From: Gammaproteobacteria bacterium
Lineage (GTDB): Bacteria > Pseudomonadota > Gammaproteobacteria > UBA5861
DNA length: 64,000 nt
Assembly: GCA_022360445.1 (NCBI GenBank)
Contig: JAKSCV010000068.1
Span: 124,001-188,000 of the forward strand
Reading direction: 5' to 3'
Below, piece after piece: positions 1-64,000 of this stretch. Position 1 is the first letter of the stretch; the number at the start of each line of letters is the position of its first letter. The notes beneath the pieces are model-generated. The model ran no database searches and was not told where the DNA came from. It was given only the letters and a program-made list of their open reading frames with translations. The position numbers and the translations under genes are program-made.

Positions 1-1
1 T

Positions 2-301
2 GTCCACAGCATTCATCATACCGCAGGCTGGAAAATGCGCGCGGATTATGTTTTGCCTTCTGTTGCCAAGCTCCAAGTGACACAAGGTGCTGTGTTTTGG
101 CCGGCTTCGAATGAGTCTTTGCATCGGTTAACCGGCCTGAATGAAGTAATCAGTTCTGATCACCGGCTGGTCTGGGCGGATCTGAAAATTGCTGAAGTCA
201 GTGATGATGAAGCCTCTGACAGTGATTCAGGAAGTGCGTCCCCGCTAATGTTGCTGGGATTGGCTGGTTTATGGGCCTGCCTGCGCCGTCGGCGCCGATA
301 A
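2..301 (+). CDS. C-terminal part of a secreted endonuclease/exonuclease/phosphatase (EEP) family protein, cut by the left edge
   Basis: The frame is open from the first bases, so only about the last 99 residues are visible. They hold two stretches typical of the EEP metal-dependent phosphoesterase fold: a RADYVLPS segment and the terminal SSDHRLVWADL block, in which Asp-His are expected catalytic residues. An acidic Ser/Asp linker follows, then a hydrophobic helix and five arginines at the extreme C-terminus. That tripartite tail resembles GlyGly-CTERM/rhombosortase-type sorting signals, which suggests export and surface anchoring, although the glycine motif is poor. Substrate cannot be told; nuclease and phosphatase members both exist. 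Confidence 0.75.
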   Translation, partial: VHSIHHTAGWKMRADYVLPSVAKLQVTQGAVFWPASNESLHRLTGLNEVISSDHRLVWADLKIAEVSDDEASDSDSGSASPLMLLGLAGLWACLRRRRR

Positions 302-339
302 AGGCGACTTCAGACTGGCAAGCTTTAAACGTGAATCTG

Positions 340-368
340 GCAGGCATTTCTCATAATGATGTGCCTGC
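340..368 (+). terminator. Possible hairpin after the EEP gene
   Basis: GCAGGCA (340-346) can pair with TGCCTGC (362-368) across a 15-nt loop. There is no clear T-run, so termination is uncertain. Nothing else is recognised between 302 and 477. Confidence 0.25.
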
Positions 369-477
369 TACCACGCTTCTTACGTTTAGGCCTAGACGCT
401 TTTAGCGGCAAACAAGAGCGAATGAATGCGTGTGAACAGACCCGGAACCCGAGTTGTGAGGTTGTGTGAGCAGTGCT

Positions 478-1329
478 TCACTCAAACGTTGCCTGCTGAA
501 TTTTGGCTTTCCAAAAAAGCCAAAAACCTTCCGGAAGGTGCCACCCAACTTCAGCTTCTGTGGGGATTTTTACGTCGTCGACGGTTTGATAGTGCCTAAA
601 CGAGCCTTCCCAAGGATATTGTCGGTAGTGATCACCAAATTTCCCAAAGCGGTCTTCGGTGTAAATACTGATGATTTCACCCACATCGTTAAACCGGAAT
701 GTCAAAGAGATTGAAAGGCCAAAATCCGCCATACGAGCAACCGCTTGGTTTTGATCACGTGGGAGCCAGATCACACCGGATTCCGGGAGTAAAGAGGTAG
801 GGTGCCAGACGGCTTCGGCAAGATAACGATAAAAAGCACCTGAGTTCAGTGCAGGCTTGTTGCTTTCTTCGCCTATTGCCAATGCGGATAACAATGCGAT
901 ATGGCCAGCACCCACGCCGTGGACAAAAGAATCGCGAACCCGAATGTGGCAGCCGGGAAAAAGGCTGATCTTTGCGTCCCATAAAAAAGCAGCTGGGTTA
1001 GCCTTAGCCAGGTATAAGGCTTCAAACGAAGACCAGTTTTTGGCTGTAGGACTCACTTTGAGAGCCCCTGTTTGTTTCAACCTGGTTTGTGTGATGTAGG
1101 GTTGTCCATCTCTGAGGACATGATAAAAATACCGCTTAACCGGTTCAGGTAAGTTTTCGAGTGTGGAAAAATCAACCACCGCATCGATGTGGCGAGAGGT
1201 GTTGTTTAAAACCTGGGCTTGCAAAGCGTGGGTATCGGTTTGGTTGTTTCTATAAGCCATTGCCCACACTACGCCACACAAAGTGAATAGCACGCCGAGT
1301 ATGATGGCGGTGATTTTAAGTGCAAGCAT
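478..1329 (-). CDS. DUF6920 (formerly DUF6544) family membrane-anchored protein
   Basis: This 283-residue protein starts with one hydrophobic segment (about residues 4-25), so it is probably anchored in the inner membrane with the rest outside. The LPEPVKRYFYHVL block followed by a Gln-rich strand and RLKQTGAL is the hallmark of the DUF6920 family. The C-terminal half, with WLPRDQ, EDRFG and PWEGSF-type segments, also fits. The family's biochemical function is unknown. It stands alone, with a decayed DUF167 gene upstream and convergence toward the preceding gene. Confidence 0.75.
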   Translation of the reverse strand: MLALKITAIILGVLFTLCGVVWAMAYRNNQTDTHALQAQVLNNTSRHIDAVVDFSTLENLPEPVKRYFYHVLRDGQPYITQTRLKQTGALKVSPTAKNWSSFEALYLAKANPAAFLWDAKISLFPGCHIRVRDSFVHGVGAGHIALLSALAIGEESNKPALNSGAFYRYLAEAVWHPTSLLPESGVIWLPRDQNQAVARMADFGLSISLTFRFNDVGEIISIYTEDRFGKFGDHYRQYPWEGSFRHYQTVDDVKIPTEAEVGWHLPEGFWLFWKAKIQQATFE

Positions 1330-1377
1330 AAGAGACGCTTCAATAGGTTGAATTAAGAGCGTTTTTTAAACAGTCTC

Positions 1378-1621
1378 TTATGCATCATCTTCGGATAAGC
1401 GCCGAATTTCAATGACTTTTTGGGGCAAAGTTTTACCCGAAACAATCACAACAGACCCTTTTGGCTGTTTCAGAAGGTCCGTAATAAAGAGACTCCACGG
1501 TTTTGTTTGCCTGACCTTTGACGGGCGGTGTCGCGATTTTTACCTTCAATTGATCCTCTAGTCAGCCGGAAACTTCAGCCCGGGATGAACCAGGTATGAC
1601 TTTGATTTTTAACCGGGTATT
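1378..1621 (-). pseudogene. Decayed DUF167 (YggU-like) gene
   Basis: Read on the minus strand, one frame gives LKIKVIPGSSRAEVSG, a stop codon, then LEDQLKVKIATPPVKGQANK, the conserved first two thirds of DUF167 proteins. The family normally has a Trp where the TGA now stands. After TVESL the frame is lost, and a shifted frame continues TDLLKQPKGSVVIVSGKT and QKVIEIRRLSEDDA to a stop at 1378. A stop and no clear start lie just upstream. One nonsense change, at least one frameshift and a missing start make this a pseudogene. Alignment to an intact DUF167 protein would confirm it. Confidence 0.8.
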
Positions 1622-1660
1622 GATCGCGATTATCCGCTATTGGAGGTGAGCCTCTCGGCG

Positions 1661-1695
1661 ATCATGCAGGTGCATCAAAAGTGCACCTGCATGAT
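1661..1695 (-). terminator. Perfect 14-bp hairpin after the acyl-CoA synthetase pair
   Basis: Arms 1661-1674 and 1682-1695 are exact reverse complements around a 7-nt loop, ten bases past the stop of the minus-strand synthetase gene. No U-tract follows on the minus strand, so it may stabilise the 3' end of the mRNA rather than act as a classical intrinsic terminator. Confidence 0.5.
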
Positions 1696-1705
1696 ATGAG
1701 ATAAC

Positions 1706-3661
1706 TTAAGCAGTTTTAGCTTTGAGCTCTTCAACCGTTTCTGGATTGACCAGCGAGGATAAATCGCCGGGGCTGCCACCTGTCAAGATCGCTTTTACAA
1801 CCCGGCGCATAATTTTCATAGTGCGAGTACGGGGCAGGTCAGAGACGTAGATTATTTCTTTGGGGCGATAGGATTTGCCCATACCATTGACGATGGCGGC
1901 AGAAATTTTTTCTGACAATTCGGGTGTCACGTCGACTTCGGGGCGGGGTACGCACACGCAGACGATCACAGAGCCTTTGACATCATCGGGCACGCCAACA
2001 ACGGCAGACTCGGCAATGAGCCCGGTTTCCATTAAGATACTTTCAATTTCCGAAGGACCTGTTCGTTTTCCAGAGACTTTGATTGTGTCATCTGAACGAC
2101 CAAGAATGTACCAGTTGCCATCTTTATCTTTGGAGACCCAATCACCGTGAACCCACAGGTTGGGAATAGTGCTCCAGTAGGCATCGATATAACGGCCGTC
2201 GTTTTTCCATAAGCTTTTGGTTAAACCGATGGAAGGTCCGCGCAAGACCAGCTCACCGACTTCACCAGCGGGCAGGCTGTTGCCTTCATCATCCACAATG
2301 TCGGCATTCACGCCTGGACAGGGACCTGCAAATGAGCTCGGTTTCTCAGGGTGAATCACGGTGCCGATGGCAATGGAACCACCGATTTCGGTGCCGCCCG
2401 ACATGTTAACGATGGGCATTTTCTCATGTCCGACATTTTTGAAATACCAAAGCCAGGGTGTTTCTGTCCAGGCTTCACCACCAGACATGGTGACTCTAAG
2501 TTTTTCAAATGCATACCTTTTAACTTCATCGTCTCCATAGCGCATCATGCCGCGAACGAGTGTGGGTGAGACGCCTAGGAAAGAAACGTTATATTGATTA
2601 ACCACGCGCCACAGGCGGTCTGTTTCCGGGTAGTCCGGTGCGCCTTCAACAACCAACAGGCTGCCACCATGAATACTGGGCGTGACTGCACACATCGCGC
2701 CGACCATCCAGCCCATATCGCTCATGAAAAAGAAGCGGTCTTCGGGTTTGAAGTCACCGCACAGTCCCATGTCTGTCGCCATTCGGGTGACAAAACCGGC
2801 ATGTGTCCAGACTGCACCTTTCGGTTTTCCGGTTGTGCCGGATGTGTAAAGTAAGACAGCGGGATCCTCGGCGCTCATTTCTTCTGTCGGCGTGTCGATG
2901 GGGAGGTCCTGACATAATTCATCCCACCAGTAGTCACGGCCCGGTGTCATCTGAGTAGGTAGGTTTTGTCCCAGGTTCCGCACGACAATCACACTTTCCA
3001 CGGTGGGAGTATCGTCTTTGACATCATCAAGTAAGGCCTTCATGGAAACGGGCAATCCCCGGCGCCAGGTACCATCAGCGGTAATAATGACTTTTGCACC
3101 GCCATCCTGGATGCGTGTGATTAAGGGGGAAGGACCAAACCCGGAAAACAAAGGCATGATGATCGCGCCAACTTTGGCGATTGCGAAAAAGGCTGCAAAG
3201 GTTTCGGGCAGGTTGGGCATAAAAATACCCACGACATCGCCTTTTTCAATCCCCAGTTTCTTCAAGCCGGCCGCCAGGCGGCAGACTTCGGCATCAAATT
3301 CCCGGTAGGTCAGCGTGCCGTTTTCCCCGGTTTCTTTTTCCCATACCAGGAAATCTTTTTCGTACGTTGAGGTTCCACGGTGTTTGTCGATGCAGTTCAT
3401 GGTCATATTCGTGGTGCCACCGACACACCAACGTGCCCACGGGATGCCCTTAGATGTGTCGAGTATGTTGTCGTAGGGTTTGTAAAAACGGATATCGCAA
3501 TATTGGATGACTTTGTCAAAATACCAGCCGGGGTCAGCATCTGCTTTTTCAATCAACTCTTCATAACGACTGATACCCAGATGCTTCATAAATTGGGTGA
3601 TATTGGCATTGGCAATGATTTCCTCAGTCGGATGCCAGTAATAATTGTCTTTATTGGTCAT
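1706..3661 (-). CDS. AMP-forming acyl-CoA synthetase, acetyl/acetoacetyl-CoA synthetase-like (tandem copy 2)
   Basis: An ANL-superfamily ligase that should adenylate a carboxylic acid with ATP and transfer it to CoA in the cytoplasm. With the start used here (651 aa), the P-loop-like YTSGTTGKPKG is at about 272-282, the DDTIKVSGKR hinge follows near 540, and the catalytic lysine is near 616 in PRTRTMKIMRR. Length and the N-terminal cap suit the Acs-like branch rather than long-chain synthetases. The start at 3661 is preferred because the protein then begins MTNKDNYYW like its neighbour, with GG of an AAGGA site eight bases upstream. A TTG at 3688 would overlap the upstream gene. Substrate is unknown; acetoacetate, propionate or another short acid are all possible. 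Confidence 0.85.
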   Translation of the reverse strand: MTNKDNYYWHPTEEIIANANITQFMKHLGISRYEELIEKADADPGWYFDKVIQYCDIRFYKPYDNILDTSKGIPWARWCVGGTTNMTMNCIDKHRGTSTYEKDFLVWEKETGENGTLTYREFDAEVCRLAAGLKKLGIEKGDVVGIFMPNLPETFAAFFAIAKVGAIIMPLFSGFGPSPLITRIQDGGAKVIITADGTWRRGLPVSMKALLDDVKDDTPTVESVIVVRNLGQNLPTQMTPGRDYWWDELCQDLPIDTPTEEMSAEDPAVLLYTSGTTGKPKGAVWTHAGFVTRMATDMGLCGDFKPEDRFFFMSDMGWMVGAMCAVTPSIHGGSLLVVEGAPDYPETDRLWRVVNQYNVSFLGVSPTLVRGMMRYGDDEVKRYAFEKLRVTMSGGEAWTETPWLWYFKNVGHEKMPIVNMSGGTEIGGSIAIGTVIHPEKPSSFAGPCPGVNADIVDDEGNSLPAGEVGELVLRGPSIGLTKSLWKNDGRYIDAYWSTIPNLWVHGDWVSKDKDGNWYILGRSDDTIKVSGKRTGPSEIESILMETGLIAESAVVGVPDDVKGSVIVCVCVPRPEVDVTPELSEKISAAIVNGMGKSYRPKEIIYVSDLPRTRTMKIMRRVVKAILTGGSPGDLSSLVNPETVEELKAKTA

Positions 3662-3680
3662 CATTTTTTCCTTTTCTGAC

Positions 3681-5642
3681 TTAGCCAAGAAGGGCTGCTT
3701 TGAGTTCTTCGACTGTTTCGGGGTTGACCAGTGCTGATAAGTCCCCGGCGCTGGTGTTGGTCAGTACCGCTCGGACAACTCGCCGCATCACCTTCATATT
3801 CCGTGTACGGGGTAAGTCGGAGACAAAGATCACTTGCTTGGGCCGGTAGGATTTGCCCATGCCATCAATCAGGGCATTGGAGATGGTTTGTACGAGCTTA
3901 TCGTCGGCATCTACACCCGGTAGCGGGACGCATACGCAGTAAAGCACAGAGCCTTTTAACTCATCTGGAATGCCGACCACGGCAACTTCAGCAACCTGGC
4001 CAGTTTCCATGATGACGCCTTCCAGTTCGGAGGGGCCTGTGCGTTTACCCGAAATTTTAATCGTATCGTCTGAGCGGCCGAGCAAATACCAGTAGCCATC
4101 TTCATCGCGCATGGCCCAGTCACCGTGCACCCACATATCTGGGATGATGTTCCAGTAGGTGTCCAGGTAGCGTTCATCATCTTGCCAAAGGCTTTTGGTC
4201 ATGCTGATTGAGGCGTGGCGCAGTACCAGCTCACCTACCTCGCCGGCAGGCATGGATTCGCCAGCATCATTTACAACATCCGCCCCGACGCCTGGACAAG
4301 GTCCGTAAAAAGCGCTGGGTTTGATCGGTTTGGTGACGGGTTGAATCAGTATATTGCCACCCATTTCAGTGCCACCGGTGATGTTGACAATCGGGTGTTT
4401 TTCCCGGCAGACATTTTTGAAATACCAAAGCCAGGGTGTTTCTGTCCAGGCCTCACCGCCGGAGATGGTCACGCGCAGATTGTCGAAAGCGTATTTGGAA
4501 ACATCTTCTTCGCCGTAACGCATCATGCCCCGCACCAGGGTGGGAGATACCCCGGGGAATGAGACCTCGTATTGATCAATGACACGCCAAAAACGGTCTC
4601 GTTGGGGGTAGTCTGGCGCGCCCTCGACCACGAGCAGGCTGCCACTCAAAAGTGAAGGAATGATGGCGCACATGGCACCGACCATCCAACCCATGTCACT
4701 CATAAAGAAGAAGCGGTCGCCTGGTTTGAAGTCTGAGCAGATGGCGATGTCAGTGATCATGCGAGTGATGAAGCCAACTTGTGTCCAGACAGTGCCTTTG
4801 GGCTTGCCGGTGGTGCCTGATGTGTACAGTAAAATGGAGGTTTCCTGGGCGTCCAGTACTTCTGTCGGGAAGTCTGATGGTTTGTCGGCGACCAGTTCGT
4901 CCCACCAGTAGTCACGGCCAGCGGTCATCGCCGTATCAACGCGATCTCCCAGGTTACGGGCAACAATGACTTTTTCAAGGCTGGGCACGTCGTCTTTGAT
5001 TTCATCAAGCAGTGGCTTAAGGGGGAGTGGGTCTCCCCTGCGCCAGGTGCCGTCTGCGGTGATAACGGCTTTAGCCCCACCGTCGTTGATGCGCGTTGTT
5101 AAAGGCTGGGGGCCAAACCCTGAAAACAAGGGCATTACAATGGCGCCGATTTTTAAGATGGCGAAAAAGGCAATGTAAGTCTCCGCGATACTAGGCATAA
5201 AAATGCCGACAACATCGCCTTTGCCAACCCCTAAGGATTTAAGGCCGGCGGCGAGCTTGCTGATTTCGGCATCGTATTCCCGGTAAGTCAGCGTGCCGTT
5301 TTCCCCGGTTTCTTTTTCCCAAACCAGTGCGGGTTGATTATAAGTGGGTGTGTTTTTATGCTTGTCGATGCAATTCAAAACAATACTGGTTTTGCCGCCG
5401 ACACACCACTCTGTCCAAGGGTGACCTTTGGTGTTGTCCATGAATTGACGGTAGGGCTCGTTGAACTGTACGCCACCAAATTGCATTGCGGACTCAAAGT
5501 ACCAGGCTGGATCTTCGTTGGCTTTTTGGATCAAGGCGTCATAGTCAGGGACGTTGACGTATTCCAGGAACTTCTTCATGTTGGAGTTTGCCAGGAACTC
5601 CTCACTCGGTGTCCAATAAAACGTTTTGTCTTGAGTTGTCAT
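3681..5642 (-). CDS. AMP-forming acyl-CoA synthetase, acetyl/acetoacetyl-CoA synthetase-like (tandem copy 1)
   Basis: This 653-residue ligase is a clear paralogue of the next gene, co-linear over its full length with the same P-loop (LLYTSGTTGKPKGTVW), hinge (DDTIKISGKRTGPSE) and C-terminal catalytic lysine motif (PRTRNMKVMRR). The start follows an AAGGA about nine bases upstream. Its stop is 19 bases before the ATG chosen for the second copy, so the two are co-transcribed, probably with the upstream SDR gene. The pair is an old tandem duplication. Long identical blocks remain around the active site, and the N-terminal 100 residues differ more. The two may differ in acyl specificity; this is inference. 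Confidence 0.85.
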   Translation of the reverse strand: MTTQDKTFYWTPSEEFLANSNMKKFLEYVNVPDYDALIQKANEDPAWYFESAMQFGGVQFNEPYRQFMDNTKGHPWTEWCVGGKTSIVLNCIDKHKNTPTYNQPALVWEKETGENGTLTYREYDAEISKLAAGLKSLGVGKGDVVGIFMPSIAETYIAFFAILKIGAIVMPLFSGFGPQPLTTRINDGGAKAVITADGTWRRGDPLPLKPLLDEIKDDVPSLEKVIVARNLGDRVDTAMTAGRDYWWDELVADKPSDFPTEVLDAQETSILLYTSGTTGKPKGTVWTQVGFITRMITDIAICSDFKPGDRFFFMSDMGWMVGAMCAIIPSLLSGSLLVVEGAPDYPQRDRFWRVIDQYEVSFPGVSPTLVRGMMRYGEEDVSKYAFDNLRVTISGGEAWTETPWLWYFKNVCREKHPIVNITGGTEMGGNILIQPVTKPIKPSAFYGPCPGVGADVVNDAGESMPAGEVGELVLRHASISMTKSLWQDDERYLDTYWNIIPDMWVHGDWAMRDEDGYWYLLGRSDDTIKISGKRTGPSELEGVIMETGQVAEVAVVGIPDELKGSVLYCVCVPLPGVDADDKLVQTISNALIDGMGKSYRPKQVIFVSDLPRTRNMKVMRRVVRAVLTNTSAGDLSALVNPETVEELKAALLG

Positions 5643-5680
5643 GAAATATCGTCCTTATTCTATTGTATTGATTGTCTAGG

Positions 5681-6517
5681 TTAATGGCCTTGTTTGGCTT
5701 TTAAATCAGGGTCAATCAGATCGGCTGCGCTGTGTGAGACATTGAGTGTTTCGCCACCATCGACATAAAACTCTTCCCCGGTAATAAAGTCGCCCAGTTC
5801 TGAGGCAAGAAAAGTGATCATGCCGGAAATATCTTCCGAACGGCCCATTCGGTTGAGCAGGTTTCTGTTAGATTTTTCCCAGGTGCCCATGGCGATGGGA
5901 TAATGGCCATCCGGGAATGATTTGACGGTGCCAGGGGCAACGCAATTGATCAATATGCCATATCGAGCCCATTCGTGAGCGAGTGTTTTGGACAGTGCGA
6001 CAACCCCGCCGCGAGCAGCAACACTATGCGCAAAACCCGAAAGGGCTTGTTTGACAACAGCTGTGACATTAATGATTTTTCCACCATTTTCAAACATGAA
6101 GTTATCAGCCGCCAGTTTTGTCATATACCAAGTGGCGTAAAGGTTATTACGAATAACGGCGTCAAATCCTGTGAATGTAATGTCTTTGGCGGGAGAAACG
6201 TACTGGCCGCCCGCGTTGTTGACTAGGATATCCAGTCTACCCCACTGTTTTTTGATTTGGTCGTGAGCGGCTTGGATCTGTTCAATTTCCCGTGTGTCTC
6301 CTTTAATGGCAAGTACATCGCCGCCGGCCGAGCGAATAAATTCCGCTGTTTTTTCTAATTTTTTAGGTGTTCGACCGTAAAGCGCGACTTTTGCACCACA
6401 GCGAGCCATTTCAATGGCTGTTGCCTGCCCCATGCCACTTCCGCTGCCCGAGACTAAAGCAACTTTGCCAGCCAATAAATCGTCAGAAAATCGTTTTTTT
6501 GCAAGATTAACGTCCAC
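5681..6517 (-). CDS. SDR family oxidoreductase, 2,4-dienoyl-/trans-2-enoyl-CoA reductase-like
   Basis: A 278-residue short-chain dehydrogenase with the cofactor motif SGSGSGMG near 23-30 and NNAGG near 100-104. It lacks the usual YxxxK: where Tyr and Lys are expected it has H164 and A168, within HSVAARGG. That pattern is seen in the enoyl-CoA/dienoyl-CoA reductase branch (DECR/PECR-like), so a CoA-thioester substrate is likely. The start is GTG, supported by a GGAGGG six bases upstream. It sits 38 bases ahead of two acyl-CoA synthetase genes, suggesting one operon that activates and then processes an acyl chain. Confidence 0.75.
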   Translation of the reverse strand: MDVNLAKKRFSDDLLAGKVALVSGSGSGMGQATAIEMARCGAKVALYGRTPKKLEKTAEFIRSAGGDVLAIKGDTREIEQIQAAHDQIKKQWGRLDILVNNAGGQYVSPAKDITFTGFDAVIRNNLYATWYMTKLAADNFMFENGGKIINVTAVVKQALSGFAHSVAARGGVVALSKTLAHEWARYGILINCVAPGTVKSFPDGHYPIAMGTWEKSNRNLLNRMGRSEDISGMITFLASELGDFITGEEFYVDGGETLNVSHSAADLIDPDLKAKQGH

Positions 6518-6638
6518 CTGTTTCCCTCCACCTTTAAGTATTGACGAGCTGTGTGCTCGTTTTTATGAAGGAAGTTTACTTGATTACAAGGAGAGAGAAA
6601 ACAGCCTAACAGGTGTTAGAATTTGGTGGAGATAAGTC

Positions 6639-6668
6639 AAGTCGTGCTGCATGATTGCAACACGACTT
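6639..6668 (-). terminator. Hairpin downstream of pilQ
   Basis: AAGTCGTG (6639-6646) pairs with CACGACTT (6661-6668), with further TGC/GCA pairing inside. It begins six bases beyond the pilQ stop and separates the pilus operon from the SDR gene. The T-run is short. Confidence 0.5.
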
Positions 6669-6673
6669 TGTCT

Positions 6674-8791
6674 TTAGTTTGAGAGTAAAGAATTATCTTT
6701 GACAATTTTGGGTGTGACAAAAACAAGTAATTCGGTTTTATCGTCTTCGCGCTTGGTGTTTCTAAATAGGCGCCCGACCAATGGTAAATCTGACAGGAAA
6801 GGAACTCGAACTACTTCATCAAGCTGCGCTTGTTCATAGATACCACCCAGGACAACCGTGTCACCATTGCTCACTAGCACTTGGGTCTGCACTTCACGGG
6901 TATCAATACTCGGAATGCGCTGGCGACCTTCGCCATAAAGTTCACCCACACTGTCTTTATTGACGGTGAGATCCATAATAATCCGGTTATCCGGTGTGAT
7001 TTGTGGTGTAACCCGTAATGCCAGAACCGCTTTTCGAAAAGAGATTGTGGCTGCACCACTCGATGAGGCTTCCAAATAAGGAATTTCGACACCTTGCTCA
7101 ATTAAAGCTTCGCGTTGGTTAGAGGTAATCACGCGAGGACTTGAAATCACTTCTCCTCGGCCCTCCGCCTGCATCGCAGACAGCTCTAGCTCCAGTAGAC
7201 TACCGAATGGCATCTTCGCCAGTGCCAGTGACAGAGATCCTGCGGCACTCGCCGCCGGCAGGTTGACATTGAACCGCTCATCACCGAGTGGATCATTGTT
7301 GCCCAGATTAGTAATTCCGTCGCGGTTACCACTGACGATAATGCCGGAGCCATCGTTAGTGGTGTCTCTGTTCACACCGAAGCGTACGCCCAGTTCTTTG
7401 TTGAAATCGTCGGTTGCGATCACAATGCGCGACTCAATTAATACTTGTCGCACAGGAATGTCCAGTTTGGCGATTAATCGCCGAATTTCTTCGAGTTTTT
7501 CATCCGTGTCGTGGACGAGCAGGGTGTTGGTGCGCTCATCGGTCGTGACCGTTGCTCGCTCAGAGAGGATACTGCTTTCTTCTGATTTTAGAATTTCAGC
7601 CAGTTCAATTGCTTTGGCGTAGTTGACTTGAATGAAAGCCGTGCGGAGTGGGGCAAGCTCTTCGATTTGCTGATGTGCTTCCAACTCAATCCGCTCCCGC
7701 GCGGCAATTTCTTCCGTGGGAGCAATGAGCAAAACGTTTCCACTTTCACGTTTGTCCAGGCCTTTGGTTTTGAGGATAATGTCGAGCGCCTGATCCCAAG
7801 GCACATTTTTTAGTCGGAGCGTCAGCTTGCCCTCAACAGTATCACTGACCACAACGTTCAGGTTGGTGAAATCGGCCAGGAGTTGTAATACCGAACGTAC
7901 CTCAATATCCTGAAAATTGAGGGACAAGCGTTCACCGGTATAGCCAAATTTTTCTTTTATTTTGGCGTCCAGCTCTTCTTTGGGAATATGTTTGAGTTCA
8001 ATGGTGTAAAGATTTTTTGTCTGGTAAGCGAGTTGTTCGTAATCACGCCCCGTGGGTTCGATGATGACTTGAGTATTTTTGCCGCTTTTTTTCGCGCTGA
8101 CATAACGAATCGGTGTCGCGAAGTCAAGCACATCTATGCGCCGCGCTAACGATTTGGGTAGTTCGGTACCAAGAAACTCAACAAAGATTTTACCGTTCTT
8201 CTCACGAATGTCGGTGGGAATACCGGATTCTGACAAGGTGAACACGACACGGCCTTCACCTTCTGCACCACGGCGAAAGTCCAAGTCTTTAAGTGAGCGT
8301 CTTTTTTGAGCCAGCGTGCTTTTTCGATAGGTTAAATTCGATTGTGCCGCATTGGTCTGGTGAGAGGCTTTAGGGGCGTCTAGCGTTACGAAAATCGTAT
8401 TGCCTTCTACTTGTGTGGTGTAAGGCGTAGGTATTGTCAAATTAATGATGGCCCGGGTTCGATTGCCTGCATTCACCGCAATGAGGCTGCGAACATTGCC
8501 TAAGCCAATCGAAGTGACTTTAGAAGCGAGGTTGCTTTTTGTATTCGCCAGATCCAGTGCAATTCTGGCAGGGTTATCAATTGAAAATCCCCCCGGTTTT
8601 TCAGCTGGCCCTGAGAGCTTCAGAGCAATTTGTACCCGGTTACCAGGTAGCGTCTTATAGCTTATGCTATCCAATGTGTTGGATGTATTTGCGTAGGTCA
8701 GATTGGTTAGGGACAGCAGCAATAGGCACAGTCCAACCATTTGCAGGATAAGCGTGTTGAGATTGAGCGATATTGAGTTCCTTTTCATCAT
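6674..8791 (-). CDS. pilQ: Type IV pilus secretin PilQ
   Basis: The outer-membrane channel through which the type IV pilus emerges. The 705-residue protein has a signal peptide (to about residue 35), two AMIN-type regions (about 40-140 and 165-275, thought to bind peptidoglycan), an STN/secretin N0 block around LSLNFQDIEVRSVLQLLADF, an N1 domain ending in RQVLIESRIV, and the C-terminal secretin domain with the conserved VPFLSDLPLVGRLFR segment. It is last in pilMNOPQ, and its ATG overlaps the pilP stop by four bases. In many relatives aroK and aroB follow pilQ; here a hairpin and an unrelated SDR gene follow. Confidence 0.95.
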   Translation of the reverse strand: MMKRNSISLNLNTLILQMVGLCLLLLSLTNLTYANTSNTLDSISYKTLPGNRVQIALKLSGPAEKPGGFSIDNPARIALDLANTKSNLASKVTSIGLGNVRSLIAVNAGNRTRAIINLTIPTPYTTQVEGNTIFVTLDAPKASHQTNAAQSNLTYRKSTLAQKRRSLKDLDFRRGAEGEGRVVFTLSESGIPTDIREKNGKIFVEFLGTELPKSLARRIDVLDFATPIRYVSAKKSGKNTQVIIEPTGRDYEQLAYQTKNLYTIELKHIPKEELDAKIKEKFGYTGERLSLNFQDIEVRSVLQLLADFTNLNVVVSDTVEGKLTLRLKNVPWDQALDIILKTKGLDKRESGNVLLIAPTEEIAARERIELEAHQQIEELAPLRTAFIQVNYAKAIELAEILKSEESSILSERATVTTDERTNTLLVHDTDEKLEEIRRLIAKLDIPVRQVLIESRIVIATDDFNKELGVRFGVNRDTTNDGSGIIVSGNRDGITNLGNNDPLGDERFNVNLPAASAAGSLSLALAKMPFGSLLELELSAMQAEGRGEVISSPRVITSNQREALIEQGVEIPYLEASSSGAATISFRKAVLALRVTPQITPDNRIIMDLTVNKDSVGELYGEGRQRIPSIDTREVQTQVLVSNGDTVVLGGIYEQAQLDEVVRVPFLSDLPLVGRLFRNTKREDDKTELLVFVTPKIVKDNSLLSN

Positions 8792-9348
8792 TCTTCACCT
8801 AAAGACAGTTTTGCTTCACGTTTGACCCAGTTGCCAAGTCCGTCTGGAACGAGTTCAACTAGTGCAATTTGAGTTTCGTTGACGTTTTCAATTTTGCCGT
8901 GGTTTTTGCCGGCATAATGTCCTTTTAGGACGCGGTGTATGGCGCCATCTGGTGCTTTGACTAAGCCCCACTGTGTTTGTTTTTGGCGTAGAACACCCAC
9001 CATCTTTAAAGAATCAAGTGGGAAAAATTCGAGCGGTTGTTTTTGGCGCGCGGCATCAGGTCTTGGCCCTGTATCCTCTGGTTGACCTTGTTTTTGAGCC
9101 AGTTTAGACAGTTCTTTAAAGGGGTCTCGCAACTGGGTAGAGTCATAAATGAAACTTTCATATTTGGGGAATTCGGGTAAAGGTTCCACATCACCCGAGC
9201 TGCGCTGTTTGGTTTGTGCAACAAATTGTTGCAGGTCGGTCATGCTGGTATCGCAGGCGACAAGTAAACCCGTCATCAGCAGCAACAGAAAAGGGTTTTT
9301 TCTTAGCAGAATATGAGGCTTCAGTCTCATCCTAACTGTCCTCTTCAA
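8788..9348 (-). CDS. pilP: Type IV pilus assembly lipoprotein PilP
   Basis: Inner-membrane lipoprotein that links the PilN/PilO platform to the PilQ secretin. The 186 residues start with a basic, hydrophobic signal ending in a lipobox (LLVAC, Cys about 32). A flexible Pro-rich linker with the FKEL segment follows, then a small beta domain containing PLDSLKMVGVL and GLVKAPDGAIHRVLKGHYAGKN, which is characteristic of PilP. It overlaps pilO by 17 bases and pilQ by four, indicating translational coupling in the operon. Confidence 0.93.
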   Translation of the reverse strand: MKRTVRMRLKPHILLRKNPFLLLLMTGLLVACDTSMTDLQQFVAQTKQRSSGDVEPLPEFPKYESFIYDSTQLRDPFKELSKLAQKQGQPEDTGPRPDAARQKQPLEFFPLDSLKMVGVLRQKQTQWGLVKAPDGAIHRVLKGHYAGKNHGKIENVNETQIALVELVPDGLGNWVKREAKLSLGEE

Positions 9349-9940
9349 GATAGCGGTATGTCATAGCAGTGAGTTGCATTTCCATCAAGGATGGATTTTT
9401 TTCGGCCGGCGCGATTGCAATATCATGTAATGTCACAATACGCGGCAAGGCGGCCAAGCCGCTGGCAAACTGCCCAAACTCGTGATAAGTGCCCGTCACC
9501 GTTAACTTGATGGGGTAGGCGGCATAAAACTCTTTTGGAATCTCTTCTTCCGGGAAAAACGATACCACCTCAAGCCCAGCTGAAACGCTGGTTTGAGATA
9601 AGTCGATTAAGAGGCTTTCAATGTCGACAGTGTCAGGCAGTTGGCGGAGCATTGTGCCAAATGACAGGCGCATTTCGTCGAGCTGCTTTTTGTAGGCTTC
9701 AAGGTTGGCGACTTTTCTTTGCTCTTCCTCAAAGGTTTTTTTGAGAATAGTTTCTTGATATTTGATGTTTTTAAGTTCATCAAACGTAGGAATAATCAAT
9801 AACCAGAAGGCAAGGGCAATGATGATGGCCGCTACCAGTAGCTTGATGCCATACTGCACGGGTTTTGGCGCAAGGCCTATTTTTTTGATGTCTTCAACAT
9901 CAAAGTTTTTGAACGTCTCAAGTTTTGCAACAATATCCAT
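9332..9940 (-). CDS. pilO: Type IV pilus inner-membrane alignment protein PilO
   Basis: A 202-residue bitopic protein with one transmembrane helix (about 33-52), a coiled-coil stretch rich in Glu/Lys (about 60-95) and a ferredoxin-like periplasmic domain. Its family role is to form a heterodimer with PilN that aligns the pilus machine across the periplasm. The position between pilN and pilP, the size and the topology support the call. It begins nine bases after the pilN stop. Confidence 0.92.
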   Translation of the reverse strand: MDIVAKLETFKNFDVEDIKKIGLAPKPVQYGIKLLVAAIIIALAFWLLIIPTFDELKNIKYQETILKKTFEEEQRKVANLEAYKKQLDEMRLSFGTMLRQLPDTVDIESLLIDLSQTSVSAGLEVVSFFPEEEIPKEFYAAYPIKLTVTGTYHEFGQFASGLAALPRIVTLHDIAIAPAEKNPSLMEMQLTAMTYRYLEEDS

Positions 9941-9949
9941 GGCGTCAGG

Positions 9950-10507
9950 CTACTCTAGATTATCCGGTGTGGTAGGCGTGGTTTGAGCCATGTGAAGCTT
10001 AAAGGTGTTAATGGTTTCGTCTTTTTTAGCTTCGATAGCTTCCAGTTGGGGTTCTTTTAACCAGTCAGACTGGTCAAGGTTGCGCATGAATGCAGATACG
10101 CTGGCATTGGAAACGGCTTGCCCCTCCAGTGTAATTCGCTCGTGTTCCTGTTTGATTGATGATAGGTGTACACCCTCTGGCAAAGTTGCCGTCAGCTCGT
10201 GAAAAAGGTGCACGACCTGGGGACGCTGGATTTGCAGTTGTTGAATGATTTCCATGCGGGACAATAGCTTTTCTTTGATGGAATCAAGCTCGTTAATTTC
10301 TTTGAGTTCTTCGTATAACACGGTGATTTCGTGTTCCAGGTACTTGTTGCGGTTCACCTGGTGGTCAATGCGTTGCTGCATGGTAAAGTAACCCCAGCCA
10401 CTGACAACGACCGCCAGGCCTGCCACTAAGGCTAGATTCATCAAAAAATTTTTATTCTTTTCTCTGCGGACCTCTTCACGCCAGGGGAGTAAGTTAATGC
10501 GAGCCAT
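9950..10507 (-). CDS. pilN: Type IV pilus assembly protein PilN
   Basis: A 185-residue protein starting MARINLLPWREE, the short cytoplasmic motif that docks into PilM in this family. A single transmembrane helix (about 22-42), a coiled coil and a PilO-like periplasmic domain follow. Its ATG overlaps the pilM TGA by one base (TGATG), so the two are coupled. Confidence 0.94.
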   Translation of the reverse strand: MARINLLPWREEVRREKNKNFLMNLALVAGLAVVVSGWGYFTMQQRIDHQVNRNKYLEHEITVLYEELKEINELDSIKEKLLSRMEIIQQLQIQRPQVVHLFHELTATLPEGVHLSSIKQEHERITLEGQAVSNASVSAFMRNLDQSDWLKEPQLEAIEAKKDETINTFKLHMAQTTPTTPDNLE

Positions 10508-11568
10508 CAGTCGAAGCTCCTTAGCGCCAGGCCGCAGGCAATCATAAGTGCGGGTGCGTCTGAGGTGATTTTGGGTGCCAAGCTTTTGTCTTTAATTTTC
10601 ATTGATGCAAAAGGGGCTGCGATGAGAGTCGGTGTGCCGGTATGGCTTTCAATAAAACTGTCAATTCCCCCAATAGAGGCGCAACCGCCTGAAAGCACAA
10701 TTTGGTCAATATGACTAAAAGCGCTCGCGGAGAAGAAAAATTGTAAGAAACGGCTGACTTGTCTGGCCAATGTTGTTTTGAAGGGATCTAAGACTTCGGT
10801 CTGATAACCGCTTGGAAGCCCACCTTCGCGTTTTGCTTTCCCTGCATCTTCGTAGGAAAGCCCGTAGCGGCGCATGATTTCCTCGGTGAGTTGCTTACCG
10901 CCAAACGTTTGTTCACGTGTATAGATGAGCTCCATGTCATGAATAACGTTCAGACACGTCATGCTGGCGCCGATGTCAAACACGGCAATCGTTTTTTCTT
11001 TACCGTGATCAATCAGCTGGTGACTCATCGTTTGGATAGTGTGCTCAATGGCATAAGGCTCGATGTCGACAACCATGGATGTCAACCCGGCGCGTTCGGC
11101 TGCATCGACACGAGCGTCCACGTGTTCACTTTTGGAAGCTGCCAGCAAAATGTCTTGTGTCTCCTCATTTCCTTCAGAAAGACCCAGCATTTCAAAGTCC
11201 AGATTGATTTCTTCCAGCGGATATGGAATGTACTGGTCGGCTTCTATCTGGATCTGTTCTTCAACCTCGGCTTCGCTCAACGTCGCAGGCATCGTGATGG
11301 TTTTTGTAATCGCGGCAGAACCGGCCACGGAGACGGCGGCTTGCTTAGCTTTGCTTCCTGACTTTTTGTAAGCCGTTTTTATGGCATTACTCACAGCCTC
11401 TATGTCTTGGATGTTTTTTTCCAGAACCGCATCGGCTGGCAGAGGCTCCACGGCATAGCTTTCAATACGGTAACTACTACCTGATTCACTGAGCTCAAGC
11501 AGTTTGATAGATGTTGAACTGATATCAACACCTAAAAGTGGTTTGTTTTTACGCTTTAATCCAAACAC
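10507..11568 (-). CDS. pilM: Type IV pilus actin-like ATPase PilM
   Basis: Cytoplasmic actin/FtsA-fold protein that binds the N-terminus of PilN. The start is set at the GTG at 11568, giving VFGLKRKNKPLLGVDISS, which matches family N-termini; it is preceded by AAAAGG nine bases upstream, and the length becomes 353 aa. Upstream codons in the same frame look unrelated. Phosphate-binding motifs (GVDISSTSIKLL near 12-23, AVFDIGASMT and the C-terminal LSGG) are present. A possible promoter on this strand is TTGTGA (11604-11609) with TATTAA (11582-11587) at 16-bp spacing. First gene of pilMNOPQ, divergent from mrcA. Confidence 0.93.
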   Translation of the reverse strand: MFGLKRKNKPLLGVDISSTSIKLLELSESGSSYRIESYAVEPLPADAVLEKNIQDIEAVSNAIKTAYKKSGSKAKQAAVSVAGSAAITKTITMPATLSEAEVEEQIQIEADQYIPYPLEEINLDFEMLGLSEGNEETQDILLAASKSEHVDARVDAAERAGLTSMVVDIEPYAIEHTIQTMSHQLIDHGKEKTIAVFDIGASMTCLNVIHDMELIYTREQTFGGKQLTEEIMRRYGLSYEDAGKAKREGGLPSGYQTEVLDPFKTTLARQVSRFLQFFFSASAFSHIDQIVLSGGCASIGGIDSFIESHTGTPTLIAAPFASMKIKDKSLAPKITSDAPALMIACGLALRSFD

Positions 11569-11676
11569 GATGCATGACCTTTTAATAATTATTCTCAGTA
11601 TCGTCACAATCTTGGTTGGACTTTAGGCGCTATTCTGGAATAGCACGAATCGGCGACAGGCGGATGGAATTGTTGT

Positions 11677-11695
11677 CTGAGCCGCTTTGGCTCAG
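11677..11695. other. Small inverted repeat in the pilM/mrcA divergent region
   Basis: CTGAGCC (11677-11683) and GGCTCAG (11689-11695) form a 7-bp dyad with a 5-nt centre between the divergent starts. It could be a regulator site or a small hairpin in a leader; nothing identifies a binder. Confidence 0.3.
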
Positions 11696-11727
11696 TGATC
11701 TGATTCGCTTGAAAAGCTGAGACTCTT

Positions 11728-11733
11728 TATAAT
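11728..11733 (+). promoter_or_regulatory. Putative -10 element for mrcA
   Basis: A perfect TATAAT lies 38 bases before the mrcA start. A TTGAAA occurs upstream but only 13 bp away, so the -35 assignment is unclear. Confidence 0.4.
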
Positions 11734-11771
11734 GAGTTCCTTTCTATCCATTCAAAACGTAAAGTAAAAGT

Positions 11772-14171
11772 ATGTCCAATCAGCGTAGTCGATTCATTAG
11801 GTTTCTTAAGTGGGCCATTCTCGCCGGGGCTGTTTGTGTTGTGCTGGGCATTGGTGGTATTTATCTGCTTTATCAGAAGCTATCGCCAGATCTGCCACCT
11901 GTTGAGGTGCTAAAGGACGTAAAGCTACAAGTACCATTACGTATTTTTACGGCGGACGGCAAATTCATGGCTGAATATGGCGAAAAAAGACGGATGCCTT
12001 TAGCCATCGAAGAGATTCCAAAGGACTTAAAAAATGCTTTCCTTGCTATTGAGGATGATGGCTTTTACGACCACCGAGGCGTTTCACTTAAAGGCTTGTT
12101 CAGGGCAGCCTATAATCTGGCCAAAACAGGGAGGAAAGGACAAGGTGGCAGCACGATTACTATGCAGGTTGCTAGAAACTTCTTTCTTACACATGAGAAA
12201 ACGTATCTGCGTAAAGTCAACGAAATTTTATTGGCGTTACGCATTGAGCAAGAGTTAAATAAAGACGCTATCTTTGAGCTTTATCTCAATAAAATTTATT
12301 TTGGCAATCGTGCCTACGGGGTGGGTGCAGCGGCTCAGGCTTATTACGGTAAAGCAATCAATGAGCTGACGTTGGCAGAATCCGCGATGATTGCGGGTTT
12401 ACCCAAAGCACCCTCACGATATAATCCAATTGCTGACAGTGAACGTGCGCTTATCCGTAGAAACTATATTCTTAAACGCATGCATTTACTGGGTATGATT
12501 GATCATTCATCGTACGAAATGGCGGTCAAGGCGCCAGTGACAGCTTCACAATATCGGACGGCTGCGGAAGTTGAAGCCGGTTATGTTGCTGAAATGGCGC
12601 GAGCTGAAATCTACGAAAAGTATGGGGCAAGTGCCTATACTGCAGGACTGAATGTCTTCACAACGATTGACTCGCGCAAACAACAAGCCGCGAATCAGGC
12701 CCTTAGAAAGGGATTGATTCACTATGAATATAAAAACGGCTACCAAGGCTCGGTGGGGAAAGCACCTGAAGCGGCACTGATTTCGACAGAGAAGCTCCTG
12801 GAAATATTGGAGCCTTATCCTCACTACGGTGAAATGCTTCCGGCTGTCATTGTCAGTCATGATGAAGTCGGCATCGCCGTTTTTCTGCCGTCTGCCGAGG
12901 TTCGGGAAATTCCAAGAGAAAGTCTGGCGTGGGTTTTAGGGGATAACGCAAATATATCCGAACAACAATCTGTATTCTCACTTGGAGATGTGATCTATAC
13001 CTCGCCCACTGATGGTGATCATCTCAATCTGATTCAACTGCCCTCTGTCGAAGGGGCGCTTGTTTCTCTTTCTTCTGACGATGGCGCGGTCGAAGCACTT
13101 GTGGGTGGGTTTGACTTTAATCGCAGTAAATTCAATCGAGCAACGCAATCTCGCCGGCAACCCGGATCAGGCTTTAAGCCTTTTATCTATTCTGCGGCAT
13201 TGCATAGAGGCGATACGGCGGCGACAGTTTATAACGACGCGCCCATTGTGCTTAAGGATGCGATATTAGAAGGCGACTGGCGGCCTGAAAACTACAGCGG
13301 TAAGTTTTATGGTCCAACCCGCTTAAGGGAAGGCTTGGTTAAATCGCGTAATTTGGTCTCGATTCGTGTGCTCATGTCGCTGGGTTTGAAAGATGCCATT
13401 GACTATGCCAGCCGATTCGGCTTCGAAAAAGAAAGCATGCCGAGAAACCTCTCTCTGGCGCTGGGAAGTGGGGCGGTTTCTCCTTTGCAAATGGCTTCTG
13501 CCTATGCAGTTTTTGCCAATGGGGGTTACCGAGTTGAGCCTTACTGGATTAAGCGAGTCGAAGATATTGAAGGAAAGATAACCTTTCAGGCGAATCCGGT
13601 TTCGGTTTGTCATGTCTGCGATGACAACCTCGCTTTATCCGAACAGGGTGAGGGCATGCTGTCGCGCCACGCAACACGTGTTATTGATCAGCGAAACGCA
13701 TTCATAATGCGCTCTGTGTTACGCGATGTCATCAAGCGTGGGACGGGACAAAAAGCGTTAGTATTGAAGCGCAATGATGTTGCTGGAAAAACGGGGACGA
13801 CAAATGATCAAAGAGATGCCTGGTTTAATGGTTTTAATGAGCAGATCGTGACCAGCGTATGGGTTGGCTATGATGATCACAAACCGCTCGGCTCTCGAGG
13901 CACAGGGGCTGGGGCCGCTTTGCCCATGTGGATAGATTATATGCGAATAGCACTGCAAGGCAGTTCTGAGCAACAGGCGGCTTTACCGAATCATATGGCA
14001 ACTGTACGGATTAGTGATCAGACGGGAGAAGCGCTTGCGCCCGGCGAGTCCGGTGGTATTTTTGAAATTTTCCGTGTTGAAAACGCTCCTAAAATAGAAA
14101 GTCAGTCCTTCTCAGGCACTGGGCCAAATCGTGAATCGGGTTATCGCAGACCCGAACAACACTTATTCTAG
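11772..14171 (+). CDS. mrcA: Penicillin-binding protein 1A, bifunctional transglycosylase/transpeptidase
   Basis: Polymerises and cross-links peptidoglycan. The 799 residues comprise a membrane anchor (about 12-35), a GT51 glycosyltransferase domain with catalytic Glu94 in AIEDDGFYDHRG and the GGSTITMQ motif, a PBP1A-type insert, and the transpeptidase domain. The transpeptidase has catalytic Ser466 (GSGFK, i.e. SxxK), SRN at 525-527 and KTGTT at 673-677. All active-site motifs are intact. The divergent arrangement with pilMNOPQ is classical for Pseudomonas-like bacteria. Confidence 0.96.
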   Translation: MSNQRSRFIRFLKWAILAGAVCVVLGIGGIYLLYQKLSPDLPPVEVLKDVKLQVPLRIFTADGKFMAEYGEKRRMPLAIEEIPKDLKNAFLAIEDDGFYDHRGVSLKGLFRAAYNLAKTGRKGQGGSTITMQVARNFFLTHEKTYLRKVNEILLALRIEQELNKDAIFELYLNKIYFGNRAYGVGAAAQAYYGKAINELTLAESAMIAGLPKAPSRYNPIADSERALIRRNYILKRMHLLGMIDHSSYEMAVKAPVTASQYRTAAEVEAGYVAEMARAEIYEKYGASAYTAGLNVFTTIDSRKQQAANQALRKGLIHYEYKNGYQGSVGKAPEAALISTEKLLEILEPYPHYGEMLPAVIVSHDEVGIAVFLPSAEVREIPRESLAWVLGDNANISEQQSVFSLGDVIYTSPTDGDHLNLIQLPSVEGALVSLSSDDGAVEALVGGFDFNRSKFNRATQSRRQPGSGFKPFIYSAALHRGDTAATVYNDAPIVLKDAILEGDWRPENYSGKFYGPTRLREGLVKSRNLVSIRVLMSLGLKDAIDYASRFGFEKESMPRNLSLALGSGAVSPLQMASAYAVFANGGYRVEPYWIKRVEDIEGKITFQANPVSVCHVCDDNLALSEQGEGMLSRHATRVIDQRNAFIMRSVLRDVIKRGTGQKALVLKRNDVAGKTGTTNDQRDAWFNGFNEQIVTSVWVGYDDHKPLGSRGTGAGAALPMWIDYMRIALQGSSEQQAALPNHMATVRISDQTGEALAPGESGGIFEIFRVENAPKIESQSFSGTGPNRESGYRRPEQHLF

Positions 14172-14232
14172 CGTCCAATTTTATCTATGTGATCTAGTCA
14201 ACAGGCGACTTTACGATTGCATGAATAATTCA

Positions 14233-14241
14233 TGATATAAT
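14233..14241 (+). promoter_or_regulatory. Extended -10 promoter of gyrA
   Basis: TGaTATAAT is an extended -10 element with a perfect hexamer, placed about 50 bases upstream of the gyrA ATG. The -35 region is weak, as is common with extended -10 promoters. Confidence 0.55.
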
Positions 14242-14290
14242 GGTTTGTTTATCCGGCATGTTGGAATACAGGTAGAGGTGGTATAGCCAG

Positions 14291-16861
14291 ATGACTGATT
14301 TTGCAAAAGAAGTGCTTCCGGTAAATCTTGAAGACGAGATGAAACAGTCCTATCTGGACTATGCCATGAGTGTCATCGTTGGGCGTGCTCTACCGGATGT
14401 AAGGGACGGTCTAAAACCTGTTCATCGGCGTGTACTTTATGCTATGAGCGAGTTGGGAAACGACTGGAACAAAGCGTATAAAAAATCCGCGCGGGTGGTG
14501 GGTGATGTCATTGGTAAATACCACCCCCATGGTGATACCGCTGTGTACGATACGATGGTGAGGATGGCTCAGCCGTTTTCCATGCGCTATATGCTGATTG
14601 ATGGCCAGGGCAATTTTGGTTCTATCGATGGTGATGCACCAGCAGCCATGCGTTACACCGAAGTCCGCATGGCGAAGATTGCGCATGAATTGATGGCGGA
14701 TTTAGATAAAGAAACCGTTGATTTTACTCCCAACTACGACGAAACGGAGTTTGAGCCAGCAGTCTTCCCATCACGCGTTCCTAACCTTCTGGTGAACGGT
14801 TCCACCGGTATTGCGGTGGGTATGGCGACTAACATTCCTCCGCATAACCTGGGAGAAGTCATTAATGCAGTATTGGCATTACTGGATGTTCCGAACATTG
14901 ATATCGAAGGGCTTATGGAGTATCTACCCGGCCCGGACTTTCCAACAGGCGCTGTCATCAATGGAACGGCAGGTATCCGCGAAGCTTACCGTACAGGGCG
15001 TGGGCGAATTTATGTACAGGCCAAAGCGCACTTTGAAGAAACTGATGGACGTGACGTCATCGTTGTCACAGAACTTCCCTACCAGGTCAATAAAGCCCGA
15101 TTACTGGAAAAAATTGCTGAATTAGTGCGTGAAAAGAAACTGGAAGGTATCACGGAACTTCGGGATGAGTCGGACAAAGATGGCATGCGTATGGTGATTG
15201 TCTTACGCCGAGGAGAAGTTCCTGATGTTATTTTAAATAACTTGTACAAGATGACGCAAATGCAGTCCGTTTTTGGGATCAACATGGTTGCATTATCGGA
15301 TCGGCAACCTAAAGTTCTGAACCTCAAGGATGTGCTGGAAGCTTTTTTGCGACACCGTCGGGAAGTAGTCACCCGCCGGAGCATTTTTCTCCTCCGCAAA
15401 TCACGGGAACGTGCGCACCTTCTTGAAGGTTTAGCCATTGCGCTGGCTAACATTGATCCGGTTATCAAATTAATCCGTGAGTCTTCCAGCCCCGCAGAAG
15501 CAAAAGCCGGACTATTGGCAAAGGCTTGGGAGCCGGGTGTGGTTACCAGTATGCTGGAAAAAGCCGGCCAACATGCCTCCCGCCCAGAGGGCCTGGAGGA
15601 CGCATTCGGGCTGCTATCAGATGGTTATCACCTCTCGGATGCCCAAGCACAAGCGATCCTTGATCTAAGACTGCACCGTTTGACAGGGCTTGAGCAAGAT
15701 AAAATTGTCAGTGAATTCAGCGAAGTACTGGGTAGAATTAAAGAGCTGTTGGATATTTTGACTGATCCTGATCGGTTGAAAGCCGTGATTCGTGAGGAGC
15801 TTGAGGAAATCAGAGAGCAATATGCGGATGAGCGTCGGACAGAGATCAATATCGATTATGCCAACTTGTCACTGGAGGACTTGATTGCTGATGAAGGCGT
15901 GATTGTGACGTTGTCTCACGCGGGTTATGTCAAATCACAACTATTGTCTGAGTACAATACCCAACATCGTGGTGGACGAGGGAAGTCGGCCACAGCTATG
16001 AAAGACGAAGACTTCATCGAGAAGCTCTTTATAGCCAATACCCATGATAGTGTTTTGTTCTTCTCGAGTGCCGGGAAGGTCTATTGGAAAAAAATCTACG
16101 AATTACCTCAAGGCACACGCAGCTCTAAAGGCCGCCCTATTGTCAATTTACTACCACTTGAAAACGGGGAGCGCATTAATGCGGTACTGACGGTCAGAGC
16201 CTTCCCTGAGGATCAATACGTTTTTATGGCAACCCGTAATGGCGTTGTTAAGAAAACAGCCTTATCTGCTTTCTCAAGGCCTCGATCAAATGGCATTATT
16301 GCGATTGATTTGCGCGATGGCGATTGCTTGGTCGACGTGGCGCTCACAGATGGTGATAGGGATATTTTGCTTGTTTCTAATGAAGGTAAGGCCATTCGCT
16401 TCCATGAGTCGAATGTACGTAAAATGGGGCGTGTAGCATCGGGTGTCCGAGGGATTAAGCTGGGTGAGGGACAGAAGGTCATCGCACTGATTGTTGTCGA
16501 TGACGGTGATTTACTCACAGCGACTGAAAACGGATATGGAAAGCGAACCCGGATATCTGAATATCCGACCAAAGGTCGCGGTGGACAGGGTGTGATTGAT
16601 ATTCAAACAAAAGGGCGTAATGGCAAAGTGATTGGCGCCTGCCTCGTCAATGAAAATGATGAAATTATGTTAATCACAAAATCTGGCACATTGGTGCGTA
16701 CCTCGGTGGAGCAAATATCGATTGTCGGTCGGAATACTCAAGGTGTGCGGCTGATTCGCCTAGATGAGGGAGAGCACCTTGTCGAAATGGAGCCTGTCCT
16801 GTTACTGAATGGTGAAAATGACATTGAACAACCTGAGAGTGAGCCGCCTGCTACTGATTAA
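14291..16861 (+). CDS. gyrA: DNA gyrase subunit A
   Basis: Breaks and rejoins DNA in the GyrA2B2 topoisomerase. Catalytic Tyr122 lies in AAMRYTEVR, and numbering coincides with E. coli through this region. The quinolone-determining region reads [10 protein letters not shown], i.e. Thr83 and Asp87. Thr83 is a normal variant in several genera and is not by itself evidence of resistance. The winged helix and tower are followed by the six-bladed C-terminal wrapping domain, whose GyrA-box appears as QHRGGRG near 560. At 856 residues it is close to full length. It is followed by serC after 55 bases. Confidence 0.97.
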
Positions 16862-16916
16862 CCCACTGACCTACTAAGACCTACTAAACCATTAAATCAA
16901 CTACCTGGAATTATTG

Positions 16917-17996
16917 ATGAATCGACCTTACAACTTCAGCGCCGGGCCGGCGGTATTGCCAGAAGAAGTTTTGCGGCAAGCTCAACAAGAAATGCTGGAC
17001 TGGCAGGGTTCGGGTATGTGTGTGATGGAAATGAGTCATCGAAGTAAAGAATTTATTTCGATCGCAGAGCAGGCAGAAGCAGACTTTAGAACACTGCTGA
17101 ATATGCCCGATCACTACAAAGTACTATTCATGCAAGGTGGCGCGACGGCACAATTTTCGCTGGTGCCTTTAAACCTGCTTTCTGAAAAGGAGAGTGCTGA
17201 CTACATTAATACCGGGCAGTGGTCGACAAAGGCAATCAAGGAAGCTCAGCGCTATTGCGATGTGAATGTGGTAGCCAGCAGTGCTGAAGAAGGTTTTACT
17301 CGTATTCCGACGCGTGACACATGGCAAGTAAATCCTGATGCGGCCTATTTCCACTACACCCCGAATGAAACGATCGGCGGCGTTGAGTTTTTTGATACCC
17401 CTGAGGTCGATGTGCCTCTAGTAGCCGACATGTCATCAACTATTCTTTCCCGGCCTGTTGATGTAAGCAAGTTTGGTTTGATTTATGCGGGTGCGCAAAA
17501 AAACATCGGACCCGCGGGCTTAACACTTGTGGTGGTCGATGAGGCCTTGCTGGGAAAAGCCGCCGCCGCGACGCCCTCGATCTTTGATTACCAGAAAGTG
17601 GCAGCTGCCGACTCCATGTTAAACACACCCCCTACTTATACGTGGTATATAGCCGGGCTTGTGTTTAAGTGGTTGTTGGATAAAGGTGGTCTTGAACAGA
17701 TGGCGATCACGAATAAAGAAAAAGCTGAAAAGTTATACGCCGCCATTGATTCATCAGATTTTTATGTCAATAAGGTAGATATTGCGTGTCGTTCCTGGAT
17801 GAATATTCCTTTTATCTTAAAGAATTCAGAGCTGGACGCAGCGTTTCTAAGTGAAGCTAAAGAAGTGGGCTTAACAACACTGAAAGGTCACCGATCCGTG
17901 GGTGGGATGCGAGCCAGCATCTATAACGCTATGCCCAAAGAAGGTGTGGATACACTGATCGGTTTTATGAAAGAGTTTGAACGAACCAAAGGCTAG
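16917..17996 (+). CDS. serC: Phosphoserine aminotransferase
   Basis: PLP enzyme of serine biosynthesis (3-phosphohydroxypyruvate to phosphoserine) that usually also acts in the DXP-dependent vitamin B6 route. Begins NRPYNFSAGPAVLPEEVL, the canonical SerC N-terminus. The PLP lysine is Lys195 in YAGAQKNIGPAG, and GGVEF and GHRSVGGMRASIYN are conserved. The ATG at 16917 is preferred over the TTG one codon earlier. 359 residues, the family norm. The next gene, six bases on, encodes the preceding step of the pathway. Confidence 0.97.
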   Translation: MNRPYNFSAGPAVLPEEVLRQAQQEMLDWQGSGMCVMEMSHRSKEFISIAEQAEADFRTLLNMPDHYKVLFMQGGATAQFSLVPLNLLSEKESADYINTGQWSTKAIKEAQRYCDVNVVASSAEEGFTRIPTRDTWQVNPDAAYFHYTPNETIGGVEFFDTPEVDVPLVADMSSTILSRPVDVSKFGLIYAGAQKNIGPAGLTLVVVDEALLGKAAAATPSIFDYQKVAAADSMLNTPPTYTWYIAGLVFKWLLDKGGLEQMAITNKEKAEKLYAAIDSSDFYVNKVDIACRSWMNIPFILKNSELDAAFLSEAKEVGLTTLKGHRSVGGMRASIYNAMPKEGVDTLIGFMKEFERTKG

Positions 17997-18002
17997 TTTT
18001 GC

Positions 18003-19166
18003 ATGTTTAAAGTTTTAACATTGAACAATATTTCTACGGTTGGCCTTAACCAATTGCCACGGAATTTATACGAAGTTGCTTCCGAAATTAAAAATCCGGA
18101 TGCGATTATGGTGCGCTCTCATCCTATGCACGAGATGGGAATCCCTTCAAATTTGAAGGTTGTGGGGCGCGCAGGAGCTGGGGTTAATAACATACCGGTG
18201 GAGGCGATGACACAAGCCGGCATACCGGTTTTTAATGCACCAGGTGCCAATGCCAATGCCGTTAAAGAGCTTGTTATTGCCAGCTTGTTTTTAGCCAGTA
18301 GAAACTTATGTCAAGCCTACAACTACACAGTTTCACTCAAAGGGGAGAGTGGTTCACTTAAAAAGAAAGTGGAGGCCGGTAAAAAACAATTCGTTGGGTT
18401 CGAACTGCCCGGTAAAACCCTTGGCGTCATTGGTTTAGGTGCAATCGGCGTTTTAGTGGCGAATGCAGCCTCATCATTGGGCATGAACGTGATCGGCTTT
18501 GATCCCGGTATCACGGTGAGTTCGGCTTGGAACCTCTCGTCCAATGTCGAAAAAGGAGTTAATGTTGATGATGTGCTATCCCGCTCGGATTTTGTCACAG
18601 TGCATGTTCCTTTATTGGACTCTACACGGCATTTAATCGATCAGGAAAGGCTCGAAATCATGAAGGATGGTGTGATACTCCTGAATTTCGCCCGTGACGG
18701 TATTCTTAATGATTCGGCCGTGTGTCAAGCAATCAATGCCGGTAAAGTCAGCACTTATGTGACAGACTTTCCAAGCGCTGAGTTGATTGGCCACCCCGGC
18801 GTGATCACCTTGCCACATCTTGGCGCTTCGACCCACCAGGCTGAGGAAAATTGTGCCGTGATGGTGGCAAACCAGATTCGAGACTTCCTTGAAAATGGTA
18901 ACATTACCAATGCGGTTAATTTCCCCACGGTGAATCTGCCCCGAGCCAGCGACTATCGCGTGGCGGTTGTCAATGAAAACCGTCCGGATATGGTCAGCCA
19001 GATCTCACACGTTCTGGGTAAAACGGATGTCAATATCAAGCATATGATTAACGAATCTCGTGGAGATATTGCCTATACACTCATGGATACCGACAGTAAT
19101 GTTTGTGAAGAGGCGGTCGACCTGATTTCGGCAATTGACGGTGTTCTAAGAGTGTATTGCCTTTAA
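18003..19166 (+). CDS. serA: D-3-phosphoglycerate dehydrogenase (short ACT-domain type)
   Basis: NAD-dependent D-2-hydroxyacid dehydrogenase expected to oxidise 3-phosphoglycerate. The 387 residues show a substrate domain with VGRAGAGVNNIP, the NAD motif GLGAIG (144-149), catalytic Arg231 (FARDGIL), Glu260 and His282 (PHLGAST), and a C-terminal ACT domain (about 319-387) that could sense serine. Six bases after serC, so both dedicated enzymes of phosphoserine synthesis are side by side. In related genomes this position often goes straight from serC to pheA. PdxB is an alternative, but the ACT domain and pairing with serC favour SerA. Confidence 0.9.
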   Translation: MFKVLTLNNISTVGLNQLPRNLYEVASEIKNPDAIMVRSHPMHEMGIPSNLKVVGRAGAGVNNIPVEAMTQAGIPVFNAPGANANAVKELVIASLFLASRNLCQAYNYTVSLKGESGSLKKKVEAGKKQFVGFELPGKTLGVIGLGAIGVLVANAASSLGMNVIGFDPGITVSSAWNLSSNVEKGVNVDDVLSRSDFVTVHVPLLDSTRHLIDQERLEIMKDGVILLNFARDGILNDSAVCQAINAGKVSTYVTDFPSAELIGHPGVITLPHLGASTHQAEENCAVMVANQIRDFLENGNITNAVNFPTVNLPRASDYRVAVVNENRPDMVSQISHVLGKTDVNIKHMINESRGDIAYTLMDTDSNVCEEAVDLISAIDGVLRVYCL

Positions 19167-19210
19167 TTTCAAGGCTACCCAAGTAAACCAGAAAGCTGTT
19201 AAATAAGCTG

Positions 19211-20296
19211 ATGAGTGACGACGAAAAATTAAAGAAAATTCGTGCAGAAATTGACGGGATTGATCACGAAATACAACGCTTAATCAGTGCGCGTGCGAAG
19301 TGCGCGCTTAGCGTTGCGGAAGTCAAGCAGGCTCAAGATGGTCCCCAGGCCGAGTTTTACCGACCGGAACGTGAAGCACAGGTGCTACGCCGTATCATGG
19401 AGCGGGATAGTGGCCCCTTGGCAAAAGACACTGTGGCGAAACTTTTTCGGGAAATCATGTCTGCTTGTCTGGCTCTGGAATCACCTCAGCGCGTGGCCTA
19501 CCTCGGGCCAGAAGGTACCTTTACGCAAGAAGCCGTTTTGAAGCACTTTGGGCATGCAGTTGAATCACATGCCTGTTTATCCATTCATGCGGTTTTCCGT
19601 GAAGTTGAATCAGGCAGTGCAAAGTACGGTGTGGTACCTGTCGAAAATTCAACGGAAGGGGTGGTTAATCATACCTTAGACACTTTCATGCAGTCGCCGT
19701 TGTGCATCGCCGGTGAAGCCGTGATACGTGTACATTTGAATTTGTTATCAGCAAAAGAGGCGCTGGATCAAGTTTCTATCGTTTATGCACATGAGCAGGC
19801 ACTCGCACAATCGCGGAACTGGTTAGATGCTCACTTGCCTCAGGCTAAGCGGTTAGCCGTCAGCAGCAATGCAGAAGCTGCTCGTATTGCGAAACAGCAA
19901 GGAGAAGCGGCGATTGCCAGCGAAATGGCTGCAAGCGTTTATAAGTTGGATATCCTGTCCAGACACATTGAAGATCAACCAAACAATACCACTCGCTTTT
20001 TAGTGATCAGTGCGCAAGATGTTCCGCCCAGTGGGAACGATAAGACCACGTTACTCGTATCTGCAGCCAATAAACCGGGAGCCTTGTTTTCGCTTTTAGA
20101 ACCCTTTGCGACAAGGAATATCAGCATGTCACGGATAGAGTCTCGGCCGTCCCGAGGAGGGCTTTGGGAATATGTATTTTTCATCGATATCGACGGCCAC
20201 AAAACGGACCTACCGGTAGCCGATGCGCTCACAACGTTACAGTCAGAATCCGCAGCTTTCAGAATTCTTGGTTCCTATCCGACAGCACCTTACTAA
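19211..20296 (+). CDS. pheA: Bifunctional chorismate mutase / prephenate dehydratase (P-protein)
   Basis: Converts chorismate through prephenate to phenylpyruvate. Residues 1-85 form the AroQ-type mutase helices (LKKIRAEIDGIDHEIQRLISAR). The dehydratase follows from YLGPEGTFTQEAV, with PVENSTEGVVNHTLD and the catalytic TRF in NNTTRFLVI. A C-terminal ACT domain carries the ESRP segment involved in phenylalanine feedback control. At 361 residues it is complete. hisC starts on the base after its stop. Confidence 0.96.
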   Translation: MSDDEKLKKIRAEIDGIDHEIQRLISARAKCALSVAEVKQAQDGPQAEFYRPEREAQVLRRIMERDSGPLAKDTVAKLFREIMSACLALESPQRVAYLGPEGTFTQEAVLKHFGHAVESHACLSIHAVFREVESGSAKYGVVPVENSTEGVVNHTLDTFMQSPLCIAGEAVIRVHLNLLSAKEALDQVSIVYAHEQALAQSRNWLDAHLPQAKRLAVSSNAEAARIAKQQGEAAIASEMAASVYKLDILSRHIEDQPNNTTRFLVISAQDVPPSGNDKTTLLVSAANKPGALFSLLEPFATRNISMSRIESRPSRGGLWEYVFFIDIDGHKTDLPVADALTTLQSESAAFRILGSYPTAPY

Positions 20297-21442
20297 ATGA
20301 GTAAATGGATGACATCATCAGATATAAATTCATTAGTCGCGCCTGGCGTATGTGATTTACAGCCCTATACGCCTGGCAAACCGGTTGAGGCCTTAGAAAG
20401 AGAGTACGGTATCCGCCACGCCGTAAAACTTGCCTCTAATGAGAATCCACTGGGTCCGAGCCCGCTAGGGGTCGCTGCGGCCAGAGCGGTTTTAGATAAG
20501 GTTAATTATTATCCCGATACTTATGCCTTGACGGCGAAGCTCGCAGCATACCATGGGCTTGATCCTACATGCTTTACGTTAGGCAATGGTTCTAATGATG
20601 TTTTGGATATGATCGCCCGTGCATTTTTAACGCCCGAACACAATGCGGTTTATTCAGAGCATGCCTTCATCGTTTATGCGATAGCGACAAAAGCTGTGGG
20701 TGCTACTTCTCATATTGCTACAGCACTGCCTGAAACAGATGTTATGCCTTATGGGCATGATTTAGATGCCATGTACCGTTTGATTGAGGACAACACTCGG
20801 GTGGTATTCATTGCTAACCCTAATAATCCAACAGGTACTTGGCTTACTAAAGAATTACTCAAGGGCTTTGTTGACTCCGTGCCTCGTCATGTCATTGTCG
20901 TTTTAGATGAGGCTTATATCGAATACACCGCTGGGATGGAATTTGCGAATGGCTTAGAGTGGTTGCAGGATTCCCCTAACCTGGTTGTGACCCGTACATT
21001 TTCAAAAATATATGGGTTGGCCGGCTTGCGATGCGGCTATTCCATATCCTCTCCTGAAATTGCGGATTATCTGAATCGCGTCCGTCATCCTTTCAATGTC
21101 AACAACCTCGCATTAGCTGCGGCTGAAGCGGCGTTAGATGACCAGGATTTTCTCAATGAAAGCGTTCGTGTGAATCGCGAGGGTATGACTCAATTAACGC
21201 AAGCCTTCAATGGCATGGGCCTGGCCGTTCTACCCAGTGCGGGTAATTTTGTGACTGTTAATGTCGGGCCATTGGCCGGGAAGGTATACGAAGGCTTATT
21301 GCAAAAGGGGGTTATCGTAAGACCGGTAGCTAACTACCAGCTTCCCAACTATTTACGAATCACGATCGGGCGCCCCAATGAAAACCAGCAGGTGATTGAT
21401 GCGCTGGCAGCGGTTTTGAATAACGGGCATAAAGGTGATTAA
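20297..21442 (+). CDS. hisC: Histidinol-phosphate aminotransferase family (HisC/HisC2)
   Basis: Class I/II PLP aminotransferase of 381 residues. SNENPLGPSP, NPNNPTG, Asp204/Tyr207 in LDEAYIEY and the PLP lysine Lys237 (TFSKIYGLAGLRCGY) are all present. Lying inside the pheA-tyrA-aroA cluster, it probably also or mainly serves as an aromatic aminotransferase for phenylpyruvate and hydroxyphenylpyruvate. That is inference from context; histidine synthesis is the alternative. Its ATG directly follows the pheA stop, and its 3' end overlaps tyrA by eight bases. Confidence 0.93.
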   Translation: MSKWMTSSDINSLVAPGVCDLQPYTPGKPVEALEREYGIRHAVKLASNENPLGPSPLGVAAARAVLDKVNYYPDTYALTAKLAAYHGLDPTCFTLGNGSNDVLDMIARAFLTPEHNAVYSEHAFIVYAIATKAVGATSHIATALPETDVMPYGHDLDAMYRLIEDNTRVVFIANPNNPTGTWLTKELLKGFVDSVPRHVIVVLDEAYIEYTAGMEFANGLEWLQDSPNLVVTRTFSKIYGLAGLRCGYSISSPEIADYLNRVRHPFNVNNLALAAAEAALDDQDFLNESVRVNREGMTQLTQAFNGMGLAVLPSAGNFVTVNVGPLAGKVYEGLLQKGVIVRPVANYQLPNYLRITIGRPNENQQVIDALAAVLNNGHKGD

Positions 21443-22298
21443 ACAGATAACAATCATAGGTGTTGGCTTAATCGGGGGGTCATTTGCGCTGGCGTTAAAA
21501 AAAGCAGGCTATCCGGGCAAAATTGTCGGTACCGGTCGCCGGGAAGAGTCCCTTCAGAAAGCCCTTGATCTAGGTGTTATTGACGAATATTACTTGAACA
21601 TGGAGCAAGCGGTTAAAAAGGCCGAGCTTGTATTACTTGCAGTCCCTATGAGCGCGATGCGAACCACGCTTGCAACAATCAAAAACCACCTCCAGCCCCA
21701 TGCGATTGTGACGGACGCTGGCAGTAGCAAAGTCAGTTTTATTCGCGATGCAGAGCAAGTATTTAATGATCTGACCCATGTCGTCCCGGGTCACCCCATT
21801 GCAGGCCGGGAAAAAAGCGGTGTTAGCGCTTCTCTGGATAATCTTTTTAAAGGAAGGCGCGTTATTTTAACTCCCACAGAGGGCTCTGCTGAGCTTGCGG
21901 TTCATTCAGTGACGAGTTTGTGGGAGATGACCGGTGCAGTCGTAGAAATCATGGCGCCTGAGTACCACGACCAAATGCTTGCCGCAACAAGCCACTTGCC
22001 ACATGTCTTAGCATATAGCGTTGTGAACACGTTGGCAGATAAGTATCAAGCGGATGAGATTTTCCGTTACGGGGCCGGAGGGTTCCGTGATTTTACCCGC
22101 ATTGCGTCAGGTGACCCTGTTATGTGGCGGGATATTTGTTTAGCTAATCAGGGTGCCATTTTAGAGATATTGGATGCCTATCAGCGCAATCTTTGCGATA
22201 TTCAGACAATGATTCAAAATTCTGACGGGGAGGGCTTATACAAAGCCTTCGCTAACTCGAAAAAAGTGCGTGACCATGGTTGTGAGAGTGATTTGTGA
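21435..22298 (+). CDS. tyrA: Prephenate/arogenate dehydrogenase
   Basis: NAD(P)-dependent oxidative decarboxylation of prephenate to 4-hydroxyphenylpyruvate. 287 residues beginning with the Rossmann motif IIGVGLIGGSF; the catalytic-site histidine lies in PGHPIAGREKSG, and GAGGFRDFTRIA is conserved. The start is GTG and lies inside the end of hisC. The 3' end overlaps aroA by four bases. In some pseudomonads tyrA and aroA are fused; here they are separate but coupled. Confidence 0.95.
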   Translation: MIKQITIIGVGLIGGSFALALKKAGYPGKIVGTGRREESLQKALDLGVIDEYYLNMEQAVKKAELVLLAVPMSAMRTTLATIKNHLQPHAIVTDAGSSKVSFIRDAEQVFNDLTHVVPGHPIAGREKSGVSASLDNLFKGRRVILTPTEGSAELAVHSVTSLWEMTGAVVEIMAPEYHDQMLAATSHLPHVLAYSVVNTLADKYQADEIFRYGAGGFRDFTRIASGDPVMWRDICLANQGAILEILDAYQRNLCDIQTMIQNSDGEGLYKAFANSKKVRDHGCESDL

Positions 22299-23617
22299 GT
22301 GTAATCAGCTATAAGAAATTTTGTGTAAAACCTGGTGGGAAATTAACCGGTCGCCTCAGAGTACCGGGTGATAAATCGATCTCGCACCGCTCAATTATGC
22401 TGGGTGCACTGGCAGATGGCGTCACGCGTATCAGAGGTTTTTTAGAAGGTGAAGACAGCTTGAACACCCTGCGGGCCTTTCAAGCCATGGGTGTTCAGAT
22501 TGAAGGGCCCGTTGAAGGTGAAGTGATTATCCATGGTGTTGGAATAGACGGCCTGAAAGAGCCCTTAGAAGTTCTGTATGTTGGTAATTCCGGCACGAGC
22601 ATGCGCTTGTTGTCAGGCATACTGGCTGCTCAGTCTTTTTCCTCAATCCTGACGGGTGATGAGTCTTTAACGGTTCGTCCGATGAAACGTGTTATCGCTC
22701 CCCTCAAACAAATGGGAGCCAATATCCAAGGTTCTCAAGACGATAAGCCGCCTCTATCAATTCAACCAGTTCCCCGTCTGAAAGGTATGACCTACGAAAT
22801 GCCGGTGGCCAGTGCACAAGTCAAATCCTGTTTGCTCTTGGCAGGACTTTTTGCCGAAGGCGAAACCGTTATTATTGAACCGCAAAGTGGGCTTACCCGA
22901 GACCATACGGAAAGGATGCTCACAGGCTTTGGGTATGAGGTGGCAAGTCAAGGCGCACGCATTAGCTTACAGGGAAGGCGGCGTTTAACAGCAACCACGG
23001 TTGATGTGCCAGCGGATTTATCTTCGGCTGCATTTTTTCTGGTTGGAGCGAGTATCGCACCGGGTTCTGACATTGTTCTCGAACATGTAGGCGTAAACCC
23101 TACCCGCACGGGTGTGCTCGATATACTCAAACTCATGGGTGCCGATATTACACTTTTCAACCAGCGAAAAGCTGGTGGAGAGCCTGTTGTGGACATTCGT
23201 GTCCGGCATGCCAATTTACAAGGTATTACCGTTCCTGAGCGCTTGGTACCACTCGCAATTGATGAGTTTCCTGCTATTTTTGTCGCAGCAGCCTGCGCTT
23301 CTGGTAAATTTGTTCTCACGGGAGCGGAAGAGCTGCGTGTCAAAGAAACTGACCGTATTGCCGCTATGGCAGAAGGTTTAAAAACGTTGGGAGTTGACGC
23401 CAAACCGACCTCAGATGGTATGAAAATACGAGGTGGAAAAATAGGCTCGGGCACGGTTGCAAGTCATGGGGATCATCGCATTGCCATGGCCTTTACTATG
23501 GCATCTTTGCGAGCATCAGGCCCGATCAAAGTTAATGATTGCAGCAATGTTGCAACGTCGTTCCCAAACTTTGTCGAGCTTGCCCACACGGCAGGACTCA
23601 ACATTAATGCGAGTTAA
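22295..23617 (+). CDS. aroA: 3-phosphoshikimate 1-carboxyvinyltransferase (EPSP synthase)
   Basis: Transfers enolpyruvate from PEP to shikimate-3-phosphate. 440 residues with GDKSISHRS, GNSGTSMRLL, NPTRTGVLDIL, DEFPA, KETDR and HRIAMAF, all family signatures. The start is GTG in a GTGA overlap with tyrA. A glyphosate-tolerance class cannot be assigned with certainty by eye. Confidence 0.97.
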   Translation: MSVISYKKFCVKPGGKLTGRLRVPGDKSISHRSIMLGALADGVTRIRGFLEGEDSLNTLRAFQAMGVQIEGPVEGEVIIHGVGIDGLKEPLEVLYVGNSGTSMRLLSGILAAQSFSSILTGDESLTVRPMKRVIAPLKQMGANIQGSQDDKPPLSIQPVPRLKGMTYEMPVASAQVKSCLLLAGLFAEGETVIIEPQSGLTRDHTERMLTGFGYEVASQGARISLQGRRRLTATTVDVPADLSSAAFFLVGASIAPGSDIVLEHVGVNPTRTGVLDILKLMGADITLFNQRKAGGEPVVDIRVRHANLQGITVPERLVPLAIDEFPAIFVAAACASGKFVLTGAEELRVKETDRIAAMAEGLKTLGVDAKPTSDGMKIRGGKIGSGTVASHGDHRIAMAFTMASLRASGPIKVNDCSNVATSFPNFVELAHTAGLNINAS

Positions 23618-24302
23618 GGCCACTGTGTTGCCCATTGTTATCACGATTGATGGTCCCAGTGGTTCGGGTAAAGGAACTGTTGCAAAAATAGTCGCTGAGC
23701 GCTTAGGTTATTCGCTTTTAGATAGTGGCGCACTGTATCGCTTGCTTGGACTCAAAGCTAAACGGGAAAGTATCCCGTTAGACGCAGTAGGACAATTGGC
23801 TGCATTAACAGGTGAATTGAATATCGAATTTAAACCGAATTCCCAAAATGAAGGTGTGGGTGTCAAGCTGGATGGAGATTGGGTGACAGACGTCATTAGG
23901 ACTCAGGAGTGTGCGGAAGTTGCCTCAAAAGTAGCGGCTATTCCAGAGGTTAGAAAAGCGTTATTAGATCGCCAAAGACAGTTTGATAAGGGCAAGGGGC
24001 TTGTCGCCGATGGCAGAGATATGGGGACGGTCGTCTTTCCTTCCGCACAAGTGAAGGTGTTTTTGACAGCAAGCGCTGAGGAAAGGGCTTTAAGGCGTTA
24101 TAAGCAGTTGAAAGAAAAGGGAATCAGCGCTAGACTAGCCGACATATTGTCTGAAATCCAAATAAGAGATCTGAGAGACAAAAAACGCTCAATATCGCCA
24201 ACGTTGCCCGCAGCTGATGCCGTTGTCATCGACTCGACCGATTTAAGTATCAATGAAGTTGTTGATCAGGTACTAAACTTGCATCTAACTGCCACTAAGT
24301 AA
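23607..24302 (+). CDS. cmk: Cytidylate kinase
   Basis: Phosphorylates CMP/dCMP with ATP. The P-loop DGPSGSGKGT is near the N-terminus, followed by DSGALYR and the NMP-binding and lid motifs (DGRDMGTVVFPSA, RRYKQLKEKG). The start is ambiguous. ATG at 23607 (231 aa) overlaps aroA by 11 bases. GTG at 23625 or TTG at 23628 (about 225 aa, near the E. coli length) have a better-placed AAGG at 23616-23619, which coincides with the aroA stop. Followed by rpsA, a very conserved gene pair. Confidence 0.94.
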   Translation: MRVKATVLPIVITIDGPSGSGKGTVAKIVAERLGYSLLDSGALYRLLGLKAKRESIPLDAVGQLAALTGELNIEFKPNSQNEGVGVKLDGDWVTDVIRTQECAEVASKVAAIPEVRKALLDRQRQFDKGKGLVADGRDMGTVVFPSAQVKVFLTASAEERALRRYKQLKEKGISARLADILSEIQIRDLRDKKRSISPTLPAADAVVIDSTDLSINEVVDQVLNLHLTATK

Positions 24303-24431
24303 GCTCCAGTATGCTGCTCACGATATAAATATGTCTTTAACGAGGTGCCAAGGACGGTGTCTTTTGTAAACTGACCATGTGTAACAAGGAGACGGTTACC
24401 CATGCTTTTAATTAAATCAAGGTAAATTTGA

Positions 24432-26108
24432 ATGTCTGAATCTTTTGCTGAGTTGTTTGAAGAAAGCCTGGCCAAAACAGAGATGAAGCCCGGTACGATT
24501 TTAATCGGGACAGTGGTTGATATTTCGCGTAACCATGTCACAGTGAATGCGGGTTTGAAGTCAGAGGGCGTCATTCCTCTGGAGGAATTTCGCACGCTAG
24601 ATGGCGGATTAGAAGTCAGTGTAGGTGATGCGATTGAAGTTGCGCTTGACTCTGTTGAGGATGGCTTTGGCGAAACGCAACTTTCACGCGAAAAAGCACG
24701 TAGAGAGCGCTCATGGAACAAATTGAAAGAGGCTCAAGAGTCTGATGAGATTGTCAAGGGTACAATCACTGGAAAAGTCAAAGGTGGTTTTACTGTCGAG
24801 CTCGAGAATATCCGTGCATTTCTTCCTGGCTCCCTGGTTGATGTCCGGCCTGTTCGGGATACGGCTTATTTAGAAGGAAAAGAACTCGAGTTTAAAGTTA
24901 TTAAGCTTGATCGCAAGCGGAACAACGTTGTCGTTTCAAGGCGAGCCGTTGTTGAATCTGAATTTAGCGCCGAACGTGAAGCGCTGCTTGAAAATCTGGC
25001 CGAGGGTCAGGAAGTTAAAGGTATCGTCAAAAACCTGACTGACTACGGTGCATTCTTGGATCTTGGTGGTGTCGATGGGTTACTTCACATCACTGATATG
25101 GCATGGAAACGCGTTAAGCATCCTTCAGAAATTGTCGAAGTTGGCCAAGAAATTGCCGTCAAAGTGCTTAAGTTTGACCGCGAACGCAACCGTGTTTCAC
25201 TCGGTTTGAAACAGCTGGGTGAAGATCCTTGGATTGATATTTATCGCCGCTATCCAGAAAACACGCGGCTGTTCGGAAAAGTAACAAACATTACGGATTA
25301 TGGTTGCTTTGTTGAAATTGAAGAAGGTGTTGAAGGCCTGGTGCACGTGTCTGAAATGGATTGGACCAATCGTAATGTCAGCCCTTCGAAAGTTGTTCAA
25401 CTGGGTGACGAAGTTGAAGTGATGATTCTTGATATCGACCCTGAACGTCGTCGTATTTCTCTCGGTATGAAACAGTGCCATCCGAATCCGTGGGAAGAGT
25501 TTGCACAAAAATACAACAAGAATGATCGTATTCGAGGCCACATTAAATCGATTACAGACTTTGGTATTTTCATTGGACTTGATGGTGGTATTGATGGTTT
25601 GATCCATCTCTCTGATCTCACTTGGAGTGATATCACGAGTGAAGAAGTTGCCCGAAATTACAAAAAAGGTGATGAGATCGAAGCGGTTGTACTTTCAGTT
25701 GATCCCGAACGGGAACGTATTTCTTTAGGCGTGAAACAACTTGATCAAGATCCTTTTGCCCAGTTCATTGCAGCTCATCCGCGCAAAAGTATTGTCAAGG
25801 GGACCGTTATATCGGTAGAACCCAAAGAAGCAGTGATTGACTTGGGTGCTGATGTTGAAGGTAGGCTCCGGGCATCTGAACTCTCGAGAGAGCGTGTTGA
25901 AGATGCACGCACTGTTCTTCATGAGGGTGATGAAGTAGAGGCAAAAATCATCAGTCTGGATAGAAAAACTCGTGTTGTTAACTTGTCAATTAAAGCTAAG
26001 GAATCAGATGAAGAAGCCGAAGTATTAAGTGATTATAGCCCGGCTTCGGCGGGTCCTAGCACTACACTGGGAGACTTATTGAAAGAACAAATGAACAATA
26101 ACGACTAG
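24432..26108 (+). CDS. rpsA: 30S ribosomal protein S1
   Basis: Binds mRNA on the 30S subunit through six S1 (OB-fold) repeats, visible as recurring GxVxxxxxxGxxVxL units across the 558 residues. Clear examples are [19 protein letters not shown] and [20 protein letters not shown]. The AAGG nine bases upstream supports the ATG. The 129-base leader after cmk may carry its own promoter and translational control. It can form a small stem from GTAAC (24381-24385) with GTTAC (24395-24399), but no known element is recognised there. Confidence 0.97.
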
Positions 26109-26164
26109 ACTTAAGAAAGGTCGTTTGTGTCTTTGTTTAGTAAGAAATTTCTGTGAGAGAAAAG

Positions 26165-26470
26165 ATGACTAAATCAGATTTAATTGAAAATGTAGCAAAA
26201 AACCAAAGCCATCTTGCGCCTAAGGATATTGAGTTGGCTGTCAAAGAACTGCTGGAAACAATGAGCCAATCATTATCTCGCGGTGAACGTATTGAGATAC
26301 GGGGATTTGGTAGTTTCAGTTTACACTTTCGTCCACCACGTGTTGGTAGGAATCCGAAATCTGGTGAGTCTGTCGTACTTTCTGGCAAAAGTGTTCCACA
26401 TTTCAAACCCGGAAAGGAACTACGCGAACGAGTCGATAAGCTTTTTAAGCAAAGCGACTCTTCTGAATAA
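26165..26470 (+). CDS. ihfB: Integration host factor subunit beta
   Basis: DNA-bending HU-family protein. 101 residues from the ATG at 26165 ([11 protein letters not shown]), with the intercalating proline region as [10 protein letters not shown] and a C-terminal helix. A GTG four codons upstream in frame is a less likely start. The order cmk-rpsA-ihfB is classical, and a strong terminator closes the unit. Confidence 0.96.
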
Positions 26471-26498
26471 GCAGAGGTTTTTTATATTGTTTCATTTG

Positions 26499-26524
26499 AA
26501 GGCCACCCATCGGTGGCCTTTTTT
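26499..26524 (+). terminator. Rho-independent terminator after ihfB
   Basis: AAGGCCACC (26499-26507), a CATC loop and GGTGGCCTT (26512-26520), with six Ts in a row from 26519. Confidence 0.92.
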
Positions 26525-26559
26525 ATCGTCAGAATAAAGGGAGTGTTTAAATCAATATT

Positions 26560-27285
26560 ATGATGCATGATACTGCTGAAACAAAAGGGCCTCGAATTGT
26601 TATTGCATTGGATTTCCCTGACAGAAAGAGCGCCTTATCACTTGTGAATCAATTGAGTCCCGAACACTGCCGGTTGAAAGTCGGGAAACAACTTTTCACA
26701 GCTGCAGGGCCTGAACTTGTGCGTGAACTTGTACAACGTGGCTACGACATTTTTCTTGATCTGAAGTTCCACGACATACCTAACACGGTTGCTTCTGCGT
26801 GCCGTTCGGCAGCGGATTTAGGGGTGTGGATGCTCAATGTACACGCACTTGGGGGTAAATCGATGCTTGAAGCAGCGGCCGACGCTGTCAAAGACTCCAC
26901 GCAACAGCGCCCGCTCTTGATAGCCGTGACGTTATTGACGAGTCTTGACCGGGTCGATATAGAAACTATTGGACTGAGAGGTAGTGTACAGGAGAACGTC
27001 ACACGGTTGGCCAAACTTACCGCTGATTCAGGGTTGGATGGGGTTGTGTGCTCGGCACAGGAAGCTACCACCTTAAAACAAGCCATGGGGCAGGAGTTTA
27101 TCTTGGTGACTCCAGGTATCCGTTTACAGGACACACGTTCAGACGATCAGGTCCGAGTGGTTACGCCCACGAATGCTATTACCCATGGCAGCGATTACCT
27201 GGTTATTGGTAGACCCATCACATCGGCTCCTGATCCGATGAACGTTTTACAAAAAATCAATGAAGAAATCAGGCGAGTTAAGTAA
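26560..27285 (+). CDS. pyrF: Orotidine 5'-phosphate decarboxylase
   Basis: Final step of UMP synthesis. 241 residues forming a TIM barrel with the catalytic DxKxxD array in LDLKFHDIPNT, the early IALDF Asp, and the phosphate-binding segment VTPGIR plus VIGRPIT. Two consecutive ATG codons exist at 26560 and 26563. It sits after the ihfB terminator, so it has its own transcription start. Confidence 0.96.
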   Translation: MMHDTAETKGPRIVIALDFPDRKSALSLVNQLSPEHCRLKVGKQLFTAAGPELVRELVQRGYDIFLDLKFHDIPNTVASACRSAADLGVWMLNVHALGGKSMLEAAADAVKDSTQQRPLLIAVTLLTSLDRVDIETIGLRGSVQENVTRLAKLTADSGLDGVVCSAQEATTLKQAMGQEFILVTPGIRLQDTRSDDQVRVVTPTNAITHGSDYLVIGRPITSAPDPMNVLQKINEEIRRVK

Positions 27286-27387
27286 AAGTATTGAGAAGAG
27301 GTTCATGCGCAACTCACCCAGCGTGGACAGATTTCTTTTATAACCATTCTCTTGATAATAAGGAACAAACAGAGAGGAAAAGTTTGT

Positions 27388-27430
27388 GATATATCGTATT
27401 GAGCTACCTCCTCACTGCTTGCGATATATC
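27388..27430. promoter_or_regulatory. Pair of GATATATC palindromes upstream of a two-component operon
   Basis: GATATATCG (27388-27396) and CGATATATC (27422-27430) form a perfect 9-bp inverted repeat, and each half contains the self-complementary octamer GATATATC. Octamer centres are 35 bp apart. They lie 45-87 bases before the sensor kinase start and could bind the encoded LuxR-type regulator; this is inference from position only. Confidence 0.4.
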
Positions 27431-27474
27431 TTCCTGTTGATTAGGCTTGCTAAAAAACAATAACTGCGTTGCTC

Positions 27475-29346
27475 ATGCTGCTGGCTTTAAAAAGAAAAGA
27501 AACGTATTGCTGGTTCAATTTTCTCTCTTTTGTCGGCGTGTTATTCCTGCTTCTGGCGAGTGAATATGCCAGTGCAGTGGAGTCCATCAGGAAACTTTCC
27601 ACCGCTGACTTTTTACATACCGATAGCACTGTTCTGCCCTCTGCCAGTGAGTCTTGGCTTCCTGTTCGTTTGCCAGATATGTGGCGGGGGGAGCAGCACA
27701 ACGTACTCCCCCCGTTGGGTTGGTACCGATTTGATTTGGGACCCATACCTGACGACCCTGAGCAAGGTATAGCCATAACACGTACACTCATGACCGCCGA
27801 CTACTATTTTAATGGCATCAAAATTGGCCGCGTGGGCGGTGATCCTGATCATTCCCGCTACTGGAATACACCTGCGATGTTTCGTATTCCATCTGGATTG
27901 TGGCAATCCGAGAGCAATGAATTATTGATACGTTTAGCTGGGCCACCGGGTTTTATTATGCTCGTACCGCTCGAAATAGGGCCTTATGATCTGATTCAAG
28001 CAAGCTATGATCGGAAACGATTTTTACAAAACTTCCAACCAGCCTTCTTTATCCCAATTCTACTCACGATTTCTGCTTTTTTCTTCACACTCTGGTTTCG
28101 CCAACGAGCAGAAACGCAATATTTTTGGATTGCCTTAGCGGCAAGTTTCTGGGCTGTTTATAACATCAACCTGGCCGTCGCGGAATTTCCTTTTTCAACG
28201 CGGATATGGCAGTGGTTTGCTCACAGTTGCACGGATTTGTATATGGTTTCCATGGCGTTCTTTGCGAACCGTTTAACGAATAATAAAAGAGCATGGCAGG
28301 ATCGGCTCTATTTTATTTTTGCGATACTGGCGCTTTTATCTTACGCATTGACGTCACAAAACCTGTTAACCATTGTCCCTGTAATTTTGCACTTAATCGG
28401 CTTGGGCATTTTTATTAACGGAGCGCTAGAACTGTTCGGATATGCCCGTCGGTACCGGAACAAACAGTTTGCCCTGATCGCCTCAGGACTGCTGTTCTCC
28501 TTATTACTGGGTTTCTACGACTTATACATGTCCACTCGACCAGCAGCCGTGGTGGATACCGTCATTTTTTTAGGTGCTATTGCTGTACCGGTCGTTTTTA
28601 TGGGCATTTCCTGGTACTTGACAGGGCGCTTTGTGAATGCGCTGATTGAGTCGCGAAGATTAAATACCGAGCTGGAGTCCCGTGTGAATCGCGCACGTTC
28701 AGCGCTTGAGGAGATATATATTTCCCAATCAATTGTAGAAAAGGAAAAAGCGGTTATTGAAGAGCGGGACCGCATTTACCGTGACCTACATGACGATATT
28801 GGCGCTAAGCTCCTAAGCTTAATTTATAAAACAGATGGTTCTGATATCTCTGAAATTGCTCGGTCAGCGCTTCAGGACTTACGGGACGTGGTGACACGGT
28901 CTGAGTCCGGTGAAGCCCACTTACTGGAATTATTAGCTGACTGGCGACTTGAAGCAGAGCAACGATTGCTGGGGAGTCAAATCAGCCTGCTTTGGGAACA
29001 AGCGGATGACCTAAGTAACGAATCGGTTTCATCAGCATGGGCTGTTAATATAGCTCGTATCCTACGGGAAGCTATATCTAATATCATTAAGCATGCAGAC
29101 GCGGATATCGCTAGAGTTATAATTTGTCAACAAGGCAGGCGATTGCATATACGCATCGACGATAACGGACACGGTTTACCAGATCAAACAACACTTTACT
29201 CACGGGGAATGAACAATATGAAGCGGCGAGCTGAACAGCTACAGGGTCAAATCACTTGGCAGCGTGCAACAAGTGGTGGTTGTTCCGTGCAGTTTCGTAT
29301 GCCATTGGACTATTTCACCCCCCCTGAACAAGGGGTACTTAAGTAA
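27475..29346 (+). CDS. Sensor histidine kinase with periplasmic domain and 7TM-type membrane region
   Basis: About 623 residues from the ATG at 27475. A signal-like hydrophobic segment is followed by a roughly 170-residue beta-rich domain, probably periplasmic and 7TMR-DISM-like. About seven transmembrane helices (near 190-395), a coiled coil and a HisKA_3-type dimerisation domain follow, with phosphoacceptor His439 in RDLHDDIGAKLL. The HATPase domain has the N-box REAISNIIKHA and DDNGHGLP. This is the NarL-partner class of kinase. The response regulator gene begins within a few bases of its stop. The ligand is unknown. Confidence 0.88.
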   Translation: MLLALKRKETYCWFNFLSFVGVLFLLLASEYASAVESIRKLSTADFLHTDSTVLPSASESWLPVRLPDMWRGEQHNVLPPLGWYRFDLGPIPDDPEQGIAITRTLMTADYYFNGIKIGRVGGDPDHSRYWNTPAMFRIPSGLWQSESNELLIRLAGPPGFIMLVPLEIGPYDLIQASYDRKRFLQNFQPAFFIPILLTISAFFFTLWFRQRAETQYFWIALAASFWAVYNINLAVAEFPFSTRIWQWFAHSCTDLYMVSMAFFANRLTNNKRAWQDRLYFIFAILALLSYALTSQNLLTIVPVILHLIGLGIFINGALELFGYARRYRNKQFALIASGLLFSLLLGFYDLYMSTRPAAVVDTVIFLGAIAVPVVFMGISWYLTGRFVNALIESRRLNTELESRVNRARSALEEIYISQSIVEKEKAVIEERDRIYRDLHDDIGAKLLSLIYKTDGSDISEIARSALQDLRDVVTRSESGEAHLLELLADWRLEAEQRLLGSQISLLWEQADDLSNESVSSAWAVNIARILREAISNIIKHADADIARVIICQQGRRLHIRIDDNGHGLPDQTTLYSRGMNNMKRRAEQLQGQITWQRATSGGCSVQFRMPLDYFTPPEQGVLK

Positions 29347-29350
29347 GGGG

Positions 29351-30043
29351 ATGCATCTTACCCTAAAGCCTATGGACAAGTATCAGCATCATAAAGAAAT
29401 CTTCAAAGGTTTTGTCTTGGAGGATGTGCCGGAATCAGCAGATTGGCTGGGTGCTGTTTTGCTCGCCAGCTTTCCTGGAATAAAGGTACATTACGCCGCC
29501 TCGATTGCTGACGCAAACAAAGTGTTGCAGCACTACCAACCTGATATCGCGTTAATCGATATTGGATTACCGGATGGCTCTGGTGTTGACATTGTTAAAT
29601 GGTTGAGCGAACAGAAAACTGGGTGTACAAGCATTGTCGCCACTATTTTTGCAGAAGATAAATATGTCTTCTCGGCACTAAGAGCTGGGGCTGCGGGGTA
29701 CGTGTTGAAAGACCAGTCCCAGAACCAACTGGTTACGATGTTGCAAAACATTACTGACGGACAACCTCCGCTATCCCCATCTATAGCCCGTAAATTATTG
29801 GCGTTTTTTCAGCCTCATGATGATGGAGAAAATCACCCGGGGCTCACGCCACGGGAACAAGAAGTACTCACCATTATTGCCAAAGGGTATTCCGTTCCGA
29901 AAACGGCGGAAATATTGGAATTGTCACCTCATACCGTTAACAGCTACGTGAAAACAATCTATCGCAAATTGAATATCTCCTCGCGTGCAGAAGCTTCCTT
30001 AGAAGCGGCGCGTCGTGGACTAATTGACCCCTTGACGGAATAG
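29351..30043 (+). CDS. LuxR/NarL-family response regulator
   Basis: A receiver domain with phosphoacceptor Asp70 in LIDIGLPDGSG and the conserved Lys in VLKDQS, followed by a LuxR-type helix-turn-helix (LTPREQEVLTIIAKG, then SPHTVNSYVKTIYRKL). It is the cognate partner of the upstream kinase. The start is uncertain. ATG 29351 is four bases past the kinase stop, but its AAGGGG is immediately adjacent. ATG 29372 would give a protein seven residues shorter, beginning MDKYQHH. Confidence 0.88.
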   Translation: MHLTLKPMDKYQHHKEIFKGFVLEDVPESADWLGAVLLASFPGIKVHYAASIADANKVLQHYQPDIALIDIGLPDGSGVDIVKWLSEQKTGCTSIVATIFAEDKYVFSALRAGAAGYVLKDQSQNQLVTMLQNITDGQPPLSPSIARKLLAFFQPHDDGENHPGLTPREQEVLTIIAKGYSVPKTAEILELSPHTVNSYVKTIYRKLNISSRAEASLEAARRGLIDPLTE

Positions 30044-30046
30044 TGT

Positions 30047-30068
30047 CCATCACCTGATCAGGTGATGG
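30047..30068. other. Perfect 22-nt palindrome between the response regulator and a lipoprotein gene
   Basis: CCATCACCTGA is followed directly by its exact reverse complement TCAGGTGATGG, starting four bases after the regulator stop. As RNA it would form a 9-bp stem with a GATC loop. It has no T-run. It is either a transcript-end hairpin or a symmetric operator for the lipoprotein gene. Confidence 0.5.
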
Positions 30069-30163
30069 GTAATAACGTCCAGTTTAGATATCTTCCCTAC
30101 AGGACGAGCGACAGCCCCGCTTATCCCGAGATTGTTGAAAAATAGAAGAAACGGGAGATACTC

Positions 30164-31951
30164 ATGCGACGACATCAATTAATTCATAAGTTTTTCATTT
30201 TACTGTTACTGATCTCATTAACCGCCTGCAGCAGTGGAGGAGGTGACGATAACGACGACGATGATCCAAACGACAACCCTCAAACAGGAATGAGCTTTAA
30301 AGTACTCGACGATAGTGGTACACCAATGCCGGGTGTTTACCTTTCGATCTACCAGAGCGATAACAAAACGATTCAAGAAACCAAACTAACAGACAGTAAC
30401 GGCGTTGCAAATTTTGGATCGACCGGGCGAGCCACGGTAACAGCTGCTTATGAAGGTACGGCGAATGAAGATGCCGAGATACAAACGGTATTTGGCTTGC
30501 CTGAGGGAGCCTATACAATATTTATGCGAGATGTCGGTTGTCAGAAAGTGGCAACAGTGGGTGTTACGGCCACTGGCATCAGTGCCAATGCCACAAGCAG
30601 TATGTTGCAGCCTGCATTTTCTGGCGGCTTGGTTTCCGGGGGAACATCTACGCTCTCGAATGTGGACATCTGCCAGGAAGACGTTCAAACAGATGGGCAA
30701 CTGTCATTGCTGGCTCTGGCGTTCGCTGGAGCAAACCTGGAGAGCTATGGCTTCGTCATTGACCAGGGGGTTTCAGAAGGCGCGTCTTACACTATTGTGG
30801 CAGATAAAACGCCGGCGACACTGAACTGGTCCGCCGCAGACCCTTCCAGGCTCCCTGAATTTGTAAGTTATGGCGCAGTGCGAAAAGGTGTGCCTTATGT
30901 GGCCAGTTCGATCACATCACCATCTGTTGCCGCAGCTTCTGCCGCTTCATTCGGTACTTTGCGTGTTGCGGACCAATTCCCTGCGGATGCTTTCAGCGTA
31001 CAGGCAGCACGGAATCTTGCGAGTGACACATGTACCGTCTATGAAAAATATGTTTCATTTCAGACGAATGTAGACATTACTTTTAGTGATTTCGACATCA
31101 GTGCGTTTGCTTACACGACAGGTTCAGAGTTATTTTCCTGGCAAATCCTTGGGAATTCTGACAAGGACCAACTCACAGTCAGCGCCTTTTTTAATGCCAC
31201 AGGTCGAGATATCGAGTGGAACCTCAGTATCGAGCCAGGTGTGGAGTCCCTGGTTTTACCTGATTTACCTTCCGAGGTGCAAAGCTGGTTCGACCGCAAT
31301 CAGCTGATTGCCGACCGGACGAGCCTGATCGTATCTGATATTGCTGAAGTGAATGGGTTTGATGCCTTTCAACAGGCACTGGGCGCAGGCTCGACAAAAA
31401 CGATTCTGGATTACGATGTTGTGAATATCTGTGAAGCCGGGTTAGCATCCGACCCGAATGACCCGAATGACCCGAATGACCCGAATGACCCAAATGATCC
31501 AAATGACCCGAATGACCCGAATGACCCGAATGACCCGAATGACCCGAATGACCCGAATGACCCGAATGACCCGAATGACCCAAATGATCCAAATGATCCA
31601 AATGATCCAAATGATCCAAATGACCCCTCAGAGAATGCGGTGACTTTTTCAGGGTCTGCGGCGAATCAACTGCCTTCAACAACCTTCGCTCCACCGGTAG
31701 GAGATAACACAGCTGCTGGCATCACCTGGACAGATAGCGAGGGCACTGTTCTACTGGCATTTCCGGGAAATCAGGGCAGCGAGGTGGGGTTGCTTTCGAT
31801 CACACTGCCTAGTGGTCAAGCTTTTTTGTCAAGCACCTTTCCCGTACCGGGAGCCAGCTTAACGAGTCAAACACTTTCTCTTGTGAATGTTAGCTTGACG
31901 GACGGAGAAAGCGAATTGATTTTAAATGGCACACTGCCTTACGGTCAGTAA
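30164..31951 (+). CDS. Secreted lipoprotein with a Asp-Pro-Asn repeat linker
   Basis: 595 residues with a lipoprotein signal (LLISLTAC, then SSGGGDDNDDDD), so probably tethered to the outer membrane. An N-terminal carboxypeptidase-regulatory-like beta domain (FKVLDDSGTPMPGVYLSIYQ) is followed by a long region with no recognised fold and by 19 tandem DPN units (about residues 430-486). A final 100-residue beta-rich domain comes last. The acidic DPN linker could bind Ca2+ or act as a stiff spacer; that is inference. It follows a two-component system and may be its target. A GGGAG seven bases upstream supports the start. Confidence 0.75.
   Translation: MRRHQLIHKFFILLLLISLTACSSGGGDDNDDDDPNDNPQTGMSFKVLDDSGTPMPGVYLSIYQSDNKTIQETKLTDSNGVANFGSTGRATVTAAYEGTANEDAEIQTVFGLPEGAYTIFMRDVGCQKVATVGVTATGISANATSSMLQPAFSGGLVSGGTSTLSNVDICQEDVQTDGQLSLLALAFAGANLESYGFVIDQGVSEGASYTIVADKTPATLNWSAADPSRLPEFVSYGAVRKGVPYVASSITSPSVAAASAASFGTLRVADQFPADAFSVQAARNLASDTCTVYEKYVSFQTNVDITFSDFDISAFAYTTGSELFSWQILGNSDKDQLTVSAFFNATGRDIEWNLSIEPGVESLVLPDLPSEVQSWFDRNQLIADRTSLIVSDIAEVNGFDAFQQALGAGSTKTILDYDVVNICEAGLASDPNDPNDPNDPNDPNDPNDPNDPNDPNDPNDPNDPNDPNDPNDPNDPNDPNDPNDPNDPSENAVTFSGSAANQLPSTTFAPPVGDNTAAGITWTDSEGTVLLAFPGNQGSEVGLLSITLPSGQAFLSSTFPVPGASLTSQTLSLVNVSLTDGESELILNGTLPYGQ
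31451..31621 (+). repeat. 19 x 9-bp coding minisatellite (Asp-Pro-Asn)
   Basis: Nineteen tandem 9-mers of the form GACCCGAAT, with variants GACCCAAAT and GATCCAAAT, all encoding DPN, followed by a degenerate DPS unit. Variant units cluster, notably four GATCCAAAT units near the 3' end, as expected from slippage or unequal exchange. Unit length is a multiple of three, so copy-number change keeps the frame. Confidence 0.95.
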
Positions 31952-32030
31952 CTCCATTTCTCCAAACAATACCCCTGGCCGCTCGCGTGGTCAGGGCCTT
32001 ACTTAAAAGTGCGTTTCTATACAATCGTTT

Positions 32031-32894
32031 TTAATCGACAAGCGCATCACGCATCTTCAAGTAGTTTTCGTAGCGAAAAGACAGGATATCGCCCGCTGCT
32101 ACAGCGGCTTTAACGGCACAGCTTGGTTCTTTCTCATGCGTGCAGTTGTTAAACCGGCATTGCTTACTAAAGCGGCGAAACTCCACAAAACCTTCTGCAA
32201 TTTGAGCCGCGTTTAATTGCGTGACTGCAAATTCGCGGACACCAGGAGAATCGATCAAGTGGCCGCCACTGGGAATATGATAGCGCGTGGCTACGGTCGT
32301 GGTGTGACTGCCAAGCCCGGAAGCGGCGGATAAGGCACCTGTGCGGATGTCCTTGTCTGGAACCACACATTTGATGATTGAGGATTTTCCAACCCCGGAC
32401 TGCCCGACAAAGATGGACGTTTTATCCGCCAAATGAGGCAGTAAATCCGATAAACCACAGGCTGCTTTGATGCTGATGGGAAAGCAAGAATAGCCAATGG
32501 AAGAGTAGGCATCCACCAAACGTTTGATCTCTGGTTGCTTATCGGCTGAGGCGAGATCGATCTTGTTGAGTATGAGGCGAGCTTTTGCACCGATGTGCTC
32601 AGCAAAGACCAAATAGCGATCGATTAAAAATCGGTCGGCGGGTGGTTGCAGTGCAGCTGTAATCAGAATCTGATCAAAATTGGCGGCTAGTGGTTTCAGC
32701 TGGTTTTTATAATCCGGGCGTTCCAAGACCGTGTTTCTTGGCAAAATTTTGGTGGCAACATGGTCACCCGTTGCTTCCTTCTGCCATTGGACAAAATCAC
32801 CGCAAACGATTTGCTTTAGTTTCCGCCGGGGAATAGCGCGATAAATTTCACCTTCATGCTCCAATATTAATGCGGCGCCATAGTTTGCGATCAC
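32031..32894 (-). CDS. rsgA: Ribosome small subunit-dependent GTPase RsgA
   Basis: Circularly permuted GTPase that matures the 30S subunit. An OB domain precedes the G4 motif NKID (in ARLILNKIDLAS), G1 GQSGVGKSS and G3 DSPGVREF; the C-terminal zinc site is Cys-x4-Cys-x-His-x5-Cys-like (CRFNNCTHEKEPSC). The GTG start at 32894 gives 287 residues, short at the N-terminus. The frame stays open upstream, and a strong GGAGGAG (32927-32933 on this strand) lies five bases before an in-frame ATT at 32921, so a non-canonical upstream start is possible. Divergent from orn. Confidence 0.9.
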   Translation of the reverse strand: MIANYGAALILEHEGEIYRAIPRRKLKQIVCGDFVQWQKEATGDHVATKILPRNTVLERPDYKNQLKPLAANFDQILITAALQPPADRFLIDRYLVFAEHIGAKARLILNKIDLASADKQPEIKRLVDAYSSIGYSCFPISIKAACGLSDLLPHLADKTSIFVGQSGVGKSSIIKCVVPDKDIRTGALSAASGLGSHTTTVATRYHIPSGGHLIDSPGVREFAVTQLNAAQIAEGFVEFRRFSKQCRFNNCTHEKEPSCAVKAAVAAGDILSFRYENYLKMRDALVD

Positions 32895-32987
32895 CTGGCC
32901 TGTTAGGGCTGATTGTTGAATGCCATCTCCTCCATACGTTGTTGTCCTGGGATGCTAACGGTTTTATGCTGCGAGGTATGAGCGCAA

Positions 32988-32996
32988 TGATATACT
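32988..32996 (+). promoter_or_regulatory. Extended -10 promoter for orn
   Basis: TGaTATACT, an extended -10 element, lies 55 bases upstream of the orn start. No good -35 is seen. Confidence 0.45.
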
Positions 32997-33051
32997 CAGG
33001 AAAAGATCATATAAACCCGCCGGATCAGCTCACCACAAATAAGGAATGTAT

Positions 33052-33597
33052 ATGCCCCAAGACCCTGAAAATTTAATATGGATTGATTTGGAAATGACGG
33101 GCCTTGACACTGCTGCAGATCATATCATCGAGATTGCGACTATTATCACAAACAAACATCTGGAAGTTTTAGCAGAAGGACCGAACCTTGCCATAAAAGT
33201 ACCCGATCAAATTTTGGATAAGATGGATGCCTGGTGCCAGAAACACCATGGCCAGTCGGGCCTGACGCAACGCGTCCGCAAAAGCCAGGTGACCTTGACA
33301 CAAGCGGAAGAAGATACGCTCTCATTTTTTCAACGCTGGGTACCGCCAGGTAAATCACCCATCTGTGGAAACAGCATTTGCCAGGATCGGCGGTTTCTCG
33401 CACGTGAGATGCCCACACTTGAGGCATATTTTCACTACCGGAATTTGGATGTCAGCACCTTGAAGGAGCTGGTGGCACGCTGGTCACCAAAACTTCTGAG
33501 CGGAATTAAAAAGGAGTCCAAACACTTGGCTTTAGATGATATCCGCGACTCCATTGAAGAATTAAAATATTACCGCCAAAAAATATTAACAATTTAA
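33052..33597 (+). CDS. orn: Oligoribonuclease
   Basis: 3'-5' exonuclease that degrades di- to pentaribonucleotides, including the pGpG product of c-di-GMP turnover. DEDDh-family residues are visible: [21 protein letters not shown] and, near the C-terminus, [14 protein letters not shown]. The ATG at 33052 is chosen because AAGGA lies six bases upstream; an ATG at 33046 would directly abut it. 181 residues, the usual size. It is divergent from rsgA, a pairing common in gammaproteobacteria. Confidence 0.96.
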
Positions 33598-33657
33598 TAC
33601 GGACAGTATCCTGCTTCTGTAGGTCATAACAATAAACTGAAAAACAGGTGGAATCGA

Positions 33658-34428
33658 ATGGAAGAAAACCGGTTTACCTTGGCAGGCAAGGTTGCATTAG
33701 TCACAGGTGCTTCAAGTGGAATTGGCGCGGCGATTGCCAAAGGATTGGCTGAAGCGGGTGCCTGTGTTGCTGTGGCCGGTCGAAGAGTGGAACGTTTGAC
33801 AAGTTTGGTGGATGAGCTCACCTCGGCAGGCAAAAGAGCGATTGGAGTGTGTCTTGACGTCACTGACTTTGAGAGCATCAAACATGCTTTCGATCAGGTT
33901 GAAACCACTTTGGGCACGGTTGATGTATTGGTCAATAATGCGGGTGTTGCCAATCCGAAAAACTTCATCAAAACTGCTCCAGAAGACTTGGACTTTATCA
34001 TGGCGACGAATTTTCGCGGATGCTGGCACGTAGCACAAGAAGCGGCCAAACGGCTCATTGCTGCTGATAAATCCGGTAGCTTCATTAATATTTCCTCTGT
34101 TTTGGGAGAGGGGGCACAACTGGGCCAGTCGGCCTATGCGGCTTCCAAAGGCGCTGTCAACCAGATGACCCGCAATTTGGCCATTGACTTGATGCGCTAC
34201 GGTATTCGCGTCAATGCGATTGCGCCAGGGTGGTTCCGGACCGAAATGAACGATGCTTACTTCGCAACAGAAGCGGGGCAAAAGTACATTCAACAAATAC
34301 CGCCACGCCGCTTGGGCGACCTGAATGAATTGATCGGCCCTGTTATTTTGTTGGCCAGTGACGCGGGCTCTTTCGTGAATGGTGCGATATTACCGGTTGA
34401 TGGCGCATTGCACGCACATATTACCTAA
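33658..34428 (+). CDS. SDR family oxidoreductase (classical, 3-oxoacyl reductase-like)
   Basis: 256 residues with TGASSGIG (near 20-27), NNAGVAN, catalytic Ser in INISSV and the complete YxxxK in SAYAASKGAV. The C-terminal VNGAILPVDGAL is typical of classical NAD(P)H-dependent SDRs. Substrate unknown. It is followed by remnants of a histidine phosphatase and an APH-type phosphotransferase, genes that often travel with SDRs and acyl-CoA dehydrogenases in catabolic clusters, so this gene may be the survivor of a decaying operon. Confidence 0.85.
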   Translation: MEENRFTLAGKVALVTGASSGIGAAIAKGLAEAGACVAVAGRRVERLTSLVDELTSAGKRAIGVCLDVTDFESIKHAFDQVETTLGTVDVLVNNAGVANPKNFIKTAPEDLDFIMATNFRGCWHVAQEAAKRLIAADKSGSFINISSVLGEGAQLGQSAYAASKGAVNQMTRNLAIDLMRYGIRVNAIAPGWFRTEMNDAYFATEAGQKYIQQIPPRRLGDLNELIGPVILLASDAGSFVNGAILPVDGALHAHIT

Positions 34429-34482
34429 CAGGTATTGACTGTTGAAAATGACACAATGAAGTAATCAGCTTGGTGGAAAACG

Positions 34483-34692
34483 ATGTCAAAAATCTACCTC
34501 ATCCGACATGCTCAAGCGTCTTATGATGCTGAAGATTATGATCAATTCTCAGAGCTCGGCTACCTTCAAAGTGAATGGCTGGGTGAGTACTTTCTACAAC
34601 GGGGTATTCGGTTCAATCGCGTACTGAGCGGGAGTATGAAACGCCACAAACAAACTGCTGAGAGCGCGTTAAAAGCCAACGCTGCCTGTTGA
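34483..34692 (+). pseudogene. Truncated histidine phosphatase (phosphoglycerate mutase family)
   Basis: Only the N-terminal third remains: 69 codons starting SKIYLIRHAQASY, with the RHG-type phosphohistidine motif (RHA here) and SGSMKRHKQTAESAL. It then reads KANAAC and stops. The rest of the fold, including the second catalytic histidine, is absent, and the next bases already belong to a different gene family. A deletion apparently joined this 5' piece to the middle of a phosphotransferase gene. Confidence 0.8.
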
Positions 34693-34693
34693 A

Positions 34694-35488
34694 ATGAGCG
34701 CACTTCAAAACACAGGGTTCCTGTGCCGAAGCCGTATCACTTGTATGAAGATACAGTGTCATCGGGTCCATGTTTTATATCATGGAGTATGTACAAGGTC
34801 GTATATTTTGGGAACCGGCCTTACCCGATGTGGATCCATCTGACCGCACAGCAATCTACGATCAAATGAATCGCGTGCTTGTGGCCTTGCACAGTGTGAA
34901 TGTAGAGACCATCGGCTTGACCGGGTTTGGTCGTATTACAAACGCCAGCTGGGTCGCTGGATCAAACAATACCGGGCTTCCGAGACGGAAACGATCGAAG
35001 CAATGGAACAGTTAATCGTTTGGTTACAGGCCAATATGCCCGAAGATGACGCCCAGGTCTCACCGGTGCATGGTGACTTTCGCTTGGACAATATGATTTT
35101 TGATTCAAATAAGCCCCGCGTTTTAGCACTACAGGATTGGGAGTTGTCGACTCTGTGACACCCTTATGCGGACTTAGCCTACCAGTGCATGCAATGGCGA
35201 ATGCCGAGTGATAATCCAGGGCTGCAGGGACTGGGAGGCTTGAATCGTACGTCATTAGGCATTCCTGAAGAGGATGAATACGTCGCTCAGTACTGTGAAC
35301 GGATGGAAATAGGGGCAATCCCGAATTGGCCGTTTTATATAGCGTTTTGTTTTTTCCGCATGGCGGCCATTGTTCAAGGTATTAAAAAAAGAGCATTAGA
35401 GGGGACTGCATCCAGTCCTCAGGCAAAAACGATAGGTGAGATGACTAGGCCGCTGGCTGAGTGGGATGTGACGGCTTTATCTGATTAA
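34694..35488 (+). pseudogene. Broken APH-type phosphotransferase (ACAD10/11-like kinase family)
   Basis: Pieces of one protein appear in different frames. SALQNTG begins at 34694, then VPVPKPYHLYEDT, then MFYIMEYVQGRIFWEPALP and onward to TIGLTGFG. In another frame come KRQLGRWIKQYRASETETIE and SPVHGDFRLDNMIFD with the catalytic HGDxxxxN motif, then ALQDWELSTL. A TGA follows where family members have Gly, then HPYADLAYQCMQWRMP in the same frame to the natural end. At least three frame breaks, one nonsense codon and a missing N-terminus make it non-functional. Intact relatives phosphorylate hydroxyacyl-CoA-type or small-molecule substrates. Confidence 0.85.
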
Positions 35489-35526
35489 CAAATTGCAACC
35501 ATAAATAACTGATCGCACGTTAAAAA

Positions 35527-35541
35527 TGTGATTTTGTCACA
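35527..35541. promoter_or_regulatory. CRP-like dyad upstream of the Ig-repeat lipoprotein
   Basis: TGTGA-N5-TCACA, about 85 bases before the start of the next gene. The half sites are perfect, but the spacer is five instead of the six of CRP/Vfr sites, so CRP binding is doubtful. Confidence 0.25.
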
Positions 35542-35623
35542 AAAAAATCATTAAGGTTTTTGTTAGTTTTTAAGATAGCTTAATAAAGATTAATGGTTTA
35601 AAGCAAAACCGTCGGGAGTCAGT

Positions 35624-38104
35624 GTGGTTAATGTTTCTTTAGCAAGACTAGCAGCTATCTGTATTTTTTCTATCGCTCTGGTGGCCTGCGGTGGTGGAGG
35701 TGGTTCCAATAAATCGCCAGAAGATAAAGAAGAACCAGTGATTACACTGACGGGAGAAGCTGTTATTAATCTCCACCAGGGCGATACATTCACAGACCCC
35801 GGTGCTACAGCAATAGATGACATTGATGGCAGTGTCGATGTTACGGTTTCAGGCGCAGTGGACAGCACAACCATTGGAACCTACATCCTCACGTATACAG
35901 CGGTTGATGCGGCTGGCAATAGCAGTTCGACAACACGGACAGTTAATGTTGTGGATGTTTCTGTTGATGTTGTTGCGCCAGTGTTAACGCTTAATGGAGA
36001 GACAACGATTAGCGTGCACCAGGGCGATAACTTCACGGATCCCGGCGCTACAGCCGTGGATGATGTGGATGGCGTGGTTAATGTCGATGTATCGGGCTCT
36101 GTTGATACGGATACGATAGGCAGTTATACCCTTGTTTATGCCGCAGTTGATGCGGCTGGAAATATTACCACGGCATTACGTACGGTTAATGTCGTTGATC
36201 CCTCGGCTGATATTACCCCGCCTGCTATCACACTGAATGGTGAGGAAGAGGTGACCATTAATGAAGGCGACAGTTTCACAGACCCCGGCGCGACAGCCGT
36301 TGATAATGTAGATGGGAGTGTTAATTTAAGCGTATCGGGTTCGGTCAACTCGAACACGCCGGGCACTTATACCATCACCTATACGGCTGTTGACTTGGCC
36401 GGTAATGAAGCGACTGCCATCCGAACAGTTTACGTGCTGGATATTACCCCGCCTGTTATCACTTTGAGTGGTGATCCTGTTATCACAACCGCTTATGGTC
36501 AAACATTCACAGACCCCGGCGCGACAGCCGTTGATAATGTGGACTCATCCGTTATTGTGAACGCCACCGGTTCTGTAGACACCAACACGGTTGGCACATA
36601 CACCATTGAGTATAACGCTATAGATACGGCGGGCAATATAGCGACAACAGTCTCAAGAACAGTCCATGTTGCTGATTTAATTGCTCCTGTCATCACTCTC
36701 AATGGCGATTCAACACTTACAGTTGCCTTGGGTGCTACATTCACTGACCCAGGAGCCACAGCGGTTGATGATATTGACGGTACAATCGCCGTGACGGTCA
36801 CCGGCACAGTCGATACCAATACGGCCGGTACTTATACTTTAACGTACACTGCGACAGATGCCGCAGGCAATACCGCAACAGTAACACGCACAGTCAATGT
36901 CGCCGATGTGACGCCACCAACGATTACCTTGAACGGTAGTGCAATAATGGATATCAATCAGGGCGACACATTTACCGATCCTGGCGCTTCCGCGACTGAT
37001 AATGTGGATGGTAATGTAGCCGTTACCACAACGGGCTCTGTTGATATCAATACAGTTGGAACTTATACACTGACCTATCAGGCTGAGGATGCTGCAGGTA
37101 ATGAAAGCACCGAAACACGAACCGTCAATGTTTTGGACATTACCCCGCCAGTGATCACATTGAATGGTGATAACCCAATCAACTTATTTGTGAGTGAAAC
37201 CTTTAATGATCCCGGCGCCACGGCTATTGACGATGTTGACGGCAACCTCACAGTAACTGTGGGAGGGGATACCGTCGATACATCAACTTCTGGAACTTAT
37301 ATTGTTACTTACTCAGCTACGGATTCCGCGGGTAATAGTGATTCAATCACTCGTACAGTGTACGTTGATAAACAAACGCAGCTGAATGATACCGGCATGA
37401 GTTGGGGAGGGAACTACCCGAAAGGAAACAATGCAGATTGCAGTGGCCAGACCGTTTCGGCACAAGACTGCTCACATGGTCGCGATGCTGAAGCGGCAGC
37501 CAGCACGTTAACAAAAGAGGGTGGGGGTGTTGCAGGCTTTGACTTCACCAAATTGGATGCAAATGGCAACCCGCTGGCAGATCAGAACGCTAACTATTCA
37601 ACAACACCTTGGAGTTGTGTCAAAGATAACCATACAGGGCTGATCTGGGAAATAAAAACGAATACGGTCAGCCTGCATAACAAGGATGATAAATTTAATT
37701 GGTATAACACCGATAGCACAAGCAATGGTGGGATCTCTGGCCACGAAAATAACAATGGTAACGTGTGCTATGGCTATTCTGCAGGCGATTCGAACACGTA
37801 TTGCAACACCCAAGCATTTGTTAACAGAGTCAATGCGGAGAATAGCGGAGTTGGCTATTGTGGCCTTAATGACTGGCGGCTTCCTACACGAGATGAGTTA
37901 CGCAGTATTGTCAATTACAGCCAGTCATCACCCGCGATTGATATTGACTACTTTCCAACAGTAGCCTCAGCCTTTTATTGGTCTTATTCCTCATACGCCC
38001 AGGAGAGTACAAAGGCTTGGGGAGTCGGTTTTAACTACGGTGGCGATAACAAATACGCCCATGACCAGACCTATCGCGTGCTACTGGTTCATGAAAGTGA
38101 CTAA
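35624..38104 (+). CDS. Surface lipoprotein with seven Ig-like (DUF5011) repeats and a C-terminal DUF1566 domain
   Basis: 826 residues. A lipoprotein signal (SIALVAC, then GGGGGS) is followed by seven tandem repeats of about 77 residues, each carrying ITLNG, FTDPGATA, DGxxxVTVxGxVDT and GTYTLTYTAxDAAGN. This is the DUF5011/HYR-like pattern of extracellular adhesin stalks. The last 170 residues are a DUF1566 (Lcl) domain with GLIWE, GLNDWRLPTRDELRSI and YRVLLVHESD. The start is GTG, with GGGAG six bases upstream. A surface adhesion or matrix role is inferred from architecture; no enzymatic function is seen. Confidence 0.82.
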   Translation: MVNVSLARLAAICIFSIALVACGGGGGSNKSPEDKEEPVITLTGEAVINLHQGDTFTDPGATAIDDIDGSVDVTVSGAVDSTTIGTYILTYTAVDAAGNSSSTTRTVNVVDVSVDVVAPVLTLNGETTISVHQGDNFTDPGATAVDDVDGVVNVDVSGSVDTDTIGSYTLVYAAVDAAGNITTALRTVNVVDPSADITPPAITLNGEEEVTINEGDSFTDPGATAVDNVDGSVNLSVSGSVNSNTPGTYTITYTAVDLAGNEATAIRTVYVLDITPPVITLSGDPVITTAYGQTFTDPGATAVDNVDSSVIVNATGSVDTNTVGTYTIEYNAIDTAGNIATTVSRTVHVADLIAPVITLNGDSTLTVALGATFTDPGATAVDDIDGTIAVTVTGTVDTNTAGTYTLTYTATDAAGNTATVTRTVNVADVTPPTITLNGSAIMDINQGDTFTDPGASATDNVDGNVAVTTTGSVDINTVGTYTLTYQAEDAAGNESTETRTVNVLDITPPVITLNGDNPINLFVSETFNDPGATAIDDVDGNLTVTVGGDTVDTSTSGTYIVTYSATDSAGNSDSITRTVYVDKQTQLNDTGMSWGGNYPKGNNADCSGQTVSAQDCSHGRDAEAAASTLTKEGGGVAGFDFTKLDANGNPLADQNANYSTTPWSCVKDNHTGLIWEIKTNTVSLHNKDDKFNWYNTDSTSNGGISGHENNNGNVCYGYSAGDSNTYCNTQAFVNRVNAENSGVGYCGLNDWRLPTRDELRSIVNYSQSSPAIDIDYFPTVASAFYWSYSSYAQESTKAWGVGFNYGGDNKYAHDQTYRVLLVHESD
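35731..37368 (+). repeat. Seven tandem coding repeats (DUF5011-like)
   Basis: Seven diverged repeat units of about 230 bp. Units 3 and 4 share an identical 35-base stretch (36275-36309 and 36506-36540) that other units do not match as well, which points to recent exchange between those two. Confidence 0.85.
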
Positions 38105-38176
38105 AACATCTTGCAGTCACAAACAGCGGCACGGATGGGGTATTGAATTCACAGGTAAAGTAAGGTGATTGTTAAA

Positions 38177-38716
38177 ATGAATAACCGTTTTGTAAAGAGC
38201 TGCTTTGTAGGAGTATGTCTCATGTTGCCAGGTCTGTCGAAAGTTGTGAGCGCACAAACCTGTAATGCCAATATTCCTGCCTATACGCCAGCGGAGCATT
38301 TTACTGTGAATGGTGATGGGACGGTGACTCATGATAAAACCAGCCTGATGTGGAAAGTGTGTGCAGAAGGGCAAAGCTGGAGTGCAAACAATTGCGCAGG
38401 TAACGCGTCTACCTACAATTGGAGCAGTGCTTTAACGGTGCCCGATACTGTGAATACCAGCGGAGGTTATGCTGGGTATACAGATTGGCGACTGCCCAAT
38501 GTGAAGGAGCTGGCGTCAATTGCGGAATTGAAGTGCGAAGGCCCCTCGATTAATGAAACCATTTTTCCTTCTACACCCGCCAATAACTTTTGGAGTTCCA
38601 CGCCAGATGTTGAAAATGATGAAAGAGTGCGGAGTATTTACTTTGGGGACGGTGGCAACATCAGTAACGACCGAGAGGGCGTGGATACACGTGTCCGGCT
38701 TGTGAGAGGTGGTTGA
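38177..38716 (+). CDS. Small secreted DUF1566 protein
   Basis: About 179 residues from the ATG at 38177, with a signal peptide ending near VVSAQ. A single DUF1566 domain follows: TVTHDKTSLMWKVCAEG, YTDWRLPNVKELASI, then an NFWSSTP segment and RVRLVRGG. It matches the C-terminal domain of the large lipoprotein just upstream and is probably secreted. A GTG four codons earlier could also serve as start. Six cysteines suggest disulphides. Function unknown. Confidence 0.8.
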   Translation: MNNRFVKSCFVGVCLMLPGLSKVVSAQTCNANIPAYTPAEHFTVNGDGTVTHDKTSLMWKVCAEGQSWSANNCAGNASTYNWSSALTVPDTVNTSGGYAGYTDWRLPNVKELASIAELKCEGPSINETIFPSTPANNFWSSTPDVENDERVRSIYFGDGGNISNDREGVDTRVRLVRGG

Positions 38717-38744
38717 TCCAAAATCATCAAAAAATATCTTTTTA

Positions 38745-38773
38745 TTGACAGCTGCCGGTGAAAAAACTATATT
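38745..38773 (+). promoter_or_regulatory. Near-consensus sigma70 promoter of tRNA-Ala
   Basis: TTGACA (38745-38750), a 17-bp spacer, and TATATT (38768-38773), placing the transcription start about ten bases before the tRNA. Confidence 0.88.
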
Positions 38774-38790
38774 GCCTTGCTTATTCTTTT

Positions 38791-38866
38791 GGGGCCATAG
38801 CTCAGTTGGGAGAGCGCAACACTGGCAGTGTTGAGGTCGGCGGTTCGAACCCGCCTGGCTCCACCA
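38791..38866 (+). tRNA. tRNA-Ala(GGC)
   Basis: A 76-nt cloverleaf with encoded CCA. The acceptor arms GGGGCCA / TGGCTCC pair with a G-T at one position. The D-arm has AGCTCAGTTGGGAGAGC, the anticodon stem is CAACA/TGTTG with GGC at 38824-38826, and the T-loop is GGTTCGAACCC. The discriminator is A. GGC reads GCC and GCU alanine codons. Confidence 0.97.
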
Positions 38867-38908
38867 CCCCATGCCACTGGCACCTCTTTTGACATTCTTA
38901 GCTTTTGT

Positions 38909-41251
38909 CTAGCCATGGAGATTGGCTGTACTACCCAAGGCGATCTTCCAAGGACCAATGGGCGTCCGTGACATTTTAATCGGGGAACCCAGTGCGATGT
39001 GATGATTGCGGCTATGAGTGACCATTCCCCGAGCGAGCGTATGGGGGTGGTCCAGTGCTTCCTCTGCCGTCAAAATGGGTGCCGCAGGTACGCCTGCTTT
39101 TAATAGTGTCATCACCAGGCTATCCCGATCTTTGTCCGCTAGTCGTGTTTCAATAATTGCGCCAAGCTCTTCGGGGTGTTTGATTCGATGAGCCGACTGT
39201 GAAAAACGAGAGTCGGATGCGAGTTCAGGCATGTCCAACACATCAGACAGCGTTCGAAATTGTTTATCGTTGGCAACCAATAACATGATGGTCCCGTTTT
39301 TTGTTTCGTAGAAGTCATAAGGCACAGCATTAGGGTGCTTGTTGCCGAGACGGCGAGGCTCGACACCGGCAATTAACCAGTCAGGACCAAAAGGGTTTTG
39401 CAAAGTCAGCGTTGCATCCAGCTGAGCACACTGCACTGTTTGGCCTTGTTGGGATGTGTGTCGTGCATAAAGTGCGAGCAAGGCACCGATGGCTATCATC
39501 AAACCGGTGGCCGTAGATGAGAGTGGGTTGGGAATCAATAAAGGTGCGCCCTGGGGATCACCATTCAGCGCCATCATGCCAGTGAATGCTTGTAAAACAC
39601 CTTCATCACCGGGGGCGTTGACCAAGGGGCCGGTGTGACCAAAGGGACTGATTGTAGAGCGGATGAGTTTGGGGTAATGTGTTTTTAAAAAGTCATCGTC
39701 CATTCCCCAGTTGGAACACAGCTGTGTTGTCTCATCTTCAAAAAAAATATCTGCGTATTCCAGGAGTGCGCGCAACTGCGTACGGTCAGCAGATCTATTT
39801 TTACTAAGACGCACCCTGTCGTTATCGCTTTGAGCTATTCTAGTTAAGGGATCATCGTGATTTTTTGTATTCCCGGTTAGCTCGACCGAAATAACATGAG
39901 CATCCAGATCACGCAGAATCCGGGTGGCCAATGCACCACTGAGGTGTGATGTGCAATTCGCAACACAAAGGCCGTCGAGTGCTTTTTTTGAGGCTCTTTT
40001 GGATTGTTGCATATGCTTGTGCCTTTGAGGCGTAATCACTTCATCACAAGAAGTCGCTTTTTCACCAAAAATGATGTTTGTTTGGAATAATGTACGTATT
40101 TCGTCATCAGAGTAATCAAGACTGCGCAACACTTCGCCATTATGTTCGCCAAGCAATGGTGGCAGCAATTTAAGGCGCCCGGGTGTACGGCTAAGCTTGA
40201 TTGGTAGGCCAATGGCTTTAAAGTGCTTTCCCTGCTTTAAAATCATCTTTCTTTCGGTGACTTGGGGGTGGTCAAACACTTCGGGTACTGTTTGCACGGC
40301 AGAAACAGGCACACCAGCAGCCAGTAGCTGATCAGAAATGTGTCGAGGAGGATAACCTGAAAGCGCAGTTGTCAAGGCGGCAGTTAATGCCGAACGGTTT
40401 TTAATACGCAATTCTTCAGTGCTGAATCGAGCCTCCTCGAGCAACTGGGTACACGACAGAACTTTGCAGCATTGTTCAAACTGGTGGTTGCAAAAATGCC
40501 CTGCGAAAAAATAGCCTTCTTCTGTTTTGATCAGTGTGTGAGGGGAATAGGCCAGGTCATCATTGCCTGTTCTTTTGGGAGGTATTTTGTTGATCAGCCA
40601 GTTAATATTGTGGGGGTACAAAAGGCTGATGGCAGTGTCCATTAAGGAAACCTCGATAAGTTGTCCCAAACCAGAGTGAACACGTTCCTCCAATGCAGCG
40701 AGTACGCCGGTCGCCGCGTAGAGCCCGGTGATAAGATCTGCTTGTGGAATGGGGATGCGGATGGGGTTTCCACCCTTTTCCCCGTTGAGGCTGATTAAGC
40801 CCCCGAACGCTTGGCCAATACCATCATAACCTGGGAGCCCACCGAGTGGACCTGTTGCGCCAAATCCGGTAATACGGCAGTGAATAAGGTGAGGGAAACG
40901 ATTCGCTAAGGTGTCTTGATAACCCATCCCCCACTTTTCTAATGTGCCAGGTTTGAAGTTTTCAATCAAAATATCCGCGTTTGCGAGCAGCTTGAATAAG
41001 ATTTCTTTCCCGAGCTTGGTGGATAAATCCATCGCCATGCCCCGTTTGTTCCGATTCATGCCAATAAACTGAGGATTGGTTTGCTGAACCAATGGTCCCA
41101 TGCGGCGTGTTTCATCACCATTGGGCGGCTCGATCTTGATGACATCAGCACCGTGATCACCGAGTATTTGCCCCACAGACGGCGCCGCTGCGACTGTGGA
41201 CAGATCAATCACATTAAGTCCATCTAATGAAGATGAGCCTATCTCCTCCAT
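38909..41251 (-). CDS. Tandem-fused family III (CaiB/BaiF) CoA-transferase
   Basis: Normal family III CoA-transferases are about 400 residues; this 780-residue protein holds two copies head to tail. The N-terminal half (about 8-395) is canonical, with GLNVIDLST, ENFKPGTLEKWG, GYDGIGQAFGGL and the expected catalytic Asp205 in EVSLMDTA. The C-terminal half (about 420-780) keeps FGHTGP, GDEGVLQAFTGMMALNG and a matching Asp612 (AQLDATL), but its first nucleotide-binding segment is degraded. Either both sites work or the second is structural. It should move CoA between organic acids; the acyl pair is unknown. Start supported by GGTGGAG upstream. Confidence 0.85.
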   Translation of the reverse strand: MEEIGSSSLDGLNVIDLSTVAAAPSVGQILGDHGADVIKIEPPNGDETRRMGPLVQQTNPQFIGMNRNKRGMAMDLSTKLGKEILFKLLANADILIENFKPGTLEKWGMGYQDTLANRFPHLIHCRITGFGATGPLGGLPGYDGIGQAFGGLISLNGEKGGNPIRIPIPQADLITGLYAATGVLAALEERVHSGLGQLIEVSLMDTAISLLYPHNINWLINKIPPKRTGNDDLAYSPHTLIKTEEGYFFAGHFCNHQFEQCCKVLSCTQLLEEARFSTEELRIKNRSALTAALTTALSGYPPRHISDQLLAAGVPVSAVQTVPEVFDHPQVTERKMILKQGKHFKAIGLPIKLSRTPGRLKLLPPLLGEHNGEVLRSLDYSDDEIRTLFQTNIIFGEKATSCDEVITPQRHKHMQQSKRASKKALDGLCVANCTSHLSGALATRILRDLDAHVISVELTGNTKNHDDPLTRIAQSDNDRVRLSKNRSADRTQLRALLEYADIFFEDETTQLCSNWGMDDDFLKTHYPKLIRSTISPFGHTGPLVNAPGDEGVLQAFTGMMALNGDPQGAPLLIPNPLSSTATGLMIAIGALLALYARHTSQQGQTVQCAQLDATLTLQNPFGPDWLIAGVEPRRLGNKHPNAVPYDFYETKNGTIMLLVANDKQFRTLSDVLDMPELASDSRFSQSAHRIKHPEELGAIIETRLADKDRDSLVMTLLKAGVPAAPILTAEEALDHPHTLARGMVTHSRNHHIALGSPIKMSRTPIGPWKIALGSTANLHG

Positions 41252-41326
41252 CCTGACTCCACCTTATCGGTTTATGATGAATGTATCTTTTTGGAATCAG
41301 TCAGGCAAGTAAGAGCGTTCGAGGCA

Positions 41327-42220
41327 TCATGTTAGAGGATATCGAGACAATACATAAGCCAGCGCGAGAGGAATGGATATGATGGTCAAAGCGTTGCCGA
41401 TAATGACAATAGAGGCGACTTTTGTCGGTTCTTGATTGTAACGTTCGGCAAAAATAAAGTTGAGGACAGCCGGGGGTAATGCGCCAAACAGAATAAGCAT
41501 GGCTTCCTGCTGGGGATTTAGGTCAAAAACTGCGATGGATAAAAAGGCCAATAGCAACCCAGATAATGGTGTGAGCACGGCGGCAATCAGACCAATCCGC
41601 CATTCGCTTAAGTCGGCATCCGCTAGTCGGACACCCAGTGAAAACAGCATTAAAGGGATACAGATTTGGCCGAGCATTTCAATGGGTAACAGCACCGGTT
41701 TAGGTGGGCTCCAGCCAATCAGGTTAGCCGCAAGCGCAGCCAGGGTACAGAGCATTAAAGGTGTTATAAATACGCTTCTAATTTTTGCCTGACGATTAAG
41801 CAGATACGTACCCAATAGGAAATGAATACCGGTTTCCACCATAAATAAAAGTGCAGCGGCGGGAAGGGCTGACTGACCAAAAGCCAGTGCAAAAAGTGGA
41901 AGCCCCATGTTGCCCGAATTCGTGAACATGATCGGAGGCAGGAGGGTTTTGGGATGAATGTTCACGATTTTGCATATTGGGTAACTGATGACGCCAGAAA
42001 AAATGACAATGCCTGCTGCCGCAAGCACCAGCATAGTGTAATCGCCTAATTCAAAAGAGTGACCTACAATCACAGAAAACATCAGTGCGGGTGCAAAGAT
42101 ATCTATGTTCAGTGTGTTTGCCACAGACATGTCGAATTTGAAGCGCCAACCGACCAATAATCCCAAGCCTACGATGGAAAAAATTGGAAAAATAATTTCA
42201 ACAATGCGAAGTGCTAACAT
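41327..42220 (-). CDS. AEC (auxin efflux carrier) family transporter
   Basis: A 297-residue integral membrane protein with about ten hydrophobic helices in two sets of five and the family's central SGNMGLPLFALAFG motif (TNSGNMG). AEC proteins export or import dicarboxylates and other organic anions. The ATG at 42220 is preferred over a TTG two codons earlier. It lies 75 bases upstream of the CoA-transferase gene on the same strand, so it may move the acid activated by that enzyme; this is inference. Confidence 0.85.
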   Translation of the reverse strand: MLALRIVEIIFPIFSIVGLGLLVGWRFKFDMSVANTLNIDIFAPALMFSVIVGHSFELGDYTMLVLAAAGIVIFSGVISYPICKIVNIHPKTLLPPIMFTNSGNMGLPLFALAFGQSALPAAALLFMVETGIHFLLGTYLLNRQAKIRSVFITPLMLCTLAALAANLIGWSPPKPVLLPIEMLGQICIPLMLFSLGVRLADADLSEWRIGLIAAVLTPLSGLLLAFLSIAVFDLNPQQEAMLILFGALPPAVLNFIFAERYNQEPTKVASIVIIGNALTIISIPLALAYVLSRYPLT

Positions 42221-42664
42221 AATCAAATATGCCTGAAACCATTGAGCACCAAAGGGTACAACGGATCAAAAGTTGACGCCCAAGGCTAATAAAACTGGCA
42301 ATTGGTTAAAACCTTGATATTATCAAGAAACGGACCGCGCTTACTTTTATCTTGCACGCTTACATGTGAATGACCTGAGTTGGTAGCCATAACACCACGT
42401 TAACGGCTTAAAATGGCGTGTTGGTCTTTCCCTTCTCACATACAGTGAGTTGGTCTTTAACGTTAAATTTCTTTTAAATCTCGTATATTGAATTGAAATA
42501 TTCATTGTCAGAATTGAATTGTGTTAGGCAGTCAACAATTTGGTTCCAGAAAGTGTGAACCGTCTAAGACGATTCACATATCTATATCCGTATGATTTGC
42601 CCCAGTTTCCTGAAGGGCCCCGCTCTTTATTAAGTATCTTTTCTTAAGAGGCCAGTGAATTTAA
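42221..42664. other. Divergent intergenic region rich in dyads (AEC transporter / GH13 phosphorylase)
   Basis: No gene is seen in these 444 bases. It contains CTTGATA-T-TATCAAG (42313-42327, perfect), a 23-nt near-palindrome at 42555-42577, and a direct repeat GTTGGTCTTT at 42420-42429 and 42449-42458. AT-rich sequence with TATATTG and TTGAATTG segments precedes the phosphorylase gene. Promoters are likely for both directions, but I cannot place them firmly. Confidence 0.5.
42555..42577. promoter_or_regulatory. 23-nt near-perfect inverted repeat upstream of the phosphorylase gene
   Basis: GTGAACCGTCT, a single central A, then AGACGATTCAC; ten of eleven positions pair. It sits 88 bases before the ATG. 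It could be a symmetric operator or a leader hairpin. No regulator gene lies nearby. Confidence 0.4.
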
Positions 42665-44428
42665 ATGACTGACGAAAACAAATTACCCTACGCATTTTAC
42701 TCGGTCGCTGAGGCGCGCCTTGAGCGTCTTTATGGCCCGGAGCAAACGCCTGAAGTAATGAAAATGCTCAGCGATTTGATTAACGATTATTGCTCGAGCG
42801 ACGATGCACCCAAACCTCAGGAAAAGTGGACAGAAAAAGATACTATTTTGATCACCTATGGCGGTAGTATTTTTGATAAAGCTGAAACACATCACCTGAA
42901 AACGCTGCATAAATTTTTATCTCAATATTTACGGGGAGTGGTGAATACTGTCCATATTCTACCCTTTTTCCCGTTTAGTTCAGATGATGGGTTTTCCGTC
43001 ATTGACTATCTCACCGTCGATCCAGCCTTGGGAGACTGGGAGGACATCCATGCGCTCTGTACAGAGTTTAATTTGATGATTGACTTCGTCGTCAACCATA
43101 TTTCCAGAGAAAGCTTATGGTTTGTTGAGTATTTAAATAACAAGTCACCGGGGCGTGACTTTTTTATTGAAGTTTCCCCTGATGAAGATTTGTCCAAGGT
43201 TGTCAGGCCCCGACCCCATGACTTGGCCGTCCCGGTCCATACTCACCGAGGCTTAAAGCACTTATGGGCCACCTTCAGTGAGGATCAAATTGATTTAAAC
43301 TTTCGCAACCCGGTTGTGCTTCTGACGTTTATTAAAATTATGCTGGAGTACATTCGTCATGGGGCTCGGTTTATCCGCCTGGATGCGATCGCGTTCTTGT
43401 GGAAACAGATCGGGACAAGCTGTATTCATTTAAGCGGAACACATGAAGTGGTCAAACTATTCCGGGATATTGTTGACCTAGTCGCGCCTGAAGTTGTATT
43501 AATTACCGAAACCAATGTGCCAAATGGTGAAAACATCAGTTATTTTGGTAACAGTGATGAAGCCCATATGGTGTACCAATTCAGCCTGCCGCCCATGTTA
43601 CTACATGCGCTATTCCGTGGTGATGCGGAACATCTAACACAGTGGGCGCTTGACTACCCAAGGCCACCGAAAGGCTGTACTTATCTTAATTTTACGGCCT
43701 CACATGACGGCATTGGCTTACGGCCGCTGGAAGGTATTTTGGCCGAGGAAGAAATCGATAACCTGGTTTCCAGCATGCGGCAGTATGGTGGTTACGTGAG
43801 TATGCGCAAAGCCGCAGATGGGCATGAAGTACCATATGAAATCAATATCACGTATTTTGATGCGCTCAAAGGGACCGCATTAGGTATCGATCAGTGGCAA
43901 ACCCCTCGGTTTATTTGTTCTCAAACCGTTTGTCTTTCAATTCAGGGAATCCCGGCTCTTTATATTCATTCATTGCTGGCGACACCGAATGATACCCATG
44001 GCGTAGAGCAAACGGGTCGAACGCGATCGATCAATCGTTCTTCTTTGGATTATGAGGAAGTGACCAGCTTGCTGGAAAGTCCTGAAATCCCTCATGCCAT
44101 TGTTTTTTCAGAACTAAAACGGCGAATAAAAATTCGAGGGAAGCAGATTGCCTTTCATCCAGAAAGTGATCAAAAAACCATTGATTTGGGTCACTCGTTT
44201 TTTGCCTTGTGGCGGTTTTGTGATCGACAGAAAATACTGGCAATTCACAATGTGACCAATCAGTTTCAAACAGTCACCTTACCTAAGGAAAGACCGACCC
44301 ATAAGAAAGTGACCGGGTGGACTGATTTATTGCAGGATAAGTACTACTCATCCCGTATTCGGGAAATATCCCTGAAGCCCTATCAGTCCGTTTGGCTAGA
44401 GCTTCAAGAATCTCATTTGCGTTATTGA
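42665..44428 (+). CDS. GH13 sucrose-phosphorylase-like enzyme, probably glucosylglycerate phosphorylase
   Basis: 587 residues of GH13 subfamily 18 type. VNTVHILPFFPFSSDDGFSVIDY and DFVVNHIS are at the N-terminus. The nucleophile Asp lies in RFIRLDAIAFLWK, the acid/base Glu in VLITETNVPN, and the transition-state Asp in FTASHDGIGLRPLEG. Members cleave alpha-glucosides with phosphate, yielding glucose-1-phosphate. It converges on gpgS and its phosphatase, overlapping gpgS by seven bases at the 3' ends. Phosphorolysis of glucosylglycerate is therefore the best guess, with sucrose or glucosylglycerol as alternatives. The ribosome-binding site is weak. Confidence 0.85.
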   Translation: MTDENKLPYAFYSVAEARLERLYGPEQTPEVMKMLSDLINDYCSSDDAPKPQEKWTEKDTILITYGGSIFDKAETHHLKTLHKFLSQYLRGVVNTVHILPFFPFSSDDGFSVIDYLTVDPALGDWEDIHALCTEFNLMIDFVVNHISRESLWFVEYLNNKSPGRDFFIEVSPDEDLSKVVRPRPHDLAVPVHTHRGLKHLWATFSEDQIDLNFRNPVVLLTFIKIMLEYIRHGARFIRLDAIAFLWKQIGTSCIHLSGTHEVVKLFRDIVDLVAPEVVLITETNVPNGENISYFGNSDEAHMVYQFSLPPMLLHALFRGDAEHLTQWALDYPRPPKGCTYLNFTASHDGIGLRPLEGILAEEEIDNLVSSMRQYGGYVSMRKAADGHEVPYEINITYFDALKGTALGIDQWQTPRFICSQTVCLSIQGIPALYIHSLLATPNDTHGVEQTGRTRSINRSSLDYEEVTSLLESPEIPHAIVFSELKRRIKIRGKQIAFHPESDQKTIDLGHSFFALWRFCDRQKILAIHNVTNQFQTVTLPKERPTHKKVTGWTDLLQDKYYSSRIREISLKPYQSVWLELQESHLRY

Positions 44429-45633
44429 CTGTCTTCCTCAACAGCCTCGTAGATGTCTTTAAGAATATTCGGAATCGCGTTTACGACGCGGTTCCAGTTA
44501 TGGATAAAGGGGGTTTCCATCGGGTTGCTGATGAATGAGTCTCCGGCCTTGATGATATTTTCAGAAAATAATTCGATGGCCTTTTCTTCTGAATGTCTGT
44601 CAAAAGGCAGCCCGTTGATAACAGCATCCGCGTAATAAGATTCCACCAAGTCCAGCGCTATCCGGTAATAAGTCGCTTTCAATGTTCGAAAGGTGCCGCT
44701 ATTGAACGTCATGCCTGCTGTTGCCAATTTGCGGAACATTGCCTTGGAAATGTCTGTACTCATTTTGGATAGCCCTTTGTCAGGATTATCCGCAGAGACA
44801 GGCTGATGCTTATGATCATAAACATCGGCAATGTCGACTTGACATAAATGGTTATGGGAATAGTTACGATTCACTTCGGAAAGTACACCAATTTCCAAAC
44901 CCCAGTCACTTGGTATGCGGATGTCCTTGATCACATCTGCACGCATGGAAAACTCCCCCGCAAGCGGGTAGCGGAAACTGTCCAGGTATTGCAGATAATC
45001 CAAGGGTCCAAACATGTTACGCAGTGCACGAATCAACGGTGTTACCAATAACCGTGAGACCCGGCCACTGAGTCCCTTGCTGGAGATGCGCGCATAATAA
45101 CCTTTGCAAAATTCGTAACTGAAATGTGGGTTCGCAACGGGGTAGATCAGGCGAGCGAGTAAATCCCGCTGGTAAGTCACAATGTCACAATCGTGCAAAG
45201 CAATGGCCTCGGCTTTGCCAGAGGCCAAAATATAGCCATAACAGTACCAGACATTCCGCCCTTTGCCCTCATTGAGGGGGGCGAGCCCTTCGCGTTTTAA
45301 TGTCGCATCAATTTCACGCAGGCGGGGGCCGTCATTCCAGAGGATGCGATGGTGCTGTGGTAAGCGCGAAAAGTATTTCTTGGCGTATTCAAACTCTTCC
45401 TTACTGGCAACATCCAGGCCGATGACAATTTCTTCAAGATAAGGGACTTTGCAGAGTTCGTTGACAATATTGTCCAAAGCCGGCGCCTGAAGCTCAGAAA
45501 AGAGCGAGGGTAAAACCAGAGACATGGGACGCTGCTTTGAAAACTGCAAAAGCTCTTCTTCAAGAGCCTCGATAGGGCGTCGATTAAGGTTGTGAAACGT
45601 GGTAATAACGCCATTCTGGAAAAAATCTCCCAT
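44422..45633 (-). CDS. gpgS: Glucosyl-3-phosphoglycerate synthase
   Basis: Retaining glycosyltransferase (GT81-type) that joins an NDP-glucose to 3-phosphoglycerate, the first step to the compatible solute glucosylglycerate. 403 residues with LVLPSLFSE, the DxD metal motif DCD at 148-150 (ALHDCDIVTY), NEGKGRNVWYCYGY and GEFSMRADV. It starts after AAGGAAG eight bases upstream and only three bases beyond the stop of the phosphatase gene, so the two are an operon. The sugar could be mannose (mannosyl-3-phosphoglycerate), but the closest features are of GpgS. Confidence 0.9.
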   Translation of the reverse strand: MGDFFQNGVITTFHNLNRRPIEALEEELLQFSKQRPMSLVLPSLFSELQAPALDNIVNELCKVPYLEEIVIGLDVASKEEFEYAKKYFSRLPQHHRILWNDGPRLREIDATLKREGLAPLNEGKGRNVWYCYGYILASGKAEAIALHDCDIVTYQRDLLARLIYPVANPHFSYEFCKGYYARISSKGLSGRVSRLLVTPLIRALRNMFGPLDYLQYLDSFRYPLAGEFSMRADVIKDIRIPSDWGLEIGVLSEVNRNYSHNHLCQVDIADVYDHKHQPVSADNPDKGLSKMSTDISKAMFRKLATAGMTFNSGTFRTLKATYYRIALDLVESYYADAVINGLPFDRHSEEKAIELFSENIIKAGDSFISNPMETPFIHNWNRVVNAIPNILKDIYEAVEEDSQ

Positions 45634-45636
45634 GGG

Positions 45637-46461
45637 TTAAGCTTCCTTTTGGTCATATTGTTTCAAAATTTGTAAAATGGCCTGATTCCAGCCCTCTGGG
45701 CCGATTTTGTCAGTATAAAGAATGGATTGCTCTGTCTCGACGATAGGCGGCTCGCTTTTAGTTGACTTGATAACCACTGGAATATCAACACATTCCAGCA
45801 TGCCCTGATCATTGGGTGCATCGCCCAGTGCCACTGTGACCAAAGTTCTCGCTTGATAGAAAGTTCGATATTTTTCTATGAGAAGGCTGACACCTGTGGC
45901 CTTATCCGTTTGGCCCATGACATGATAAAAACGGCCACCTTTTAGTAATCTCAACCCCGCACTGTGTAGAGTTTGACGGAAGTTTATTAAATTTTCATCA
46001 CTGTCCTGCCATGTCAAAGGCTCCGAGGAGACACGCATCGAAGCCCGTTTTGCAGCGTCTAAGGAAAGGCCGGTGAGTGCGGCCAGTTCTTGAGCGGAGA
46101 GTTCGGCAAAAGAAGTGAATTGATAGTCTTTTTTTAACTTAATTCCCTGCAGTGTGGCTAAAATCTCTTGTCTGTCTGAGCCGAGTAGCTGCATGTTGTT
46201 TGGCTGATGGCTTTGAGGCATTTTAGGGAAATAACCCCGAGGGATGTAAACAGCGCCACCGTTTTCGACTACGAAGGGGTGCGTATTACCCAGGTCATCC
46301 CGTAATTGTTCCATTTCAGCTGCTGTTTTGCTGGAGTTAAGAATCAAGGGGATTTGCCTGGCTCGAAGTTCACCAACGGCTTCTCGTGCAGCTGCCCACG
46401 AATAATTATCATGGTCCAAAAGAGTTCCATCCAAGTCCGTAAAAATAATAAGTTGATTCAT
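45637..46461 (-). CDS. Mannosyl-/glucosyl-3-phosphoglycerate phosphatase (HAD family)
   Basis: 274-residue Cof/MPGP-type HAD hydrolase with the DxD nucleophile motif in IIFTDLDGTLLDHDN, a cap domain with VVENGGAVYIPRGYFP, LLKGGRFYHVMG and the metal-binding VALGDAPND. It should remove the phosphate from glucosyl-3-phosphoglycerate to give glucosylglycerate. It leads the two-gene operon with gpgS, and the enzymes act in sequence. MPGP-family proteins act on both mannosyl and glucosyl substrates. Confidence 0.88.
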   Translation of the reverse strand: MNQLIIFTDLDGTLLDHDNYSWAAAREAVGELRARQIPLILNSSKTAAEMEQLRDDLGNTHPFVVENGGAVYIPRGYFPKMPQSHQPNNMQLLGSDRQEILATLQGIKLKKDYQFTSFAELSAQELAALTGLSLDAAKRASMRVSSEPLTWQDSDENLINFRQTLHSAGLRLLKGGRFYHVMGQTDKATGVSLLIEKYRTFYQARTLVTVALGDAPNDQGMLECVDIPVVIKSTKSEPPIVETEQSILYTDKIGPEGWNQAILQILKQYDQKEA

Positions 46462-46613
46462 AAGTCGGGTGTCTTCCTGATATTTTTACAAATATGATCA
46501 CATGTGATGAGCCGCTGAACCCCAGCAGAACTAATAGTTGTGAACTCTAAATACCAAAATGGTAGAATTAGCGGCCCTCAAGAGAGTCTATTGTAAATTA
46601 AGGAGACAACAAC

Positions 46614-47801
46614 GTGGCTGAAAAGTTTGGTACCTTTTCCTGGAGCGATCCGTTCTTTTTAACGGATCAGTTAAGTGAAGATGAGCGACTGGTGCAAGAG
46701 ACGGCGCAGAGCTACTGCCAGGAAAAACTGATGCCACGCGTCCTTCATGCAAACCGCAATGAGCATTTTGACCGCGACATTATGAATGAAATGGGGGAAC
46801 TTGGTTTTTTAGGCTCCACGATCAAAGATCATGGCTGCGCAGGGCTAAACTATGTGTGTTACGGCTTAGTTGCTCGTGAAGTTGAACGTGTTGATAGCGG
46901 TTACCGCTCTGCTATGAGTGTTCAATCGAGTTTAGTAATGCATCCGATTAATACATTTGGCAGTGAGGCTCAAAAGGAAAAATATCTGCCAAAGTTGGCC
47001 ACGGGCGAATGGGTGGGTTGCTTTGGCCTAACGGAGCCAGACCATGGATCAGATCCCGGCAGCATGAAAACGCGGGCAAAAACAGTGGATGGTGGCTACC
47101 TGCTCAATGGCGCCAAAATGTGGATAACCAACGCGCCAATTGCCGATGTTTTTATTATTTGGGCCAAAGATGATAGCGGTGTTATCCGAGGTTTTGTTCT
47201 TGAAAAAGACATGGAAGGCTTGAACGCGCCAAAAATAGAAGGAAAATTCAGCTTGCGTGCGTCCATCACTGGCGAGATTGTGATGGAAGACGTTTTTGTC
47301 CCGGAAGAAAATCGCTTGCCTGATGCACGAGGGTTAGGGGGGCCTTTCAGCTGTTTAAATCGTGCTCGTTACGGTATTGCTTGGGGTGCTTTGGGTTCTG
47401 CGGAATTTTGCTGGCATGCCGCGCGAGAATACACATTGAATCGTCAGCAGTTTGGTCGGCCACTGGCCGTTAATCAACTGATTCAGAAAAAATTAGCTGA
47501 TATGCAAACGGATATCACCCTAGGATTACAATCCTGCTTGCGTGTCGGACGGTTAATGGACGAAGGCCGTTTTGCTCCTGAAATGGTCTCCATGATTAAA
47601 AGAAACTCCTGCGGCAAAGCGATTGATATCGCGCGTACAGCCAGAGATATGCACGGAGGAAATGGAATTTCAGACGAGTTCCATGTTATTCGTCATATGA
47701 TGAATCTAGAGGCTGTTAACACCTATGAAGGAACGCACGATGTCCATGCCCTTATTTTAGGGCGCGCCCAAACAGGGTTGCAGGCCTTCTCTGGAAATTA
47801 A
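46614..47801 (+). CDS. gcdH: Glutaryl-CoA dehydrogenase
   Basis: FAD enzyme converting glutaryl-CoA to crotonyl-CoA in lysine and tryptophan breakdown. 395 residues with [17 protein letters not shown] at the N-terminus, the [14 protein letters not shown] segment whose Arg binds the gamma-carboxylate, [14 protein letters not shown], and the catalytic Glu372 in [17 protein letters not shown]. All are family signatures. The start is GTG after AAGGAG eight bases upstream. glpE follows two bases after the stop. Confidence 0.95.
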
Positions 47802-47803
47802 GC

Positions 47804-48127
47804 ATGACTGACCGGGTGAGTGCGCATCAGGCGCAAGAACTGCTAGCAGACGAGCCAGTCTGTTTTGTGGATATTCGTGATGCGCAGAGCTACACACGCA
47901 GTCATATTACTGGGGCTATACACCTTGATAATGTGAGCCTCCCCGATTTTCTGGAAAACACTGACAAGGAAGAGCGTGTTATTGTTTACTGTTACCACGG
48001 GATCATGAGCCAATCTGTGGTGGCGGTACTGGCTGAGCATCAGTTTGAAAAAGCATCCAGTTTGGACGGTGGGTTTGCCGCTTGGTTCATGCATTTTCCA
48101 GAGAACTGCTCTGGAGAAGCTCTGTAG
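47804..48127 (+). CDS. glpE: Thiosulfate sulfurtransferase GlpE-like (single-domain rhodanese)
   Basis: 107 residues forming one rhodanese domain. DIRDAQSYTRSHITGAIHL is the CH2A-type entry motif, and the active-site loop CYHGIMS carries the catalytic Cys in the six-residue form typical of GlpE. The C-terminal LDGGFAAW is conserved. It transfers sulfane sulfur to cyanide or protein acceptors. Two bases downstream of gcdH, probably co-transcribed. Confidence 0.9.
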   Translation: MTDRVSAHQAQELLADEPVCFVDIRDAQSYTRSHITGAIHLDNVSLPDFLENTDKEERVIVYCYHGIMSQSVVAVLAEHQFEKASSLDGGFAAWFMHFPENCSGEAL

Positions 48128-48147
48128 TCAGCTTGCGGAGATGCTCA

Positions 48148-48369
48148 GTGAGCAATAATAACTTAACTGAAGAAGAAATCGCGACTATTCGAACCCGCTT
48201 AGGTGAATATAAACTTGAGCATAGAGACCTTGACCAGATTATTTCCAGCTTGTCGGCAACAGCAGGCGTCAATCAACTACAAATTCGGCGGCTAAAAAAA
48301 CGCAAATTAAAGCTAAAAGATATGGTGTCCAAACTGGAAAGTTTATTGATTCCGGATATGGATGCCTGA
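48148..48369 (+). CDS. YdcH family (DUF465) small coiled-coil protein
   Basis: 73 residues from a GTG at 48148, with GGAG seven bases upstream. A helical hairpin of LGEYKLEHRDLDQIIS and LQIRRLKKRKLKLKDMVSKLE matches DUF465, whose KKRKLxLKD segment is diagnostic. Function unknown. The frame is open further upstream through the end of glpE, but those codons do not belong to the family. Confidence 0.8.
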   Translation: MSNNNLTEEEIATIRTRLGEYKLEHRDLDQIISSLSATAGVNQLQIRRLKKRKLKLKDMVSKLESLLIPDMDA

Positions 48370-48380
48370 TGCCCTCATGT

Positions 48381-48764
48381 TCACGAGGCTTTTTCGATGA
48401 CAACCATCGCAACCACATAACTTGCCTCGTCAGATAAGCTGATATGAAAGTGATCAGCTCCTATCTGCTGGGCTTTATCCGCAGCACCTCCCGTTAATGA
48501 AAGAGCAGGTGCGCCTAGCGTATTAGAAACGGTTGCAATTGTGCGGGGGGTTATCCCTTTACCAAATCCTGTTCCAAAAGCCTTTGCAACGGCTTCTTTT
48601 GCCGCAAACCTTGAGGCTAAGAAACGATAAGGTTTTTTCTGAGCACGGTAACTGTCCCATTCTTCCTCAGCCAGAATATGTTTAGCTAAACGGTCACCAT
48701 GGCGTTCGTACATTCTTTGGAAGCGGCGAATGTCGACAATATCAATTCCGGTGCCAAGAATCAT
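48381..48764 (-). CDS. acpS: Holo-[acyl-carrier-protein] synthase
   Basis: Attaches 4'-phosphopantetheine to acyl carrier protein. 127 residues with GTGIDIVDIRRFQ (Mg-binding Asp), RFLASRFAAKEAVAKAFGTG (catalytic-site Glu and Lys), and a C-terminal HISLSDEASYVVAMVVIE. The start overlaps the pdxJ stop by four bases, the standard arrangement. Confidence 0.96.
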   Translation of the reverse strand: MILGTGIDIVDIRRFQRMYERHGDRLAKHILAEEEWDSYRAQKKPYRFLASRFAAKEAVAKAFGTGFGKGITPRTIATVSNTLGAPALSLTGGAADKAQQIGADHFHISLSDEASYVVAMVVIEKAS

Positions 48765-49498
48765 GATTGACGGGCCTCGATCATTAAGCGCTTCATGTTT
48801 TGTACCGACATACTAATCCCGGAAAAAGTGGCATCACTGATCAACGCATGTCCGATATTCAACTCGTGAATGGTTGGAATAGCGGCTATCGGTTGAATAT
48901 TATGGGTGTGTAAACCGTGGCCTGCATTAACGACTAAGCCGCACTCAGCGGCGTGTTTTGCGGCCGCCTGGATCAGTGCAAGCTCGTTTTCTCTCTCCTC
49001 TGTTGAGTGAGCATCAGCATAACGTCCGGTATGGATTTCAACGACGGGTGCACCGCAGCGGACAGCCGCATCAATTTGCTTATAATCGGGATCGATGAAT
49101 AAGGATGTTTGAATCTTTGCTGCCGAAAATGTTTCACACAACGCAGTGATTTCGTTTTCGATTGCTAAAACGTTTAAGCCACCTTCAGTGGTTAACTCTT
49201 CCCGTTTTTCCGGAACGATGCACACATCCCGAGGCTGAACTTTCAGGGCGAAAGCAATCATCTCAGGGGTTGAGGCCACTTCCAGATTGAGCTTGGTTTG
49301 CGTCATTTCGGCAAACCGTTCAACGTCGCAGTCCTGAATATGCCGGCGGTCCTCCCGTAAATGCATGGTGATGCCATCGGCACCGGCGCGTTCGGCTTCC
49401 AGGGCGGCATGGACCGGGTCCGGATAACGTGTTCCACGTGCTTGCCTTAACGTGGCGATATGATCCACATTCACACCAAGAAAAATTGGTTCTCCCAC
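48761..49498 (-). CDS. pdxJ: Pyridoxine 5'-phosphate synthase
   Basis: Last ring-closing step of the DXP-dependent vitamin B6 pathway, condensing 3-amino-2-oxopropyl phosphate with DXP. 245 residues starting FLGVNVDHIATLRQARGTRYPDP, with GADGITMHLREDRRHI, LNLEV, and VNAGHGLHTHNIQPIAAIP. Upstream of acpS on the same strand, and divergent from an acyl-CoA dehydrogenase gene. Confidence 0.97.
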   Translation of the reverse strand: MGEPIFLGVNVDHIATLRQARGTRYPDPVHAALEAERAGADGITMHLREDRRHIQDCDVERFAEMTQTKLNLEVASTPEMIAFALKVQPRDVCIVPEKREELTTEGGLNVLAIENEITALCETFSAAKIQTSLFIDPDYKQIDAAVRCGAPVVEIHTGRYADAHSTEERENELALIQAAAKHAAECGLVVNAGHGLHTHNIQPIAAIPTIHELNIGHALISDATFSGISMSVQNMKRLMIEARQS

Positions 49499-49642
49499 AA
49501 TGTTACTCCCGCGTCATTCAAGTGTATCGGCTTATTTTACAATGGATTTCACTCTAGGATGTGGTTGACATCCCTATAAAGAGCCAATAGCGTTATTGAA
49601 AAATAATGAACTCTTCTAAACTTGAATGGGGTGGAATCACGT

Positions 49643-50794
49643 ATGAATTTTGAATTAACCGAAGAGCAGCAAATGTTGCGCGATAGTGTCCGCAAAATGA
49701 TGGATACGATTGCAACACCCGAGTATATCCGCGAGCATGACGAGCAGGGTTTATTTCCCTATGAAGTCTATGATAAGTGGGTCAAAATGGGGCTGTTGGG
49801 GCTTGCCTTTCCCGAAAAATATGGGGGTGCAGGCGGGGACGTGCTCGACATGGTGATCATCGGCGAAGAGCTAGGGCGCAAAGGCTACGATTTTGTCGGT
49901 GCGTTCGGCATGTCGATCTTCAATGGCCTCAATGTCTTACGTTATGGCACCGAAACGCAAAAAAAAGATTACATTCCCAAAATTATTAATGGGGAAATCC
50001 GCTTATCCATCTCCATGACAGAACCGGACGCCGGTTCGGATGTCGGTGCGATGAGAACAACGGCAGTCAAAGAGGGTAATGAATGGGTCATCAACGGGCA
50101 AAAAGTTTTCTCGACAGCGGCTGATAGCGACAACAACATCATCAGCCTGTATGTTAAAACAGACCCAGGCGTACACCACAGCAAAGGGGTGACGCTGTTT
50201 CTTGTCCCCAAAGATACACCGGGTGTCACGATTCGCAAACTCAACACTTTGGGCCGGCGAATGTTGGGCACGAACGAAATCTTTTTCGACAACGTCCGCA
50301 TTCCAGATAATCATCGGATTGGTGACGTGAATAAGGGCTGGAAATGTTTATTATCAGGCCTGCAATTTGAACGCTTAGTGACCATCGCCGGTTATGCGGG
50401 CAATGCTCAGACAGTTGTTGACGATGCATTGGCTTATGCCAAAGAGCGCAAGCAGTTTGGCCGATCGATTGGTGAGTTTCAGGCGATTGCTCACATGCTG
50501 GCCGACATGCAAACTCAGGTTTCTGCCGCACGGATGCTGATGCTCAATGCCGCCGTCAAAACGGCAAAGGGAGAAGATGCGTTGATGGAAATTTCTCAGG
50601 CCAAGCTGTTCGGCTCCGAAACGTTTGCGAACGTTGCGAATCAGGGCATGCAGATTATGGGGGGCTACTCCTACATGATGGAATTTCCAATGCAGCGTCA
50701 TTACCGGGATGCTCGCAGTACAACGATAACGGCAGGCACCTCCCAGATGCAGCGGAATGTCATCGCAAATCTAATGGGCTTAAAAGTCAAGTAA
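49643..50794 (+). CDS. Acyl-CoA dehydrogenase, isovaleryl-/long-chain-like active site
   Basis: 383 residues from the ATG at 49643, preceded by a GGTGG. Helical N-terminus, the beta domain with SMTEPDAGSDVGAMRT, and RKQFGRSIGEFQ. At the usual catalytic position it has ITAGTSQMQ, i.e. Ala in place of Glu. However, FERLV (in LSGLQFERLVTIAG) supplies a Glu where isovaleryl- and long-chain acyl-CoA dehydrogenases have theirs. A branched or long acyl-CoA substrate is therefore plausible. It is followed 67 bases later by another acyl-CoA dehydrogenase. Confidence 0.85.
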   Translation: MNFELTEEQQMLRDSVRKMMDTIATPEYIREHDEQGLFPYEVYDKWVKMGLLGLAFPEKYGGAGGDVLDMVIIGEELGRKGYDFVGAFGMSIFNGLNVLRYGTETQKKDYIPKIINGEIRLSISMTEPDAGSDVGAMRTTAVKEGNEWVINGQKVFSTAADSDNNIISLYVKTDPGVHHSKGVTLFLVPKDTPGVTIRKLNTLGRRMLGTNEIFFDNVRIPDNHRIGDVNKGWKCLLSGLQFERLVTIAGYAGNAQTVVDDALAYAKERKQFGRSIGEFQAIAHMLADMQTQVSAARMLMLNAAVKTAKGEDALMEISQAKLFGSETFANVANQGMQIMGGYSYMMEFPMQRHYRDARSTTITAGTSQMQRNVIANLMGLKVK

Positions 50795-50861
50795 ACACCC
50801 AGTGTTCGTCATAATTGGGTGTGAACCCGAATACAAATATTAACAATAGGAAGGTTAACGC

Positions 50862-52010
50862 ATGTTTGAATTGAATGAGCAGCAATGCTCAATGCGGGAC
50901 GCAGCGAGAAAACTGGCGCAAACAGAGTTTAAGGATAAAGCTCATATCTGGGATGACACAGGTGATTTTCCCTATGAAAATCACGCCCGGTTGAAGGAAC
51001 TGGGCTATCTTGGGCTAAGCATTGATGAAAAGTACGGTGGCAGTGGTCTGGGCATGGTCGATACCTACCTAGTCGTTGAAGAAATTGCAAAAGTTTGCAT
51101 GACGACTGCACTGCTCGTACACGACCAAAATGTGATTCCTGGTATCATCGCGCGTTGTGCCTCGGAAGACATCAAGGAAAAGTATTTAAAACGCGTCGCG
51201 CAGGGAGAGCTTCACTGCTCCATTTGCTGGACAGAACCAGAAGCCGGTTCTGATGCAACCGCACTACGAACAACGGCTGTTCGTGATGGGGGTGACTATA
51301 TTATCAATGGTCAAAAAGTATTTACCAGCTTTGGTGATCATGCGGACATGCATTTTGTCTATGCCCGTTTTGGGGAATCAAAAGGTGCAAAAGGCATTGG
51401 TGTTCTGCTGATGGATGCTAAAAGTGAAGGCATCACCGTCCAGACATTACCTAAAAAAATGGGCACACGCGGGTGTCACGAGTGTGAGATCTTTTTTGAT
51501 AACGTGCGAGTACCAGTAGAAAATGTGGTCATAGAAGGTGACCCGAAAAGCTCAGCCGGATTTGTTAAGCCTTTAATGGTGTACAACGGCACCCGCGTAG
51601 GCATGGGCGTGATGGCACTGGGGGTTGCAGAGGGGGCTTTTGATTTGGCCCGTGACTATATGAAAACCCGTAAGCAGTTTGGTCAGCGGCTGGCCGACAT
51701 GCAGGGTTTACAGTGGATGATGGCCGACATGGCGATCCAAATTGAGTCTGCCCGCCTGCTTTGCTACCAGGCGTTGGCATTATTTGATCAGGGAGCACCT
51801 AACCCTTATTTATCATCCATTGCTAAAGTTCAGGCGACAGAAATGGCGCAGAAAGTTGTTCACGACTGCCAGCAAATGTTTGGTGGTTATGGCTATTTTG
51901 GTATTAACCCCATTGAGCGTATGGTAAGAGATGTACGCATGCTGACAATCACAGGTGGCACAACCCAGGTTCAGAAAAACAGTATTGCCCGACATATCTT
52001 TTCAAACTAG
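50862..52010 (+). CDS. Acyl-CoA dehydrogenase family protein lacking both usual catalytic glutamates
   Basis: 382 residues, well preceded by AGGAAGG. FAD/CoA motifs are intact: CWTEPEAGSDATALRT, KKMGTRGCHECEIFFDNVRVP, TRKQFGQRLADMQ and FGGYGYFGINPIERMVRD. At the standard catalytic position it reads ITGGTTQVQ (Gly, not Glu), and at the alternative position YNGTRVGMG (Thr, not Glu). Some cyclic or branched acyl-CoA dehydrogenases use Asp or other bases, so it may handle an unusual substrate. It probably forms an operon with the preceding dehydrogenase. Confidence 0.82.
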   Translation: MFELNEQQCSMRDAARKLAQTEFKDKAHIWDDTGDFPYENHARLKELGYLGLSIDEKYGGSGLGMVDTYLVVEEIAKVCMTTALLVHDQNVIPGIIARCASEDIKEKYLKRVAQGELHCSICWTEPEAGSDATALRTTAVRDGGDYIINGQKVFTSFGDHADMHFVYARFGESKGAKGIGVLLMDAKSEGITVQTLPKKMGTRGCHECEIFFDNVRVPVENVVIEGDPKSSAGFVKPLMVYNGTRVGMGVMALGVAEGAFDLARDYMKTRKQFGQRLADMQGLQWMMADMAIQIESARLLCYQALALFDQGAPNPYLSSIAKVQATEMAQKVVHDCQQMFGGYGYFGINPIERMVRDVRMLTITGGTTQVQKNSIARHIFSN

Positions 52011-52048
52011 AGTCTGATGCTGACTATTCTATTGATGTAACGTGAAAT

Positions 52049-52076
52049 AAAAAGGCCGATTTTCACCGGCCTTTTT
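52049..52076. terminator. Bidirectional terminator
   Basis: AAAGGCCG (52051-52058) pairs with CGGCCTTT (52067-52074) around an 8-nt loop, with As before and Ts after. It lies between the convergent acyl-CoA dehydrogenase and PuuD-like genes and serves both strands. Confidence 0.88.
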
Positions 52077-52098
52077 ACGTTGGATACTCTTGTTTTTG

Positions 52099-52758
52099 TT
52101 ATACAAACTGAAGCAGTAATAAAAAAACGATGGTTAAACCAATACTTGAGTGGATGACGCCTTTTACTGTTGTCAGAATACTCAGTTTTCCAAAGATTGC
52201 GTTCAATTCCAGCGCAGCAATGAGTAAAAGAGAGATAATTAATCCGGTGCTAAGCGTACCTGTCGCTGCATTTTGAGCAACAAGATCTCCCGCCCCACCC
52301 GTGCCATGGAATGACCCCAACATGCCCAGCAGCATAGGGGCTGAAAACAGCGTATTAGTCCGGGAAGCCAATAACGCTTTAGGTGCGGCAGCGGCGGCAT
52401 CTCCGCTGACAATGCCGCAAACAATCTTCTGATTCGGCCAGATAATGAGCCAGACATTCAAAAACATCAATGTACCCATTAACGCACCAATCGTGAGATA
52501 GGCATCAATCCCATGCGCTGAATAGACAATCGAAAGTAGTCCAACGCCTGTGATAAATGTAAACATGGCCCCCCAGCGGAACCACCACAAGGCACGGGGA
52601 GCTAACTTCTTGGTGGCGTCTGCTTTTGCAGATGCCTCCGCTTCCTTGAAATATTCCCCTTGGACAAAGTTAAAGTAATAGAGAAGACCAATCCAGGTAA
52701 TCCCAAACAGAACGTGAAGCCATCTTAATAATAAATCACCAGTAATAAAGCTACTCAT
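52099..52758 (-). CDS. PuuD-like (urate hydroxylase membrane domain) integral membrane protein
   Basis: 219 residues with about six transmembrane segments. The start, LLLRWLHVLFGITWIGLLYYFNFVQ, and LWWFRWGAMFTFITGVGLL match the membrane domain of PuuD-type proteins. The C-terminal cytochrome c domain of true urate hydroxylase is missing: the protein ends in the last helix and has no CxxCH. It may therefore be a membrane/haem-binding protein of unknown activity. A start at 52758 with AAAGGAA upstream is sound. Confidence 0.7.
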   Translation of the reverse strand: MSSFITGDLLLRWLHVLFGITWIGLLYYFNFVQGEYFKEAEASAKADATKKLAPRALWWFRWGAMFTFITGVGLLSIVYSAHGIDAYLTIGALMGTLMFLNVWLIIWPNQKIVCGIVSGDAAAAAPKALLASRTNTLFSAPMLLGMLGSFHGTGGAGDLVAQNAATGTLSTGLIISLLLIAALELNAIFGKLSILTTVKGVIHSSIGLTIVFLLLLQFV

Positions 52759-52879
52759 TTTGAGTTTCCTTTCCAGTTTATAGTTATGACCCCTGTTGGG
52801 GCGGTTTTCGAGATAGAATCTCGCATATCATTGTACCAATTCATGATAGTTATTAAATAATATTGATCTGGAGGGGGAT

Positions 52880-53680
52880 ATGGCAATGCATAAAAAAACG
52901 CGTGGGGGAGGTGACGATGGCCAAATATGCACAGATGCGCAAGGCAGTATCTATCGTATCGGCTTTGCCCGGCCTTCTAAATACAATGGCTTCAGCCCAA
53001 GTATGTTACAACAGCTGGCAGAAGCCTATACGGAACTTGAACGTAATGAGCGGTACCGGGTGGGAGTGATTTATGGGATCGGTGATCATTTTTGTGCGGG
53101 ATTGGATTTGAGCAAAACTAAGCTTGATACCGATTTGTTTCCACCTGATTGTGTCGATCCTTTCAATCTACGACCACCTTACCGGCGAAAACCACTTCTA
53201 GCGGCTGTTCAGGGGGTGTGTTACACCCTAGGTGTGGAACTGGCGTTAGCAGCCGATATTGTTGTGGCCGCCAGAAATACGCGATTTTCCCAACTCGAAG
53301 TTAAGCGAGGGGTCATGGCCTTTGGAGGTGCTACCATCCGCATGATCGAACGAGCAGGGTGGGGCAATGCCATGCGCTACTTGCTCACAGGTGATGAGTG
53401 GGACGCTGAAACGTCACTTAAATACGGCTTTATTCAAGAAATTGTGGACACAGGGCAGCAGCTCGAAAGGATCATGGAATTGGCAGAGCTTATCGCTTGC
53501 CAGGCACCATTGGCCGTTCAGGCCATGATTGAGTCGGCGCGTATTGCGCAAGTTGAAGGCCAAGCTGCAGCGGTATTGAACTTTCAGGCGCAAATGAATC
53601 GATTGCAAGCCAGCGAAGATTATCAGGAAGGCATTAACTCCTTCCTTGAACGTCGGGATGGTGTTTTTATAGGGCGATGA
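52880..53680 (+). CDS. Enoyl-CoA hydratase/isomerase (crotonase) family protein
   Basis: 266 residues. The crotonase core starts at SIYRIGFARPSKYNGFSPSM and includes the oxyanion-hole motif HFCAGLDL and both expected Glu positions (LGVELALAAD and FSQLEVKRG). The N-terminal 25 residues (MAMHKKTRGGGDDGQI...) look unnatural. In the neighbouring frame an ATG at 52918, with a strong GGGAGGTGACG before it, reads MAKYAQMRK, which resembles a normal family N-terminus. A one-base shift near 52935-52945 may have disconnected it. The upstream ATG at 52880, with its own GGAGG, keeps the core readable. Confidence 0.8.
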   Translation: MAMHKKTRGGGDDGQICTDAQGSIYRIGFARPSKYNGFSPSMLQQLAEAYTELERNERYRVGVIYGIGDHFCAGLDLSKTKLDTDLFPPDCVDPFNLRPPYRRKPLLAAVQGVCYTLGVELALAADIVVAARNTRFSQLEVKRGVMAFGGATIRMIERAGWGNAMRYLLTGDEWDAETSLKYGFIQEIVDTGQQLERIMELAELIACQAPLAVQAMIESARIAQVEGQAAAVLNFQAQMNRLQASEDYQEGINSFLERRDGVFIGR

Positions 53681-53848
53681 GTCACACGCGACGGTATGGA
53701 TTGGTGGTATGTCTTATCGCAAATTTGCGTTACCCTATCAAAGTTTTGTTTGGCAGTGGACGCAAATGTCTATCGAATACAAACCCGTTTTGGGGCGAGA
53801 TGACCAAGAAAACGATTTCATTACTTTATTGATTTTGGAGAGGAAAAA

Positions 53849-54772
53849 ATGTCTGACAACATGCTAGAAGGCAAAGTTGCTATCGTGACAGGTTCCGGCC
53901 GTGGCATCGGTCGTGGTATCGCATTGGAAATGGCAAAAGAAGGGGCTAAAGTCGTCGTTAACGATATAGGCGGCTCAGTTTCTGGTGAGGGCTCTGATGC
54001 AACGCCTGCGGAGGAAGTTGTTGCAGAGATCCGAGCGATGGGCGGTGAGGCAGTGACCAACACGGATAGTGTCTCAAGTTGGGACAGCGCTGAGAAAATT
54101 ATTCAATGTGCACTCGATAATTTTGGTCGAGTTGACGCTGTTGTCAACAATGCCGGTATTCTACGCGACAGAATCTTCCACAAAATGTCGGAAGAGGAGT
54201 TTGAGTCCGTATTGTCTGTTCACTTGAAAGGTGCGTTTTTCGTGTCCCGTGCAGCCATTGCGCATTTTAGAAAACAAGACAGCGGGAGTTTTGTTCACTT
54301 TACTTCAACATCTGGTCTGATTGGTGGCCGCGGACAGGTTAACTATGGTGCAGCCAAAGCAGGGATCATGTCACTTTCCCGCAATATTGCCATGGAAATG
54401 GATATGATGAATGCCAATATTAACTCAAATTGTATTGCGCCTTTTGCCTGGAGCCGCATGATTGGCACTATTCCTTCCAATACGCCAGAGGAACAAGCAC
54501 GTTTGGAAAAACTCAAAGAGATGAAGCCAGAAAAAATTGCACCTGTTGTGGCTTATCTCGCCAGTGATGCTGGTCGGAAAGTGTCAGGGCAGATTTTTGC
54601 AATTCGAGCCAACGAGATCTTCTTGATGAGTCAACCGCGCCCTGTTCGCAGTGCCCATTCCGAACATGGCTGGACGGCTAAGAAAGTGGGTGAGCGCGCC
54701 ATGGCCGCTTTCGAAGGCAACTTCACACCGCTGGAGCGTTCCAACGACGTTTTTTCTTGGGACCCTATCTAA
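53849..54772 (+). CDS. SDR family protein, 17-beta-HSD4 / (3R)-hydroxyacyl-CoA dehydrogenase-like
   Basis: 307 residues with GSGRGIGRG near the N-terminus, the long VVVNDIGGSVSGEGSD loop typical of the multifunctional-enzyme-2 SDR branch, NNAGILRD, catalytic Ser in TSTSGL and YGAAK. The C-terminal extension after the SDR core is common in this group. A 3-hydroxyacyl-CoA, possibly of a steroid or branched acid, is the likely substrate given the acyl-CoA genes upstream. GGAGAGG precedes the ATG, and a terminator follows. Confidence 0.83.
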   Translation: MSDNMLEGKVAIVTGSGRGIGRGIALEMAKEGAKVVVNDIGGSVSGEGSDATPAEEVVAEIRAMGGEAVTNTDSVSSWDSAEKIIQCALDNFGRVDAVVNNAGILRDRIFHKMSEEEFESVLSVHLKGAFFVSRAAIAHFRKQDSGSFVHFTSTSGLIGGRGQVNYGAAKAGIMSLSRNIAMEMDMMNANINSNCIAPFAWSRMIGTIPSNTPEEQARLEKLKEMKPEKIAPVVAYLASDAGRKVSGQIFAIRANEIFLMSQPRPVRSAHSEHGWTAKKVGERAMAAFEGNFTPLERSNDVFSWDPI

Positions 54773-54785
54773 GTTTGTCATAATG

Positions 54786-54816
54786 AAGAGCCCCATGCTT
54801 TGAGATGGGGCTCTTT
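54786..54816 (+). terminator. Terminator after the SDR gene
   Basis: AAGAGCCCCAT (54786-54796) and ATGGGGCTCTT (54805-54815) form an 11-bp perfect stem with an 8-nt loop; the T-run is short. Confidence 0.8.
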
Positions 54817-54863
54817 GCCCTCTATCCTGTTCACTCGATCAGCTGACTCTTAACATCGCACCA

Positions 54864-54938
54864 ACCTAACGCCTCGCATCAGCGGCCTCACAAGGCGCGT
54901 AGCGACTTGTGAGGTCCTGCTGCATGCCCTTGTTAGGC
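54864..54938 (-). repeat. attC site 1 of a gene cassette (integron recombination site)
   Basis: 75 bp. Outer boxes on the minus strand are R'' GCCTAAC (54938-54932) and R' GTTAGGT (54870-54864). Inner pairing is CCTCACAAG (54886-54894) with CTTGTGAGG (54906-54914) around a GC-rich loop. GCATCAGC (54876-54883) pairs with GCTGCATGC (54919-54927), leaving one extra base on the right-hand side. In known attC sites the extrahelical base lies in the L'' half, so this site reads on the minus strand. The predicted crossover is between 54870 and 54869. Confidence 0.85.
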
Positions 54939-55307
54939 CCACCTCTGTACGGCTTCAGCGGTGTCGCTGGGATTAGTGTTAAAACATATTTTTGCATTTG
55001 GAGCGGTTTCATGGACCGCGTTCACGAGTCGTTCAAAAACAATAAAATGCTCATCGACTGTACGAACACCGGCACCTATCAGCACACAGTCATAGTTTTC
55101 CTGGTTCAATTTTTCTTTAACGACATCAAATGCTGTCTCTGCATCATCAATAAAAAGGAGATTAGCGTCGTATCCAAGATCGTTTAGATTGCTTCTGTCA
55201 GCTTCCAGTGCTGCGGTTAATTTTTCGGGAGTGAGGCCAGGCCACTTGCTGTAGTCAACCACCATAGGATTCCAACCGATTAGTATTACTCTTGTTTTCG
55301 TATTCAT
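54933..55307 (-). CDS. Cassette 1 gene: conserved small protein, Rossmann/flavodoxin-like, function unknown
   Basis: 124 residues with an excellent AGGAGGAG a few bases before the ATG. It starts TRVILIGWNPMVVDYS and alternates strands and helices (DANLLFIDDAE, YDCVLIGAGVRT, AKICFNTNPSD), suggesting a small alpha/beta fold related to receiver or flavodoxin-like domains. It has no catalytic motif I can name. It is in sense orientation within its cassette, and its TAA stop is embedded in the attC R'' box, a very compact arrangement usual for integron cassettes. Confidence 0.8.
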   Translation of the reverse strand: MNTKTRVILIGWNPMVVDYSKWPGLTPEKLTAALEADRSNLNDLGYDANLLFIDDAETAFDVVKEKLNQENYDCVLIGAGVRTVDEHFIVFERLVNAVHETAPNAKICFNTNPSDTAEAVQRWA

Positions 55308-55349
55308 TTCTCCTCCTTTACTTAGGTTTTATGACAGCCCATTCTTGGG

Positions 55350-55421
55350 GCCTAACGCCCAGCTAAGGGGCTGGTTTGGAGCGCAGCGGAAAACCAGTCA
55401 CGCTTGAGCTGCTTGTTAGCA
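55350..55421 (-). repeat. attC site 2 of a gene cassette
   Basis: 72 bp. On the minus strand R'' is TGCTAAC (55421-55415, first base off consensus) and R' is GTTAGGC (55356-55350). Inner arms CTGGTTT (55371-55377) and AAACCAG (55392-55398) flank an AGCGCAGCG-type loop. AGCTAAG pairs with CTTGAGCT with one extra base on the same side as in site 1. R'' of each site is complementary to the first bases of its own cassette (TTAGCA, TTAGGC), exactly as cassette structure demands. Confidence 0.87.
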
Positions 55422-55440
55422 CTTTGTGACCGATTATAAT
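55413..55440 (+). promoter_or_regulatory. Promoter of the cassette 2 operon, overlapping attC site 2
   Basis: TTGTTA (55413-55418), 16-bp spacer, TATAAT (55435-55440). The -35 hexamer overlaps the attC R'' box, which stays with the cassette after excision, so the promoter would travel with it. Confidence 0.6.
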
Positions 55441-55457
55441 GTAAAGCAAACTTGACA
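55440..55457. promoter_or_regulatory. Operator 1 for the cassette XRE regulator (putative)
   Basis: TGTAAAG-CAAA-CTTGACA, an imperfect dyad (6 of 7 positions) starting at the last base of the -10 hexamer. Confidence 0.55.
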
Positions 55458-55483
55458 TGCTGCATATTCCTAGCTACGGTGAG

Positions 55484-55501
55484 TGTAAAGCATACTTTAC
55501 A
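55484..55501. promoter_or_regulatory. Operator 2 for the cassette XRE regulator (putative)
   Basis: TGTAAAG-CATA-CTTTACA, a perfect 7-bp dyad with the same half site as operator 1, 44 bp downstream of it and just before the ribosome-binding site. Confidence 0.6.
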
Positions 55502-55515
55502 TCAAGGGGCTCTCT

Positions 55516-55893
55516 ATGTTGAACACAAAAAAGTACTTTATTGAATTTGGTCTTAGTATGGTTTTATACACTATAGCCATTTTCTTTAGCATTTCATTCC
55601 TTGCGAATAATCCAGATACTCCTTGGCGTATCTGGATATCCGTCTTACCAGTACTACCTGCAATATTGGCTACCATCGCTTTTATTAGAGCACTTAATAA
55701 ACTAGATGAGTTACAACAAAAAATTCAGTTGACGAGCTTCGCGATCAGTTTTGCCGCGGTGGGTCTCGCAACCTTTACCTATGGTTTTCTTGAAAATGTA
55801 GGCTTTCCGCATATCCCCTATGTATGGGTATTCCCATTTATGATTGCTACATGGGACACAACAATTTTCATTGTAGCTAGAGTGTATAAATGA
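55516..55893 (+). CDS. Cassette 2 gene A: four-helix membrane protein of unknown function
   Basis: 125 residues with about four transmembrane helices (near 11-31, 39-58, 72-92, 100-121) and a short charged loop LNKLDELQQKIQL. It overlaps the next gene, an XRE regulator, by four bases (ATGA). Membrane-protein/XRE pairs of this type are widespread, but the function is unknown to me. The operon runs opposite to the cassette orientation and uses its own promoter. The AAGGGG upstream supports the ATG. Confidence 0.75.
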   Translation: MLNTKKYFIEFGLSMVLYTIAIFFSISFLANNPDTPWRIWISVLPVLPAILATIAFIRALNKLDELQQKIQLTSFAISFAAVGLATFTYGFLENVGFPHIPYVWVFPFMIATWDTTIFIVARVYK

Positions 55894-56081
55894 AAAACAA
55901 ATTGAGGGAATTGAGGTCGAAAAGCTCCATTTCACAAGCAGACATGGGAAGAATTCTAAATGTTTCTCGTCAAACCATTAACTCCATTGAAAATGGGAAA
56001 TACGACCCAAGCCTCCCTTTGGCTTTTAAAATAGCTGAATATTTCAATCTTAAAATTGAAGACATCTTCGTTCCTAATTGA
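55890..56081 (+). CDS. Cassette 2 gene B: XRE-family transcriptional regulator
   Basis: 63 residues that are essentially one helix-turn-helix domain: MKNKLRELRSKSSISQADMG, then LNVSRQTINSIENGKYDPSL and LKIEDIFVPN. Such minimal Cro/CI-like proteins typically repress their own operon. Two dyads with the same half site flank the start of transcription, fitting autoregulation. Its stop lies two bases before the cassette boundary box. Confidence 0.9.
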   Translation: MKNKLRELRSKSSISQADMGRILNVSRQTINSIENGKYDPSLPLAFKIAEYFNLKIEDIFVPN

Positions 56082-56082
56082 G

Positions 56083-56089
56083 TGCTAAC
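56083..56089 (-). other. Cassette 2 boundary (single GTTAGCA box)
   Basis: On the minus strand this reads G^TTAGCA, the start of cassette 2, and is the exact complement of that cassette's own R'' box. No further attC or attI structure extends to its right. The bases beyond it are the leader of a GNAT gene, so the junction looks like insertion into a secondary site. Confidence 0.6.
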
Positions 56090-56104
56090 AGGTCATATAA
56101 AACG

Positions 56105-56629
56105 ATGCTCATACGAGAAGCAAGAGCGGACGATTTCCACCAAATTTGGCCAATCTTTCACGAAATTGTTTCTGCGGGCGAAACTTATGCTTACGCTCGG
56201 AACACATCAAAAGAAAAGGCCGAAGCCTTATGGATGAAAACGCCTCATAAAACTTTCGTGCTGGAAGAAAAAGGAGCACTATTAGGCACGTATTGCATTA
56301 AAACAAACCAGCCGGGTCTGGGAAGCCACGTATGTAACTGTGGATATATGGTTTCGAGCAAGGCAAGAGGCAAGGGCATTGCACGCCAGCTTTGTGAACA
56401 CTCTCAAGAGCTTGCGTTAGCGCTGGGCTACAAAGCGATGCAGTTCAATTTTGTTGTGGCAACGAATCAAAGCGCTATACAGTTATGAAAAAGACAGGGT
56501 TTTGACATTGTTGGGTGTTTACCCCACGCATTTGATCATCCTCACCAAGGCTATGTTGATGCGTTTGTGATGTACAAATGGCTAGACACATCAAAGACAG
56601 AAAGGGGCTGTGAACGACCTCTTGAGTAG
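56105..56629 (+). pseudogene. GNAT-family N-acetyltransferase interrupted by a nonsense codon
   Basis: The frame gives LIREARADDFHQIWPIF, the acetyl-CoA-binding ARGKGIARQLCEHS and FNFVVATNQSAIQL, then TGA at 56486-56488. It then continues in the same frame with KRQGFDIVGCLPHAF, GYVDAFVMYKWL and a natural stop at 56627-56629. Intact relatives have Trp at the TGA position, so a TGG-to-TGA change is likely. The truncated product would lack the last strands of the fold. Integron cassettes lie immediately upstream, 15 bases before the ATG. Confidence 0.85.
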
Positions 56630-56635
56630 AGCTTA

Positions 56636-57931
56636 ATGAATCACTTTTGGATGCCATTTACGGCAAACCGCGATTTCAAAAAAGCGCCGAGATTATTCTC
56701 ATCGGCCAAAGGTATGTTCTACCAAACACCCGATGGGCGCGAGATCCTGGATGGTTCGTCGGGTTTATTCTGTTGCGCGGCTGGACATGGCCGAGTTGAA
56801 ATTGCTCGGGCGGTTTACCAACAACTTTCAGAGCTGGATTACGCTTCACCATTCCAATCGGCTCATCCCTTAGCATTCCAGTTGGCTAATGCGCTATCCC
56901 AGATAATACCAGGGGATCTTAATCAAATTTTCTTTACGTGCTCCGGCTCAGAGGCCGTGGAGAGCGCTATGCGCATTGCACTGGCTTACCACCAGGCAAT
57001 GGGACAATCAGGTCGCACCCGGTTTGTCTCGCGTGAGCGGGCTTATCATGGAGTCAATATTGGCGGCGCGTCTCTTGGTGGTATGGTGAAAAATAGAAGA
57101 GCGTTAGGGCCGGGTTATCCGAATGTGGTTCACATGCGGCACACCTGGCAAGAAGAGAGACGGTTTGTGCGTGGCCAGGATGCTCAGGGACAGCACTTGG
57201 CTGATGACCTTAAACGCTTTGTGCAATGCTACGGTGCAGAGACCATTGCGGCATGCATCGTCGAACCGGTTGCTGGCTCAACCGGTGTATTAGTTCCGCC
57301 GCTTGGTTATTTACAGCGCTTGCGTGAAATCTGCGATGAGCATCAGATTTTACTGATTTTTGATGAAGTCATCTGTGGTTTCGGCCGGCTCGGGGATGCT
57401 TTTGCTGCGGATGCATTCGGTGTTGTACCGGATATGATGACCATGGCGAAAGCATTGACTAACGGTGCCCAACCGATGGGTGCGGTTGCAGTGAGCGAGA
57501 AAATTCATAACGCTGTGATCAATGCAACAAAGAACGAGCAACTGATTGAATTATTTCATGGTTATACCTATAGTGCCCATCCGGCAGCCTGCGCAGCGGC
57601 ACTTGCCACACTGACGATTTATGAGGAAGAGCAGTTGTTTGAGCGCGCGGCTCACCTCTCAGACATTTTTCTGGATGCGGTGTTTAGCTTAAGAGATTTA
57701 CCGGCAATCACCGATATTCGTGGCTATGGGCTGTTGGCCGGTTTTGACCTTAAAACCAAAGGTGAGCCGGGACTTCATGGGTATGCTCTGCAAAAAGCAT
57801 TGTATGAAGCGGGCTTACACATTAAAACAACTGGCGATGCAGGGATTATTGCACCTCCGTTAATTGCTGAAGAAAAGCACATCCAGCATATCGTTGATGT
57901 ATTAGCGTCTGTGTTAAAAGGAGTAGGGTGA
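56636..57931 (+). CDS. Class III aminotransferase, omega-amino acid:pyruvate type
   Basis: 431-residue PLP enzyme. FWMPFTANRDFKKAPRLF at the N-terminus is typical of beta-alanine/omega-amino acid:pyruvate aminotransferases. GSEAVESAMRIA, Asp243-Glu244 in IFDEVICGFGR and PLP Lys272 in MAKALTNGAQPMGAV are in place. It converts beta-alanine or related omega-amines to the semialdehyde. It begins seven bases after the GNAT remnant, with a weak ribosome-binding site, and leads an SDR gene three bases downstream. Confidence 0.9.
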   Translation: MNHFWMPFTANRDFKKAPRLFSSAKGMFYQTPDGREILDGSSGLFCCAAGHGRVEIARAVYQQLSELDYASPFQSAHPLAFQLANALSQIIPGDLNQIFFTCSGSEAVESAMRIALAYHQAMGQSGRTRFVSRERAYHGVNIGGASLGGMVKNRRALGPGYPNVVHMRHTWQEERRFVRGQDAQGQHLADDLKRFVQCYGAETIAACIVEPVAGSTGVLVPPLGYLQRLREICDEHQILLIFDEVICGFGRLGDAFAADAFGVVPDMMTMAKALTNGAQPMGAVAVSEKIHNAVINATKNEQLIELFHGYTYSAHPAACAAALATLTIYEEEQLFERAAHLSDIFLDAVFSLRDLPAITDIRGYGLLAGFDLKTKGEPGLHGYALQKALYEAGLHIKTTGDAGIIAPPLIAEEKHIQHIVDVLASVLKGVG

Positions 57932-57934
57932 ACA

Positions 57935-58666
57935 ATGGAACAAAGAAAGCTGGTGGTCATTACTGGGGGGTCCAGAGGCATTGGCGCAGCACTGGTTCAA
58001 CAATATGCTGCACTGGGCTGGCAAGTCAAAGAATTATCACGCTCGGGAGAGGGTGCTCACCATGTTACGTGTGATTTTTCAAATCGAAACGAAACGAGGG
58101 CTTGCGTTGAAGAGCTGTTTTCTGAACTTGCCAGCCAAAGCTGGGAGAAAGTCATTGTCATCAACAATGCGGGCATGGTGGGCCCGGTTGGCCCCGTTGA
58201 CCAAACAAGCTCTTCTAAGTGGTATGCCAATATTGACGTTAATTTTTCCGCCGCAGTTACCTTAAGTGGACTTTTTATAAAGTATTTTCAATTTCATTCT
58301 GTGGATAAATATATTGTAAACATTTCATCCGGAGCAGCCCATCAACCCCGCTATGGCTGGTCACTGTACTGTGCTATGAAGGCAGCCTTGGAAATGTTTT
58401 CTGACACATTGGCACTGGAGCAGCGAGAGGAAGCTTATCCTGTAAAGTCTATCATTGTGAATCCGGGCATTATCGACACGCAGATGCAAAAAGAGATACG
58501 TGATGCATCAAAAGCGAATTTTCCCGATGTGCAGCGGTTTAAAGCCTTCAAGGAAGAGGGTTTGCTTGCAAGCCCGGAAGATGTTGCCGAAGAAATCATC
58601 AACATTCTTTCTACCGGCCCGGAAACAGGCCAGACCTATAACGTCACAGATCAACGGAAGCGTTGA
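57935..58666 (+). CDS. SDR family oxidoreductase, sepiapterin/benzil reductase-like
   Basis: 243 residues with TGGSRGIGAAL, VINNAGMVGPVGP, catalytic Ser in VNISSGAA and YCAMK. The insert after NNAG and the GIIDTQMQKEIR segment resemble the sepiapterin reductase subgroup (YueD/benzil reductase). NADPH-dependent carbonyl reduction is expected; the substrate is unknown. Directly downstream of the aminotransferase and probably co-transcribed. Confidence 0.85.
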   Translation: MEQRKLVVITGGSRGIGAALVQQYAALGWQVKELSRSGEGAHHVTCDFSNRNETRACVEELFSELASQSWEKVIVINNAGMVGPVGPVDQTSSSKWYANIDVNFSAAVTLSGLFIKYFQFHSVDKYIVNISSGAAHQPRYGWSLYCAMKAALEMFSDTLALEQREEAYPVKSIIVNPGIIDTQMQKEIRDASKANFPDVQRFKAFKEEGLLASPEDVAEEIINILSTGPETGQTYNVTDQRKR

Positions 58667-58687
58667 TTTAAGCTTCTGACCAAACCG

Positions 58688-59020
58688 CTAATTATTGCCA
58701 TTTGGGTCCTGAAAGTGAAAGCGCCGGCCACCGGGAAACGAAAATATGGGCATGACAATTATGCCCCCCGCGGCTTCTATATGAGACAGCGTTTCTGTGA
58801 GATTTGAACTGTAGAAAACGATCAGTATACTGCCGTTTTCTGTACGCGAAGAAAGATTTGATCGATAAAACCCACCATCGATACCGGCGTTTTCGAAAGC
58901 CATATAATCTGGCCCATAATCGACAAACTGCCAGCCAAAGACTTGTTTAAAAAAGCGTTTCGTTTTATCGAAGTTATGTGCGGGTAACTCGAGGTAGTGA
59001 ATTGTATTGTGCTTATTCAT
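58688..59020 (-). CDS. VOC (glyoxalase/bleomycin resistance) superfamily protein
   Basis: 110 residues in two beta-alpha-beta-beta-beta halves: IHYLELPAHNFDKTKRFFKQVFGWQF, then LIVFYSSNLTETLSHIEAAGG and RRFHFQDPNGN. Metal-ligand positions His and Glu at the N-terminal strand and near the end are plausible. It resembles the small lactoylglutathione-lyase-like proteins often annotated as glyoxalases. Function unknown. Convergent with the SDR gene. Confidence 0.85.
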   Translation of the reverse strand: MNKHNTIHYLELPAHNFDKTKRFFKQVFGWQFVDYGPDYMAFENAGIDGGFYRSNLSSRTENGSILIVFYSSNLTETLSHIEAAGGIIVMPIFSFPGGRRFHFQDPNGNN

Positions 59021-59140
59021 ACTGTTTGTAGAATCAATGATGGAATGACCAGATTTACAGCATTGTAACTGGTTAAGGTTAGCATCATTGCCTAAATTGA
59101 AATGTTCAATGGCTCAGTTACTTGACTTAGGAAGCAATCA

Positions 59141-60136
59141 TTGGAAAAAACACTGTTAAGAACATTTACTCAACTGAAAGAAACGTTGAATCAGCAAATA
59201 TTAGGGCAAGAGGCCCTTGTTGAACGCTTGCTGATTGCACTGCTGGCCAATGGGCACCTTCTGGTTGAAGGTGCACCTGGGCTTGCAAAAACAAGAGCAA
59301 TCAATGAATTATCTAACTTTATTGAAGGTGATTTTCAAAGAATACAGTTCACACCTGATCTACTTCCTGCCGATTTAACCGGCACAGAAATTTACCGACC
59401 CGAGGATGCCTCTTTCAGATTCCAGCCCGGCCCATTATTCCATAACTTGATTCTTGCGGACGAAATTAATCGTGCCCCGGCAAAGGTTCAGTCTGCTCTG
59501 CTTGAAGCGATGGCAGAACGCCATATTTCGATTGGCCATAAAACTTACCCTCTGGATGCTCTTTTTTTGGTAATGGCCACTCAGAACCCGATTGAGCAAG
59601 AGGGCACTTATCCGCTTCCAGAAGCCCAGCTGGATCGCTTTTTAATGCATGTCAAAGTGGGCTACCCCGCGCCGGATATCGAAAAACACATTTTGAAGTT
59701 AGTTCGAGAAGAAGCAAAATCGGCGCAAAACGGGGGTAAACAGACAAAAGCAGATACTTTGATTGTCTCAGTGGAGGAGATCATGCTGGCGCGTCGAGAA
59801 ATTCTCTCGCTGTATATGGTGGAATCGGTGGAAGATTATCTCGTGCGGATTATCAGTAGCAGCCGTGACCCTGAGACTCACCTTGGCCGCGATGGTGAAC
59901 AGCTTGCACGATGGATCGCTTATGGCGCCAGTCCTCGAGGGACATTGGCGCTTGATTGTTGTGCCCGTGCACATGCCTGGCTTGCGGGGCGTGATTATGT
60001 CTCACCCGAAGATATACAAGCCATTGCACCTGATGTCCTGCGCCATCGCATCCTTTTGTCTTTTGAGGCGGAGGCGGAGGGTATTACAACCGATGAGCTG
60101 ATCAGCCGACTATTACAACTTATCACGTCGCCCTAG
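59141..60136 (+). CDS. MoxR-family AAA ATPase
   Basis: 331-residue AAA+ ATPase with Walker A GAPGLAKT (about 44-51), Walker B LILADEIN (103-110), the sensor-1 region MATQNPIEQEGTYPLPEAQLDRF, and the C-terminal lid. It heads a MoxR-DUF58-DUF4381-BatA-BatB-BatC cluster whose members are thought to act as chaperones for periplasmic or membrane metalloprotein complexes or in stress resistance. The start is non-ATG (TTG- or ATT-like), shortly after an AGGA; a stop just upstream limits the choice. Confidence 0.92.
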   Translation: MEKTLLRTFTQLKETLNQQILGQEALVERLLIALLANGHLLVEGAPGLAKTRAINELSNFIEGDFQRIQFTPDLLPADLTGTEIYRPEDASFRFQPGPLFHNLILADEINRAPAKVQSALLEAMAERHISIGHKTYPLDALFLVMATQNPIEQEGTYPLPEAQLDRFLMHVKVGYPAPDIEKHILKLVREEAKSAQNGGKQTKADTLIVSVEEIMLARREILSLYMVESVEDYLVRIISSSRDPETHLGRDGEQLARWIAYGASPRGTLALDCCARAHAWLAGRDYVSPEDIQAIAPDVLRHRILLSFEAEAEGITTDELISRLLQLITSP

Positions 60137-60150
60137 GCCGTCTGAGTATC

Positions 60151-61107
60151 GTGTTTTTGCGTAATCCGAAGAAAAATATCTCCCCCGAAAAGGTGTTTGA
60201 TCCGTTGATGGATGGGGTGCACCTTGAACTCACGTCACTGATTCAATTACGGCAAATGGCCCACCAACTGGCTGCGCGTGCACCTCGAACTTCCGTAAAA
60301 ACACATGCTGGCGCTGAGTTGTCTCGGGCTTTGGGACGTGGGCTCGATTTTGCTGAGGTGAGGGAATACAAGGCCGGAGATGATATCCGAATGATCGACT
60401 GGAAAGTCACGGCTCGAAGCGGCACAGCGCATACCAAGTTGTTCCATGAAGACCATGAAAAGCCAATCTACTTCTTTGTTGATTATCGTCAGAGCATGCA
60501 TTTCGGGACGCAAAAAGCGTTGAAATCTGTCTTGGCCGCAAACATGGCCGCTTTGTTGGCTTGGTCGGCTCAACGGGGAGGGAGTCGTGTCGGTGGAATG
60601 GTTTTTGACGGTCAAAAATCCTTTGAAACAAAACCAGCTGGGGGGCAAAAAGGCGTCTTGCAGTTCTTACATTCGCTAGTGAATGGGCATCGAGTAACGG
60701 ATCAAAACGCACCCACGTCACTCAGTCGTGCATTACAGCGCTTGTCTCATCTTGTGCATACAGGCAGTACGGTTGTCTTTCTCAGTGATTTTTTTGGGTT
60801 TGGCCATGAAACCCAAACCTGTCTGAACCGATTACGACAGCATAACCGTTGTATCGCTGTGCATATTTGCGATTTGTTGGAATCCCAATTGCCGCCTCCT
60901 GGTCGCTACGCTATGGGACATGGACAGCAGATCACTATCCTGAACAGTGCGGATCCGAAGCAGCGAGTAGAACATCACCAGCGTTTTCAACAACACCAGG
61001 ACAAGATGCGGAAATACTTCTCCGGCAGCGGTCATTATTTTGTAGAACTTTGCACAAAAGATGACTGGCTAGAGACCGCAAGGCAATTGATACGCCACGT
61101 TGGGTAG
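60151..61107 (+). CDS. DUF58 domain-containing protein
   Basis: 318 residues with a VWA-like fold. The defining DUF58 segment is AELSRALGRGLDFAEVREYKAGDDIRMIDWKVTAR, here between about 50 and 90, followed by FVDYRQSMHFG at the MIDAS-like site. Start GTG. It always accompanies MoxR in such clusters and is thought to work with it. Fourteen bases after moxR, and overlapping the reading frame of the next gene if that gene's earliest start is used. Confidence 0.9.
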   Translation: MFLRNPKKNISPEKVFDPLMDGVHLELTSLIQLRQMAHQLAARAPRTSVKTHAGAELSRALGRGLDFAEVREYKAGDDIRMIDWKVTARSGTAHTKLFHEDHEKPIYFFVDYRQSMHFGTQKALKSVLAANMAALLAWSAQRGGSRVGGMVFDGQKSFETKPAGGQKGVLQFLHSLVNGHRVTDQNAPTSLSRALQRLSHLVHTGSTVVFLSDFFGFGHETQTCLNRLRQHNRCIAVHICDLLESQLPPPGRYAMGHGQQITILNSADPKQRVEHHQRFQQHQDKMRKYFSGSGHYFVELCTKDDWLETARQLIRHVG

Positions 61108-61129
61108 CTTTTTAAAGCAGCAGGTAGTG

Positions 61130-61636
61130 ATGGATCCATTGAGCCAGTTAAGAGCACTTCATTTACCGCCCGAACCCGGTTGGTGGCCTCTTGCGCCTGG
61201 CTGGTGGCTTATCTCAATAGCTACTGTTTTACTGATGGTATCAGGGTTCATCGCGCTGTACCGTCATAGAAAGAAAAATACCTGGCGCCGTGCGGCCTTA
61301 AGCGAATTAAATCGGATTAAGCAGCATTCAAACTCCACTGCTCAAGACAGCATCATCCGCTGTGCTCTACTGCTGAAGCGCGTTGCATTGGCCATTGATT
61401 CCAGATCACACGTGGCGGCGCTCGGCGGCCAGCAATGGTTGGCGTATTTGGACCAGGTCACCCAGACCGACCAGTATACAAAGGGGGCAGGGCAACTGTT
61501 GACTCAGGCACAGTATCAACCCGCAGACGTGTTAGATGCGAGCGTAACGGATTCGGAACTCAATGCCTTGTATGCCTTAGTCGAACGAACGGTTAAGCGC
61601 TCACCTTATCTGCGAAGGAAAGCCAACCGTGTTTGA
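61130..61636 (+). CDS. DUF4381 domain-containing membrane protein
   Basis: 168 residues from the ATG at 61130 (MDPLSQLRALHLPPEPGWWPLAPGWW, typical of the family). It has one transmembrane helix (about 25-48) and a cytoplasmic helical domain with LGGQQWLAYLDQV. Upstream codons from 61100 overlap the DUF58 gene and are unlikely to be translated. Overlaps batA by eight bases. Confidence 0.88.
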   Translation: MDPLSQLRALHLPPEPGWWPLAPGWWLISIATVLLMVSGFIALYRHRKKNTWRRAALSELNRIKQHSNSTAQDSIIRCALLLKRVALAIDSRSHVAALGGQQWLAYLDQVTQTDQYTKGAGQLLTQAQYQPADVLDASVTDSELNALYALVERTVKRSPYLRRKANRV

Positions 61637-62609
61637 ATTTGCCTGGCCGTGGGTATTTATTTTAGTACTGTTGCCGATTGTGGCGCATTACCTCTCGCCT
61701 GTTCAGCGCAGTGAAGCTGCGCTTAATGTGCCTTTTTTACACCTGTTTGAACGTGAAAGTGCACAAGTTCAACGGTTGCTACCCACGAGTAAATGGCTTT
61801 GGCTGGGTCTATTTGCCTGGTTATGTGTCGTCATGGCAGCGGCTCGTCCCCAATGGCTGGGGGATCCCATCGCGTTACCGACAACCGGGCGGGACTTGAT
61901 GATGGCAGTCGATATTTCCGGCAGCATGGAAGAAGATGATTTTGTCTGGGAAGGGAAAGCAGTCACGCGTTTAGCGGCTGTGAAGCAGGTTGCAGGTGAA
62001 TTCATTCAAACGCGGGTAGGGGATCGCATTGGGTTGATCCTGTTCGGTGATCGCGCCTACGTGCAGGTACCGCTCAGTTTTGACCGAGACACCGTTCGAC
62101 ATTTTTTAGATGAGTCGGCTGTGGGGCTGGCAGGTAAAGCAACCTCACTGGGCGACGCTATTGGCTTAGCGATCAAACGGCTCCGTGAACGGCCGCAAAA
62201 CGCACGTGTGCTTGTACTGCTAACAGATGGTCGCAATACCGCCGGTGAGGTTGACCCCCTACAGGCCGCAAAGGTCGCTGCTGAAGAGAATGTACGTATT
62301 TATACGATCGGTGTGGGCGGTCACCCGCAACAAGTACGCGGATTGTTTGGTTTTCAAACCATTAACCCATCAAGAGATTTAGATGAGCGTTTACTCGAGG
62401 ATATCGCGCAAACGACAGAGGGTCGCTATTTTCGCGCACATGATGTTGAAGAACTTCAGAAAATCTATGCCGTTTTGGATCAATATGAGCCTACCTTAGG
62501 TGCTCACAAAACCTACCGGCCGGTAAAAGAGCTCTACAGCTGGCCATTGGCACTGGCCTTACTGGTGGCAATGGTGCTCATGGGTGCTAAGGGACGCAGT
62601 TATCTATGA
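61629..62609 (+). CDS. VWA domain-containing membrane protein BatA
   Basis: 326 residues. N-terminal and C-terminal transmembrane helices flank a von Willebrand A domain with an intact MIDAS (Asp95-x-Ser-x-Ser in AVDISGSM, and TDGRNTAG). GTG start. It is coupled to batB by an ATGA overlap. Bat proteins form a membrane complex with MoxR in aerotolerance-type operons; the molecular role is not settled. Confidence 0.9.
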   Translation: MFEFAWPWVFILVLLPIVAHYLSPVQRSEAALNVPFLHLFERESAQVQRLLPTSKWLWLGLFAWLCVVMAAARPQWLGDPIALPTTGRDLMMAVDISGSMEEDDFVWEGKAVTRLAAVKQVAGEFIQTRVGDRIGLILFGDRAYVQVPLSFDRDTVRHFLDESAVGLAGKATSLGDAIGLAIKRLRERPQNARVLVLLTDGRNTAGEVDPLQAAKVAAEENVRIYTIGVGGHPQQVRGLFGFQTINPSRDLDERLLEDIAQTTEGRYFRAHDVEELQKIYAVLDQYEPTLGAHKTYRPVKELYSWPLALALLVAMVLMGAKGRSYL

Positions 62610-63601
62610 GCTTTTCGGAGTTCCATTTTATTCGCCCATTGTGGTTATTAATGCTCCCCATTTTTTATTTTCTGTGTGGGTGGTTATATCAACGTTCCAA
62701 TCAGGCCACACTGTGGACCCACTACGTAGATCCTGTTTTACTTAAGCACCAACTGATTTCAGCCAAGTCGCAAAAGCGTGTTTGGCCTTATCTTGGGCTG
62801 GCCGGGTGTGCGACAGTTGCCCTCCTTGCCTTGGCGGGGCCCGCATGGGAAAAGCTGCCTTCCCCGGTTTTCCAATCGATGTCGGCTCGGGTGATCATTT
62901 TAGACTTATCAAAGTCCATGGATGCGGGGGATATCCAACCTTCGCGATTGATTCGTGCCAAACACAAGTTAATCGATTTGCTCGATGCGGCGGGGGATAC
63001 TCAAACCGCATTAATTGTCTTTACCCGGGTTCCCTATGTCATCTCCCCGCTCACGGATGACACAGCAACAATCCAGGCGATGCTACCTTCACTGGATACA
63101 CAACTCCCGCCCGTTCAAGGCGCTACGATCAGTGCGGCTTTAAAGAAAGCCGATGAATTGCTCGAACACGCTGAAGGTATGCCAGCCTCTATTGTCTTGC
63201 TCACGGACTCCAAGCCGGATGAGGCCAGTTTTAAAGTAGCCAGCAGCCTTCGCAATCAAGGGAAAAGGGTTTCTGTACTGGCTGTTGGTACCACGAGTGG
63301 CAAGCCGGTGCCTATTGCAGGCGGGGGTTTTTTGAAAGACAAGCAGGGGCAGCTTGTTGTACCAGGAGTCAATCAGCTTGAATTACAGCGACTGGCGATG
63401 GTCGGTGGGGGTGTGTACACCTTCTTAACAGCCTCAAAAGAAGATATTCGTCGTATAGCCAGTGCCGTCCCCAACCCTCAATTGGGACACAAGAAGGGGA
63501 CCGATCAGCTGAGTGATCAATGGATTGATCGAGGACCTTACCTGCTCATTTTTATACTCCCTTTTTTGGCATTACTTTTCAGGCGTGGGGTTTTAGCATG
63601 A
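62606..63601 (+). CDS. VWA domain-containing membrane protein BatB
   Basis: 331 residues with the same layout as BatA: two N-terminal membrane segments, a VWA domain with MIDAS Asp100-x-Ser-x-Ser (ILDLSKSM) and TDSKPDE, and a final transmembrane helix. Overlaps both neighbours by four bases. Confidence 0.9.
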   Translation: MSFSEFHFIRPLWLLMLPIFYFLCGWLYQRSNQATLWTHYVDPVLLKHQLISAKSQKRVWPYLGLAGCATVALLALAGPAWEKLPSPVFQSMSARVIILDLSKSMDAGDIQPSRLIRAKHKLIDLLDAAGDTQTALIVFTRVPYVISPLTDDTATIQAMLPSLDTQLPPVQGATISAALKKADELLEHAEGMPASIVLLTDSKPDEASFKVASSLRNQGKRVSVLAVGTTSGKPVPIAGGGFLKDKQGQLVVPGVNQLELQRLAMVGGGVYTFLTASKEDIRRIASAVPNPQLGHKKGTDQLSDQWIDRGPYLLIFILPFLALLFRRGVLA

Positions 63602-64000
63602 GATTTCGGTTCTACTTATCATTACTGTTTTTGGCAACAAGCCCAGGACAAGCAGGAGGGTTGTCTGATACTTGGGATACTTTATGGTGGAACAATGACC
63701 AGCGTGGTATGACGTACCTTCAGCAAGAAAAGTACACAGAAGCCGCTACGACTTTTGATCAACCAGGTTGGCAAGGTGTAGCACACTTCCGCGATGGTGA
63801 TTACGAGCAGGCTGCTGCTAAATTTGCGCAGTCCCTGTCTCCGGAAGCACTTTACAACCAAGGCAATGCCTTAGCGCGTTCAGGGAAACTAAAAGAGGCG
63901 TTAGCAGCCTACGAAAAACGTTTGGAAATGAGCGATGATGAAGATACTCGATTTAACCGGGATCTCGTGAAAAAACTGCTGGAATCGCAAGAAAGTCAGC
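63598..64000 (+). CDS. TPR-containing BatC-like protein, cut by the right edge
   Basis: The ATG overlaps the batB stop (ATGA). The first 134 residues are visible: a signal peptide (to about residue 19), then WDTLWWNNDQRGMTYLQQ and tetratricopeptide repeats (ALYNQGNALARSGKLKEALAAYEKRLE). This matches BatC proteins, periplasmic partners of BatA/BatB. The frame is open at the window end. Confidence 0.88.
   Translation, partial: MRFRFYLSLLFLATSPGQAGGLSDTWDTLWWNNDQRGMTYLQQEKYTEAATTFDQPGWQGVAHFRDGDYEQAAAKFAQSLSPEALYNQGNALARSGKLKEALAAYEKRLEMSDDEDTRFNRDLVKKLLESQESQ

What the first reader, a model, noticed from the sequence alone, without database searches (positions are those of the whole stretch)
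38909..41251. Double-length CaiB/BaiF CoA-transferase with two fused modules
Two family III CoA-transferase modules are in one 780-residue chain. Both keep the Asp expected at the active site, but the second has a degraded first Rossmann segment. Family III enzymes are normally interlocked homodimers, so a fusion could make an intramolecular pseudo-dimer.
Basis: partly seen in the sequence, partly recalled or inferred. Interest (0 to 1): 0.5.

Follow-up and report, generated by a model that had tools for sequence, protein, structure and literature searches.

The report
Fused CoA-transferase with one pseudo-half
This bacterial gene joins two copies of an enzyme that normally works as a pair of interlinked twins, and the second copy has lost its catalytic residue but apparently still supplies structure and a loop to the first, so it looks like a two-in-one enzyme with a single working site.

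Summary
The 780-residue ORF is real and holds two complete-length CoA_transf_3 (PF02515) modules. An 89% identical 780-residue orthologue sits in the only other genome of its genus that was held, so it is no artefact. Module 2 is therefore a pseudo-module. Its first Rossmann segment evolves almost neutrally, while its small-domain half is normal and conserved. In YfdE the Asp and the GNxH His of one active site come from different subunits. Here Asp172 (module 1) and the GNKH His639 (module 2) survive; the reciprocal pair is Ser579 plus Asp232. Best reading: a single-chain pseudo-dimer with one working composite site, born by lineage-specific duplication and fusion of a gene like the own-genome paralogue L002. 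Two-domain family III CoA-transferases (DddD, PtmU4) and one-Asp heterodimers (BbsEF) are known, so this is a variant, not a new kind. It is unusual in keeping the Asp in the first module (2 of 11 fused proteins examined). Interlocking was not shown: the full-length model was poor.

The parts
38909..41251 (-). two-module family III (CaiB/BaiF) CoA-transferase, 780 aa
   Evidence: ORF; PF02515 two stretches, 591 bits; orthologue 89% identical
40070..41233 (-). module 1, residues 7-394: intact large (Rossmann) domain with nucleophile, small domain, tail
   Evidence: profile match 426 bits; large domain scores like ordinary one-domain enzymes, 33 of 87 lower
39992..40069 (-). linker, residues 395-420
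   Evidence: between profile matches; 73% identical to orthologue against 89% overall
38951..39991 (-). module 2, residues 421-767: pseudo-module with degraded first Rossmann segment, normal small-domain half, lost C-terminal tail
   Evidence: profile match 275.8 bits; large domain lowest of 87, small half 42 of 87 lower, tail 3 of 87 lower; isolated model pLDDT 78, large part like AMACR/CaiB chains
40736..40738 (-). Asp172, predicted covalent nucleophile (equals FRC Asp169, YfdE Asp173)
   Evidence: 86 of 87 one-domain rows have D here
39515..39517 (-). Ser579, at the nucleophile position of module 2
   Evidence: also Ser in the orthologue
39335..39346 (-). GNKH loop, residues 636-639 (His639 equals YfdE His233)
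   Evidence: kept in both genomes
40556..40567 (-). GNDD, residues 229-232: GNxH loop of module 1 with His lost (orthologue GNDH)
40637..40639 (-).
   Evidence: 59 D, 19 E of 87
39416..39418 (-).
41327..42226 (-). auxin-efflux-carrier (Mem_trans) permease, upstream on the same strand, 75 bp away; kept next to the fusion in the orthologous genome
   Evidence: PF03547; L022 and L096 ORFs
41257..41265 (-). ribosome-binding-site-like AAGGTGGAG before the ATG
   Evidence: read from sequence

Best explanation
A single-chain pseudo-dimer of a family III CoA-transferase with one working active site. SHOWN: module 1 keeps the catalytic Asp (172) and a normal large domain; module 2 has Ser (579) there, a degraded first Rossmann segment and no C-terminal tail, but a normal, constrained small-domain half with the GNxH loop (His639). 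INFERRED from the YfdE dimer: the two modules take the places of the two subunits, and the one working site is composite, with Asp172 and CoA binding from the large domain of module 1 and the GNxH loop from the small domain of module 2. The reciprocal site (Ser579 plus the module 1 loop) is dead and free to decay. Chemistry (inferred from the family): Asp172 attacks an acyl-CoA, forms an aspartyl anhydride and then an aspartyl-CoA thioester, and passes CoA to a second carboxylate. The substrate is unknown; the co-directional permease suggests a carboxylate taken up from outside. Origin: duplication of a gene like the own-genome one-domain paralogue, then fusion.
For: Asp column 86 D and 1 F of 87 one-domain rows; window D/S, orthologue D/S. 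GNxH column: window D in module 1, H in module 2; orthologue H and H. YfdE Asp173 and His233 come from different subunits in each site, and UctC D177A (YfdE Asp173) is inactive (PMC3720670, passages). Region scores: module 1 large 1.77 (33 of 87 lower), module 2 large 0.50 (0 of 87), module 2 small 1.46 (42 of 87). dN/dS against the orthologue: module 1 large 0.08, module 1 small 0.31, module 2 residues 421-515 0.65, 516-620 0.13, module 2 small 0.18; working halves 13 nonsynonymous to 37 synonymous changes, dead halves 42 to 37, Fisher p 0.003 (halves chosen after seeing the residues). Tree: both modules and L002/L038 form one clade, 95/91. Solved BbsEF has the same division: chain 9fn0_A aligns Tyr, chain 9fn0_B Asp, at this column; PtmU4 has the Asp only in one domain and loses 125-400-fold activity when it is mutated (PMC6006322 section 9).
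Against: No confident model of the whole chain: pLDDT 59.4, pTM 0.47. The isolated module 2 model matches whole family III chains only at 16-18 A rmsd over about 280-305 residues, so its two domains are placed otherwise than in the crystals, though the large part alone fits at 2.7-3.0 A over 205-209 residues. Module 1's small half is not strongly degraded (18 of 87 lower), small-half contrasts alone are not significant (module 1 versus module 2 small, p 0.49; module 1 large versus small, p 0.06), and the module 1 His is lost only in this genome, not in the orthologue. Residues 516-620 of module 2, which include Ser579, are conserved (0.13). The complementary rule does not hold in the other fused proteins: L112 has both Asp and GNxH His in its second module. 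No activity is known.
Confidence: 0.66

Rival explanations
1. The fused chain itself dimerises: module 1 interlocks with module 1 of a second chain as an ordinary homodimer with two active sites, and module 2 hangs on as a side domain or pairs with the other module 2.
For: Module 1 alone looks like a complete one-domain enzyme, tail included, and its small half is only mildly unusual; in the orthologue module 1 keeps both Asp and GNxH His.
Against: Module 1 of the window has lost the GNxH His; module 2's small half with His639 is as conserved as in active enzymes, which a bystander would not need.
Confidence: 0.2
2. Module 2 is a decaying leftover of a tandem duplication with no function.
For: Lost nucleophile, degraded first Rossmann segment with dN/dS near 0.65 (0.90 for residues 421-480), lost tail.
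Against: Open reading frame kept in both genomes; module 2 residues 516-620 and 632-740 evolve under constraint (dN/dS 0.13 and 0.18).
Confidence: 0.07
3. Module 2 has a changed chemistry of its own (Ser579 as nucleophile) or serves as a regulatory acyl-CoA sensor, so the chain has two different sites.
For: Ser579 and its surroundings are conserved in both genomes.
Against: The first Rossmann segment next to that site, where the family binds CoA, is among the fastest evolving parts of the protein; Ser is not known to replace the Asp in this family (recalled; FRC Asp169 to Ser exists as a mutant structure, 1t3z, title).
Confidence: 0.07

Closest known systems
[quoted passage not shown]
   Same: two tandem modules in one chain with a poorly conserved linker; PtmU4 has its conserved Asp in one domain only (PMC6006322 section 9; DddD two CaiB domains, PMC7174347 passages)
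   Different: PtmU4 and 8 of 11 fused proteins classified here keep the Asp in the second domain; the window keeps it in the first and its modules fall in another clade
BbsEF benzylsuccinate CoA-transferase (9fn0, 9fol)
   Same: one Asp-bearing and one Asp-less partner
   Different: two separate chains; its sequences were not placed in the trees
YfdE, acetyl-CoA:oxalate CoA-transferase
   Same: best solved match; GNxH loop; next to an AEC-type permease gene in E. coli (yfdV)
   Different: one-domain symmetric homodimer with two sites; the two permeases share only short weak matches
own-genome one-domain paralogue L002
   Same: 57% identical over module 1 residues 6-219, in one clade with both modules
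   Different: one module, with Asp and the loop His both present

Membership tests
Family III CoA-transferase (CaiB/BaiF, PF02515) | family profile match | tested here: met
   PF02515, 591.4 bits, two stretches
Family III CoA-transferase (CaiB/BaiF, PF02515) | catalytic Asp in every module | tested here: not met
   Asp172 in module 1, Ser579 in module 2; met for module 1 alone
Family III CoA-transferase (CaiB/BaiF, PF02515) | interlocked dimer | tested here: inconclusive
   full-length model too poor, pLDDT 59.4, pTM 0.47
[quoted passage not shown]
[quoted passage not shown]
[quoted passage not shown]
   window modules group with one-domain L002/L038, the other N- and C-modules elsewhere; authentic DddD and PtmU4 sequences were not in the tree
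[quoted passage not shown]
   needs enzyme assay
YfdE-type acetyl-CoA:oxalate CoA-transferase | GNxH loop opposite the Asp | tested here: met
   GNKH in module 2; in module 1 GNDD (window) or GNDH (orthologue)
YfdE-type acetyl-CoA:oxalate CoA-transferase | oxalate as acceptor | not testable with these tools
   needs enzyme assay
One-Asp heterodimer (BbsEF) | one Asp-bearing and one Asp-less partner | tested here: met
One-Asp heterodimer (BbsEF) | two separate chains | tested here: not met
   one ORF

The most novel reading that the evidence does not exclude
A genus-level newcomer that shows how a symmetric interlocked homodimer becomes an asymmetric single chain: after duplication and fusion the two modules lost opposite parts, so the only active site is made of the first module's large domain and the second module's small-domain loop. 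Fused family III enzymes would then have arisen at least three times (this one, a mycobacterial one, and the older group of two-domain proteins), usually ending with one nucleophile per pair.
Probability: 0.5. Interest if true: 0.5.

Novelty: new variant of a known kind. Interest (0 to 1): 0.36.

Why it matters
If right, it is a clean natural test of subunit sharing in interlocked CoA-transferases: residues of one active site sit in two modules of one chain that can be mutated one at a time, which a homodimer does not allow. It also suggests that one nucleophile per pair is a repeated outcome (10 of 11 fused proteins and 4 of 9 adjacent gene pairs looked at), which should caution against annotating each CaiB module as an active enzyme.

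Tried and rejected
Artefact or frameshift joining two genes: rejected, the same 780-aa frame is in a second genome. Asp205/Asp612 as nucleophiles: rejected. 'The window is the only fused protein with the Asp in its first module': I held this after and dropped it when a Mycolicibacterium plasmid protein (L172, D then G) turned up. Complementary loss as a general rule of fused proteins: not supported (L112, L099). Descent from the DddD/PtmU4-like group: not supported by the trees, though no authentic DddD or PtmU4 sequence was in hand. Branching order of module 1, module 2 and L002 is unresolved (holding the two modules together: p-AU 0.16). The 97-row tree is a quick one; its careful search did not finish. 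A typed degenerate DNA pattern searched over 369 genomes was ill chosen and told nothing. Plasmid tblastn with the whole protein gave 1223 records; all 40 listed places span only about 1.05-1.22 kb of the record, the size of a one-domain gene. Full-length folding failed for want of rows over module 2: single-domain rows all land on module 1. Substrate from the neighbours of related one-domain genes: acyl-CoA dehydrogenases, a thiolase, family I CoA-transferase subunits; no single theme. The BbsEF structure paper was not found in the library; PDB titles and sequences only. In VIA-align a family not listed is not excluded.

Full report
What is there. The ORF at 38909-41251 (minus strand) codes for 780 residues and carries two PF02515 stretches. 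A profile built from 87 one-domain family rows places the modules at residues 7-394 (426 bits) and 421-767 (276 bits), with a linker of about 26 residues. The modules are 33% identical. An RBS-like AAGGTGGAG precedes the ATG. A co-directional AEC-type permease (PF03547) lies 75 bp upstream.

Not an artefact. The window's genome has 22 PF02515 matches, of which only the window's gene is double. The only same-genus genome held has the same 780-residue fusion, 89% identical, with the permease beside it; it is also in a named record (L051, DJFX01000003.1, Halothiobacillaceae bacterium UBA5861). In 369 genomes of the class searched with module 2, only these two carry the fused orthologue; the remaining rows are 38% identical or less.

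The nucleophile. Aligned with E. coli FRC, YfdE and CaiB, FRC Asp169 falls on Asp172 of module 1 and on Ser579 of module 2, in both genomes. The column is D in 86 of 87 one-domain rows. So module 2 cannot do the family's covalent chemistry in the usual way.

Which parts are kept. By mean profile score (regions set by me in YfdE numbering, not by the paper's own domain borders), module 1's large part is ordinary (33 of 87 rows lower) and its small-domain half low-normal (18 of 87). Module 2's large part is below all 87, its small half is ordinary (42 of 87), its tail almost gone (3 of 87). Of 50 strongly conserved large-part columns module 1 keeps 46, module 2 keeps 29. Against the orthologue, dN/dS is 0.08 for module 1's large part, 0.31 for its small half, 0.65 for module 2 residues 421-515, 0.13 for 516-620 and 0.18 for module 2's small half. 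Working halves against dead halves: 13:37 versus 42:37, p 0.003, but most of this comes from the degraded Rossmann segment; the contrast between the two small halves alone is not significant (p 0.49).

Why this points to a composite site. In YfdE each active site takes Asp173 from one subunit and His233 of the GNxH loop from the other; [quoted passage not shown] The window keeps Asp172 in module 1 and GNKH (His639) in module 2; the opposite pair is Ser579 with GNDD. In the orthologue the module 1 loop is still GNDH, so that loss is recent and rests on one comparison.

Structure. AlphaFold2 on the whole chain, with 9 rows of which only two cover module 2, gave pLDDT 59.4 and pTM 0.47: no statement on interlocking is possible. 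Module 2 alone, with 21 rows, gave pLDDT 78.1 and pTM 0.78. Family III chains head its matches, YfdE first at Z 21.9; the large part fits AMACR and CaiB chains at 2.7-3.0 A over 205-209 residues, while matches over the whole module have 16-18 A rmsd, meaning the small domain is placed otherwise in the isolated model. So the pseudo-module probably still folds.

Where it comes from. In the quick 97-row tree and the careful 33-row tree, module 1, module 2 and the one-domain paralogue present in both genomes (L002/L038) form one clade (91; 95/91), inside an 11-row clade (100). Branch order inside is unresolved; module 2 has a long branch. Modules of other fused proteins group elsewhere; those of the older group fall with N-modules apart from C-modules, the two mycobacterial ones fall together. 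This argues for a local duplication and fusion, independent of the older two-domain group.

Other fused and paired genes. I classified 11 different fused proteins (orthologue not counted): the Asp is in the second module only in 8 (L036, L099, L112, L167, L168, L169, L170, L176), in the first only in 2 (window, and L172 from a Mycolicibacterium plasmid), in both in 1 (L129). L036 is a partial match to the profile. Of 9 adjacent gene pairs, 4 have an Asp-less first gene (L100, L155, L165, L174) and 5 have Asp in both (L007, L166, L171, L173, L175). The sample is not random: the plasmid loci were 12 picked from the 30 rows listed. The two genes of pair L165 are nearest relatives of the two halves of fused L099, and those of pair L100 lie close by, so fused and split forms interchange. 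In the solved heterodimer BbsEF the Asp column is Tyr in chain A and Asp in chain B. In fused L112, Asp and GNxH His are in the same module, against a general complementary rule.

What is known. [quoted passage not shown] A search for 'type III CoA-transferase' with 'two-domain' found only that paper; the listings of other searches showed no title or abstract start that describes a fused member with the Asp in its first module. That DddD's own nucleophile is Asp602 in its second half is recalled, not read.

Verdict. A real, conserved, functional-looking fusion of known parts; a one-site pseudo-dimer is the likeliest mechanism (0.66). New variant of a known kind, moderate interest.

Noticed in passing
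window 35624-38104 (+): A surface-type protein with many repeats (by reading), 826 aa here; its counterpart in the sister genome is 540 aa (L096 15220-16842) with Ig-like repeats and an Lcl_C end (Pfam), which suggests loss or gain of repeats. The window copy itself was not scanned.
   Followed up: partly
L093 774-3248 (G001:C44): The sister genome has a second fused CaiB protein, 824 aa, with Asp in both modules; no match at E 1e-60 in the window's genome.
   Followed up: partly
L097 7649-10878 (G000:C47): A CofC-like gene and a double radical-SAM gene with a CofH_C domain, i.e. likely coenzyme F420 biosynthesis, beside the paralogue L002.
   Followed up: no
L097 2203-5022: A 938-aa protein with a hydrazine-synthase-alpha-like middle domain and a doubled CXXCH motif.
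   Followed up: no
G000 whole genome: 22 PF02515 matches in 3.46 Mb, a large number, several close together.
   Followed up: partly
L036 37-2286: A fused CaiB-type frame with a Tat-like leader in its first half (by reading); one half lacks the Rossmann start, the other lacks the small domain, and only the second has the Asp.
   Followed up: partly
window 42665-46461: An alpha-amylase-family gene (PF00128) followed by two genes that look like glucosyl-glycerate synthesis (by reading the translations; recalled likeness, not searched).
   Followed up: no
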